Part shown: positions 1 to 38,623 of the stretch, piece after piece
How the letters are laid out: every line of letters starts with the position of its first letter
Position numbering within the stretch: the stretch's first letter is position 1
Source of the DNA: a virus
Length of the DNA: 38,623 nucleotides
IMG/VR virus record: IMGVR_UViG_3300020450_000046
Span: 1 to 38,623 of that record
Reading direction: 5' to 3' (one strand)
Translations under genes and position numbers: made by a program
The notes under the pieces: model-generated
Database searches by the model: none
Seen by the model: only the letters and a program-made list of their open reading frames with translations
What the model was told of the DNA's origin: nothing

Positions 1-149
1 CAAATAAGGAAGTCAAAACCGCGAAACAAGTACTTGATTTCCTCGATATAATAAAGAAAGGGCAATTCTATGATGATTCCCACAAAGAACTCTTAAACCA
101 TATAAGAGAAAAATATTATCAAGATAAAAAAATCGACCCCTCATTTTGA
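1..149 (+). CDS. hypothetical protein, C-terminal fragment
   Basis: An open frame enters from the left edge (codons in phase with base 3) and gives 48 residues before TGA at 147-149. The visible part is Lys/Asp-rich and looks helical (it includes KQVLDFLDIIKKGQFYDD). I do not recognise a family. Reading direction and codon use match the rest of the window, so it is probably the end of a real gene whose start lies outside. Confidence 0.55.
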   Translation, partial: NKEVKTAKQVLDFLDIIKKGQFYDDSHKELLNHIREKYYQDKKIDPSF

Positions 150-212
150 TAGTTAAAAGAAATTTCGGTAGGTATAATATTAAAGCAAGGATGCATTAAC
201 CAAAGACTACTA

Positions 213-221
213 CTATTTATA
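213..221 (+). promoter_or_regulatory. weak match to the ATATTTATA motif
   Basis: CTATTTATA lies 35 bp before the ATG at 257, in the gap after the first gene. It differs by one base from the ATATTTATA motif found in front of several structural genes, so it may be a late-type promoter, but a single A/T-rich match in A/T-rich DNA is weak evidence. Confidence 0.2.
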
Positions 222-256
222 ATAAGAGATATAACTATAATACTAAATACACAGAT

Positions 257-664
257 ATGAAAACATGGGACGATTTTATTCCGAATGACGATGAGGATAA
301 CGATGATGAGAGAGACCTTTTTGGAATCCATCAACAAATCATCGATAAACAACTCTTCTTCAAAGACTGTCTCAATGGTTCAGTTCCTTTGGACCCCTTT
401 GAGTATCAACAACTATTTGGTATCCCAACTCCCACAGATTTAGATTGGCTCTCAGAAGCCTTCTTCTACCATTTCCATCAGTTAGGGTTTACACCTAAAA
501 CCCTTGTTAAGATATGGGGGTTAGATTGGCTATGGGAGATGTTACAAAACTTAGAGAGACAGGAAGAATATGAACTTTGTTCTATTATGAAGTGGGTAAT
601 GGCTGAACACAACGAAGCTGTAGATACTATGGTATCCAATGTCCTCAAAAAAGAAGTTCAATGA
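257..664 (+). CDS. hypothetical protein (135 aa)
   Basis: I do not recognise a family. The protein has a very acidic stretch at residues 9-20, then a Trp- and Phe-rich body with a repeated W-G-L-D-W-L-W type pattern near residues 88-95. No signal peptide or membrane segment is visible, so it is probably cytoplasmic. The stop overlaps the start of the next gene (ATGA at 661-664), which implies translational coupling and one transcript. Confidence 0.7.
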   Translation: MKTWDDFIPNDDEDNDDERDLFGIHQQIIDKQLFFKDCLNGSVPLDPFEYQQLFGIPTPTDLDWLSEAFFYHFHQLGFTPKTLVKIWGLDWLWEMLQNLERQEEYELCSIMKWVMAEHNEAVDTMVSNVLKKEVQ

Positions 665-963
665 ATTGGGAAATTATAGGTTATATAGGTAGTGGATTCG
701 TTCTACTATCTTTCTTATGGGAAGGCTGGAAGTTAAGAGCACTCAACTCAATCGGAGCCTTACTGTGGTTATCATATGGAATAGCAATGGATAGTGGTAG
801 TATTATCTTCTTGAATGGTTCTATACTTCTAATACACATTACAAAACTATCAATAAAAAGAAGGGAAAAAAACTCTTCGACTGAACAACTAAAAAAACGA
901 CTTGAAAAAAATCTTAAAAAAAGACCGACAAAAAAAAATTTTAAAAAATCGACACGGCCTTAG
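661..963 (+). CDS. small YgjV/CBU_0592-like inner membrane protein
   Basis: A 100-residue protein with about three hydrophobic segments in residues 5-65, followed by a Lys/Arg-rich cytoplasmic tail (70-100). The segment LRALNSIGALLWLSYG resembles the L-R-x-x-N-x-x-G-x-x-x-x-x-Y-G signature of small YgjV/CBU_0592-like membrane proteins, which are distantly PQ-loop-like. That family has no firm function, so no role is given here. Its start overlaps the preceding stop by 4 nt. A 125-bp non-coding gap follows. Confidence 0.6.
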   Translation: MNWEIIGYIGSGFVLLSFLWEGWKLRALNSIGALLWLSYGIAMDSGSIIFLNGSILLIHITKLSIKRREKNSSTEQLKKRLEKNLKKRPTKKNFKKSTRP

Positions 964-1011
964 TGCTTAAGTTATAGGTTATTATCTTTTATTTTAAATT
1001 ATCTTTTAAGT

Positions 1012-1029
1012 TGTCTGGAGTGTCTGGAG
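1012..1029 (+). repeat. tandem 9-bp repeat in a 125-bp gap
   Basis: TGTCTGGAG occurs twice back to back in the gap between the genes ending at 963 and starting at 1089. The rest of the gap is A/T-rich. I see no terminator hairpin and no clear promoter in it. The repeat could be a protein-binding site or chance. Confidence 0.4.
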
Positions 1030-1088
1030 TATATATAACTATACGATTTTTAAAAAATTTAATTAACAAAATATAAAAAGTTACGAAC

Positions 1089-1457
1089 ATGGAAAAAATA
1101 AATTGGATTTATCTCGGTTATGCCTGTATTTTAGGTATCCTTGCACAAGTAGGAGCGTGGTACCAACACAACTACCAATTCTTGGATAAACGATATCCAC
1201 CCGAATGGTGGGGATGGTATTTACTTGCGATTCCACTCACTTGGTTGTTTTTAAAAGCAACATACTTTGGGGTAAACTCGTTTGGGGGTGAGATATGGCC
1301 AAATAGATTTGTTGGTTTTGTTTTGGGAATTATTTCATATATAATATTAACCTCGTATCATTTTAAACAACCTGTAACGATGAAAATATCTGTTCAACTT
1401 TTACTTTGTTTTTTAATACTAATGGTACAAATTTTTTGGGTAGAAAAAAAAGGATAA
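1089..1457 (+). CDS. four-helix DMT-like membrane protein
   Basis: A 122-residue protein with four predicted membrane helices (about 5-22, 43-60, 71-90 and 98-117). The pattern resembles half-size DMT/EmrE-like proteins, including the EIWPNRFVGFVLGI segment after helix 2 and a C-terminal Q-V/I-F. It would sit in the host inner membrane. Transport activity is an inference from topology only. The next ATG follows after one base, so it is co-translated with the Smr-domain gene. Confidence 0.55.
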   Translation: MEKINWIYLGYACILGILAQVGAWYQHNYQFLDKRYPPEWWGWYLLAIPLTWLFLKATYFGVNSFGGEIWPNRFVGFVLGIISYIILTSYHFKQPVTMKISVQLLLCFLILMVQIFWVEKKG

Positions 1458-1458
1458 T

Positions 1459-1680
1459 ATGAATGAAATAGATTTACATGGATTTACACACGATGAAGCC
1501 GTTCTTGCAACCGAAGATTGGTTATTAAGAGAATCTCTTGATTTTGGATTTCAAGTGAGAGTAATAACTGGTAACTCACATGAATTACAAAGAAGAATCA
1601 TTGATGATGTTTTAGACAAACATAGATTTAATTATTACATCCCATCATATAATACTGGTGAAATAATAGTTAACAATTAA
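1459..1680 (+). CDS. Smr-domain protein
   Basis: A 73-residue stand-alone Smr (small MutS-related) domain. It begins with the family hallmark DLHG at residues 5-8, followed by the helix DEAVLATEDWL. The second motif is ITGNS at 36-40, where most members have TGxG. Smr domains are often DNA or RNA nicking nucleases. The missing second Gly makes activity uncertain. It ends two bases before the next start. Confidence 0.75.
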   Translation: MNEIDLHGFTHDEAVLATEDWLLRESLDFGFQVRVITGNSHELQRRIIDDVLDKHRFNYYIPSYNTGEIIVNN

Positions 1681-1682
1681 GA

Positions 1683-2030
1683 ATGCCTACAAGACAAACT
1701 AAAACATATTTGGTTGATAATGAAACTTTAGAAGGATTAAAGATTTTAGATAATTGGTTATCTAAACAACCTTGGAAACATCATGTGGATACTGAAACAG
1801 CAATGATGGCCAGAGAACTTATAACACGAGTTGAAACTAAAGGATTTTATAGTAAAGAAGAAAGAGATGTACTTAATGGTATTAGAAACTATTGGTTTGA
1901 AAGTAAATACCAAGGCCAATGGATTTGTAGGTATTGTTTGAAATCCACGAAAGATGTTGATTATGATTATTTAGTTGGACAAGACCATTTAGAATGTTCA
2001 CTAAAAGAAGAGATGGATGAAAAAAATTAA
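1683..2030 (+). CDS. hypothetical protein with C-terminal zinc-knuckle-like motif
   Basis: A 115-residue protein that I do not assign to a family. Cys82 and Cys85 (CRYC) with His102 and Cys105 (DHLEC) form a CxxC...HxxC arrangement that could bind zinc. The N-terminal 75 residues look helical and contain a W-L-x-x-Q-P-W segment. No membrane segment is present. It is the last gene before the host-type promoter at 2038-2069. Confidence 0.65.
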   Translation: MPTRQTKTYLVDNETLEGLKILDNWLSKQPWKHHVDTETAMMARELITRVETKGFYSKEERDVLNGIRNYWFESKYQGQWICRYCLKSTKDVDYDYLVGQDHLECSLKEEMDEKN

Positions 2031-2037
2031 TAAATTA

Positions 2038-2075
2038 TTTGGAATTGTGAAAAAAAAGTTGTATATTTGTAAATA
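2038..2075 (+). promoter_or_regulatory. Bacteroidota-type promoter with start-site dyad
   Basis: TTTG (2038-2041), a 20-bp spacer, then TATATTTG (2062-2069) match the -33/-7 elements of the Bacteroidota housekeeping sigma factor. The dyad TATTT-GT-AAATA (2064-2075) overlaps the -7 element and the expected start point. The promoter drives the gene at 2086. Confidence 0.8.
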
Positions 2076-2085
2076 AACTAAATCT

Positions 2086-2292
2086 ATGCGAAAATTAATA
2101 TACAAAATAACTGAAGAAACAGATACATCTAAGGATATACTTTATATTGAGTTTATTACTGATAGAGGCACTGATTGGACTGAAACACAATATATGAGAA
2201 ATAGAAACCCTATGGTAACAAAAATGGAACTTGTAAGTGATGAAGAAACAAAAGAAAAAGAGCCCACATCAAGAAAAGCTTTCATGGGATGA
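2086..2292 (+). CDS. hypothetical protein (68 aa)
   Basis: A small protein with an alternating hydrophobic/polar N-terminal half (beta-like, DILYIEFITDRGTDW) and a charged C-terminus. I recognise no family. It starts 17 bp after a good host-type promoter, so it is probably the first gene of a transcript that also covers the tRNA region. Confidence 0.6.
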   Translation: MRKLIYKITEETDTSKDILYIEFITDRGTDWTETQYMRNRNPMVTKMELVSDEETKEKEPTSRKAFMG

Positions 2293-2293
2293 T

Positions 2294-2413
2294 ATGACCT
2301 ATGGTGAGGCTTCTCATCACATCGGTAAAAAGATGACAGAGAAAACTCACAAATCTAAAAAAGATTATAGTAGAAAATCAAAACATAAGAATAGAAATAT
2401 TGAAGATGAATAA
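2294..2413 (+). CDS. small basic protein (39 aa)
   Basis: An ATG one base after the preceding stop opens a 39-codon frame ending with TAA at 2411-2413. The product is Lys/His/Ser-rich and strongly basic. The last 8 bases overlap the next start at 2406. Coupling to both neighbours suggests it is real, but it has no recognisable domain. Confidence 0.45.
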   Translation: MTYGEASHHIGKKMTEKTHKSKKDYSRKSKHKNRNIEDE

Positions 2414-2897
2414 AAGAGAATTACTTGTTATTGGGTTTGTAATCATGGCAGTATTAATTAGATTACTACCACATCCACCCAACTTTACACCAATCACAGC
2501 ACTTGCATTGTTTGGTGGAACTACATTTAAAAACAAGTGGTTAGGTATCTCATTACCTTTAATAGCAATGGGATTATCTGATGTGTATTTGGGGTTCTAT
2601 GGTATCTCTTATTGGGTGTATGGTTCGTTCTTACTCATTAGTATATTAGGAACCATTTGGAAAAAAATAAGTGTTAAGAATGTGTTTATTGCATCCTTAA
2701 TATTTTTTATCGTTACTAACTTTGGAGTTTGGTTGATGGGATATCCAAAAACTTTTGAAGGTTTTGTATTGTGTTATACACTTGCAATACCTTTCTTTAT
2801 TAACTCTTTGTTAGGAGATTTCTTTTTCAGTTACTTATTGAAATGGTCATTTAAGTATTCTGAAAATAAAATTATGCTCGGTTCGTCTATCGGTTAG
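2406..2897 (+). CDS. DUF6580-like membrane protein
   Basis: About 163 residues with five hydrophobic segments. The pattern P-H-P-P-N-F-T-P-I-x-A-L-A-L-F-G-G near residues 22-38, T-N-F-G-V-W near 101-106 and the late I-P-F-F-x-N-x-L-L-G-D-x-F segment match the DUF6580 family of putative transporters common in Bacteroidota. I chose ATG 2406 rather than an in-frame TTG at 2400. The last seven codons run into the tRNA-Glu gene, so its extreme C-terminus (MLGSSIG) is encoded by tRNA sequence. Confidence 0.75.
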   Translation: MNKRELLVIGFVIMAVLIRLLPHPPNFTPITALALFGGTTFKNKWLGISLPLIAMGLSDVYLGFYGISYWVYGSFLLISILGTIWKKISVKNVFIASLIFFIVTNFGVWLMGYPKTFEGFVLCYTLAIPFFINSLLGDFFFSYLLKWSFKYSENKIMLGSSIG

Positions 2898-2947
2898 GAC
2901 TTCAGGTTTTCATCCTGGCAAGAGGGGTTCGATTCCCCTACCGAGTA
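2876..2947 (+). tRNA. tRNA-Glu (UUC)
   Basis: A 72-nt cloverleaf. The acceptor GCTCGGT pairs with ACCGAGT (one G-U pair at the end). The anticodon loop TTTTCAT is closed by CAGG/CCTG, giving anticodon UUC. The T arm GGGG-TTCGATT-CCCC and discriminator A are normal. No encoded CCA. The 5' part overlaps the end of the DUF6580-like gene by 22 bp. Confidence 0.95.
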
Positions 2948-2960
2948 CAAAAATTAAATT

Positions 2961-3287
2961 ATGGAAGCAACATATATTATTATTGGAGGTTTTGTTTCTC
3001 TTATATTATTCTTTTTAGGATACTCAGTTAGAGGTGTTAGGATACACGAAGAAAGACTTGATGATAACGAAGATGATATAGATGAATTAATGATTAAACT
3101 CAATACTCTTGAAAGAAAAATCAATACACAATTTGATAGTGTTCAAGAAACTATTGAGAATACTCAAGATGATTTATCTAAATCAATCAAAAATGTATCA
3201 GATAGTATCCCACCAACAAACGCTGATTTAGTAAAAAGGGTAGAAAAGATTGAAGAAGAATCATACAGATTAAGAATGAATCTTTAA
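2961..3287 (+). CDS. membrane-anchored coiled-coil protein
   Basis: A 108-residue protein with one N-terminal membrane helix (about 4-24) and a long, highly charged helical region (30-108) with heptad-like spacing. The fold suggests a single-pass protein with a coiled coil on one side of the inner membrane. I recognise no family. It lies between tRNA-Glu and tRNA-Ala. Confidence 0.65.
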   Translation: MEATYIIIGGFVSLILFFLGYSVRGVRIHEERLDDNEDDIDELMIKLNTLERKINTQFDSVQETIENTQDDLSKSIKNVSDSIPPTNADLVKRVEKIEEESYRLRMNL

Positions 3288-3301
3288 TCTTAGGAGATAA
3301 A

Positions 3302-3376
<75 letters not shown>

Positions 3377-3414
3377 CAATCTACATAAGTAGGTTATTAA
3401 CTAAATTATATATT

Positions 3415-3630
3415 ATGAAATATTTATTAAGTTTATTTTTAGTCTTAGGATTACTATCATGTGACCCTAAAGATAAAAAAGAAAAAGAGGGGGAAACTCC
3501 TGCCGTAGAAGCGGAAGTGGAAGTACAAGAAGCAACTGATGCTACAGAAGTTGTAACTGACAGTGAAACTGTTGTGTTAGAAGAAGAAGTAGTTGAAGAA
3601 GAAAGTACTGAAGAAGATATTGAAGAATAA
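3415..3630 (+). CDS. small acidic lipoprotein
   Basis: A 71-residue protein with a short type II signal peptide. The lipobox is LLSC with the lipidated Cys at residue 16. The mature part is almost entirely Glu/Val/Thr with many E-E and E-V repeats and one basic patch (KDKKEKE) right after the Cys. Such a low-complexity acidic chain would extend from a membrane anchor. A role in superinfection exclusion is known for some phage lipoproteins but is only a possibility here. It lies between two tRNA genes. Confidence 0.7.
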   Translation: MKYLLSLFLVLGLLSCDPKDKKEKEGETPAVEAEVEVQEATDATEVVTDSETVVLEEEVVEEESTEEDIEE

Positions 3631-3639
3631 TACTTCTAA

Positions 3640-3713
3640 GCCTTTGTAGCTCAGCTGGCTAGAGCAGTTGATTTGTAATCAACAGGTCGTGGGTTCGAGT
3701 CCCTCCAAAGGCT
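3640..3713 (+). tRNA. tRNA-Thr (UGU)
   Basis: A 74-nt cloverleaf. The acceptor GCCTTTG pairs with CAAAGGC, the anticodon arm GTTGA-TTTGTAA-TCAAC gives anticodon UGU, and the T arm has loop TTCGAGT. The discriminator is T. No CCA is encoded. It starts 9 bp after the lipoprotein stop. Confidence 0.95.
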
Positions 3714-3722
3714 CTAAATAAT

Positions 3723-3929
3723 ATGATTTTTCCTTCTTACAAAAGACCGATACAATACATCAATAATACGCCATATATTATTCATGCAATTATTCCTATT
3801 GAAAGATGTAAGAATATAACAATGATTAAAGAGTGGTTAGAGGTTGATACTGCATTTAAAGTACAAAGAGAAGGAGTATATTATTTTTGTGAAACCATAG
3901 AAGATGCACAATGGGAACCAATTACATAA
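3723..3929 (+). CDS. hypothetical protein (68 aa)
   Basis: A short protein with alternating hydrophobic residues and a Y-Y-F-C segment near residues 53-56. I recognise no family. Its last 19 bases overlap the next gene in another frame, which supports a coupled operon. Confidence 0.55.
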   Translation: MIFPSYKRPIQYINNTPYIIHAIIPIERCKNITMIKEWLEVDTAFKVQREGVYYFCETIEDAQWEPIT

Positions 3930-4462
3930 ATAAAAAAGTTTACCAAGAAGTATTACTTGAATTTGGTGATTGTAATTTAATATTAGAAAAAATTCCACAC
4001 ATAAATGAAACCAGAAGTAAGGTGTTATCTGATGGTACAAAAGGTATAAAAGAAACAAGAACATCTTATCAGTATGATTTTTACTTAGAAGATTTTCAAA
4101 AACAAATGTTATTGAAAAAACTTAAAAAGTTAAGTATAAAAGATTTACCAGATAAAATTAGAATATTAAAATATACCGAAGGGCAAAAGTTCACAAAACA
4201 TAGAGATAAAAACTCAAAAGATTTTTCTGATAGATTTAAAACTTTGATTATACAACTTTCACATGAATATGAATATGAAGGTGGTGATTTACTTGTATAT
4301 GAAAATGATAATGTAATCAAAGCGAATAAAGAAAAGGGAAGTGTTATCTTATTTAATGCTGAACTATATCATGAAGCAAAAGAAATTATTAAAGGAACTC
4401 GATATGTATTAGTATCATGGTTATCTGAAAATGATTTTGATTTTAAAAAAAATATAATATGA
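3911..4462 (+). CDS. 2OG-Fe(II) oxygenase
   Basis: A 183-residue protein of the prolyl 4-hydroxylase-like 2-oxoglutarate/Fe(II) superfamily. Iron ligands are visible as H97-x-D99 in KFTKHRDKN and H154 in ELYHEAKEI. R164 in GTRYVLVSW is the expected 2-oxoglutarate-binding Arg. The EGGDLLVYE strand is typical of the jelly-roll core. The substrate is unknown and could be a protein, a nucleotide or DNA. The stop overlaps the dCMP deaminase start (ATGA), so the two are made together. Confidence 0.85.
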   Translation: MGTNYINKKVYQEVLLEFGDCNLILEKIPHINETRSKVLSDGTKGIKETRTSYQYDFYLEDFQKQMLLKKLKKLSIKDLPDKIRILKYTEGQKFTKHRDKNSKDFSDRFKTLIIQLSHEYEYEGGDLLVYENDNVIKANKEKGSVILFNAELYHEAKEIIKGTRYVLVSWLSENDFDFKKNII

Positions 4463-4917
4463 GATGGGTAGAATACTTTAGAACAATGGCTCATACAGTC
4501 AAACTTAAATCCAAAGATGAAAATACACAAATTGGTGCAGTTATAGTTGGAGAAGATAAGGAAATTGTATCTACTGGTTATAACTCATTTCCAAGAGGAT
4601 TACAAGATAACATTATTGAAAGGCAAGAAAGACCCGAAAAGTATTTTTGGTTTGAACATGCTGAACGAAATGCTATCTACAATGCTGCAAGAATAGGTGT
4701 ATCAACTAAAGGTTGTACAATGTATTTATCTTGTGGTATTCCTTGCTCTGATTGTGCAAGAGGAATTATTAATGCTGGAATTAAACGAATCTTTTGTGAA
4801 AAAGGTGATGTTACAAAAGGCAAACATTGGGAAAAAAACTACGAAAGAAGTTGGGCTATGTTAGAAGAAGCTGGAATTAATATTCAGTTTTATGATGATG
4901 AATATGGAGGTTTATAA
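4459..4917 (+). CDS. deoxycytidylate (dCMP) deaminase
   Basis: A 152-residue zinc-dependent cytidine/dCMP deaminase (ComEB-like). The catalytic motif HAE is at 67-69 and the zinc-binding P-C-x-x-C is at 95-99 (PCSDC). The reaction converts dCMP to dUMP, the substrate of thymidylate synthase, which this phage also encodes at 21371-22279. That links it to phage dTMP supply. Length is usual for the family. Confidence 0.92.
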   Translation: MRWVEYFRTMAHTVKLKSKDENTQIGAVIVGEDKEIVSTGYNSFPRGLQDNIIERQERPEKYFWFEHAERNAIYNAARIGVSTKGCTMYLSCGIPCSDCARGIINAGIKRIFCEKGDVTKGKHWEKNYERSWAMLEEAGINIQFYDDEYGGL

Positions 4918-4925
4918 TATTTATA
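4917..4925 (+). promoter_or_regulatory. ATATTTATA motif, candidate late promoter
   Basis: An exact ATATTTATA straddles the dCMP deaminase stop and lies 21 bp before the ATG at 4947. It is one of eight exact copies seen in gaps or at gene borders. It is proposed to be read by the gp55-like sigma factor. Confidence 0.4.
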
Positions 4926-4946
4926 AAACACAAGGGGGTTTTACCA

Positions 4947-5111
4947 ATGGGATTCACAAACGAAGAGTATTCAGAAGAGTTACTTTATAAATCACATTCA
5001 TTAGGAATTAAAGATGAATTGTGGAGGGTGGTTCATACACTTAGAAAAGATGACCCTCAACTTACTATACACGAAGCAATACAAAAAGCTTATTTTACAA
5101 TAACAGAATAA
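4947..5111 (+). CDS. small hypothetical protein (54 aa)
   Basis: An ATG-started frame of 54 codons ending with TAA at 5109-5111. The product is mostly charged helices (EYSEELLYKSHSLGIKDE). There is no known domain. The preceding GGGGG stretch is too far from the ATG to be a standard ribosome-binding site. A candidate late promoter lies upstream. The next ATG follows directly. Confidence 0.5.
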   Translation: MGFTNEEYSEELLYKSHSLGIKDELWRVVHTLRKDDPQLTIHEAIQKAYFTITE

Positions 5112-5255
5112 ATGCAAACAATTACAGATTTCTTAAAAGGAAAAAAGAAGGATGAAATAATCAATAAGATTATAGAACTTAAAACAGGACCTCAATCTCA
5201 AGAGGTAAAGTTTACCATCCAAAAACTACAACAAGAACTTTCCAAAAAAAATTAA
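5112..5255 (+). CDS. small hypothetical protein (47 aa)
   Basis: The frame begins on the base after the previous stop and has 47 codons. It is Lys/Gln-rich and helical (ITDFLKGKKKDEIINKIIE). No family is recognised. It fits the direction and spacing of the operon. Confidence 0.5.
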   Translation: MQTITDFLKGKKKDEIINKIIELKTGPQSQEVKFTIQKLQQELSKKN

Positions 5256-5270
5256 GTATTTAAGTTTCAG

Positions 5271-5279
5271 ATATTTATA
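5271..5279 (+). promoter_or_regulatory. ATATTTATA motif, candidate late promoter
   Basis: An exact match ends only 6 bp before the ATG at 5286. If it acts as a -10 element, the transcript would be leaderless or nearly so. Confidence 0.4.
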
Positions 5280-5285
5280 TAATAT

Positions 5286-6089
5286 ATGGAACTAAGAAGT
5301 ATTTTTGATTTACCAAATTTATATCCTGAGGATAAGGATATATTATCGGCATACAAGGCAGAGAGACCTGGTAGCAATACAACAGTATATACAGGTTTAT
5401 TTGAAAAGAATCAAATCAAATTATCAGATTTGAGTGACCCCTTTTTCTATCAAAGTATTCAAGTTGCTCCAAATGTAAATTTTCAATTTATTGTTAAGTT
5501 CTCCGATGATACACTATTTACATCACAGACATTTTTAGATAAATTAACAGCAGCTAAAAGAGACCAAAGTAACCCTTATATTTACGAAAATACAATTCCA
5601 ATAATAAAATTCAACGATAATCTTTTAACCAATTATTCTAAAAAACCAATATTTGATATATCAGAACAATACGCTGAAGTTGAAGTTACAGATACCCTCA
5701 ACACCAAACAAGATTATTTACTTCATATTAATTACCTAACTACAAGTGATAGTGGAAATAGTCCACTTAAAAATGCCGATGAAATGGGAAGTTGGGAAGT
5801 AAAGCTTACAGATGAATTAGGTATGGACCACCAAAAAGCTTTAGATGAATTAGAATCAGTAGAAGAAGATTTTTCAGATGATGAGCCAGGTGTTGATATA
5901 GTTACAACAAACACTAATAATATTACAAGTGTTAGTGGTGAAGTTGAAACAGTTTCACAATTATATCCACCCTTTGGATTTAGAGGTAGAAGTGGCCCAT
6001 TTGGTAGTAGAGATAAAAGAAGGTTAGGACCTGATGGTTTTTATTACAGATGGAATCAAAATGAAAATAGATGGGAGAAGAGAAATTAA
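5286..6089 (+). CDS. probable virion protein (267 aa)
   Basis: No family is recognised. The N-terminal 165 residues look beta-rich with many Ser/Thr/Asn, as in tail or neck proteins. Residues about 180-220 are acidic and low in complexity. The C-terminus is Gly/Arg-rich and aromatic (PPFGFRGRSGPFGSRDKRR, then YYRWNQ). It is preceded by a candidate late promoter and followed, with overlap, by a small protein and then the large Hint protein, so a role in the particle is the best inference. Confidence 0.65.
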   Translation: MELRSIFDLPNLYPEDKDILSAYKAERPGSNTTVYTGLFEKNQIKLSDLSDPFFYQSIQVAPNVNFQFIVKFSDDTLFTSQTFLDKLTAAKRDQSNPYIYENTIPIIKFNDNLLTNYSKKPIFDISEQYAEVEVTDTLNTKQDYLLHINYLTTSDSGNSPLKNADEMGSWEVKLTDELGMDHQKALDELESVEEDFSDDEPGVDIVTTNTNNITSVSGEVETVSQLYPPFGFRGRSGPFGSRDKRRLGPDGFYYRWNQNENRWEKRN

Positions 6090-6442
6090 TGATTGATAAT
6101 AGTAGATATGGAAGAGTAGATTGGAGAAGATACTTACTGGCTGAATATCATCCAAGAGTAAAAAGATTTCTTGATTATAGAGGAGATGAAGTATTTTCTC
6201 AGATATCACAGATGATAGCAGTTGCTATTGAAACTAAAAGACCAGAGATAGCTTTATTAGTTCACCCTAATGTTAACAATGTTGTTGTTATTAAAAAAAA
6301 TGAATATAAAGAAGTTCTTGATTTGGCATTAAGTTGGTTTGAAAAGAAAGAAGATTATATGATATGTCATCAAATAAGAGAGGTTAAAAATCTTCTTAAA
6401 AAAAGAAAAAGGGAAAACAACAAAGAAACATTAAAAAAATAA
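6089..6442 (+). CDS. hypothetical protein (117 aa)
   Basis: I chose the ATG at 6089, which overlaps the preceding TAA by one base (TAATG), over an in-frame ATG at 6071. The protein is mainly helical, with a basic C-terminus (LLKKRKRENNKETLKK). No family or membrane segment is recognised. Confidence 0.65.
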   Translation: MIDNSRYGRVDWRRYLLAEYHPRVKRFLDYRGDEVFSQISQMIAVAIETKRPEIALLVHPNVNNVVVIKKNEYKEVLDLALSWFEKKEDYMICHQIREVKNLLKKRKRENNKETLKK

Positions 6443-6448
6443 TTACAT

Positions 6449-6457
6449 ATATTTATA
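6449..6457 (+). promoter_or_regulatory. ATATTTATA motif, candidate late promoter
   Basis: An exact match in the 46-bp gap before the tandem Hint gene, 31 bp from its ATG. It suggests late expression of the Hint cassette. Confidence 0.45.
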
Positions 6458-6488
6458 GTTGATATAATTTACAAAAATAGGAAATAAT

Positions 6489-8858
6489 ATGAAAGGTGTT
6501 CTTTTTTCAGCAGATTTTGTTGAGGATAATAATGGTGGTTATAGACTCTTAGAGTTAAATACAGATACAGGCTTTATATCTGCATCCCTCAATAATAATT
6601 TTGATTTTTCTGCTTTTAAAACAGTATTAAGTGATAACAATATTACAACAGTAGAAACTGTACACAAACAATTTCATAATCATTTTGTAGATAAACTTGA
6701 ATCAGAACTTTCAGGTACAGATGTAACTACATTCACAAGACACCTTCAAGATAATACTACTATGTATCCAAACTCACCAACAGATGCAAGTAATAAATTT
6801 ATATTAAGATTAGCTTATGATGAGGGTGCACTTTTTGATTCAACCTATTGTAAAGAAAGAATAAATGTACTAACTTTATTTCATGAAAATTCAGCAACTG
6901 GTTCAATACCAGCATTTTATTACTCTGGCAGTTCTACAACATATAATACATTAATCGAAGAAGATTTAAACGACCACGCTGTACTACCTGATTATGTACA
7001 AAAAGATGTAAGTGAAGTAGCTGAAAAGGTTAGATTTGCAAAAGGTGGTAATTCAGTATCATCATCAGAAGATAGAATAAACGATGCTATTAACAACTAT
7101 GTTGATAAAAACAATCAATCAATAGAAAAATATTATTTTAATAGTACCCAACTTGGTTCTACTAATAAAGTAGAAAGTATAAGATGTTTTTATATTGCAG
7201 TATATGTTGAAGCTATAGGTGGATTTGAGTTGTGTAAGCTTGCTAGTTATAAAGTAAATGCTCTTGAAGAGATACCATCAAGTATTACAATAGATTCAAA
7301 TGGATATAATCTTTACCATCAAAAACATTATTATGAATTTGCAACAAACTATCCTGATGATATTAATACAACAGGCTTCAAAGGTACAGAAAATGTTTAC
7401 AATGAAGATGGTACTTTAAAATTATTTAGTAACTTAGCAAAAGATGATAGAATAAAATCATTCTTTATATCAGGTTCACCAACAACAGATGTTGTTGCTG
7501 ATTTTGAAGCATGGAACTATGTTGGAGCAACTTTACCAGACCCATTCTATGTAACATCATCTTTTGTTGAAAATATGTTATCATCATCTCTTGTTACAGG
7601 CCTAATGGGAGAAGTAAAAATTAGTGATAACGAATCACTTTATTCTGGTCTTAACCAACACTTCCTTGTACACGAATCATCATCTAATTCATTTAAATTT
7701 ATTGAATTAAAAACAATTGATAAAGATGACCATTCATTAGTTGACCATAGTGGTAGTAAGATAGATATAGTAGATACAGCTTGTTTACTAATAGAAGAAC
7801 AAAACGAAAGTATTTATAATCCTGATGTAGAGATTCAAGATACATTTATAGTTAGTGCATCAGCACCTATTGTTGCACACAACGCTCCTTGTTTCGTAGC
7901 AGGTACACCTGTAACAATGGCGAATGGGGAAAGAAAAAATATCGAAGATGTTGTTGTAGGAGATGAAGTTGCTTGTTGGGATTTTGAAAATAATGTTCGT
8001 CATGGTGGAGTTGTTGAAAGTGTAAGAGTAAAAGAAAACGAAGAAACAGTTAACTTTAAATCATTTGAACCAACTCATTTAGACCTTGAAGGTACACCTG
8101 ACCACCCAATTTATGTTAGAGGTAAAGGATGGTGTTCATATAAACCAGCACAAACACTTGAAGATTCAGGTCTTGAAGTTCAACAATTAGAAGAAGGTGA
8201 TTGGATTAAAATCTTAGCAGAAGATTATGGTGATGGTGGATATATTCAATTAAATTACATACAAGAAAATGTTGATAAAAAAACTGTTTATAATTTAGAT
8301 GTAGTAACTCCACATCAAAACTTTTACGCAAACGATGTTTTAGTACATAATAGATTTATACCATCATGTTGTTTCCAAGGTTCAACTCAAGTTCAACTTG
8401 GGAATGGTGACCACAAAGCAATTAATGAAATAGAAATAGGTGATGTTGTTAGAACATATAATGTTGAAACATCTGAGTATGGTTCATCTACTGTAACTCA
8501 ATTACATAACACAACAAAACTTTCAGACCATGTTTCAAGAAACGAATCAGTTGGTGGAAGTGGTATGGGATTCTGGTTTATAAATGGAAACATAAATGTT
8601 ATGTTTACACCTGAACATCCATTTTGGACTAAAGATGGTTGGAAAGCATTGGCACCTGATTCTTCACAAGAACCATTTGCAACTGAACAAGAATCTAAAA
8701 CACTTAAAATAGGTGACTACATTTTTGAAGGTGATGAGTGGGTAGAAGTTTATGATATACAGTTTGCATCAACTGAAGAAGATGAAGCAGTTTACAATAT
8801 AACAGTAGAAAATACTCATACATATCTTGTAGATGGTATATTAGTACATAATAAATAA
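6489..8858 (+). CDS. large protein with two tandem C-terminal Hint domains
   Basis: A 789-residue protein. Residues 1-467 are a Ser/Asn/Asp-rich region of unknown function. RLLELNTDTGF near residue 20 and a later F-I-L-R-L-A-Y-D-E-G-A-L-F-D segment recall ATP-grasp proteins, but this is weak. Hint 1 spans C468-N621: CFVAGTPV start, GTPDHP block, VLVHN end followed by Arg. Hint 2 spans C628-N788: CFQGSTQVQ start, FTPEHPFW block, ILVHN end followed by a single Lys and the stop. Each is about 155-160 residues with no homing endonuclease. Catalytic N-terminal Cys, block B T-x-x-H and terminal His-Asn are present in both. The +1 residue is Arg or Lys, not Cys/Ser/Thr, so self-cleavage rather than splicing is expected. 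Confidence 0.88.
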   Translation: MKGVLFSADFVEDNNGGYRLLELNTDTGFISASLNNNFDFSAFKTVLSDNNITTVETVHKQFHNHFVDKLESELSGTDVTTFTRHLQDNTTMYPNSPTDASNKFILRLAYDEGALFDSTYCKERINVLTLFHENSATGSIPAFYYSGSSTTYNTLIEEDLNDHAVLPDYVQKDVSEVAEKVRFAKGGNSVSSSEDRINDAINNYVDKNNQSIEKYYFNSTQLGSTNKVESIRCFYIAVYVEAIGGFELCKLASYKVNALEEIPSSITIDSNGYNLYHQKHYYEFATNYPDDINTTGFKGTENVYNEDGTLKLFSNLAKDDRIKSFFISGSPTTDVVADFEAWNYVGATLPDPFYVTSSFVENMLSSSLVTGLMGEVKISDNESLYSGLNQHFLVHESSSNSFKFIELKTIDKDDHSLVDHSGSKIDIVDTACLLIEEQNESIYNPDVEIQDTFIVSASAPIVAHNAPCFVAGTPVTMANGERKNIEDVVVGDEVACWDFENNVRHGGVVESVRVKENEETVNFKSFEPTHLDLEGTPDHPIYVRGKGWCSYKPAQTLEDSGLEVQQLEEGDWIKILAEDYGDGGYIQLNYIQENVDKKTVYNLDVVTPHQNFYANDVLVHNRFIPSCCFQGSTQVQLGNGDHKAINEIEIGDVVRTYNVETSEYGSSTVTQLHNTTKLSDHVSRNESVGGSGMGFWFINGNINVMFTPEHPFWTKDGWKALAPDSSQEPFATEQESKTLKIGDYIFEGDEWVEVYDIQFASTEEDEAVYNITVENTHTYLVDGILVHNK

Positions 8859-8868
8859 AAGGATAATC

Positions 8869-9021
8869 ATGGCAGATAAACCAACAATATACAAAACAAT
8901 TCCAATTAGTAATATTACTTCAAGAACTCTTACAAATCTTAGTAGTGATGAGAGTGAGAAATCAGAAAATATACTAAATAATTTCTTTCGATACTTCGAA
9001 AAAAAACATCTTGACCAGTAA
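8869..9021 (+). CDS. small hypothetical protein (50 aa)
   Basis: A 50-codon frame with an A/G-rich run (AAAAGGA) before its ATG, ending in TAATG shared with the next start. It is Ser/Thr/Asn-rich in the first half and helical at the end (NNFFRYFEKKHL). No family is recognised. Its position right after the tandem Hint gene makes it a possible partner or substrate. Confidence 0.6.
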   Translation: MADKPTIYKTIPISNITSRTLTNLSSDESEKSENILNNFFRYFEKKHLDQ

Positions 9022-9668
9022 TGCCAATCTTTGCAACAATGTGTGTTGGTGATGAGTTTATTTCTAATTACCAAAACACAGCAAATGAAATATCAGAGCA
9101 GATTCCACTTCATATACTTACAGATAAAACAGAATCATTTCCATCTGCAATAACACACGAATATAATAAAACATTTAGTTACTACGATAAGTTGTATTTT
9201 ATATTTATGTTAGCAGAAAAATTTAACGAAAGAGTTATTTTTGTTGATGTGGATTGGTTAGAAAATTTAAATTTAAATCTAAAGTTGGATGATACATCTG
9301 TTTACACTTATAAATTATTTGATTTAAATTCTGAAAATATTTTAACAAAACATTTTGGTGATGATGAAAGAATGTTACAAAAAAAATTACCAAAACTTAT
9401 AGAATCAAATAACATATTAGATACCTATATTGCAGAAGCATTTATTTCCATACCAAAACTTAAGAACATAGAAGATTATATTTGGGATTTAAAATTATTA
9501 GAATCAAGTATAAAGGATATTTATACAACCTTAAATAGAAACCCAAGGTTTAGTAGATATATAAAATATGGAGATGGATATGGTGAAGGGTGGGCACTTA
9601 CTACGATAGTAAACAAATATAATTTATCAATAAAAGAAATTGATTGGAGAAAAGAAAAAATAATTTAA
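9021..9668 (+). CDS. glycosyltransferase-like protein (GT-A type, tentative)
   Basis: A 215-residue protein. The N-terminus (FATMCVGDEFI, then IPLHILTD) and the strand VIFVDVDWL with D76-V-D78 follow the layout of GT-A glycosyltransferases, in which a DxD motif binds the metal and nucleotide sugar. The later G-E-G-W-A-L segment would fit the acceptor end. The match is by pattern only, so substrate and activity are unknown. It shares overlapping stop/start codons with both neighbours. Confidence 0.5.
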   Translation: MPIFATMCVGDEFISNYQNTANEISEQIPLHILTDKTESFPSAITHEYNKTFSYYDKLYFIFMLAEKFNERVIFVDVDWLENLNLNLKLDDTSVYTYKLFDLNSENILTKHFGDDERMLQKKLPKLIESNNILDTYIAEAFISIPKLKNIEDYIWDLKLLESSIKDIYTTLNRNPRFSRYIKYGDGYGEGWALTTIVNKYNLSIKEIDWRKEKII

Positions 9669-10168
9669 TGTATAAATTAAGAAAATTTAAAAACGATAAC
9701 TACAAAACACTAATTAGGTTATATAAAGAATTAGTACCAGCTAGTAAAGAAGAAAAAAATTATATTGCACAAAACTCAGTTGGTTTAATTAATTATACAT
9801 ATATGGGTAAAGGGCCTGTTGAGATTATTTTTTACTCAATAAAAAATAACCCAAATATAGTAAACTTTTTTTCTAAACATCTTGGTATAAATAAAAACGA
9901 AATAATCTCAATCCATAGTAATCAATATCAAGAAGGTTCAAAAGCTTTAGCACACAAAGACAGTAACTCTTCACGAACCTATTTAATTTTATTATCTAAT
10001 GCAGAGATGGGCGGTGATTTGATATTAGATGATGAACTTGTTTGTTTTGATGAAGTTGGACAAGTAATTGATTATGATGGAGGTGAAGTTAATCATGGAG
10101 TTACTGAAATTAAAAAAGGATATAGAGAAACTTTAGTTGTTTGGACTAAGAGTAAATCACTAATATAA
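9668..10168 (+). CDS. 2OG-Fe(II) oxygenase
   Basis: I chose the ATG that overlaps the previous stop (TAATG) rather than an in-frame ATG at 9644. That gives 166 residues. Iron ligands are H96-x-D98 (AHKDSN) and H143 (VNHGV), and the 2-oxoglutarate Arg is R153 (GYRETLVVW). EMGGDLILDD is the central strand. It is the second enzyme of this superfamily in the window, clearly different from the one at 3911. Hydroxylation of a virion or Hint-cassette protein is a possible role. Confidence 0.8.
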   Translation: MYKLRKFKNDNYKTLIRLYKELVPASKEEKNYIAQNSVGLINYTYMGKGPVEIIFYSIKNNPNIVNFFSKHLGINKNEIISIHSNQYQEGSKALAHKDSNSSRTYLILLSNAEMGGDLILDDELVCFDEVGQVIDYDGGEVNHGVTEIKKGYRETLVVWTKSKSLI

Positions 10169-10170
10169 AC

Positions 10171-10179
10171 ATATTTATT
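10171..10179 (+). promoter_or_regulatory. ATATTTATT, near match to the late-type motif
   Basis: A one-mismatch copy of ATATTTATA sits in the 27-bp gap between the oxygenase stop and the ATG at 10196. Confidence 0.3.
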
Positions 10180-10195
10180 CTAAAGGTGTTACTTT

Positions 10196-10741
10196 ATGGA
10201 ATTAACCAACATAGTTCAATTTAGATTATTTAAAAAAAATCTCCCCTCTCACAATTTCGACAAAAGGTATTGGTTTAAAACAATTTCATCAGCTGATTTT
10301 TCTGATAACATAACTCACATAGAAACTGTTATTAAATACCACCATGAAGATTTAGATTGGAATGAAACACCTACGAAAGAAATAGTACACGAAAGATTAA
10401 AGTTTGGTTCACAATGTCATTTATGGATGTATGAAAATACTTGTTTAGGTTGGCATTGGACAAACAATGATTGTGTTACAATTGACTGGAAATCATATTA
10501 TCAACCTTTAGAAAAAAATGAAATTTATATAGGAGGAGCATTAGTAAGTAGGTTACATAAACCACATACAAACTCATCTTTATTTTTTTATAGACAAGGG
10601 TTTGAATATAGTTTTAATTTAAATAACACCAATACAATGTATTTGTATTCAGATGACTGGAATCGAGCATCTGCTATATTATGTTACAAGAATGGTTTTA
10701 CTAAATTTAATTTTATAAAGGAGAACAATGGCAAGAGCTAA
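10196..10741 (+). CDS. GNAT-like acetyltransferase (tentative)
   Basis: A 181-residue protein. The C-terminal stretch with T-M-Y-L-Y-S-D-D-W-N-R-A-S-A followed by C-Y-K-N-G-F matches the end of GNAT N-acyltransferases (N-x-x-A-x-x-x-Y-x-x-x-G-F). The central I-Y-I-G-G-A-L-V strand could be the acetyl-CoA-binding strand, although the classic R/Q-x-x-G-x-G/A loop is not clear. The last 14 bases overlap the phoH start. Confidence 0.5.
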   Translation: MELTNIVQFRLFKKNLPSHNFDKRYWFKTISSADFSDNITHIETVIKYHHEDLDWNETPTKEIVHERLKFGSQCHLWMYENTCLGWHWTNNDCVTIDWKSYYQPLEKNEIYIGGALVSRLHKPHTNSSLFFYRQGFEYSFNLNNTNTMYLYSDDWNRASAILCYKNGFTKFNFIKENNGKS

Positions 10742-11393
10742 TATTTCAAAACAGGCCCCAAAGGGTAAAATAAAGTTTTCAATAACATTATCTGATGAAC
10801 AAAAATCTGCTAAAACAGCAATTTTATATCATCCATATAATTTCGTTATGGGTAAGGCAGGTAGTGGTAAAACTCTACTTGCGGTACAAATAGCATTAGA
10901 TATGTTTTTTACTCGTAAAATAAATCAAATAATAATAACAAGACCAACTGTATCTAATGAAGATAATGGATACCTACCAGGTTCATTAGATGAAAAGATG
11001 GAACCTTGGTTAGTACCAATTCGTTCTAATATGAGGAAGGTTTATAACAAACCAACTATATTACAAAAAATGGAAGCTGATGAGGAAATAGAATTAGTAT
11101 CACTATCTCATTTCAGAGGTAGAACTTTTGATGATGCATGTGTAATTGTAGATGAATTTCAAAATCTAACTAAACAACAATTAGGTATGGTGTTAGGTAG
11201 ATTAGGTAAAGGTTCTACTATGATTTTAACAGGTGACCCACAGCAGATTGATTTAAAATTTCCTAATGATTCAGCTATACATGAAGTACCAAAGGTAAAA
11301 GATTCAAAATATGCTTATGCAATAACATTAGAGGATAACCACAGACATGAATCTTTAGATGAAATACTAAGATTATTAACACAATATGCTTAA
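10728..11393 (+). CDS. phoH: PhoH-like ATPase
   Basis: A 221-residue PhoH-family P-loop ATPase. Walker A is GKAGSGKT at 42-49, Walker B is VIVDEFQN with D142-E143, and TGDPQQID at 168-175 is the family motif III. PhoH is common in marine phages. It resembles the helicase core of SF1 proteins and is thought to act on RNA, but its phage role is not settled. A good ribosome-binding-like GGAGAAC lies just before the ATG. A host-type promoter follows the gene. Confidence 0.92.
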   Translation: MARANISKQAPKGKIKFSITLSDEQKSAKTAILYHPYNFVMGKAGSGKTLLAVQIALDMFFTRKINQIIITRPTVSNEDNGYLPGSLDEKMEPWLVPIRSNMRKVYNKPTILQKMEADEEIELVSLSHFRGRTFDDACVIVDEFQNLTKQQLGMVLGRLGKGSTMILTGDPQQIDLKFPNDSAIHEVPKVKDSKYAYAITLEDNHRHESLDEILRLLTQYA

Positions 11394-11421
11394 AAAAAAG
11401 TGAAAAATAATTCACTTTTTG

Positions 11422-11463
11422 CTTGGATTTCTCGATTATTTTTCGTATATTTACTATGTAAAT
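11422..11463 (+). promoter_or_regulatory. Bacteroidota-type promoter with start-site dyad
   Basis: CTTG (11422-11425), 20 bp, TATATTTA (11446-11453). The dyad ATTTAC-TAT-GTAAAT (11449-11463) covers the -7 element and the predicted start. It is part of a 64-bp repeat shared with 12654-12717. Confidence 0.8.
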
Positions 11464-11485
11464 AATTAAGATATGAAGTTAAAAA
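11422..11485 (+). repeat. 64-bp promoter-leader direct repeat, copy 1
   Basis: Aligned without gaps to 12654-12717, 61 of 64 positions are identical (the three differences are ATT versus CGC just after CTTGGATTTCTCG). The repeat spans promoter, leader, ATG and the first codons (M-K-L-K) of the downstream gene. Confidence 0.85.
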
Positions 11486-11820
11486 ACCTTAAAAACTATA
11501 AAACTTACGAAAGACTAATTAACAAAAGAGATGGAGGTTGGTATAAAAACCCAAACAAGATGCCTGGTCTTAGAATGGTATCTAAACTCTTAGATGAAAT
11601 AGGAATCGATAATTGGTTACAAGAATGGGGTGAAACCAAATGGAGAGAAAATGGATTAAGATACCATACTTCAGGTGGTGGTTATTATCCTGGTTGGAGA
11701 TTAAGAATTGATGAAATTAATATGGATATAAGGTCATGTGATACTTATTACTCTTATAATACTAATTCTTACGCTAGTGAAATTATTGAATTAATTAATA
11801 AAACCTTAAAAATTAAATAA
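11473..11820 (+). CDS. hypothetical protein (115 aa)
   Basis: A Tyr/Trp/Asn-rich soluble protein with no recognised family. Notable segments are GGWYKNP and the Gly-rich SGGGYYPGWRLRID. It is the first gene after a host-type promoter, so expression is probably early. The next ATG starts on the following base. Confidence 0.6.
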   Translation: MKLKNLKNYKTYERLINKRDGGWYKNPNKMPGLRMVSKLLDEIGIDNWLQEWGETKWRENGLRYHTSGGGYYPGWRLRIDEINMDIRSCDTYYSYNTNSYASEIIELINKTLKIK

Positions 11821-12006
11821 ATGATAAATAAAATAAAATCTAAACTATTAACCTACTTATTTACCGATTGGGTAAAGAATGAATTTGATACAGAAACTCT
11901 TGGAATGGCAAGGACAATGATTGAAAATAAAGAAATACTAATTAAAACAATTATTGATACCACGAATAGAGTGGAAATAAAAGGATATAGACAGCATTGT
12001 AGTTAA
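11821..12006 (+). CDS. hypothetical protein (61 aa)
   Basis: A small helical protein (MINKIKSKLLTYLF start, then a charged body). It begins directly after the previous stop and its stop overlaps the next ATG (TAATG). No family is recognised. Confidence 0.5.
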   Translation: MINKIKSKLLTYLFTDWVKNEFDTETLGMARTMIENKEILIKTIIDTTNRVEIKGYRQHCS

Positions 12007-12653
12007 TGAAAATATTAATACTTGGTACATCTCGTAGTGGTACTACATCACTTAGAAGAGGAATTCAAGAACAAGGGTATCATACTATCGGAGAACCTTT
12101 TAAATCAAATACTCATGAATCATTAGTTTATGAGTTTGTTACAGGTGATAGAACATATCCTTTACCTGAATTATCTGAACATAGTAATATTTGTGTTAAA
12201 ATATTATGTGACCAAGTACCAAAAAACCTCACCACATCATTTATAGATTTCACTAAAGAGTTTATTAAAGAGTTTGATAAAGTTATATTACTTGATAGAA
12301 AAAATCTTATTGAACATGAAGAAAGTTTTGTACATCTACATTGGAGAATTGCTAGAAATGAAAAAGTACACCAAAGTTGGACTAGTGATTTAATACCAGA
12401 ATCTTTTAGAAAACAACATTATGATGATGCTAAAAACACCCACCTACATCTACAAAAAGAACAATTAAAAGAAATATCAGAATACACTAAAATACCTATA
12501 ACATGGTATGAAGATTTATATAGTGAAGATAGATTTGAATCATTTGAAATCATAAATAAATGGGGGCTGAAAGATATTGATTCTTTTGAATTAAATGACT
12601 ATCTACATCCTAAAAATAAACTCAAAAAAGGTTCGAAAAAAAGTATGATTTGA
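12006..12653 (+). CDS. sulfotransferase-like P-loop protein
   Basis: A 215-residue protein. The N-terminal strand-loop KILILGTSRSGTTSLRRGI carries T-S-R-S-G-T-T at 8-14, the 5'-phosphosulfate (PAPS) binding loop of sulfotransferases. A later V-I-L-L-D-R-K-N-L strand corresponds to the region holding the 3'-phosphate contacts. The acceptor is unknown and could be a glycan, lipid or tail structure. Downstream spacing is zero to a second copy of the promoter repeat. Confidence 0.75.
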   Translation: MKILILGTSRSGTTSLRRGIQEQGYHTIGEPFKSNTHESLVYEFVTGDRTYPLPELSEHSNICVKILCDQVPKNLTTSFIDFTKEFIKEFDKVILLDRKNLIEHEESFVHLHWRIARNEKVHQSWTSDLIPESFRKQHYDDAKNTHLHLQKEQLKEISEYTKIPITWYEDLYSEDRFESFEIINKWGLKDIDSFELNDYLHPKNKLKKGSKKSMI

Positions 12654-12695
12654 CTTGGATTTCTCGCGCATTTTTCGTATATTTACTATGTAAAT
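12654..12695 (+). promoter_or_regulatory. Bacteroidota-type promoter with start-site dyad
   Basis: CTTG (12654-12657) directly after the sulfotransferase stop, 20 bp, TATATTTA (12678-12685), with dyad ATTTAC-TAT-GTAAAT (12681-12695). It drives the gene at 12705. Confidence 0.8.
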
Positions 12696-12717
12696 AATTA
12701 AGATATGAAGTTAAAAA
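12654..12717 (+). repeat. 64-bp promoter-leader direct repeat, copy 2
   Basis: Second copy of the repeat at 11422-11485, offset by 1232 bp, with three substitutions. It includes the ATG and the M-K-L-K codons of the next gene. Confidence 0.85.
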
Positions 12718-12899
12718 TAAACGAAAAAGTATCATTTGAAGATAAGTGGGGTAACATCGATAGTGGTATTATAATTGACCCTAACTACCAATGTGATTTT
12801 GATGAAGATTTAAATGGTTGTGTTAAACTTAAAGTTTGGCATAATGACTTCGGATTAGGTTGGGTAAATACATTAATAAGTAAAGAACAAATAATATGA
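12705..12899 (+). CDS. hypothetical protein (64 aa)
   Basis: A small beta-rich protein (KVSFEDKWGNIDSGIIIDP, later VKLKVWHNDFGLGWV) resembling an SH3-like barrel in pattern, without a firm family. The promoter and the first four codons are repeated from the gene at 11473, but the rest is unrelated. The stop overlaps the next start. Confidence 0.6.
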   Translation: MKLKINEKVSFEDKWGNIDSGIIIDPNYQCDFDEDLNGCVKLKVWHNDFGLGWVNTLISKEQII

Positions 12900-13204
12900 C
12901 ACAATTTGAAATTTGGTTAGATAAAGTAAATTCCAAAAGAAAAAAATATTGGAACGATAATTACGATTACAAAGAGTATGAGCCATTAAAAGTATCCAAA
13001 GGAAAAAAATATATGAAAATAATAGATGGTACTTCAGTATGGGGATTTGTTTCTATGTTTGAAGGAACTCACAAAGGTTCTCTTGTGTGTAAGGGAGATT
13101 TACTTAAACCCGCTAGTTGGTACTCACCAGCAAAACATTCAAGAGGTAATATATTTGATGGTACAGATAAATGGACTTATCATGGACCTAATTATTTAAA
13201 TTAA
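12896..13204 (+). CDS. hypothetical protein (102 aa)
   Basis: A basic, Lys/Tyr/Trp-rich protein with no recognised family. The C-terminal half has G-T-S-V-W-G-F-V and P-A-S-W-Y-S-P-A-K-H segments. The start overlaps the previous stop by 4 nt (ATGA), and the next gene begins 3 bp after its own stop. Confidence 0.6.
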   Translation: MTQFEIWLDKVNSKRKKYWNDNYDYKEYEPLKVSKGKKYMKIIDGTSVWGFVSMFEGTHKGSLVCKGDLLKPASWYSPAKHSRGNIFDGTDKWTYHGPNYLN

Positions 13205-13207
13205 ATT

Positions 13208-13687
13208 ATGAATAAAAAAATACTTTTCATTGATATGGACGGAGTCATGGTTGACTTTGGTACTCATATAAAAAGTTGGTTTGATTCCCACCAACACCTA
13301 ATAGAAAAATTTAAAACATGTCCTGACCACATACCAGGTATATTTAGAGACCCTCTACCAATGGATGGGGCAATAGATGCAATAAATAAACTTTATAATA
13401 GTGGTAAGTATGATATGTATATCGCAACTTCAGCACCATGGGGTAATCCTTCTTCACTTACTGATAAAAGATATTGGATAGAAAAATACTTTGGTGAGAT
13501 GTTTCACAAAAGATTAATAACAACACACAGAAAAGATATGTTGATAGGTGATTACCTTATAGATGATAGAACAAAAAATGGAGCTGGTGAATTTAACGGT
13601 ACCCTATTAAAGTTTGGGACAAATTGGGAAACTAATACAGAAAACGATTATCCTAATTGGGATTCGATATTAGAAAAATTATTATGA
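13208..13687 (+). CDS. 5'(3')-deoxyribonucleotidase (HAD family)
   Basis: A 159-residue HAD-fold protein of the NT5C type. D9-M-D11-G is the nucleophile/acid motif, T-S-A-P-W-G is motif II, and a Lys then Y-L-I-D-D-R form the metal site. The D-P-L-P-M-D-G-A segment is typical of the subfamily. It removes the phosphate from deoxynucleoside monophosphates, so it fits with dCMP deaminase and ThyA in nucleotide supply. Confidence 0.88.
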   Translation: MNKKILFIDMDGVMVDFGTHIKSWFDSHQHLIEKFKTCPDHIPGIFRDPLPMDGAIDAINKLYNSGKYDMYIATSAPWGNPSSLTDKRYWIEKYFGEMFHKRLITTHRKDMLIGDYLIDDRTKNGAGEFNGTLLKFGTNWETNTENDYPNWDSILEKLL

Positions 13688-14130
13688 TTGAAAAAATATT
13701 AGATTACTTAGTTGTAGTTTTCCTCATAGTTTTAGTATTACTACTTATATCTTGTAACCCACAAGATGATGATATTCTTACACCACCATTACCAACATTA
13801 GAATTAGATGGTGGATTACAGCTTGATAATAATGGATATTATCATTTAGAATTAAGACAAGATGTACATCAAACTATTCACACAATATCAGGTATTGTTA
13901 CAAACTATGAATACTATGAACCACTAAAAGTAAGTTGGGATAGTAATCTTACTTGGTATTTACAAAACGAATGGGAAGTTACAACTTCAAATCCAGCATC
14001 ATATGTAATGGATGGTAATGTTATTAATGTAATAGGGCCAGTAAAAACTATGGTAGGAGATACATTAATATTGACAGGTACAATCAGAGAACATTTAGTT
14101 ACAGATACAATAAAGTTTGTTTTAGAATAA
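13684..14130 (+). CDS. lipoprotein with one extracytoplasmic domain
   Basis: I chose the ATG at 13684 that overlaps the nucleotidase stop (ATGA) over an in-frame ATG at 13657. The result has 148 residues. A long hydrophobic signal ends with the lipobox L-I-S-C. The mature part is beta-rich and repeats T-I-x-G-x-V/I patterns, which suggests an Ig-like or carbohydrate-binding-like fold. It is expected on the periplasmic side or surface. Exclusion of other phages is possible but unproven. Confidence 0.7.
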   Translation: MIEKILDYLVVVFLIVLVLLLISCNPQDDDILTPPLPTLELDGGLQLDNNGYYHLELRQDVHQTIHTISGIVTNYEYYEPLKVSWDSNLTWYLQNEWEVTTSNPASYVMDGNVINVIGPVKTMVGDTLILTGTIREHLVTDTIKFVLE

Positions 14131-14492
14131 TGGAAAGTTGGAATAAAATAAAACAAATAATGGAATTTCCTGTCACTCCAATTACAGAAAAAACATTTGA
14201 AAGACAAGGTTGGGAAAAACATATAGATAAAGATGAAAGTAATGGTGAGGAATACTATTATTATATGTTACCACTACCTAAAGATAATCCTGATGTTAAG
14301 GCATTTTGTTTTGTTTCATCAACAAATGATGAATATCAAGATTTAGAAAATCTAAACAAAGGTGAATATTATGTTGAAATAGATGGAATGTTTGGATTAG
14401 GTGCTTGTTATACTGAGGAAGAATTAGAAGTTTTGTATCGAGCTCTGACAAAACAACATATTGAATCTGACAAATTGTCATCTAAAAAATAA
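14130..14492 (+). CDS. hypothetical protein (120 aa)
   Basis: A soluble acidic protein with no recognised family. It starts by TAATG overlap with the lipoprotein gene. The last codons overlap the first palindrome of the Hsp20 regulatory region, so its 3' end has a second role. Confidence 0.65.
   Translation: MESWNKIKQIMEFPVTPITEKTFERQGWEKHIDKDESNGEEYYYYMLPLPKDNPDVKAFCFVSSTNDEYQDLENLNKGEYYVEIDGMFGLGACYTEEELEVLYRALTKQHIESDKLSSKK
14468..14480. promoter_or_regulatory. palindrome TGACAAATTGTCA, operator copy 1
   Basis: A perfect 5-bp-arm dyad (TGACA-AAT-TGTCA) in the last codons of the preceding gene. A second copy lies 32 bp downstream centre to centre, about three helical turns. Together they look like a doubled regulator site for the Hsp20 gene. 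Confidence 0.55.
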
Positions 14493-14499
14493 ATATTAC

Positions 14500-14512
14500 T
14501 GACACATTGTCA
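14500..14512. promoter_or_regulatory. palindrome TGACACATTGTCA, operator copy 2
   Basis: Same arms as copy 1 with one base changed in the centre. The A/T-rich stretch 14523-14550, which contains ATTGG, TTTGG and TAATATTG, should hold the promoter, but it does not fit the 20-bp spacing of the other promoters. Confidence 0.55.
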
Positions 14513-14580
14513 TGTTTTATTAATTGGTATAAATTTGGTACATAATATTGTAAATGTATAATTAAAAAAAAGGCAAAATT

Positions 14581-14955
14581 ATGATTTACACAATTAATAA
14601 CAGATTATTTGATGATATCTTTACAGATTCATTTTTCAACACACCAACAAAAACTAAATCTTACTCAGCATTTGAGAGTGAAGTTTTAGAAGATGGTAAA
14701 CAAAAAGTTACAGTTAACACTATCGGTCACAATCCAAAGGATATTTCGGTAGATGTTACTGAGGAAGAAATCAAAATCAAATCTAAAAAAGGAGAAAATA
14801 CTTCTCGTTTTGTAAAAGATATTGATTTGACACTAACAGTTGGTACTGATTATGATGGTACAAAAACAACTGCAAGTTTTGATAATGGGTTACTCACTCT
14901 CCTCGTTGATAAGAAAGTAAATAAAAAAGCAAAGAGCTTAAAAATATCTTATTAA
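14581..14955 (+). CDS. hsp20: small heat-shock protein (Hsp20/alpha-crystallin)
   Basis: A 124-residue protein with a short N-terminal arm and an alpha-crystallin domain at about 38-124. The GHNPKDISVDVTEEEIKIKS stretch is the early strand pair, and A-S-F-D-N-G-L-L-T-L-L-V is the A-x-x-x-N-G-x-L hallmark. Such chaperones are core genes of many marine T4-like phages and probably assist capsid or scaffold folding. It has its own regulatory region and terminator, so it is a single-gene unit. Confidence 0.9.
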   Translation: MIYTINNRLFDDIFTDSFFNTPTKTKSYSAFESEVLEDGKQKVTVNTIGHNPKDISVDVTEEEIKIKSKKGENTSRFVKDIDLTLTVGTDYDGTKTTASFDNGLLTLLVDKKVNKKAKSLKISY

Positions 14956-14975
14956 CACTCATATCAGAAATAATT

Positions 14976-15001
14976 AAAGGGGGAGAAATCCCCCTTTTTT
15001 T
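14976..15001 (+). terminator. intrinsic terminator after hsp20
   Basis: GGGGG-AGAAAT-CCCCC (14979-14994), extended by AAA/TTT pairs and followed by a run of T (14995-15001). Confidence 0.92.
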
Positions 15002-15009
15002 ATATCTTA

Positions 15010-15018
15010 ATATTTATA
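15010..15018 (+). promoter_or_regulatory. ATATTTATA motif, candidate late promoter
   Basis: Exact match directly after the hsp20 terminator and 24 bp before the ATG at 15043. The position between a terminator and the next gene supports a promoter role. Confidence 0.5.
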
Positions 15019-15042
15019 CTTACACAATAAAATCTATCATAT

Positions 15043-15222
15043 ATGAAAGAAATATATAAAGATAAAGTTACAAACAACATCGAATCATGTATTACCAAAG
15101 CAAAAGTGGTAAGAGAAATGGTTACAGGTGAAAGACCAGCTGATTCCAAAACAGCAGGTACTTATCTACAACAAATAGAAAATATACTTGAGGATATCAA
15201 GGAGGTTGTAGAACGAGGATAA
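15043..15222 (+). CDS. small hypothetical protein (59 aa)
   Basis: An ATG-led frame of 59 codons between the candidate late promoter and the 426-aa membrane protein gene. The product is helical and charged (CITKAKVVREMVTGERPADS, then LEDIKEVVERG). No family is recognised. The next ATG follows after four bases. Confidence 0.55.
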   Translation: MKEIYKDKVTNNIESCITKAKVVREMVTGERPADSKTAGTYLQQIENILEDIKEVVERG

Positions 15223-15226
15223 ATCA

Positions 15227-16507
15227 ATGAAATTTAGAACATTACTTTTGGGGTTATCGGCTCTTTTCGTAGCCTTTAATGCTGCATTTTTTTCTGTAAG
15301 TGGATTATCTAAACTATTTGCAGGTGCAACATTTTCTGTAATCCTTATGGCAAGTTCGTTAGAATTAGCTAAACTAATTACTGCTGGTTATCTTTACAAC
15401 TATTGGGAAAAGATTAACAGAGTATTTAGATGGTATTTAACCTTCGGTGTAATTGTATTAATATTAATCACATCACTTGGTATCTATGGATTCTTAACTG
15501 CAGCATTCCAAGATACCTTTAATCAGTTCTCAGCAAATGAAAAACAAAAAACATTTTTACAACAAAAAGAAAAGTTCTACGCTGATGATGTTGCAAGATA
15601 CGATAAGGAACTTGAAAGAATATCTAATAACATCAGTACTCTTTCCAATGCTAAATCTCAATCAATCCAAGTACGAGACACCGCGGTGGCTGGGGGCATT
15701 AGAACCACAATATCCACGGCTGAGTTACGCTTGGCACAAAGTAGAATCAATGTGGAAGAGGATAATAGAAAAGGTGTTCAGGTCAAAAGAGAAGTAGCAG
15801 CAGATTCACTACAATCTATTCAGTTAAAGATATTGGATTTAGATACAAACTTAGAGGCTGGTTCGGAACTTGGACCATTACAATATCTTAGTGGATTGAC
15901 TGGATATAGTATGGATAGAATTATTAATTGGTTGATTCTAATAATTATATTTGTATTTGACCCACTTGCTGTAGCACTTGTAGTAGCATTTAACAACGCC
16001 ATGCAAGTAGATAGAGGAGTAAGTAAAAAGAAAAAGGTTATAGAGAAAAGAGAACTTTATGGTGAAAAGGATGAATACACTGCACTAAATGAATTATATC
16101 CTGCGGAAGATGAAGAAGAAGAACTTACAGAACTACAAAAAACATTACTAATGGATTTAGAGGTAGAAGAGGAAGAAGAAGTAGAGGATGATTTAGAAAG
16201 TAAAGTAAAACAAAAAAGTTTAATCCAACAGGCACTAAAAAAAGAATCAGCAAAGGCAAGTATTAACGATGGATACAACCTAACAGAAAAAGAAGTAAGT
16301 GAATATTATGATAAGGAAGGTTGGAAACTTCCATTTAATGGACAACCTTATTATAAACATCCAAGATTTGATTGGAATAAAAGAGAACGATGGGTAAACG
16401 ATAGAGCAGCCATTAATTATTGGTTGAAGAAAAAAGGTGGTACATCACAAGAATTAGTTGAAATCAAAAAACAGTATCCTGATGATTTCACAACAAAAAC
16501 ATATTAG
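15227..16507 (+). CDS. multi-pass membrane protein with coiled coils
   Basis: A 426-residue protein. Three hydrophobic helices lie in the first 95 residues and one at about 230-260. Between them is a long charged helical region (100-215) with Q/K/E heptads. An extremely acidic segment (290-330) follows, then a basic, aromatic C-terminal domain that contains KLPFNGQPYYKHPRF. I do not recognise the family. Anchoring of a phage process at the host membrane is a reasonable inference. A short patch near 15679-15697 is much richer in G and C than its surroundings. Confidence 0.7.
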   Translation: MKFRTLLLGLSALFVAFNAAFFSVSGLSKLFAGATFSVILMASSLELAKLITAGYLYNYWEKINRVFRWYLTFGVIVLILITSLGIYGFLTAAFQDTFNQFSANEKQKTFLQQKEKFYADDVARYDKELERISNNISTLSNAKSQSIQVRDTAVAGGIRTTISTAELRLAQSRINVEEDNRKGVQVKREVAADSLQSIQLKILDLDTNLEAGSELGPLQYLSGLTGYSMDRIINWLILIIIFVFDPLAVALVVAFNNAMQVDRGVSKKKKVIEKRELYGEKDEYTALNELYPAEDEEEELTELQKTLLMDLEVEEEEEVEDDLESKVKQKSLIQQALKKESAKASINDGYNLTEKEVSEYYDKEGWKLPFNGQPYYKHPRFDWNKRERWVNDRAAINYWLKKKGGTSQELVEIKKQYPDDFTTKTY

Positions 16508-16508
16508 T

Positions 16509-16847
16509 ATGTCGGTAACAATTACAAAAAGAGCAACAACACAATTATTACAAACCCTTCAAGATGAAAACAAATCATCAGACACCCATCACCTAAGAGT
16601 AGGAGTGTTAAGTGGTGGATGTAGTGGATTACAATATTTTATGGAATTTGGAGAAAAGGAAGATTTACTTGAAGGAGATAAAACATTTCCAACAGATGAA
16701 ATAGATGTTGTAGTAGATAAACAATCTTTTTTATATCTTTTAGGCTCACAATTAGATTATTCAAGTGGATTAAATGGTAAAGGATTTGAATGGTCTAACC
16801 CAAATGCTGAAAGAACCTGTGGGTGTGGTGAAAGTTTTTCACTATAA
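16509..16847 (+). CDS. A-type Fe-S cluster carrier (IscA/ErpA/HesB family)
   Basis: I chose the ATG just after the preceding stop, which gives 112 residues and removes 17 implausible leading residues. The three cluster ligands are present: C38 in GGCSG, and C104 and C106 in TCGCGESF at the C-terminus. This is the full canonical A-type carrier, which passes Fe-S clusters to target enzymes. IscA/HesB-like genes are known in marine phages. A host-type promoter begins three bases after the stop. Confidence 0.9.
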   Translation: MSVTITKRATTQLLQTLQDENKSSDTHHLRVGVLSGGCSGLQYFMEFGEKEDLLEGDKTFPTDEIDVVVDKQSFLYLLGSQLDYSSGLNGKGFEWSNPNAERTCGCGESFSL

Positions 16848-16849
16848 AG

Positions 16850-16891
16850 CTTGGATTTCTCAATTTTTTTTCGTATATTTACATCGTAAAT
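16850..16891 (+). promoter_or_regulatory. Bacteroidota-type promoter with start-site dyad
   Basis: CTTG (16850-16853), 20 bp, TATATTTA (16874-16881), with dyad ATTTAC-ATC-GTAAAT (16877-16891). The spacer begins GATTTCTC as in the promoters at 11422 and 12654. It drives the UV endonuclease operon. Confidence 0.8.
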
Positions 16892-16900
16892 AGAAATATT

Positions 16901-17851
16901 ATGAATTTAGGTTATGCATGTATCAACATGACTCTTGGTAAACAAAAACCAAAAGTTACTACAAATCGTTCAATGATTAAAAGAACATTCTTAGAAAAAG
17001 GTGTTCATTATGCTGGTGAGTTAGGATTACAAAACTCACGAGATTTATTCACTATATTAGAATGGAACAACAAAAACAATGTAAAACTTTTTAGACTATC
17101 ATCAGATATGTTTCCATGGGCATCGGAATATGGATTGGAAAACTCTCCATACTACAAAAGAATAGGAACAATACTTGAAGCGTGTGGACATTATGCAAAC
17201 AAACATGGTATTAGAGTTACCGCACATCCTGGCCCTTTCAATGTTTTAGTATCTCCTAATCCAAAAGTTGTTGATAATACAATTACTGATTTAGAGATAC
17301 ATGGTAAAATATTTGATATGATTGGTTTATCTCGTACTCCTTACAATAAATTAAATATTCATTGTAATGGTGTGTATGGTGATAAACAATCTGCCATGGA
17401 TAGATTCTGTAAGAACTTTGAAAAACTATCTCCTGCAGTACAAGGTAGGTTGACTGTTGAAAATGATGATAAAGCATCTATGTACTCAGTAAAAGATTTG
17501 ATGTACATACATGAAAGAATTGGTATTCCTATCGTATTTGATTACCATCACCATTTATTTAATACAGGTGGATTAACAGAACAAGAGGCTTTAGAGTTAG
17601 CAATCTCTACATGGCCTGAAGATATTAAACCAATAGTTCACTACTCAGAATCAAAGATGTTACACGAAGGTAATGAAAAGATTAAACCACAAGCTCATTC
17701 TGATTATATAAGTAAAGTACCACACACTTATGGTAATGATGTAGATATAATGGTTGAAGCTAAGGCTAAAGAATTAGCTATTTTACCATTTATCAATTCG
17801 ACTAGATGTGAGTATAGTGGATTAAGAAGTACAAGTAGTTATGAAAATTAG
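16901..17851 (+). CDS. uvsE: UV damage endonuclease (UvdE/UvsE)
   Basis: A 316-residue TIM-barrel nuclease of the UVDE family. Recognisable blocks are NLGYACINMTL at the start, FRLSSDMFPWAS, RVTAHPGPFNVL, LNIHCNGVYGDK, LTVENDD, IVFDYHHHLFN and HYSESK. These supply the His/Glu/Asp ligands of the metal cluster. The enzyme nicks DNA 5' of UV photoproducts and starts an alternative excision repair, useful to a phage of sunlit water. It is under its own host-type promoter. The last 11 bases overlap the next gene. Confidence 0.93.
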   Translation: MNLGYACINMTLGKQKPKVTTNRSMIKRTFLEKGVHYAGELGLQNSRDLFTILEWNNKNNVKLFRLSSDMFPWASEYGLENSPYYKRIGTILEACGHYANKHGIRVTAHPGPFNVLVSPNPKVVDNTITDLEIHGKIFDMIGLSRTPYNKLNIHCNGVYGDKQSAMDRFCKNFEKLSPAVQGRLTVENDDKASMYSVKDLMYIHERIGIPIVFDYHHHLFNTGGLTEQEALELAISTWPEDIKPIVHYSESKMLHEGNEKIKPQAHSDYISKVPHTYGNDVDIMVEAKAKELAILPFINSTRCEYSGLRSTSSYEN

Positions 17852-18155
17852 ACAACACTTACAAAAATATATAGGATGGTACTTTTTAGTATTATCCATA
17901 TGGATGATGTTTCAAGAAGGATATGGACTAGAAGGATTCATTATCTTTTTTCTAACAATTATGAAAGTACCACCATTTGATTTGGTTGGTAGACTGTTTG
18001 ACTGGGCAGGAGAACTCTCCTATAAGTGGGGAATGAAACTAAGAGCATACAAAGAGAAACAATCAAGACCAGTTCAGGTATTAATAACAATCATAGCAAT
18101 AATTGTTTTCCTTATTGCTCTTTATGTTATGCCTGAAGATTGTGAATTATGTTAA
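17841..18155 (+). CDS. small membrane protein (104 aa)
   Basis: Hydrophobic segments at about 10-27, 30-46 and 75-96 suggest two or three passes. A basic loop (MKLRAYKEKQSR) lies before the last helix, and the C-terminus ends C-E-L-C. No family is recognised. It overlaps the UV endonuclease gene by 11 bp, so it is co-expressed with it. Confidence 0.6.
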   Translation: MKIRQHLQKYIGWYFLVLSIWMMFQEGYGLEGFIIFFLTIMKVPPFDLVGRLFDWAGELSYKWGMKLRAYKEKQSRPVQVLITIIAIIVFLIALYVMPEDCELC

Positions 18156-18165
18156 ATTATAAATT

Positions 18166-18411
18166 ATGAATAAATCAGAAATTACAAAAAATCTGAAACA
18201 GATTAAAAAATTATTGGAAGAAGATTCTCCAATAATAGCAAAAGAAAGAGTCGGTTTTTTAATCGATGATATCGAGAACGAAAGATTATATAGAAGTAAT
18301 CAAGGTAGAACTGATAGGCAAGTTGCAGGTAATCATAAAATTATGGAATGGACATTGTATGGTTTAGGTATCATAGTTGGATTACTATTAATCAAATCAT
18401 TAATAAGTTAA
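18166..18411 (+). CDS. tail-anchored helical protein (81 aa)
   Basis: A charged helical region (1-58) with a single C-terminal membrane helix (about 60-80). This tail-anchor layout places the body in the cytoplasm. No family is recognised. It is followed two bases later by a protein with the opposite layout. Confidence 0.6.
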   Translation: MNKSEITKNLKQIKKLLEEDSPIIAKERVGFLIDDIENERLYRSNQGRTDRQVAGNHKIMEWTLYGLGIIVGLLLIKSLIS

Positions 18412-18412
18412 T

Positions 18413-18613
18413 ATGAAACAAATTATATTATTTTTATTGATTCTTGTACTAACAGGTTTTACTATTAGTACAACTCAAAAAGATTCATGGGAAGCAAAGT
18501 ATCATGAAGTTAAAAAAGAAAGAGATTACTACAAACAAGCATCCGAGGAACTCTTAAAAAATTGGAAGGGATGTGAAGAAAAAAAAGTTGAATTAATAAA
18601 ATCAATTGGTTAA
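18413..18613 (+). CDS. small exported or membrane-anchored coiled-coil protein (66 aa)
   Basis: An N-terminal hydrophobic segment (residues 2-20), then a charged helix with heptads (WEAKYHEVKKERDYYKQASE). No lipobox Cys is present. The layout resembles i-spanin-like or signal-anchor proteins, but there is no clear partner, so this is speculative. Confidence 0.55.
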   Translation: MKQIILFLLILVLTGFTISTTQKDSWEAKYHEVKKERDYYKQASEELLKNWKGCEEKKVELIKSIG

Positions 18614-18821
18614 TTTAAGGTCAATACCAGAAATAGTAGTGGTTCATAAAAGACCACGAAAAAATGGAAAGGTGTTTTTAGAAGTTTTTAAGAACACAAG
18701 GGTTGATGATATTATATCAACAACAAAGAGAAATCCACTCATACCAAAAGAAAATGATATTTTGGAATTAGGAGTTGGTATATCATTTGTAGAAAAATAT
18801 AAAAAAAAGTATAAATTATGA
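18606..18821 (+). CDS. hypothetical protein (71 aa), TTG start
   Basis: No ATG is available near the 5' end. The best start is TTG at 18606, which overlaps the preceding stop by 8 bp. The product is basic with beta-like character (EIVVVHKRPRKNGKVFLEVF). Its stop overlaps the next ATG by 4 nt. No family is recognised. Confidence 0.5.
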   Translation: MVNLRSIPEIVVVHKRPRKNGKVFLEVFKNTRVDDIISTTKRNPLIPKENDILELGVGISFVEKYKKKYKL

Positions 18822-19054
18822 GAAAATTAAAATTATATTTGGGGTTATATTATCCCGTTGTATTAGCATTTTTATCCTTCTTATACTCAGTATCACTATG
18901 GTTTACTGGTAATAAGTTAGAAGGAATATTCGTTGGAATTTGGGTTCCATCGATATTAGCATTTGCAGTTGCTATTAGACAAAGAAGAAACGATTTCTTT
19001 AGACAAGAAGCAGCAAAAAGAAGAAGATATAGAAATAGAAAAAGAAGAAAATGA
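18818..19054 (+). CDS. small two-helix membrane protein with Arg-rich tail
   Basis: A 78-residue protein with hydrophobic helices at about 8-28 and 33-52 and a very basic C-terminal tail of Arg/Lys (residues 55-78). The tail would lie in the cytoplasm and could contact nucleic acid or acidic lipids. The start and stop both overlap neighbours by 4 nt. No family is recognised. Confidence 0.6.
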   Translation: MRKLKLYLGLYYPVVLAFLSFLYSVSLWFTGNKLEGIFVGIWVPSILAFAVAIRQRRNDFFRQEAAKRRRYRNRKRRK

Positions 19055-19362
19055 TTACAGGTAATATGTTAGTGATGTTTATAGTAGGATTTATAATCTT
19101 CGCATTATATTTAGTTGGATTACTTACAATGATAACTAAAGCACATAAACAACAAAGACAGGAAATGGAAAATGACCCGGAGTTAAGAGATTATTATAAC
19201 AGACAACATGACCCGATTGATTATGATGGTCATGGTAATTGGGGTAGATTTAATCCTCATGCTGATGAGAAAGATGATAGCTATGTAAAAAAACTTTTTA
19301 GAAAAAAGAAAAAATCAACTAAGGGTAAAAAAAATGTAGGTAAATCTACATATTGGGATTAA
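19051..19362 (+). CDS. single-pass membrane protein (103 aa)
   Basis: One N-terminal membrane helix (about 6-28), then a charged region that contains DPIDYDGHGNWGRFNPHADE, then a Lys-rich C-terminus. No family is recognised. It is the last of five consecutive small, mostly membrane-related genes. Confidence 0.6.
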   Translation: MITGNMLVMFIVGFIIFALYLVGLLTMITKAHKQQRQEMENDPELRDYYNRQHDPIDYDGHGNWGRFNPHADEKDDSYVKKLFRKKKKSTKGKKNVGKSTYWD

Positions 19363-19365
19363 GGT

Positions 19366-19950
19366 TTGAAACAAAAAAAGATTCTTATTGTAGTAGGTCA
19401 TCCTGATAAAAAATCATTCTGTTGGAATGGTATCTACAAAACTGCAACAAGGCAAATGAGAAAACACAAACAATCATATAGAGTGATTGATTTGTATAGA
19501 GATAGTTTCGAACAACCAAGAAAAAAATTAATTGAAAAATATCAAGAGTTAGTAACTTGGTCAACACACATTTATTTTATATCACCTGTATGGTGGTTTA
19601 GATTGACACCAAGAATGGAGATATTTTTTGATGAAGTATTTACACCTGGCTGGGCATACAAGTTTGTAAACATAACAAAACTATATGCGTATCCAAAACC
19701 ATTTTTAAAAGATAAGAAAGTTAGAACATATATAACACATGGAGCACCAATGTTACCTGTTATAACTTTATATCTTAACTCAGTTAAACTAAGATTAGTA
19801 TTAGGTGTATTTACTTTTGTATTTGGTTGGAAGTTAAGTAGATGGTTTAAAACAAAACAATTTTGGTCAGTACCATTTGTTTCTCATAAGAAGAGAACAA
19901 AATATTTAACTACTGTAAAAAACGACATTAGAAAAGATTTAGGTTTATGA
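19366..19950 (+). CDS. flavodoxin-fold NAD(P)H oxidoreductase
   Basis: A 194-residue protein of the NAD(P)H quinone oxidoreductase/KefF-like flavodoxin-fold family. Supporting segments are ILIVVGHPDKKSFCWNGI (phosphate loop of FMN/FAD) and ISPVWWFRLTPRMEIFFDEV followed by TPGWAY (isoalloxazine contact region). It starts with TTG at 19366, since no ATG is placed better. It may keep redox balance in the infected cell. The target is unknown. The last 4 bases overlap the helicase start. Confidence 0.85.
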   Translation: MKQKKILIVVGHPDKKSFCWNGIYKTATRQMRKHKQSYRVIDLYRDSFEQPRKKLIEKYQELVTWSTHIYFISPVWWFRLTPRMEIFFDEVFTPGWAYKFVNITKLYAYPKPFLKDKKVRTYITHGAPMLPVITLYLNSVKLRLVLGVFTFVFGWKLSRWFKTKQFWSVPFVSHKKRTKYLTTVKNDIRKDLGL

Positions 19951-21329
19951 AACTAAGAGAGAATCAAATTGAACCAGTAGCAATTGGAGTTGAGTTTTTC
20001 AGAACTCCAAAGATGAAACCATCGATTATCGTGGCACCAACTGCCTTTGGTAAATCGATTGTTATCGCAGCGATTGCAAAAGAACTTGGTGAAAAGATTC
20101 TTGTACTACAACCTTCTAAAGAATTATTAGAACAAAACTATGATAAATTTATAACTCTCGGTGGAGAGGCATCTATCTATTCTGCTTCAATGGGAAGTAA
20201 AGAATTAGGAGATGTAACTTATGCAACTATTGGTTCCATCATTAATATTGCTTACAAGTTTAAAGAGATGGGGGTCACTAAAATCATTATAGATGAGTGC
20301 GATAGATATCCAAGAAACAAATCAGGTCAGTTGAGGAGGTTTGTGGATGGTATGAAAGCAACTCACATTCTTGGTCTTACTGCAACCCCCTTAAAATTAC
20401 AAACCAACATGGGAGATACAGGCCCATACTCAAAGTTGGTTATGTTAACAAATCGTTCTAAACATGGAGTATTCTTTAAATATATTCTTCATGTTTCTCA
20501 GATTCAAGATATTGTTAAGTTAAACTATTGGACACCATTAGAATATCAATCATATGATTTCGATACTGGTGCTTTAGTTTACAATTCAAGTGGTGCTGAA
20601 TATACACAAGAATCTATTGCTCGTTCTTATGAGAACCAAAACATTGGTGATAAGATTGTAAAGAAGATTGAAGAAGTGTATGATAGAAAATCTATTCTTG
20701 TTGCTGTACCAACAATAGAACAGGCAACAGACCTTGCAAGAAAGATTCCACAATCAGCAGTAGTACATGGTGGTACACCAAAGAATGAAAGAAAGAGAAT
20801 CATAGAAGAGTTTAGAAACCAACAGATACGAGTTATCGTACAAGTAAATGTACTTACAGTTGGATTTGATTATCCTGAATTAGATTGTTTGATTACAGGT
20901 AGACCAACTGCATCAATCTCTTGGTGGTATCAGTTTGTTGGTAGAGGAACTCGTATTCATCCACAAAAAGAAAATTGTTTAGTAGTTGATTTTGTAGGTT
21001 CAGTAGAAAGATTTGGTAAAGTTGAAGAACTATATTACAAAGATACTGGTGGTGAAGAATGGGAATTGTTCGGTGAAGGTAAGAAACAAATCACAGGTAT
21101 TCCAATGCACGAAATAGGAATTCACTTAGAAGGTGGTGTAAATCTTGCTGAGAAAACAGATGAAGATGGTGATTTAGAAAAGGTATATATGACCTTTGGA
21201 AAGTACAAAGGGAAGCCGGTAGCATCTATTCCACCTTATTATAGAAAGTGGTTAGTTGATAATATAACTTGGGGCCCTTGGAACATAAAAGTAAAAAAAG
21301 AGATAGAACGCTTGGAAAATATAAAATAA
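19947..21329 (+). CDS. SF2 helicase, UvsW-like, with C-terminal DUF3820-like domain
   Basis: A 460-residue SF2 helicase. Visible motifs are I APTAFGKS (30-37), II IDECD (115-119), III LTATP (144-148), the Q-V-N-V-L-T-V-G-F-D-Y-P segment, and VI QFVGRGTRIHP. The layout matches T4 UvsW-type helicases that rewind or unwind branched DNA and R-loops. At the C-terminus, FGKYKGKPVASIPPYYRKWL (about 417-436) matches DUF3820, a short domain usually found in other contexts. The 3' end contains the -33 element of the thyA promoter. Confidence 0.87.
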   Translation: MKLRENQIEPVAIGVEFFRTPKMKPSIIVAPTAFGKSIVIAAIAKELGEKILVLQPSKELLEQNYDKFITLGGEASIYSASMGSKELGDVTYATIGSIINIAYKFKEMGVTKIIIDECDRYPRNKSGQLRRFVDGMKATHILGLTATPLKLQTNMGDTGPYSKLVMLTNRSKHGVFFKYILHVSQIQDIVKLNYWTPLEYQSYDFDTGALVYNSSGAEYTQESIARSYENQNIGDKIVKKIEEVYDRKSILVAVPTIEQATDLARKIPQSAVVHGGTPKNERKRIIEEFRNQQIRVIVQVNVLTVGFDYPELDCLITGRPTASISWWYQFVGRGTRIHPQKENCLVVDFVGSVERFGKVEELYYKDTGGEEWELFGEGKKQITGIPMHEIGIHLEGGVNLAEKTDEDGDLEKVYMTFGKYKGKPVASIPPYYRKWLVDNITWGPWNIKVKKEIERLENIK

Positions 21330-21353
21330 TTTCGTATATTTACATTTACGAAA
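21311..21353 (+). promoter_or_regulatory. Bacteroidota-type promoter with start-site dyad (thyA)
   Basis: CTTG (21311-21314, inside the helicase 3' end), 20 bp, TATATTTA (21335-21342). The dyad differs from the others: TTTCGTA (21330-21336) pairs with TACGAAA (21347-21353). Confidence 0.75.
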
Positions 21354-21370
21354 CAATTTGAAGATAGATT

Positions 21371-22279
21371 ATGAATAACTTAGATTTACAATACCAACAA
21401 CTTCTTCAAGATATAACACTTGAAGGAAAAGAAAAATCAGATAGAACAGGCACAGGTACAATATCTGTTTTCGGTAAACAAATAAGACACAAGATGAGTG
21501 AAGGATTTCCACTTCTTACAACAAAGAAGATGGCAATCAAATCAATCATGACAGAACTTAAGTGGTTTCTAAAAGGAGATACAAACATAAAGTATCTTGT
21601 TGATAATGGGTGTAATATTTGGAATGGAGATGCTTACAAAACTTATCAGAGAGCATGTATGTATGAACTTGATAGAGATGAACTTACAATGGAAGAGTTT
21701 GTAGAAAAAATTAAAACTGATGAATTATTTGCTAGAACATGGGGTGAACTTGGACCTGTGTATGGTAAACAATGGAGAAGGATAACTAAAAGACATGGTT
21801 CAGGCCCAACTTATATAGTAGACCAAATCAAAAACCTTATAGAACTTATTAAAGAAAATCCTAATAGTAGAAGATTGATGGTTAGCTCTTGGAATCCTGC
21901 GGAGTTAGAACAAATGGTTTTACCACCTTGTCATTATGGATTTCAATGTTATGTACAAGATGGTGAATTATCTTTAATATGGAATCAAAGAAGTGTTGAC
22001 ACCTTTTTAGGATTACCATTTAACATTGCATCATATGGAATGTTATTACTACTATTATGTAAAGAAACAAATTTAAAACCAGGTGAATTGATTGGAAATT
22101 TAGGAGATACTCATTTGTACAAGAACCACTTACAACAGGCAGAAGAACAAAGGATGAGAACCTCATTTCAATTACCAACAGTAAAATTATCAAATGTAGA
22201 TATACTGAATGGAGAATTTGATTATGAGATTGATGGATATCAATCACATCCAACAATCAAAGCACCACTAAGTAATTAA
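21371..22279 (+). CDS. thyA: thymidylate synthase
   Basis: A 302-residue ThyA. R-T-G-T-G near the start is the phosphate-binding Arg motif, C187 in LPPCHYGFQ is the catalytic Cys, and the Q-R-S-V-D-x-F-L-G-L-P-F-N-I block and GDTHLYKNH are canonical. It converts dUMP to dTMP with methylene-tetrahydrofolate. It is longer than the 264-aa E. coli enzyme because of an insertion around 95-140, as in many ThyA proteins. It has its own host-type promoter. Confidence 0.96.
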   Translation: MNNLDLQYQQLLQDITLEGKEKSDRTGTGTISVFGKQIRHKMSEGFPLLTTKKMAIKSIMTELKWFLKGDTNIKYLVDNGCNIWNGDAYKTYQRACMYELDRDELTMEEFVEKIKTDELFARTWGELGPVYGKQWRRITKRHGSGPTYIVDQIKNLIELIKENPNSRRLMVSSWNPAELEQMVLPPCHYGFQCYVQDGELSLIWNQRSVDTFLGLPFNIASYGMLLLLLCKETNLKPGELIGNLGDTHLYKNHLQQAEEQRMRTSFQLPTVKLSNVDILNGEFDYEIDGYQSHPTIKAPLSN

Positions 22280-22281
22280 CT

Positions 22282-22464
22282 ATGAAAAAATTTTATAGAA
22301 GCAAAACAGACAGAAGATTGGCTGGTATTTGTGGAGGATTAGGGGAATATACAGATTCAGACCCTGTCCTTTGGAGATTATTATTTATAATCTTATTTTT
22401 CCTACCTACATTACCAATTTTCTTTTTATATATTTTCACAACTCTAATAACAAAAGCAAAATGA
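22282..22464 (+). CDS. PspC-domain peptide
   Basis: A 60-residue protein that is essentially a single PspC domain: K-K-F-Y-R-S-x-x-D-R-x-L-A-G-I-C-G-G-L-G-E-Y, then D-P-V-L-W-R-L-L-F-I-I-L-F-F and one hydrophobic segment. PspC proteins are envelope-stress factors of bacteria and are unusual in phage. It could modulate the host phage-shock or membrane response. It lies between thyA and metK with 2 bp and 4 bp (ATGA) spacing. Confidence 0.88.
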   Translation: MKKFYRSKTDRRLAGICGGLGEYTDSDPVLWRLLFIILFFLPTLPIFFLYIFTTLITKAK

Positions 22465-23420
22465 TAAGAACAGCAGAATGTGTTTCACCGAAACATCCCG
22501 ACAAAATGTGTGATAGAATATCAGACACATTATTAGATTTATATTTACAAGGAGACCCTAACTCAAGATGTGCTATTGAAACTTCTGGTGGAAATGGAAA
22601 GGTATTTATAACTGGTGAAGTAACTTCAAAAACTGAAGTATCTGAATCAGATATTAGAACAATTGTTAATAACATATCAGGAGTAAAAGATGTAATCATA
22701 CATCTTAACTCACAATCACCAGAGATTGCTAATGGAGTTGATACTGGTGGAGCAGGTGACCAAGGAATTATGATTGGTTATGCTTGTAGAGATAATAAAC
22801 AATTTTTACCACAAGAATATTATTTAGCTAGAGAACTTAACAAACATATATTTAGTTACTATCCCTTTGATGGTAAAACACAAGTTACAATGAATGGTAA
22901 CTCATTAAGAGTTGTATGTTCATTTCAAAAAGCACCAGCAGAAAAATTACATGAATTAGTAATGCAATACTTTGAAGATTACCCTAATTACTTTATTGAA
23001 GCTTTACATTGTAATCCTGCAGGTGACTGGAACATTGGTGGATTTACCGCCGATGCTGGGGTGACTGGTAGAAAACTAGCAGTTGATAATTATGGCCCAA
23101 GAGTTCCACTTGGTGGTGGAGCATTTAGTGGTAAGGATTGTACTAAAGTTGATAGAAGTGCAGCCTACATGGCAAGAAGAATAGCTGTAGATATATTGGA
23201 GGAAAGACCCAATGTTAAAGAAGTAGTTGTACAACTTGCATATGCAATAGGGTATGACCAACCACTTCAGGCAAGTGCTCTCGTTGATGGAGAACACGAA
23301 TTTATCAAGGGATATGATTTATCCCCACGAGGAATCATAGATTTCTTAGAATTAAAAAAACCAATATTTAGTAGTACAGCAGAGTTTGGACACATGGGTG
23401 CAGGATTTTCTTGGAAATAA
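22461..23420 (+). CDS. metK: S-adenosylmethionine synthetase, compact form
   Basis: I chose ATG 22461, which overlaps the preceding stop, giving 319 residues. Earlier in-frame starts would only add sequence read from the PspC gene. Visible motifs are S-P-K-H-P-D-K-M near the start, GGAGDQGIMIGYA (ATP-binding), AGVTGRKLAVDNYG, GGGAFSGKDCTKVDRSAAY and A-E-F-G-H-M at the end. Bacterial MetK is about 380-400 residues, so the central domain is shortened while active-site blocks stay. It would make SAM from ATP and methionine. A methyltransferase using it is not in this window. Confidence 0.93.
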   Translation: MIRTAECVSPKHPDKMCDRISDTLLDLYLQGDPNSRCAIETSGGNGKVFITGEVTSKTEVSESDIRTIVNNISGVKDVIIHLNSQSPEIANGVDTGGAGDQGIMIGYACRDNKQFLPQEYYLARELNKHIFSYYPFDGKTQVTMNGNSLRVVCSFQKAPAEKLHELVMQYFEDYPNYFIEALHCNPAGDWNIGGFTADAGVTGRKLAVDNYGPRVPLGGGAFSGKDCTKVDRSAAYMARRIAVDILEERPNVKEVVVQLAYAIGYDQPLQASALVDGEHEFIKGYDLSPRGIIDFLELKKPIFSSTAEFGHMGAGFSWK

Positions 23421-23461
23421 TTTGGAATTATAAAAAAAATTTTGTATCTTTGTATAAGATA
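23421..23461 (+). promoter_or_regulatory. Bacteroidota-type promoter with start-site dyad
   Basis: TTTG (23421-23424), 20 bp, TATCTTTG (23445-23452). The dyad TATCTT-TGTAT-AAGATA (23445-23461) overlaps the -7 element but has different arms from the other promoters. Confidence 0.82.
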
Positions 23462-23468
23462 ATAAAAA

Positions 23469-23951
23469 ATGAGTAAAAAATATAAAGTTATATTAGTAAG
23501 CGGCGGTTTTGACCCCGTCCACAAAGGTCATATAGAATGTATCCAAAATGCAAGAGCACTTGCAGATAAAGTTTGGATAGGCCTTAACAACGATAGTTGG
23601 TTAAGAAGAAAAAAAGGTAAATCATTTATGAAAGAAGATGAAAGAGCTTTCATAATGGATAACATTAAAGGAGTAGATTGGGTTTACATCATGAATCCAA
23701 AAATACACATGGATGATTCAGCATGTGATTTTATTGATGCATCAAGACATAAATATATGAGAGATAATGGAGTTTGGGAAGAGGGTATTATGGCTTTTGG
23801 TAATGGTGGTGATAGAGTTGCAGGTGGAGTTCCCGCAACTGAAGAAGATGTATGTAAAGGATATGGAATCGATATGGTTTGGGGATTAGGAGATAAAGTA
23901 CAATCTTCCTCTTGGTTATTAGAAAAATTTTCAAATAAGGAGTTAAAATGA
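23469..23951 (+). CDS. cytidylyltransferase-like nucleotidyltransferase
   Basis: A 160-residue protein of the nucleotidyltransferase superfamily with the H-x-G-H site: GGFDPVHKGH at 12-21. The layout is close to HldE C-terminal or glycerol-3-phosphate cytidylyltransferases. The usual I-S-S-T-x-x-R motif is changed to SSSWLLEKF near the C-terminus. It would activate a sugar or alcohol phosphate or make a nucleotide cofactor. The substrate cannot be named. It is the first gene of a new transcript. Confidence 0.82.
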   Translation: MSKKYKVILVSGGFDPVHKGHIECIQNARALADKVWIGLNNDSWLRRKKGKSFMKEDERAFIMDNIKGVDWVYIMNPKIHMDDSACDFIDASRHKYMRDNGVWEEGIMAFGNGGDRVAGGVPATEEDVCKGYGIDMVWGLGDKVQSSSWLLEKFSNKELK

Positions 23952-24145
23952 ACTTACAAGAATTAGTAGAAGCCTACCCAAACGATATGGAATTAGGTAA
24001 AAAAATTAGAGAGATATATCTTACTAATAAAAAAGTATTAGAAAAATATAAACACTTAAAAATTTATGAATCACCTGATGGAGGTAATACAGTTTACGAA
24101 AGACCTTTTGGTGGAGATTACACTACAAAGAAATTAGTAAAATAA
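23948..24145 (+). CDS. hypothetical protein (65 aa)
   Basis: A charged soluble protein with no recognised family. It overlaps the nucleotidyltransferase stop by 4 nt and shares one base with the next ATG, so it is coupled to both. Confidence 0.6.
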   Translation: MNLQELVEAYPNDMELGKKIREIYLTNKKVLEKYKHLKIYESPDGGNTVYERPFGGDYTTKKLVK

Positions 24146-24753
24146 TGAAATTAATACAAGACCCAAATAAATTAAAATCTAAAATAGAACCTACACCATT
24201 TAGTAAAGAAGATGTAGATGAAATATCAATAACACTTCTTCAAGAGTTAAAAAGACATGGTGGTATAGGATTATCGGCAAATCAAATAGGAATAAATAAA
24301 AGAGCCTGTGTAATCAATGTAAAAGAACCATTGGTACTAATCAACCCAAGAGTTGCAGAAGTATCAAAGGAATCTGTTGTTTATGTAGAACAATGTTTAT
24401 CTATGCCTAAAACAATGCGTAAACCAGTTCAAACAGTAAGATTTAAAACATTAACAGTAGAGTGTGATAATTTAGGAACAGTTATATTTTCACCTGATTC
24501 AAAAGAAGAATGGAAAACTTCAGAAGAATTCTATAACGATGAAGGTATGTTAGAGTGTATTGTAGCACAACATGAGATTGACCACCTTGAAGGTAGATTA
24601 ATAACAGATAGAAGATATACACAAACAATTACACGAGGAAAAAAATACGGTAGAAATGAAAGAGTAATGGTAAAACTTACTGATGGTTCTACTGAATTTA
24701 TGAAATACAAGAAGGCAGAACCTTTACTTTCACAAGGTGCCGAAATCTTATAA
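24145..24753 (+). CDS. def: peptide deformylase
   Basis: A 202-residue metal-dependent deformylase. Motif 1 is GLSANQIG (42-49, G-L-A-A-x-Q type), motif 2 is EQCLS (82-86, with C84 as metal ligand and Q instead of the usual G at 83), motif 3 is H143-E-I-D-H147. It removes the N-formyl group from new proteins. It carries an extra loop near 112-135 and a C-terminal extension of about 50 residues. Phage-encoded deformylases are known in marine phages. Confidence 0.93.
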   Translation: MKLIQDPNKLKSKIEPTPFSKEDVDEISITLLQELKRHGGIGLSANQIGINKRACVINVKEPLVLINPRVAEVSKESVVYVEQCLSMPKTMRKPVQTVRFKTLTVECDNLGTVIFSPDSKEEWKTSEEFYNDEGMLECIVAQHEIDHLEGRLITDRRYTQTITRGKKYGRNERVMVKLTDGSTEFMKYKKAEPLLSQGAEIL

Positions 24754-24765
24754 AGAAACGAAAAC

Positions 24766-25035
24766 ATGGGTAAACTTATATTTACATATACAGACAAAGA
24801 CTTTCTAACACTTAATAGAGAAGCAAGTAAAATAGAACTTGATGTGCCAGATGATATGGATATCAATGAATTTAAAGTAGTTTGTGTTAGATTAGCATCC
24901 ACATTAGGTTATAGTAGTAAATCAATTAAAAAATCATTTGGAGATTTAGTTTTTGGAAACGAAGATAAAAATGATTTAAAAGAACTATTAGATGAACTTA
25001 ATATCAAAAACAATGATAAAGCACCTACAAAGTAA
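24766..25035 (+). CDS. hypothetical protein (89 aa)
   Basis: A small acidic protein (LDVPDDMDINEFKVVCVRLA, then a helical C-terminus). No family is recognised. The 3' end overlaps the next gene by 23 bp. Confidence 0.6.
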   Translation: MGKLIFTYTDKDFLTLNREASKIELDVPDDMDINEFKVVCVRLASTLGYSSKSIKKSFGDLVFGNEDKNDLKELLDELNIKNNDKAPTK

Positions 25036-25279
25036 ATTACTTACTCAAAGTTTAGTAACTCAGAGTATAATGGATTTACTTATTGAAAAGAATGTTTTTA
25101 CTAAGGAAGAAATTTTACAGAAGATAGATTTTAACATGGAGTTATGGGAAGATTTAGTAAAAGAAAATAAAAAACTTCTAAAACTTACAAACGATATATT
25201 GGATAGATTACCTGAAGAGGAGAAAAAAGAAGAGGAAGTTTTTAGTAGCCTTTACTATGGGCCTTTAGGAGAGTGTTAA
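25013..25279 (+). CDS. hypothetical helical protein (88 aa)
   Basis: I took ATG 25013 (MIKHLQSKLL); an earlier in-frame ATG at 24992 is possible. The product is helical and acidic toward the end, with KLLKLTNDILDRLPEEEKKE. No family is recognised. It is the last gene before the next host-type promoter. Confidence 0.55.
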   Translation: MIKHLQSKLLTQSLVTQSIMDLLIEKNVFTKEEILQKIDFNMELWEDLVKENKKLLKLTNDILDRLPEEEKKEEEVFSSLYYGPLGEC

Positions 25280-25295
25280 AAAAACTCCTAAAAAA

Positions 25296-25337
25296 TTTGG
25301 ATATATCGAAAATTTTTCGTATATTTACATAGTAAAT
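25296..25337 (+). promoter_or_regulatory. Bacteroidota-type promoter with start-site dyad
   Basis: TTTG (25296-25299), 20 bp, TATATTTA (25320-25327), with dyad ATTTAC-ATA-GTAAAT (25323-25337). The leader contains AAAGGAG 9 bp before the ATG at 25354, one of few Shine-Dalgarno-like sites in the window. Confidence 0.82.
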
Positions 25338-25353
25338 CAAAGGAGCAATCCGT

Positions 25354-25941
25354 ATGAGAAAACAAATATTATTAGTAATCATTTCGATGTTTACTACTTT
25401 AGGGTTAGTTGGATTTACAACTAATTTCTTAAAACCGAATTTCCAGCCGGTTGATGTTTTAGAAACTAAACCAGTTGAACTAATTGAAATAAAAATAGAA
25501 CCTGTTGACATACCATTACCAAGCGAACACGATATGTTTTTGGATGCAATAGGGATGAGAGAATCCTCAAACAGATACGATGTTGTAAATGGTTGGGGTT
25601 ATATGGGTAAATACCAATTTGGTAAAAAAACTCTTAAATCATTAGGATACGATGTATCAAGACAAGAGTTTCTTAATTCACCCTACTTACAAGAACAGGC
25701 AATGTTAGATTTACTTTTACATAATAAAAAAATACTTCAAAAGTATATTGATAATTGGGAAGGTAAAACTATACATGGTACAGAGATTACTGAAAGTGGA
25801 ATCCTTGCAGCTGCACACCTTGCAGGGCCTGGTAATGTTAAAAGATTCCTTAAAAAAGGAAAAGAATTTAGAGATGGTAATGGAACAAAACTTACCTCGT
25901 ATCTAACACACTTTAGTGGATACGAATTAAACTTAGAATAA
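25354..25941 (+). CDS. membrane-anchored lysozyme-like (transglycosylase fold) protein
   Basis: A 195-residue protein. An N-terminal hydrophobic segment (4-24) acts as signal anchor. After a Pro/Glu linker comes a lysozyme-like domain: A-I-G-M-R-E70-S-S-N-R-Y with the likely catalytic Glu, then GWGYMGKYQFG, and later ESGILAAAHLAGPGNVKRFL, which is typical of lytic transglycosylase-like muramidases. It probably cuts peptidoglycan, as endolysin or as an ejection/penetration enzyme. It is under a host-type promoter, not the late-type motif. Confidence 0.8.
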   Translation: MRKQILLVIISMFTTLGLVGFTTNFLKPNFQPVDVLETKPVELIEIKIEPVDIPLPSEHDMFLDAIGMRESSNRYDVVNGWGYMGKYQFGKKTLKSLGYDVSRQEFLNSPYLQEQAMLDLLLHNKKILQKYIDNWEGKTIHGTEITESGILAAAHLAGPGNVKRFLKKGKEFRDGNGTKLTSYLTHFSGYELNLE

Positions 25942-25942
25942 T

Positions 25943-26218
25943 ATGTTAGAATATTTTACAACCTATAATATCATTATAGGAGTTTCAGTAATACTGAACA
26001 TTGTCTTATTGGTTGGTGTTAGAAACCTTTTAAGACAGAACGAACAACTTGAAGATAGATTAGTTGGTACCGTAGATTCTGTTAGAAACAGAATATCAGA
26101 TGCTCTCGAAAATATGAGAAGATTAGATAACAGAGAAGTTTTTGAAAAAGATGATGAAGTTGGAGTTACTTTTGATGAAATGAAAAAAATAGTTGAAGAA
26201 CTCGATAACGAATTATAA
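25943..26218 (+). CDS. single-pass coiled-coil membrane protein (91 aa)
   Basis: An N-terminal membrane helix (about 7-28) is followed by a long charged helix with heptads. No family is recognised. It starts one base after the lysozyme-like gene, so a role in envelope work with it is plausible. Confidence 0.6.
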   Translation: MLEYFTTYNIIIGVSVILNIVLLVGVRNLLRQNEQLEDRLVGTVDSVRNRISDALENMRRLDNREVFEKDDEVGVTFDEMKKIVEELDNEL

Positions 26219-26219
26219 A

Positions 26220-26987
26220 ATGCCAAGAAAAAGAAGAAAAAAATCCAAAATGTATTTCGGTACACCTGCTCAAGAAGCAATTATCGAATACAACAAATCA
26301 AAAGACCCAGCTGAAAGGTCTAAAATCTACGAAGATAGAATCAAATATCCATTTGAGAAATTAGCAGAGAATGTAATTAACACTTTTAAATTTACATACT
26401 TTGATGTACCAAAAAAAGATATTCAAACAGAAGTAGTTTCTACAATGGTAGAAAAAATGCATATGTTTCAAGAAGGTAAAGGTAGAGCATTTTCTTACTT
26501 TACTATCATTGCAAAAAATCATTTGATTCTAAAAAATAATGGTAACTACAAAAGATGGAAACAAAATTCATTATTATCAGCTATGCCAGAAACATGGAAT
26601 CCTGAAAATGATTTTCATGTAGAACAAGAAAATAATGAATTCAAAGAATTTAAAAATATAATGTTAAAATATTGGGATGAAAACTTGAACTTTATTTTTA
26701 ACAAAAAAAGAGATTTACAGATTGCAGATGCTATACTTGAACTATTTAGAAGAAGTGAACATATAGAAAATTTTAACAAAAAACATTTATACCTTTTAAT
26801 CAGAGAAATGACTGATTACAAAACACACTATATTACCAAGGTTGTAAATGTTATGAAAAAACACCAGAAAAAATTACTTAATGATTACTTAGAACATGGT
26901 GAATTACTTTTAAATAAAAAATCAACTTTTTGGGAACCAAAAAAAGAAGATGAAGAAAATCCATATTTAGATAACGATTATTTATAA
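26220..26987 (+). CDS. late transcription sigma factor, gp55-like
   Basis: I chose the ATG at 26220 (M-P-R-K-R-R-K-K), giving 255 residues. Residues about 14-105 match the T4 gp55 family of reduced sigma70-like factors: Q-E-A-I-I-E-Y-N..., a helix with L-A-E-N-V-I-N-T-F-K-F, E-V-V-S-T-M-V-E-K-M-H, then G-R-A-F-S-Y-F-T-I-I-A-K-N-H-L (region 2). It would redirect host RNA polymerase to late promoters. The short motif ATATTTATA is a candidate target. The basic N-terminus may contact DNA or polymerase. Confidence 0.83.
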   Translation: MPRKRRKKSKMYFGTPAQEAIIEYNKSKDPAERSKIYEDRIKYPFEKLAENVINTFKFTYFDVPKKDIQTEVVSTMVEKMHMFQEGKGRAFSYFTIIAKNHLILKNNGNYKRWKQNSLLSAMPETWNPENDFHVEQENNEFKEFKNIMLKYWDENLNFIFNKKRDLQIADAILELFRRSEHIENFNKKHLYLLIREMTDYKTHYITKVVNVMKKHQKKLLNDYLEHGELLLNKKSTFWEPKKEDEENPYLDNDYL

Positions 26988-28700
26988 ATGAGTAAAGGTT
27001 ATATTTTAGGAATAAGTTGTGGATATCACGATTCAGCAGCCGCTTTAATTAAGGATGGTAAAGTTTTAGGTGCAGTAGAAGAAGAAAGATTTACTGGTGT
27101 AAAACATGACAATTCCTTTCCTATTAAATCAATAGCACATTTATATGCAAAAAATAAAGTTCAAAAAAACGATGTTGATGCTATTTGTTTTTATGAAAAT
27201 CCTGATTTAAAATTAGATAGGATTGAAAATTCTACTAAAAGAGGCCATTGGTTATGGAATTACTTTACAAGAAGAAGAATCTTAAAAAGAAACAAAAAAG
27301 CATATCATAAACTTGAAACCACACTTAATAGTATTACAGGTCATCAAACAAAAATAATTTATAGTGACCATCATCTTTCACATATAAACTATTCTTATCT
27401 TACATCACCTTTTCAAGAAGCAAATATTTTATCAGTTGATGGTGTGGGTGAATGGGAAACTACTGTTTTAGCTAAAGGAAATAAAAATTTTATTACAAAA
27501 TTACAAAGTATAAACTTTCCAGCATCATTAGGTATGTTATATTCCTCATTTACAGCATACTTAGGATTTAAACCTAATGAAGGTGAATATAAAGTTATGG
27601 GATTAGCTCCCTATGGAGATTGGACAATCTACAAGGATGAATTTAAAAAGTTATATACACTTAACAAAGATGGTTCATTTGAAATAAACATGAAGTATTT
27701 TACATATGATTATTCTGATACTCATATGTTTAATTACAAATTAGGAGAATTATTTGGTGTACCTAATAGATTACCTGAAGAAAAATTAGAACAACATCAT
27801 AAAGATATTGCTGCAGGATTACAACAAACTTATGAATTTTTATTTTTTAAACTTTTAAATAATTTATATAAAATTAATCCAAGTAAAAATCTTTGTTTAA
27901 GTGGAGGATGTGCATACAATGGAACAGCTAATGGTAAAATTTTAACAAAAACAAAATATGAAAATTTATGGATACCACCTGCTCCATCAGATGCAGGTTC
28001 TGCTATTGGTTGTGCTTTAGAGTATTATCATAGAAACCATGACAAAAGAAGGGAAGATAATACAAACCCATTCCTTGGCCCTGCATACTCTAAAGATGAA
28101 ATACTAAGTACCTTTTCTAAATTTGATAAACATATTTATGTTGAACATAGATTACATGAACAAATTAGAGATATTATCGCACAAGAAATTACAGATGGTA
28201 ATATTGTTGGTTGGTTTGAAGGTAGATTAGAGTTTGGAGCTAGAGCATTAGGTAATCGTTCAATTCTTGCTAATCCAAGAGACCCTCAAATGAAAAGAAG
28301 ATTAAATAGAGTTATTAAAAAGAGAGAAGGTTTTAGACCATTTGCTCCAATAGTACAAGAACAATATTCAAGAGCATATTTCCAATATGATAAAAAGGTT
28401 CCTTATATGAATCAAGTTGTTAAAGTAAAAAGAGAACATCAAGACCAATTACCAGCTATAACTCATGTTGATGGTTCTGCTAGAATCCAAACACTTAATA
28501 GAAATCAACAAAGAAGAGTTTATGATATGTTAACTAAACTCCACGAGTTAAATGGTTATCCAATTGTAATCAATACCTCATTTAATTTAAAAGACCAAAC
28601 TATGGTCAACACACCAGAAGAAGCAATCAAAACATTCTTGAATTGTGAAATGGATACTTTAGTTATAAACAACTATATAGTAAAAAAGAAAATCCTTTAA
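26988..28700 (+). CDS. NodU/CmcH-family carbamoyltransferase
   Basis: A 570-residue protein. The N-terminal domain starts GISCGYHDSAAALIKDGKVL and contains EEERFTGVKHD and SDHHLSHINYSY, the Kae1-like ATP/metal-binding fold that makes carbamoyl-adenylate. The C-terminal domain contains FEGRLEFGARALGNRSI and REGFRPFAP, which hold the substrate site. It transfers a carbamoyl group from carbamoyl phosphate to a hydroxyl of an unknown substrate. Length is usual for the family. It directly follows the sigma factor gene with no gap. Confidence 0.93.
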   Translation: MSKGYILGISCGYHDSAAALIKDGKVLGAVEEERFTGVKHDNSFPIKSIAHLYAKNKVQKNDVDAICFYENPDLKLDRIENSTKRGHWLWNYFTRRRILKRNKKAYHKLETTLNSITGHQTKIIYSDHHLSHINYSYLTSPFQEANILSVDGVGEWETTVLAKGNKNFITKLQSINFPASLGMLYSSFTAYLGFKPNEGEYKVMGLAPYGDWTIYKDEFKKLYTLNKDGSFEINMKYFTYDYSDTHMFNYKLGELFGVPNRLPEEKLEQHHKDIAAGLQQTYEFLFFKLLNNLYKINPSKNLCLSGGCAYNGTANGKILTKTKYENLWIPPAPSDAGSAIGCALEYYHRNHDKRREDNTNPFLGPAYSKDEILSTFSKFDKHIYVEHRLHEQIRDIIAQEITDGNIVGWFEGRLEFGARALGNRSILANPRDPQMKRRLNRVIKKREGFRPFAPIVQEQYSRAYFQYDKKVPYMNQVVKVKREHQDQLPAITHVDGSARIQTLNRNQQRRVYDMLTKLHELNGYPIVINTSFNLKDQTMVNTPEEAIKTFLNCEMDTLVINNYIVKKKIL

Positions 28701-28718
28701 CCTTCCCATAATATAGGT

Positions 28719-28727
28719 ATATTTATA
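28719..28727 (+). promoter_or_regulatory. ATATTTATA motif, candidate late promoter
   Basis: Exact match 18 bp after the carbamoyltransferase stop. It is followed by about 80 bp without a gene and then a terminator, so it may drive a small RNA. Confidence 0.45.
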
Positions 28728-28732
28728 CTAAA

Positions 28733-28809
28733 GTAAACTGGCAATTAGGCCCTAATCGTAATTCAAAGTGATTAGAAAAGTTTTAGCCCCTCACTAAGAG
28801 GGGTTTTTT
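28733..28809 (+). ncRNA. candidate small structured RNA
   Basis: The stretch between the candidate promoter at 28719 and the terminator at 28787 has no ORF. CTAATC (28752-28757) can pair with GATTAG (28770-28775), extended by two G-U pairs. The same CTAAT can instead pair with ATTAG (28744-28748). The hairpins exclude each other, as in a switch. Alternatively, it is only the 3' untranslated end of the carbamoyltransferase operon. Confidence 0.35.
28787..28809 (+). terminator. intrinsic terminator
   Basis: CCCCTC-ACTAA-GAGGGG (28787-28803) followed by six T (28804-28809). It ends the carbamoyltransferase transcript and/or the candidate small RNA. Confidence 0.93.
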
Positions 28810-28840
28810 ATTCCCCATATATTTCTTTATATTTATTGTT

Positions 28841-28933
28841 ATGGAAACTATTTTCACTTTATTCAAAGTGGTTGGAATGCTAGTTATATTCTGGTTCATA
28901 ATGAATAGGTGGTTTAAGTGGTTAGATAAATAA
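28841..28933 (+). CDS. 30-aa membrane peptide
   Basis: An ATG-led frame of 30 codons: one hydrophobic helix (residues 4-20) and a basic aromatic end (NRWFKWLDK). A near-match ATATTTATT lies just upstream at 28829-28837. The stop overlaps the next ATG (TAATG), which supports it as a real coupled gene. It could be a small toxin-like, holin-accessory or regulatory peptide, but nothing decides this. Confidence 0.5.
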   Translation: METIFTLFKVVGMLVIFWFIMNRWFKWLDK

Positions 28934-29433
28934 TGAATAAAGAATATAACAAAATTATAAAGTGGTCAATCTTACTTATGATTGCAATTCTATTTTTAGG
29001 ATTGTCAAGTTGTGAAGTTGAACCATATGAACCATCACCATACAGAGTTGCAATGATGGATTTAAATAAAGCAAAATCTAAGTGGAGATTTTCTGATGTA
29101 AGGCATTATAAACTTGAACAAAGAAAGCAATGTTATTGTGAAGATAAAGTAACCACTTGGAATATTCTCGAGGTTGATTTAGAAAACAAAGTTTTTAAAG
29201 TTAATGATATAATTGTTGATAGAGATGATTTAAAAAAAGAACAACCTTGGATTCAAACAGTAATATCTTTATTTGATTTGGTTGAACACGAATTAAAAAA
29301 TATTCCATATCAGTTAGATGTTTTGTATAATAGTGAGTATGGATATGTACAGTATCTTGGAGTAGACCCTAACCATGAAATTGCTGATGATGAATATACT
29401 TACGAAATTAAAAATTTTGAGGTTATAAAATAA
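28933..29433 (+). CDS. DUF6174-like lipoprotein
   Basis: A 166-residue protein. A signal peptide with lipobox G-L-S-S-C27 is followed by a domain with K-S-K-W, the H-Y-K-L-E-Q segment and a C-Y-C motif, as in DUF6174 proteins of Bacteroidota. It would be a lipid-anchored envelope protein. Function is unknown. It is the third lipoprotein in the window, with those at 3415 and 13684. Confidence 0.75.
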   Translation: MNKEYNKIIKWSILLMIAILFLGLSSCEVEPYEPSPYRVAMMDLNKAKSKWRFSDVRHYKLEQRKQCYCEDKVTTWNILEVDLENKVFKVNDIIVDRDDLKKEQPWIQTVISLFDLVEHELKNIPYQLDVLYNSEYGYVQYLGVDPNHEIADDEYTYEIKNFEVIK

Positions 29434-29434
29434 A

Positions 29435-29647
29435 ATGCCACCAAAGATTAAACCAAGTAGTAAAGAATATATTAAAGTCAATGGAAAGATGACTAATAAA
29501 TTCAAGATAATTCATTACACACCTTCTAATACTAAAACAGAAGATTTAGTAAAGTTTTATGATTCACCTTCGTATAAAAGAAAAAAAGAACTAATAAGAA
29601 AAGAGCTAGTGAAAAGAGGAGTATGGGAAAACTTAAAGAAAAAATAA
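29435..29647 (+). CDS. small basic protein (70 aa)
   Basis: A Lys-rich protein with no recognised family. It begins one base after the lipoprotein stop. The 3' end overlaps the next gene by 25 bp in another frame. Confidence 0.55.
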   Translation: MPPKIKPSSKEYIKVNGKMTNKFKIIHYTPSNTKTEDLVKFYDSPSYKRKKELIRKELVKRGVWENLKKK

Positions 29648-29808
29648 TAGAAAAAGGTAGTAAGATTGTTGCTAAATCACAAACAAAAAAACAATTAGAA
29701 AAGTTTTTACCTAAACCAATTGCAAAACAAATATCAAAAAAAGTAGGTAAAGGAGTAGAATCAATAACCTCAAAGGCAATAGATATTTGGAACAAGTTTA
29801 AAAATTAA
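29623..29808 (+). CDS. small basic amphipathic protein (61 aa)
   Basis: A strongly basic, helical protein with Lys at regular spacing (KLKEKIIEKGSKIVAKSQTK; later KQISKKVGKGVESITSKAI). It may bind nucleic acid or membranes. No family is recognised. A 142-bp gap follows it. Confidence 0.55.
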   Translation: MGKLKEKIIEKGSKIVAKSQTKKQLEKFLPKPIAKQISKKVGKGVESITSKAIDIWNKFKN

Positions 29809-29950
29809 CCTCGAAATGCCGTTGTCTATTGGGTGTTCGATATATATTCACATTTTTTTTACAATATATACCATAGTTATTTGTGGACAAGTCCGTTGTT
29901 TTGGAATATGAAAAAGTTATTTTATTTCATTTAAAACAAAGGAGAACTAT
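29809..29950 (+). other. 142-bp gap before the small membrane protein
   Basis: A/T-rich with one less A/T-rich stretch (TTGTGGACAAGTCCGTTG near 29881-29898). I see neither a Bacteroidota promoter with the usual 20-bp spacing nor ATATTTATA. The end holds AAAGGAGAA before the ATG at 29951, a strong ribosome-binding-like site for this genome. Confidence 0.4.
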
Positions 29951-30181
29951 ATGGATTTTTTAAAGAAAATTGGCTCTTGGGCCGATGAACTAACAAAAAT
30001 CGGTATTAGTATCGTAGCCTTAGGAGTTGTACTTGAAGTATTATTCAAAGGTGCAAACATCCCATTCTGGCCAGAAGTATCAGTAGTTGATAACATCATG
30101 GGCATTTTAGGAAGTTTGAGTGCTGAAGGTCTGTTAGGACTAGTTGGTGCTTTCGTACTTTACCATATTATTAAGAAGTAA
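29951..30181 (+). CDS. small two-helix membrane protein, possible abundant phage protein
   Basis: A 76-residue protein. Residues 1-15 form an amphipathic start (FLKKIGSWADELTKIG), then one hydrophobic helix (about 16-33), a loop with F-W-P-E-V, and a second helix (about 48-73) ending Y-H-I-I-K-K. It stands alone, with a 142-bp leader, a strong GGAG site and its own terminator, which suggests separate and high expression. A holin-like or membrane-scaffold role fits the layout, but no family was decisive. Confidence 0.65.
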   Translation: MDFLKKIGSWADELTKIGISIVALGVVLEVLFKGANIPFWPEVSVVDNIMGILGSLSAEGLLGLVGAFVLYHIIKK

Positions 30182-30216
30182 ATATCAACTTAATAATTTC
30201 AGAACGCGTTAAGAAC

Positions 30217-30244
30217 TAAACCCCACTTTTTTGTGGGGTTTTTT
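30217..30244 (+). terminator. intrinsic terminator
   Basis: CCCCAC-TTTTTT-GTGGGG (30221-30238), with A residues before and a T run after. It closes the small membrane protein unit. An in-frame ATG upstream of the polymerase gene lies inside this hairpin and is not used as a start. Confidence 0.93.
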
Positions 30245-30253
30245 ATATTTATA
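30245..30253 (+). promoter_or_regulatory. ATATTTATA motif, candidate late promoter
   Basis: Exact match right after the terminator and 18 bp before the polymerase ATG at 30272. Confidence 0.5.
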
Positions 30254-30271
30254 TATATAAAGGTTATATCT

Positions 30272-31933
30272 ATGCAACACCCACTTACTTGGTTATTCGA
30301 AAGACCGTATCCTACCAAACCACAGTATGTTAAAAGATTAAAAGAAGAACTTAAAATAATCAAAGCTAAAAACTTTGAAGAAACTTATAGACAAGTTCAC
30401 ACAATCATACAAATTATAAAAAGAAACGATTCACTTTGGTTACTTCGTGGTAGTGGTGCTTCATCTCTTGTTGCTTACCTTATGGGAATACATGATATAG
30501 ACCCAATCAAAGAAAACATACCATTAGAAAGATTCTTAAATTGGACACGAGAGGACCAACCTGATTTCGATATCGATGTTCCATATGATATCAGAGATTC
30601 TATCTTAGAACAAGTTGGTGAAGAATATCCTAATATGGTAAGTAGGATTTCAAACAGAGTTATGTATTCTGAGAAAACTGCATTACGAGAAGCAATCAGA
30701 CAATGTGGTTATAGAAAGTTTGTACCCAAATATTTTAAAGTAGAAAAAATATTCAAAGATAAAAAAACCCAAAAGAAGTGTTATGAGATTGCGAATCAGC
30801 TGATGGGTAAACAAAGAAACTGGTCTAAACATTGTGGTGGTATTGTAATATGGAAAGAGGGGATACCTGAAGATTTAATTTTAAAAGAGAATCAGATTGC
30901 AGTTGACAAGTATGATGTAGAAGATAACAATTGGATTAAGATTGATTTACTTTGTAATAGAGGTTTAGCACAATTAAGAGAATTAGATTGTGAAACTAAA
31001 CTTTGTGATTACCCAATCGATGATGAACTTACATCACAACTTTTATGTAGAGGTGATGTATTAGGATTGACACAATCAGAAAGTAGAACAATGAGAAAAA
31101 CTATTCTTGCTCTACAACCTAAAACAATGTATGATGTTGCACTTGCTCTTGCATTAATCAGACCAGCAGCTGCTGATGGTGGTAGAAAAGCAAGTTACTT
31201 TAGAGAAGGTAAAGCAAAGTTTATCTATGATGAAGATGCACTAACATTTATATCATCAACACTTGGTTGTTCACTTTCACAAGCAGATAGATACAGAAGA
31301 GGATTTAAGAATTGTAACAAAAAAATTATGGATGAGTTTAAATCTAAAATAAAAGATGAATCTATTTGGAAAGAACTAACTCATCTTAGAAAGTATTCTT
31401 TTGCAAAAGGACACTCACTTGCTTATGGTCAAATGGTATGGGCTCTTGCATACCATAAAGTTCGTAGACCCAAAGAGTTTTGGCAATCAACTCTAAAACA
31501 CAATCAATCTTCATATAAAAAATGGGTTCATCGTAGAGAGGCATTAGATAGTGGTGTATGGATTCGTAATCAAGAGAGAGGGAGTTCATACGACCAGTTT
31601 ACTAAAACAGGTTGGTGGGATTCATATTCATTCTTACCAAAGATGGGAGCTGAAACAGAAGGTAATCAAGTTTGGTTTAATGGTATAGTTGGTAACTTTA
31701 GAAAACTTCGTAGAGGTAAATGGAATTGTGTTCTAATGACAGTTGGAGTTGATAATGGTAAATACCTTGATTTGATTATAAATAAAAAGTTTCCTTTCGG
31801 TTATTATACTTGTATTGAAGGTTGGGGATTTCAAAAAACTGAACATAATTCTACACATATTGAGGTACAAGATTTCAGATGCTACAACCTACATGGTAGT
31901 ACAGAACACAAAATGGAAAAGTTCTTTAAATAA
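30272..31933 (+). CDS. compact family C (DnaE-like) DNA polymerase
   Basis: I chose ATG 30272 (M-Q-H-P-L-T-W), giving 553 residues. The core of bacterial DNA polymerase III alpha is present: R59-G-S-G-A-S-S-L-V-A-Y with I-D-P and E-R-F-L; P97-D-F-D-I-D102 with D100 and D102 in the position of catalytic D401 and D403 of E. coli; I-D225-L-L in the position of D555; G-D-V-L-G-L-T-Q-S-E-S-R-T-M-R; A-L-I-R-P; F-A-K-G-H-S-L-A-Y. A final region (about 470-553) could be an OB fold. The PHP domain, much of the C-terminal region and the beta-binding end are missing. Full DnaE is about 1160 residues. Confidence 0.85.
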   Translation: MQHPLTWLFERPYPTKPQYVKRLKEELKIIKAKNFEETYRQVHTIIQIIKRNDSLWLLRGSGASSLVAYLMGIHDIDPIKENIPLERFLNWTREDQPDFDIDVPYDIRDSILEQVGEEYPNMVSRISNRVMYSEKTALREAIRQCGYRKFVPKYFKVEKIFKDKKTQKKCYEIANQLMGKQRNWSKHCGGIVIWKEGIPEDLILKENQIAVDKYDVEDNNWIKIDLLCNRGLAQLRELDCETKLCDYPIDDELTSQLLCRGDVLGLTQSESRTMRKTILALQPKTMYDVALALALIRPAAADGGRKASYFREGKAKFIYDEDALTFISSTLGCSLSQADRYRRGFKNCNKKIMDEFKSKIKDESIWKELTHLRKYSFAKGHSLAYGQMVWALAYHKVRRPKEFWQSTLKHNQSSYKKWVHRREALDSGVWIRNQERGSSYDQFTKTGWWDSYSFLPKMGAETEGNQVWFNGIVGNFRKLRRGKWNCVLMTVGVDNGKYLDLIINKKFPFGYYTCIEGWGFQKTEHNSTHIEVQDFRCYNLHGSTEHKMEKFFK

Positions 31934-31951
31934 TAAGATTTTTCATTTACC

Positions 31952-31960
31952 ATATTTATA
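31952..31960 (+). promoter_or_regulatory. ATATTTATA motif, candidate late promoter
   Basis: Exact match 22 bp before the ATG at 31983, the first gene of the baseplate module. Confidence 0.5.
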
Positions 31961-31982
31961 TACAACATAATATGGTATAATC

Positions 31983-32393
31983 ATGAGTACAAATTTTGAA
32001 TTATTTCCTGGCAAAAACCTAAGTGGATTGTTTGAAGATATCTATGATAATCAGAAAAACAAGAAACAAAGGATATCAGAACTTATTGCTGAAATGAAAA
32101 AAATAATTAGACATTCTGGTGATATGGCAGTGATAGGCCCAATAATAAAAGATTTAGTTGATACTTCAGTTAGAAACGATGAAGCATTATTAAAGATGGC
32201 AGCAATTGCACAAAGAATGATTGCTTCTAAAGATAAAACAGATGGAGATACAGGTTTCTTGACTGATAAAGAAAAAGAACAATTACTACAACAATTAGAA
32301 GATACAGTTTACGAAGTAGAAAATGAAAAAACCAAAGTTGATGATTTAACTAACGAAGTTGAAGAATTAAAACAAAAAGTAAACAATGAGTAG
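31983..32393 (+). CDS. hypothetical protein of the baseplate module (136 aa)
   Basis: A mainly helical protein. Residues 25-85 include MAVIGPIIKDLVDTSVRNDE. Residues 95-135 are a strong coiled coil (QLEDTVYEVENEKTKVDDLT). It heads the tail gene cluster behind a candidate late promoter and overlaps the spike-like gene by 8 bp. A tail assembly role is inferred from context only. Confidence 0.65.
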   Translation: MSTNFELFPGKNLSGLFEDIYDNQKNKKQRISELIAEMKKIIRHSGDMAVIGPIIKDLVDTSVRNDEALLKMAAIAQRMIASKDKTDGDTGFLTDKEKEQLLQQLEDTVYEVENEKTKVDDLTNEVEELKQKVNNE

Positions 32394-33624
32394 AAGAATT
32401 CTATCACAAATACAAAGAAGTAATAAGAAAAGAGTAAACAAACCTCTTGGTTTAGGTATTGTAATGGATGTTGTATTAGATGGAGATTCTGAAGCAATAA
32501 AATCATTACAAAATCCAGCTGAAGGTAAAGCAGATAAAAATTTTAGTTTAATAGGTGCTGCAAAAATAAGAAAGTTAGATGATACATCTTCAAGTACAGA
32601 TAACTTAAGATATTATAGACCAGAGGATTATTCATTTATAGATTTACCTATCATTGGTGAAATAGTACAATTAATGACTAACGAAACTGGTGGTGTAGTT
32701 TACAAAAGAATAATTTCACCAAACCTAAATACAGGTAATGCAAAAATAAATGTTGAAGCAACTTATCTTTCTACCGATGAAGGTGATGGAGGTAACGCAA
32801 AGGACTATTCACAAACTTCACAAACAGGTACAACTAATAAAGAAAATAGTACATCAACTGATAATGAAACATTTGGTGAATATTTTACAAAGAACCAAGT
32901 TAATCATTTAAAACTATTTGAGGGTGATAAAGTAATACAAACAAGATTTGGACAATCAATAAGATTTAGTGGATACAACAATGAAGAAAATTCATTTGCT
33001 CCATCAATTATAATCAGAAATAGACAGGGAAGTAAATCATTAAACGATTTAAAGATAGGAGATTTTCACGAAGAAAACTTTGTTGATGATGGTTCAACCA
33101 TCGCGTTAACAAGTGGAGAAAAACTTTTAGCATTTACACCTGGTACAGTTGATACTCCATTAGAAACAGAACCAATATATGCAGAAGAGCCTGAATTAAA
33201 AGGCACAGACCAAGCCTTAATAAATAGCGGTAGAATAATATTATCAGCAAAAGATTCTGAAATGTTATTTTATTCAAAGGGTAATTATTCATTTATATCA
33301 GATGGTAAACTAACAATTGATAATGGATTAGATGGTGCTGATATGGATTTCAATGGTGATGTTTTAATTACAACTAACGATAATGATTTTAAAATACTTG
33401 GTGGTAGTGGTGAGATATTCCTTAATACAGAAGAAACAAAAGAACCTTTAGTAAGAGGACAAGTATTAGTTGACTTAATGGGTGAACTAATTGATGCTAT
33501 TAACAATCAAATATTTTCTACACCTGCAGGCCCTTCAGCAGTAGGCCCAAACAACAAAGGGGATTTTAATAAGATAAAAAATAGATTAGAAACATTCCTA
33601 TCTACCCTTAACTATACGGAGTAA
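32386..33624 (+). CDS. baseplate central spike-like structural protein
   Basis: A 412-residue protein. An OB-like N-terminal part (G-L-G-I-V-M-D-V-V-L-D and later I-D-L-P-I-I-G-E-I-V) is followed by FEGDKVIQTRFGQSIRFSG and S-I-I-I-R-N-R-Q, a pattern seen in gp5-like spike proteins of marine T4-like phages. The C-terminal part has repeats of short beta strands, suggesting a trimeric beta helix. No lysozyme domain is present. The peptidoglycan enzyme appears to be the next gene. Confidence 0.65.
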   Translation: MSRRILSQIQRSNKKRVNKPLGLGIVMDVVLDGDSEAIKSLQNPAEGKADKNFSLIGAAKIRKLDDTSSSTDNLRYYRPEDYSFIDLPIIGEIVQLMTNETGGVVYKRIISPNLNTGNAKINVEATYLSTDEGDGGNAKDYSQTSQTGTTNKENSTSTDNETFGEYFTKNQVNHLKLFEGDKVIQTRFGQSIRFSGYNNEENSFAPSIIIRNRQGSKSLNDLKIGDFHEENFVDDGSTIALTSGEKLLAFTPGTVDTPLETEPIYAEEPELKGTDQALINSGRIILSAKDSEMLFYSKGNYSFISDGKLTIDNGLDGADMDFNGDVLITTNDNDFKILGGSGEIFLNTEETKEPLVRGQVLVDLMGELIDAINNQIFSTPAGPSAVGPNNKGDFNKIKNRLETFLSTLNYTE

Positions 33625-33627
33625 ATT

Positions 33628-35013
33628 ATGTCTTGGAGTTTATTCAAACAAAATATGTTGTCCTTTATGCAAGGACAAACTACTGTTAATGGTGAAACAG
33701 TAAACACTTCTAAAAAAGTAGATTCCTATAAAGATTTTGCAAAAAAAATTACCGATGAGTATCATAGTTGTATGCTACGAGGATTCCAACAACCATCGAT
33801 AGTTGGTAGTATTATTATTGGAAAAGGAAATACTGATTTGATGCGAACATTAGTTGAAACAGCTTGTCTAAAAGCATTAAATGTAAAAAAAGGAAATCAT
33901 AATTTTATAGATGATATAGGAACTGCGGTACAAAGTGGATATTGGGTTGGTGCAGAAATGTCACTTATACCACCATTGCAACCTGTATTTGGTGCTATAT
34001 ATAACATAGCAGTGGCATCTGCTGTTGTAAGTAATCCTGGTACATGGTCTAAAATAGGTAAAACACAGCCAGTAAATGATGCAAATATCTTTTTAGATAT
34101 TTTAATATCAGGTATGAAAATACACTTAACTACTATAAGTGGTACTTACTTTGTAAGTCAAGCAGCATATCCTGGTGCACCAATAACAATTGCACCTGGT
34201 TTTCTACCATATGTTGGATATAATATTATTCCTTCAGCTTCACCACCACAAAGACCACCAAGGCCTCAACCACAACCACAAGAAAAAACAGTAGAAGAAT
34301 TATTAAACGAAATTGCAGATGATAACAATACAGCTGAAGGTGCAAAGGATGCAATCAAAGCTGTTGGTTCTGTTGAATTTTTATCAGATGAAGGTCAAGA
34401 TGCAGGGCCACAAATAGAAGAAGTAAAAACAGAATTAGCAAAAACAGTAACAGCACCACCACCAGTAAGTACAACTGCAGAACAAATTGATGGAACAAAT
34501 GATTTAGAAGGAGAAGCAGTTGAGTGTGGAGCTAAACTTGATTATGAAGAAAACTTTACAAATGATGTAAGGTTAAGAACACTATCTTTAGATTGTACAT
34601 TCCCTCACAAGTTAAAAGAACAAAGAGGTCTTACAGTTGAGGATATTGTATGTAATCTAAAAGCAGTTGCTCAAAATTTAGTACAACCTATAAAAGAAAA
34701 ATATCCTAATGTAAGAATTAATTCAGGCTTTAGAGGAACACCATCCATACCTGGTGGAGTTTCACAACATGAAAAAGGTGAAGCCATTGATATACAATTT
34801 GATGGTATAACTCCTTTAGGATATTTACCTATAACTGAATGGATAGTAAACAATGTTGCATTTGACCAAATAATATTTGAACATGGTAACTCTATTTGGT
34901 TACACATATCATATAAAAGAATAGGAACTAATAGAAAGAAAAAACTTACAATGATTAAAAAAGGTGGTAGAACTACCTACGAAGCAGGTATAAAATGTTA
35001 TTACAATTATTAA
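33628..35013 (+). CDS. tail protein with C-terminal M15 peptidase domain
   Basis: A 461-residue protein. The N-terminal 205 residues are of unknown fold. A Pro-rich linker (PPQRPPRPQPQPQ) follows, then an acidic stretch, then an M15 D-Ala-D-Ala carboxypeptidase/endopeptidase domain (about 350-440). The zinc triad is H381 (SQHEKG), D388 (AIDIQF) and H426 (WLHISY). It would cut cell-wall peptides, probably at the tail tip during entry, replacing the T4 gp5 lysozyme. It lies between spike-like and gp25 genes. Confidence 0.82.
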   Translation: MSWSLFKQNMLSFMQGQTTVNGETVNTSKKVDSYKDFAKKITDEYHSCMLRGFQQPSIVGSIIIGKGNTDLMRTLVETACLKALNVKKGNHNFIDDIGTAVQSGYWVGAEMSLIPPLQPVFGAIYNIAVASAVVSNPGTWSKIGKTQPVNDANIFLDILISGMKIHLTTISGTYFVSQAAYPGAPITIAPGFLPYVGYNIIPSASPPQRPPRPQPQPQEKTVEELLNEIADDNNTAEGAKDAIKAVGSVEFLSDEGQDAGPQIEEVKTELAKTVTAPPPVSTTAEQIDGTNDLEGEAVECGAKLDYEENFTNDVRLRTLSLDCTFPHKLKEQRGLTVEDIVCNLKAVAQNLVQPIKEKYPNVRINSGFRGTPSIPGGVSQHEKGEAIDIQFDGITPLGYLPITEWIVNNVAFDQIIFEHGNSIWLHISYKRIGTNRKKKLTMIKKGGRTTYEAGIKCYYNY

Positions 35014-35035
35014 AAACTATAAAATAGATAATAAT

Positions 35036-35044
35036 ATATTTATA
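35036..35044 (+). promoter_or_regulatory. ATATTTATA motif, candidate late promoter
   Basis: Exact match in the 54-bp gap, 23 bp before the ATG at 35068. Confidence 0.45.
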
Positions 35045-35067
35045 TTAGTAAGGAAAATAAAAGAATT

Positions 35068-35628
35068 ATGAATACCAAACAATTAGTAAAAGTTATCAAA
35101 ACATTAGTAGAAGTTGAAGTGGCAAAAAAACACGAAGATTTTCTAACAAAAACTTTTCCTAAAATTTTAAAGGAAGAAGTAAAAAATATGAAGGGAGGTA
35201 TTGAAACTCCCATACAAGAAGCAATTCAACAAACAGAGGTAGACCCTTTTGAACAAGCTGAACTTGCTTTACAAGAAGAAAGAACACAGCCTAAAAAACA
35301 CTTCACAAAAAATGAAGCAATTAATGAGGCGTTAAATAATACAAAACCATTTACAGCTGCTCAAAGAAAGGGTGGAGTTGAACAAAAATCAGTATTAGAT
35401 AAATTTCAACCTGTAAATGAAAACATGGATAAGACAGTTTCATTTAACCAACAAGGTGCTGGAGCTGGAGTAGAAGGAATGAGAGCAAGTATGGCCGCTC
35501 AAATGGGTTATGGAGATGTTAAACAACAACCAAGCAAAACTGGTCTTGGTGTTAAAACAGGATTACCTGGTTTAGATAGAATTCTAAATAGGGATAATTC
35601 AGCACTTGTAAAAAAGTTTAAAAGGTAA
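35068..35628 (+). CDS. hypothetical protein of the baseplate module (186 aa)
   Basis: The N-terminal 60 residues are helical. The middle is Gln/Glu-rich. The C-terminus is flexible and Gly-rich and ends KKFKR. The composition suits a small structural or chaperone protein. It has no recognised family. It lies 8 bp before gp25. Confidence 0.6.
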   Translation: MNTKQLVKVIKTLVEVEVAKKHEDFLTKTFPKILKEEVKNMKGGIETPIQEAIQQTEVDPFEQAELALQEERTQPKKHFTKNEAINEALNNTKPFTAAQRKGGVEQKSVLDKFQPVNENMDKTVSFNQQGAGAGVEGMRASMAAQMGYGDVKQQPSKTGLGVKTGLPGLDRILNRDNSALVKKFKR

Positions 35629-35636
35629 ATATTTAG

Positions 35637-36068
35637 ATGGCATTTGTATTAGATAAAAAAGTAGTAAAAGATACACAAGAGTTTAACGACTTTGCGTATG
35701 GTATAACATTACCAGTCCAAAGAGGAAATACTGGTATGTTTAGGCAGGCTTTTTCATCATTTGAACAAGCAAAAGCAAACTTAAAAAATCTACTAATGAC
35801 ATCTAAAGGTGAAAGAATTTTACAACCAAACTTTGGAACAGGTTTAAAAACATTATTGTTCGAACAGGCTGATGATAAATTAGCTGAAAATATTGAAAAG
35901 GTTATAACAAGTAGTGTCAATTTTTGGCTACCTTATATTACCATAGCGGAGATAGATGTAAGAATGACTGATGAAATGAAAGATAATAACAAAGCAGAAG
36001 TATCAGTTAACTTTACAGTAGGTAATCAAATTGATGTACAACAAATAACATTTAAGGTGGAAGGATAA
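35637..36068 (+). CDS. baseplate wedge protein gp25-like
   Basis: A 143-residue GPW/gp25-family protein. M-T-S-K-G-E-R-I-L-Q-P-N-F-G-T-G-L-K near residues 59-76 is the family signature. It is a component of the baseplate wedge that starts sheath assembly. It is followed 3 bp later by the gp6-like gene, as in other T4-like and contractile systems. Confidence 0.9.
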   Translation: MAFVLDKKVVKDTQEFNDFAYGITLPVQRGNTGMFRQAFSSFEQAKANLKNLLMTSKGERILQPNFGTGLKTLLFEQADDKLAENIEKVITSSVNFWLPYITIAEIDVRMTDEMKDNNKAEVSVNFTVGNQIDVQQITFKVEG

Positions 36069-36071
36069 GAT

Positions 36072-38084
36072 ATGCCATTAAATAGTATTACAAGAAAGAC
36101 AAACCAAGGTAGAGATATCAAGTATATCAATAAAGATTTTTCTAAGTTTAGAAAAAATTTAATTGAATACGCAAAAACATATTTCCCAAAAACATATACT
36201 GATTTTAATGAATCATCACCAGGTATGATGTTCATTGAAATGGCATCTTATGTAGGTGATGTTTTATCTTACTATGTTGATGATACACTTAAAGAATCAT
36301 TAATGGTATTTGCTGAGGATAAAAAAAATGTCCTTGCATTATCTGAATATTTAGGATATAAACCAAAAGTAACTTCACCTGCTATTACAAGTTTAGCGGT
36401 TTACCAATTAGTACCAAGAATTGGAAGTGGTGATACAATTAGACCAGATTCAAAATATTATTTAAGAATCAAAGAAGGTATGGTTGTTGAAAGTGAGGAT
36501 GGAATACAATTTAGAACAACTGAGTTAGTTGATTTCAATGTAGAAGAAGATAGAGAGATTTCTGTTTATGAGACAAATGGAGCAAATGAACCAACTAAGT
36601 ATCTTGTAAAGAAATTTGTAAATGCAATATCAGCTGAATTAAAAACAGTTAATATATCATTTGGAACACCACAACAATTTTCAAAAATAAATTTAGCAGA
36701 AGATAATGTAATCGATATACAAGATGTAAGAGATTCAAATGGAAACAAATGGTATAAAGTTCCTTATCTTGCACAAGAAATGGTTTTTGTAGATTACCCA
36801 ACATCAGAACAAACTGATAAGGATTTACAACAATTTAAAGACTCAGTACCAAATATATTACAAGTAATAAAAACTTCAAGAAGATTTACTACAAGAGTAA
36901 ATGAAGATAATACTACATCAATAGTATTTGGTGGTGGTAATCAAACTAACGATGAAACATTAATTCCTAACTTTAAAAATGTAGGTTTAGGATTAAGAAG
37001 TTCTGTTGATAGATTAGGTGCATCCTTTGACCCAGCTAACTTTCTAAAAACAAACTCATATGGACAGGCTCCATCAAACACAACACTTACAGTAAGTTAT
37101 TTAGTTGGTGGTGGTGTTGATGCAAATGTAGGTCAAGGAACAATTACTTCTATTGAAAATATTTCATTTGATGAAGATACCTCATTCTTTACTACAAATG
37201 AACAAGCATCATATAGAGAAGTAAAAAATTCAGTAGCAGTAGAAAACGAATCACCAGCAACAGGTGGAAAGGGTGCTGATACGATAGAAGAAATTAGAGA
37301 GAACGCACTATCTAACTTTGGTTCACAAAATAGAGCGGTAACAAGAAAAGATTATCAAGTAAGAGCATTATCATTACCACCTAAGTTCGGTGGTGTTGCA
37401 AAGGCATTCTGTTCACCAGATGGAGAGTTAGATTTAAATTCACCAGCATCAATTTTATCAAGTAGAGATTCATTAGAAGAATTTACAAGTTTAGTTCAAA
37501 GTTTAAGAGACAAAGATTTAACAGAACAACAAGTAAAAGATGAAGTAAGCAAGTTTCTTGGAAACAAAAAAAGTTCGATGAGTGAAAAAAATAATCCTTT
37601 TGCAATAAATCTATATGTACTTGGTTATGATTCAGATAAAAACTTATCCACACTAAATAGAGCAGTAAAAGAAAATCTTAAAACTTATTTAAGTGAATTT
37701 AGATTACTTACTGATGGTGTAAACATTATAAATGGTTTTATTATCAATATAGGTATTGATTTTGAAATTAGAGTTTTTGGTGGATATAATAAAAGACAAG
37801 TTTTAACAAGAGTAACTAACGAACTTAGAGAATACTTCAACATAGATAATTGGACATTTAATCAACCAATTAATATTTCTGAAGTTGAATTGTTAATCGC
37901 AGGTGTTGAAGGAGTATCATCAGTACCAAAGTGTGAAATCACTAACAAATGTTTAGGAAACTATTCAAACAATTCTTACAATATAAGTGATGCTACTAAA
38001 GGAAAAATGGTTTACCCATCTTTAGACCCAGCAATATTTGAAGTAAAGTTTCCAAGTAAAGATATAAGAGGGAGGGTTGTATAA
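36072..38084 (+). CDS. baseplate wedge protein gp6-like
   Basis: A 670-residue protein of the T4 gp6/baseplate J-like group. The N-terminus includes INKDFSKFRKNLIEYAKTYF and F-N-E-S-S-P-G-M-M-F-I-E-M-A-S-Y-V-G-D-V-L-S-Y-Y, which is typical of gp6. A late block (TIEEIRENALSNFGSQNRAV, then K-D-Y) is the conserved J-like motif. It forms the inner wedge ring of the baseplate. Its stop overlaps the next ATG (TAATG). Confidence 0.9.
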   Translation: MPLNSITRKTNQGRDIKYINKDFSKFRKNLIEYAKTYFPKTYTDFNESSPGMMFIEMASYVGDVLSYYVDDTLKESLMVFAEDKKNVLALSEYLGYKPKVTSPAITSLAVYQLVPRIGSGDTIRPDSKYYLRIKEGMVVESEDGIQFRTTELVDFNVEEDREISVYETNGANEPTKYLVKKFVNAISAELKTVNISFGTPQQFSKINLAEDNVIDIQDVRDSNGNKWYKVPYLAQEMVFVDYPTSEQTDKDLQQFKDSVPNILQVIKTSRRFTTRVNEDNTTSIVFGGGNQTNDETLIPNFKNVGLGLRSSVDRLGASFDPANFLKTNSYGQAPSNTTLTVSYLVGGGVDANVGQGTITSIENISFDEDTSFFTTNEQASYREVKNSVAVENESPATGGKGADTIEEIRENALSNFGSQNRAVTRKDYQVRALSLPPKFGGVAKAFCSPDGELDLNSPASILSSRDSLEEFTSLVQSLRDKDLTEQQVKDEVSKFLGNKKSSMSEKNNPFAINLYVLGYDSDKNLSTLNRAVKENLKTYLSEFRLLTDGVNIINGFIINIGIDFEIRVFGGYNKRQVLTRVTNELREYFNIDNWTFNQPINISEVELLIAGVEGVSSVPKCEITNKCLGNYSNNSYNISDATKGKMVYPSLDPAIFEVKFPSKDIRGRVV

Positions 38085-38623
38085 TGTATTATTTCGTAAC
38101 AGCATCTAAAGATAGCACAATTTATTTACAACAACCTGACCAGAATACTGGTTTAGATGAAGTACTTGAAATATCGAAAACATATTATGGTAACTTAAAA
38201 GATATTGCTCGTTCATTAATACAATTTGATGCTGCAGCACTTTCTCAATCAATAGTAAGTGGTGAGGTAACAATGAGTAATGCAGAACTATTGTTAAAAG
38301 AATGTGAATCAAATGAGATACCAGTTGATTATGAAATTTACGCCTACCCTATTTCTGAATCGTGGGATATGGGTATAGGTACAAGGTTTGATGATATATC
38401 AACAGATGGTTGTACTTGGAATCAAAGAAAAACAAATGTTAACTGGTTGATAGGTTCAGCATCACTTGTTAGTACTGGTTCATTTAATGGTAAAGGAGGT
38501 ATGTGGTACACAGGTTCATTTGCTACTCAATCATTTACATATCAATCTCATGATATCTCGATGGATGTTACTGATACATTCAGAGCATGGGTTAGTGGTT
38601 CACTTAATAACGAAGGATTTATT
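38084..38623 (+). CDS. virion protein with DNRLRE-like domain, 5' part
   Basis: Starts at the TAATG overlap with the gp6-like gene and runs off the right edge (180 codons visible). The opening YYFVTASKDSTIYLQQPDQ, then a strand ending S-L-I-Q-F-D, and later Y-A-Y-P-I-S-E-S-W with C-T-W-N-Q-R match DNRLRE domains, which are beta-sandwich modules of surface and phage proteins. It is probably a baseplate or fibre protein. Confidence 0.7.
   Translation, partial: MYYFVTASKDSTIYLQQPDQNTGLDEVLEISKTYYGNLKDIARSLIQFDAAALSQSIVSGEVTMSNAELLLKECESNEIPVDYEIYAYPISESWDMGIGTRFDDISTDGCTWNQRKTNVNWLIGSASLVSTGSFNGKGGMWYTGSFATQSFTYQSHDISMDVTDTFRAWVSGSLNNEGFI

Follow-up and report, generated by a model that had tools for sequence, protein, structure and literature searches.

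Intein-like domains usually occur as isolated parasites or as single processing devices. Type A BIL domains, which end in His-Asn and have no nucleophile at the +1 position, mostly cleave and can ligate via an amine (PMC4031507). BIL2 of Tetrahymena has been reported to conjugate its upstream domain to a lysine epsilon-amine (isopeptide bond) without ATP (PMC8616854). Here, we describe a protein family of uncultured phages that combines a predicted ATP-grasp-like domain with an array of Hint domains of this kind.

The window (the whole stretch of DNA analyzed, a 38.6-kb uncultured-virus record) carries T4-like genes (PhoH, baseplate wedge, endolysin, and DNA polymerase), and an open reading frame (ORF) at positions 6489 to 8858 (+) encodes 789 amino acids (Table 1). 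Relatives were gathered with a motif scan and profile scans of IMG/VR. Counting the window protein, these scans yielded 57 distinct Hint-containing proteins, all on uncultured-phage contigs, some of which also carry a T4-type gp23. All 57 share one plan, an N-terminal domain and a degenerate Hint (Hint0) followed by one (18 proteins), two (33), or three (6) further Hints, and full-length relatives are ~31 to 43% identical to the window protein. No family protein was found in a scan of genome_contigs, and the isolated phage records searched matched at the Hints only, with no record holding the whole architecture. In the open-access literature searched, we found no paper that treats inteins or Hints in tandem or a fusion of ATP-grasp and Hint domains, and a jumbo-phage review (PMC7824862) does not describe such a fusion. 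The architecture is real, conserved, and built of known parts, and it is apparently undescribed.

Table 1. Features of the Hint gene and its surroundings (window positions; residues refer to the 789-aa protein unless stated)
Feature	Residues	Position (strand)	Characteristics
TATTTATA motif		6450..6457 (+)	About 30 nt before the start codon; promoter-like, putative function
ATP-grasp-like domain (glutathione synthetase/YgiC order)	1-290	6489..7358 (+)	From predicted model and invariant residues
Hint0	296-465	7374..7883 (+)	Degenerate; Gly in place of Cys1, TxxH absent, H464-N465 kept
Ala-Pro linker	466-467	7884..7889 (+)	Pro467 is the -1 residue of Hint1
Hint1	C468-N621	7890..8351 (+)	T536-P-D-H539; +1 is Arg622; type A BIL-like
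Linker RFIPSC	622-627	8352..8369 (+)	Six residues between Hint1 and Hint2
Hint2	C628-N788	8370..8852 (+)	T707-P-E-H710; +1 is Lys789; type A BIL-like
Single C-terminal Lys and stop codon	K789	8853..8858 (+)	Conserved in the family
Partner ORF	50 aa (own product)	8869..9021 (+)	Separated from the Hint gene by 10 nt; Tyr8 invariant, Lys9 and His47 almost invariant

The Hint array and its conservation

The initial annotation had described a tandem pair of complete Hints, each with Cys1, TxxH, and a terminal His-Asn (HN), and had proposed profile searches and structure prediction as checks. The sequence bears out both domains. Pfam matches above cut-offs were AXH (1.9e-22; residues 469 to 573), Hint (7.8e-12), Vint (3.2e-11), Hom_end_hint (1.7e-10), and PT-HINT (2.2e-7; residues 642 to 788), and the intein C-terminal region model TIGR01443 matched residues 768 to 788. 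Pfam, NCBIfam, and PDB sequence searches back Hint1 and Hint2; for Hint2, these are the Pfam, TIGR01443, and phmmer matches. In an AlphaFold2 model of the 789-aa protein (mean pLDDT, 82.8), residues 466 to 625 have a predicted Hint fold that aligns with Tetrahymena BIL2 (6y75; Z, 22.3; rmsd, 1.7 Å; 146 residues; VIA), a match that, for a predicted model, exceeds chance by far. The AXH (ataxin-1/HBP1) match lies within Hint1, at window positions 7893 to 8207; ataxin-1 chains also matched by sequence at ~1e-5, which suggests that AXH and the phage Hints are detectably related.

The annotated number of Hints was too low, as a third Hint fold had been overlooked. Model residues 294 to 465 align with 2lwy (Z, 19.2; rmsd, 1.6 Å; 138 residues; VIA), a Hint0 profile built from 32 relatives matches the BIL structures 6tmm (1.7e-6) and 2lwy (4e-4), and hhalign pairs Hint0 with Hint1 (probability, 96.5; E value, 8.9e-10). 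Position 1 of Hint0 is Gly in 28 of 32 cases, Ala in 3, Ser in 1, and Cys in none, and TxxH is lost, while the terminal Asn occurs in 57/57 family members (as HN in 54 and as YN, SN, or AN in the remainder). Judged by these residues, all that Hint0 retains of the catalytic set is what serves C-terminal Asn cyclization. In 11 family members (including L044, L057, L065, L080, L081, and L165), the Asn of Hint0 stands directly before Cys1 of Hint1 (HN|C), leaving one scissile bond common to two Hints.

Across the 57 proteins, Cys1 and the terminal HN are present in 92 of 92 intact Hints, TxxH is present in all intact Hints of the first set, and none of the 92 has Cys, Ser, or Thr at +1. As annotated, the array stops one residue before the stop codon. 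This is a family trait: among the 47 proteins with an intact last Hint, the next residue is Lys (44 proteins) or Arg (3 proteins), the tail is exactly "K" in 37, and it is 1 to 7 residues long in all 47. Internal Hints are followed by Arg or Lys in 34 of 45 cases. With a Hint fold, Cys1, TxxH, a terminal HN, and no Cys/Ser/Thr at +1, Hint1 and Hint2 have every sequence feature of a type A BIL and are classed as such, and because the family keeps these catalytic residues throughout, both are likely to be catalytically active in the window protein. Pro occupies the -1 position of Hint1 in 32 of the 57 proteins and never that of later Hints. The last or only Hint is degenerate or shortened at its HN end in ten proteins; it still has Cys1 and one His, so the N-terminal reaction would be the shared one. 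One clade (L045, L046, L009, L053, L059, and L065) has a degenerate last Hint that ends in FIVEDFVVSGLGDNELLN..., lacks HN, keeps Cys1, and is type-B-BIL-like.

In a tree, the Hints group largely by position. Recent tandem duplication is accordingly rejected, and the array is, on this phylogeny, old, with gain and loss of members. Rough median dN/dS values (Nei-Gojobori; pairs of 60 to 97% identity) of 0.12 to 0.22 for all parts indicate purifying selection. All viral contigs were also scanned separately for DNA that encodes NGI-x-VHNK-stop. This returned 23 stretches; those that were translated and lie outside the known loci could, so far as they were readable, be assigned to this Hint family. 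The best matches in isolated phages were mini-inteins of helicases or terminases, polymorphic-toxin-like Hints (Ruminococcus phage, L092), an Rhs-like protein (L095), and intein-like domains within a tail-collar-type protein, gp4 of Salicola phage SCTP-2 (L093), and a head-morphogenesis-type protein of Vibrio phage 1.265.O (L094); all have the same Hint fold in another architecture. The domains in L093 and L094 both have a His-Asn-Cys end.

The N-terminal domain and the gene neighborhood

The 467 residues upstream of Hint1, which the initial annotation had proposed could be released, are more than a cargo: they comprise Hint0 and, before it, an ATP-grasp-like domain. Modeled alone, the N-terminal domain reached a pLDDT of 86.9 and a pTM of 0.84. 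Residues 1 to 287 align with human glutathione synthetase (2hgs; Z, 10.5; rmsd, 5.2 Å; 232 residues), yeast glutathione synthase (1m0w; Z, 10.3), and YgiC (7uk8; Z, 10.2). The top 25 VIA matches are relatives of glutathione synthetase, glutathionylspermidine synthetase, or trypanothione synthetase (Z, 7.5 to 10.5), followed by tubulin-tyrosine ligase complexes and ArgX, which are likewise ATP-grasp. D9, E22-x-N24, R107, Y110, K172, K185, and R232 are invariant in the domain (32/32 for D9, E22xN24, K172, K185, and R232). Judged from the start of the alignment, E22 and N24 presumably sit at the ExN position of human glutathione synthetase. The residues listed for ATP-grasp enzymes are Lys, Lys, Asp, ExN, and Arg (PMC4431377), which the invariant candidates K172, K185, D9, E22xN24, and R232 can supply. 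A Gly-rich ATP loop is not evident between K172 and K185; the R2K clade lacks one as well (PMC4431377).

Pfam, PHROGs, and PDB sequence searches with the N-terminal residues gave marginal and no confident matches, and residues 1 to 467 matched nothing in isolated phages, even at an E value of 10, or in genome_contigs. Because the sequence searches were without a confident match, we call the ATP-grasp fold likely, with homology read from structure alone (Z about 10; rmsd, 4 to 5 Å); an amide or peptide ligase would be the probable identity.

A small partner ORF of about 45 to 50 codons (~47 aa) lies on the same strand, 1 to 99 nt downstream, wherever a checked locus extends that far (46 by clustering, 2 more by HMM, 9/9 in new members, and 4/4 in further divergent members). 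Besides Met1, its only strongly conserved positions are Tyr8, Lys9, and His47, with Arg in place of the Lys in relative L029; median dN/dS is 0.19. The partner alone has no conserved stretches usable for a profile scan, and a scan for its close relatives recovered only known family contigs. No other neighbor is constant across loci. Genes for 2OG-Fe(II) oxygenases are very frequent near the Hint gene (121 copies in 46 loci; positions 3911 to 4462 and 9644 to 10168 in the window), and SPASM-like radical SAM, sulfotransferase-like, SGNH-like, SET-like, and carbamoyltransferase genes (named mostly by eye) also occur there.

The 60 nt preceding the Hint gene contain the motif TATTTATA in 34 of 48 loci, compared with 31 of 739 other genes. 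In the window, it recurs just upstream of genes at positions 214, 4918, 5272, 15011, 26979, 31953, and 35037. Since the endolysin and baseplate operons of the window are likewise preceded by it, TATTTATA hints at a late promoter of this phage group and at late expression of the Hint gene. The T4-type late promoter TATAAATA was found within 120 nt upstream of the Hint gene in 0 of 47 loci.

Proposed self-processing and competing readings

From the predicted fold, the catalytic residues, the architecture, and the partner, we infer, at about an even chance, a self-processing precursor whose ligase-like module sheds its Hint array and has the partner as its likely substrate or target. The precursor would consist of the ATP-grasp-like ligase domain (residues 1 to ~290), the degenerate Hint (296 to 465), one to three intact Hints (two here), and one Lys. 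After folding, the intact Hints would carry out intein half-reactions: Cys1 would form a thioester to the residue before it, and cyclization of the terminal Asn would free the +1 Arg or Lys. Because no Cys, Ser, or Thr stands at +1, the thioester would be hydrolyzed or captured by an amine, and the array would be shed from the ligase-like module rather than spliced; the initial annotation had likewise expected self-cleavage from Arg and Lys at +1, and the residues agree with it. Only a Lys follows the last Hint, so the purpose would be neither to splice exteins nor to set free an effector at the C terminus. The ~47-aa partner would then be acted on by the ligase-like module. Counting against self-processing, shedding alone would not require a strictly kept Asn and exactly one basic residue after it.

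Pro at -1 is a poor substrate for the N-S acyl shift. The annotated release of residues 1 to 467 as a C-terminal thioester is accordingly doubtful, residue 467 being Pro, as is the -1 residue of Hint1 in more than half of the family. Because Pro467 should hinder a thioester at C468, the first junction used here would most likely be N465|A466, through Asn cyclization by Hint0, or the array would be cut at C628; Asn465 cyclization or C628 thioester chemistry appears likelier than a thioester at residue 467. Sequence alone cannot rank cleavage sites inside the precursor.

Two other readings are unlikely, to a similar degree. In the first, a Lys amine captures the Hint thioester, and the ligase-like part is thereby joined to another protein, possibly to the partner via Lys9. 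BIL2, for which such chemistry was reported, is the closest solved structure, and the partner accompanies the Hint gene at every locus checked, with its Tyr8, Lys9, and His47 conserved; against this, Pro467 disfavors a Hint1 thioester, relative L029 has Arg for the partner Lys, and a role of the partner as ligase substrate or chaperone is just as plausible. In the second, the Hints are catalytically silent building blocks of a protein that acts at full length, for example, in the virion. The fold does survive without full chemistry (neither Cys1 nor TxxH is left in Hint0, and one clade has no HN in its last Hint), and there is a weak match to a virion-protein PHROG with a C-terminal Hint (phrog_38766; E value, 0.0034). 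Inert scaffolds would not, however, be expected to keep TxxH in all intact Hints of the first set, nor Cys1 and HN in every intact Hint among relatives as diverged as these.

Less probable again is a covalent tagging cassette, in which the ATP-grasp-like domain would activate or extend a peptide (the ~47-aa partner), Cys1 of the Hints would take the acyl group, and the acyl group or the ligase module would pass to Lys amines on proteins of the host or the virion. If true, it would be a ubiquitin-like conjugation route made from an ATP-grasp ligase and intein-like domains.

We consider it very improbable that we are dealing with selfish elements, be they ordinary inteins or remnants of inteins. 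Phage mini-inteins are among the nearest isolated-phage matches (Vibrio phage helicases; about 30 to 34% identity), but an intein has a nucleophilic +1 residue and a functional C-extein, whereas in the window protein +1 is Arg or Lys, none of the 92 intact family Hints has Cys, Ser, or Thr there, and the C-extein is a single residue, Lys, in 37 of the 47 proteins with an intact last Hint; Hint-free relatives number 0 of 57, and the domains, at about 130 to 167 residues, are too short for an endonuclease. A polymorphic-toxin-like protein whose Hint frees a C-terminal effector is scarcely credible despite the PT-HINT match and similar Hints in Ruminococcus phage proteins with C-terminal domains, as the short tails after the last intact Hint leave no effector domain.

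In this phage lineage, a whole array of Hints is retained on an ATP-grasp-like protein that is always accompanied by the same very small partner; the Hints vary in number, and their catalytic residues are strictly conserved. The two-gene system makes the purpose of BIL domains directly testable, and a phage route of protein modification or maturation may come to light from it, as may new natural amine-capture ligases.

Comparison with known systems

Hedgehog/Hog proteins also have a C-terminal Hint, and their N-terminal part is, as may be the case here, freed or modified via a thioester; their Hint is followed by a sterol recognition region and lacks HN, whereas the phage protein keeps HN and a +1 residue, and a sterol-binding region would not fit in the one residue that follows. 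Glutathione synthetase, YgiC, and glutathionylspermidine synthetase resemble residues 1 to 287 in predicted fold, in the order of elements, and in an invariant ExN near the N terminus. The phage domain differs in its length (287 residues versus about 370 to 600 in the matched chains), in having no evident Gly-rich loop, and in its fusion to Hints.

The type A BIL of C. thermocellum (2lwy) shares with the phage Hints the fold, Cys1, TxxH, the terminal HN, and the absence of a +1 nucleophile. In the phage family, by contrast, one to three Hints stand in direct series behind a degenerate Hint, with linkers down to one residue, the +1 residue is basic, and there is no C-terminal protein part. BIL2 of Tetrahymena BUBL1 (6y75/6tmm) is closest in structure, lies, like the phage Hints, in a multidomain precursor, and has reported Lys chemistry. 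Ubiquitin-like domains flank BIL2; none was detected in the phage protein, where the N-terminal part is ATP-grasp-like instead.
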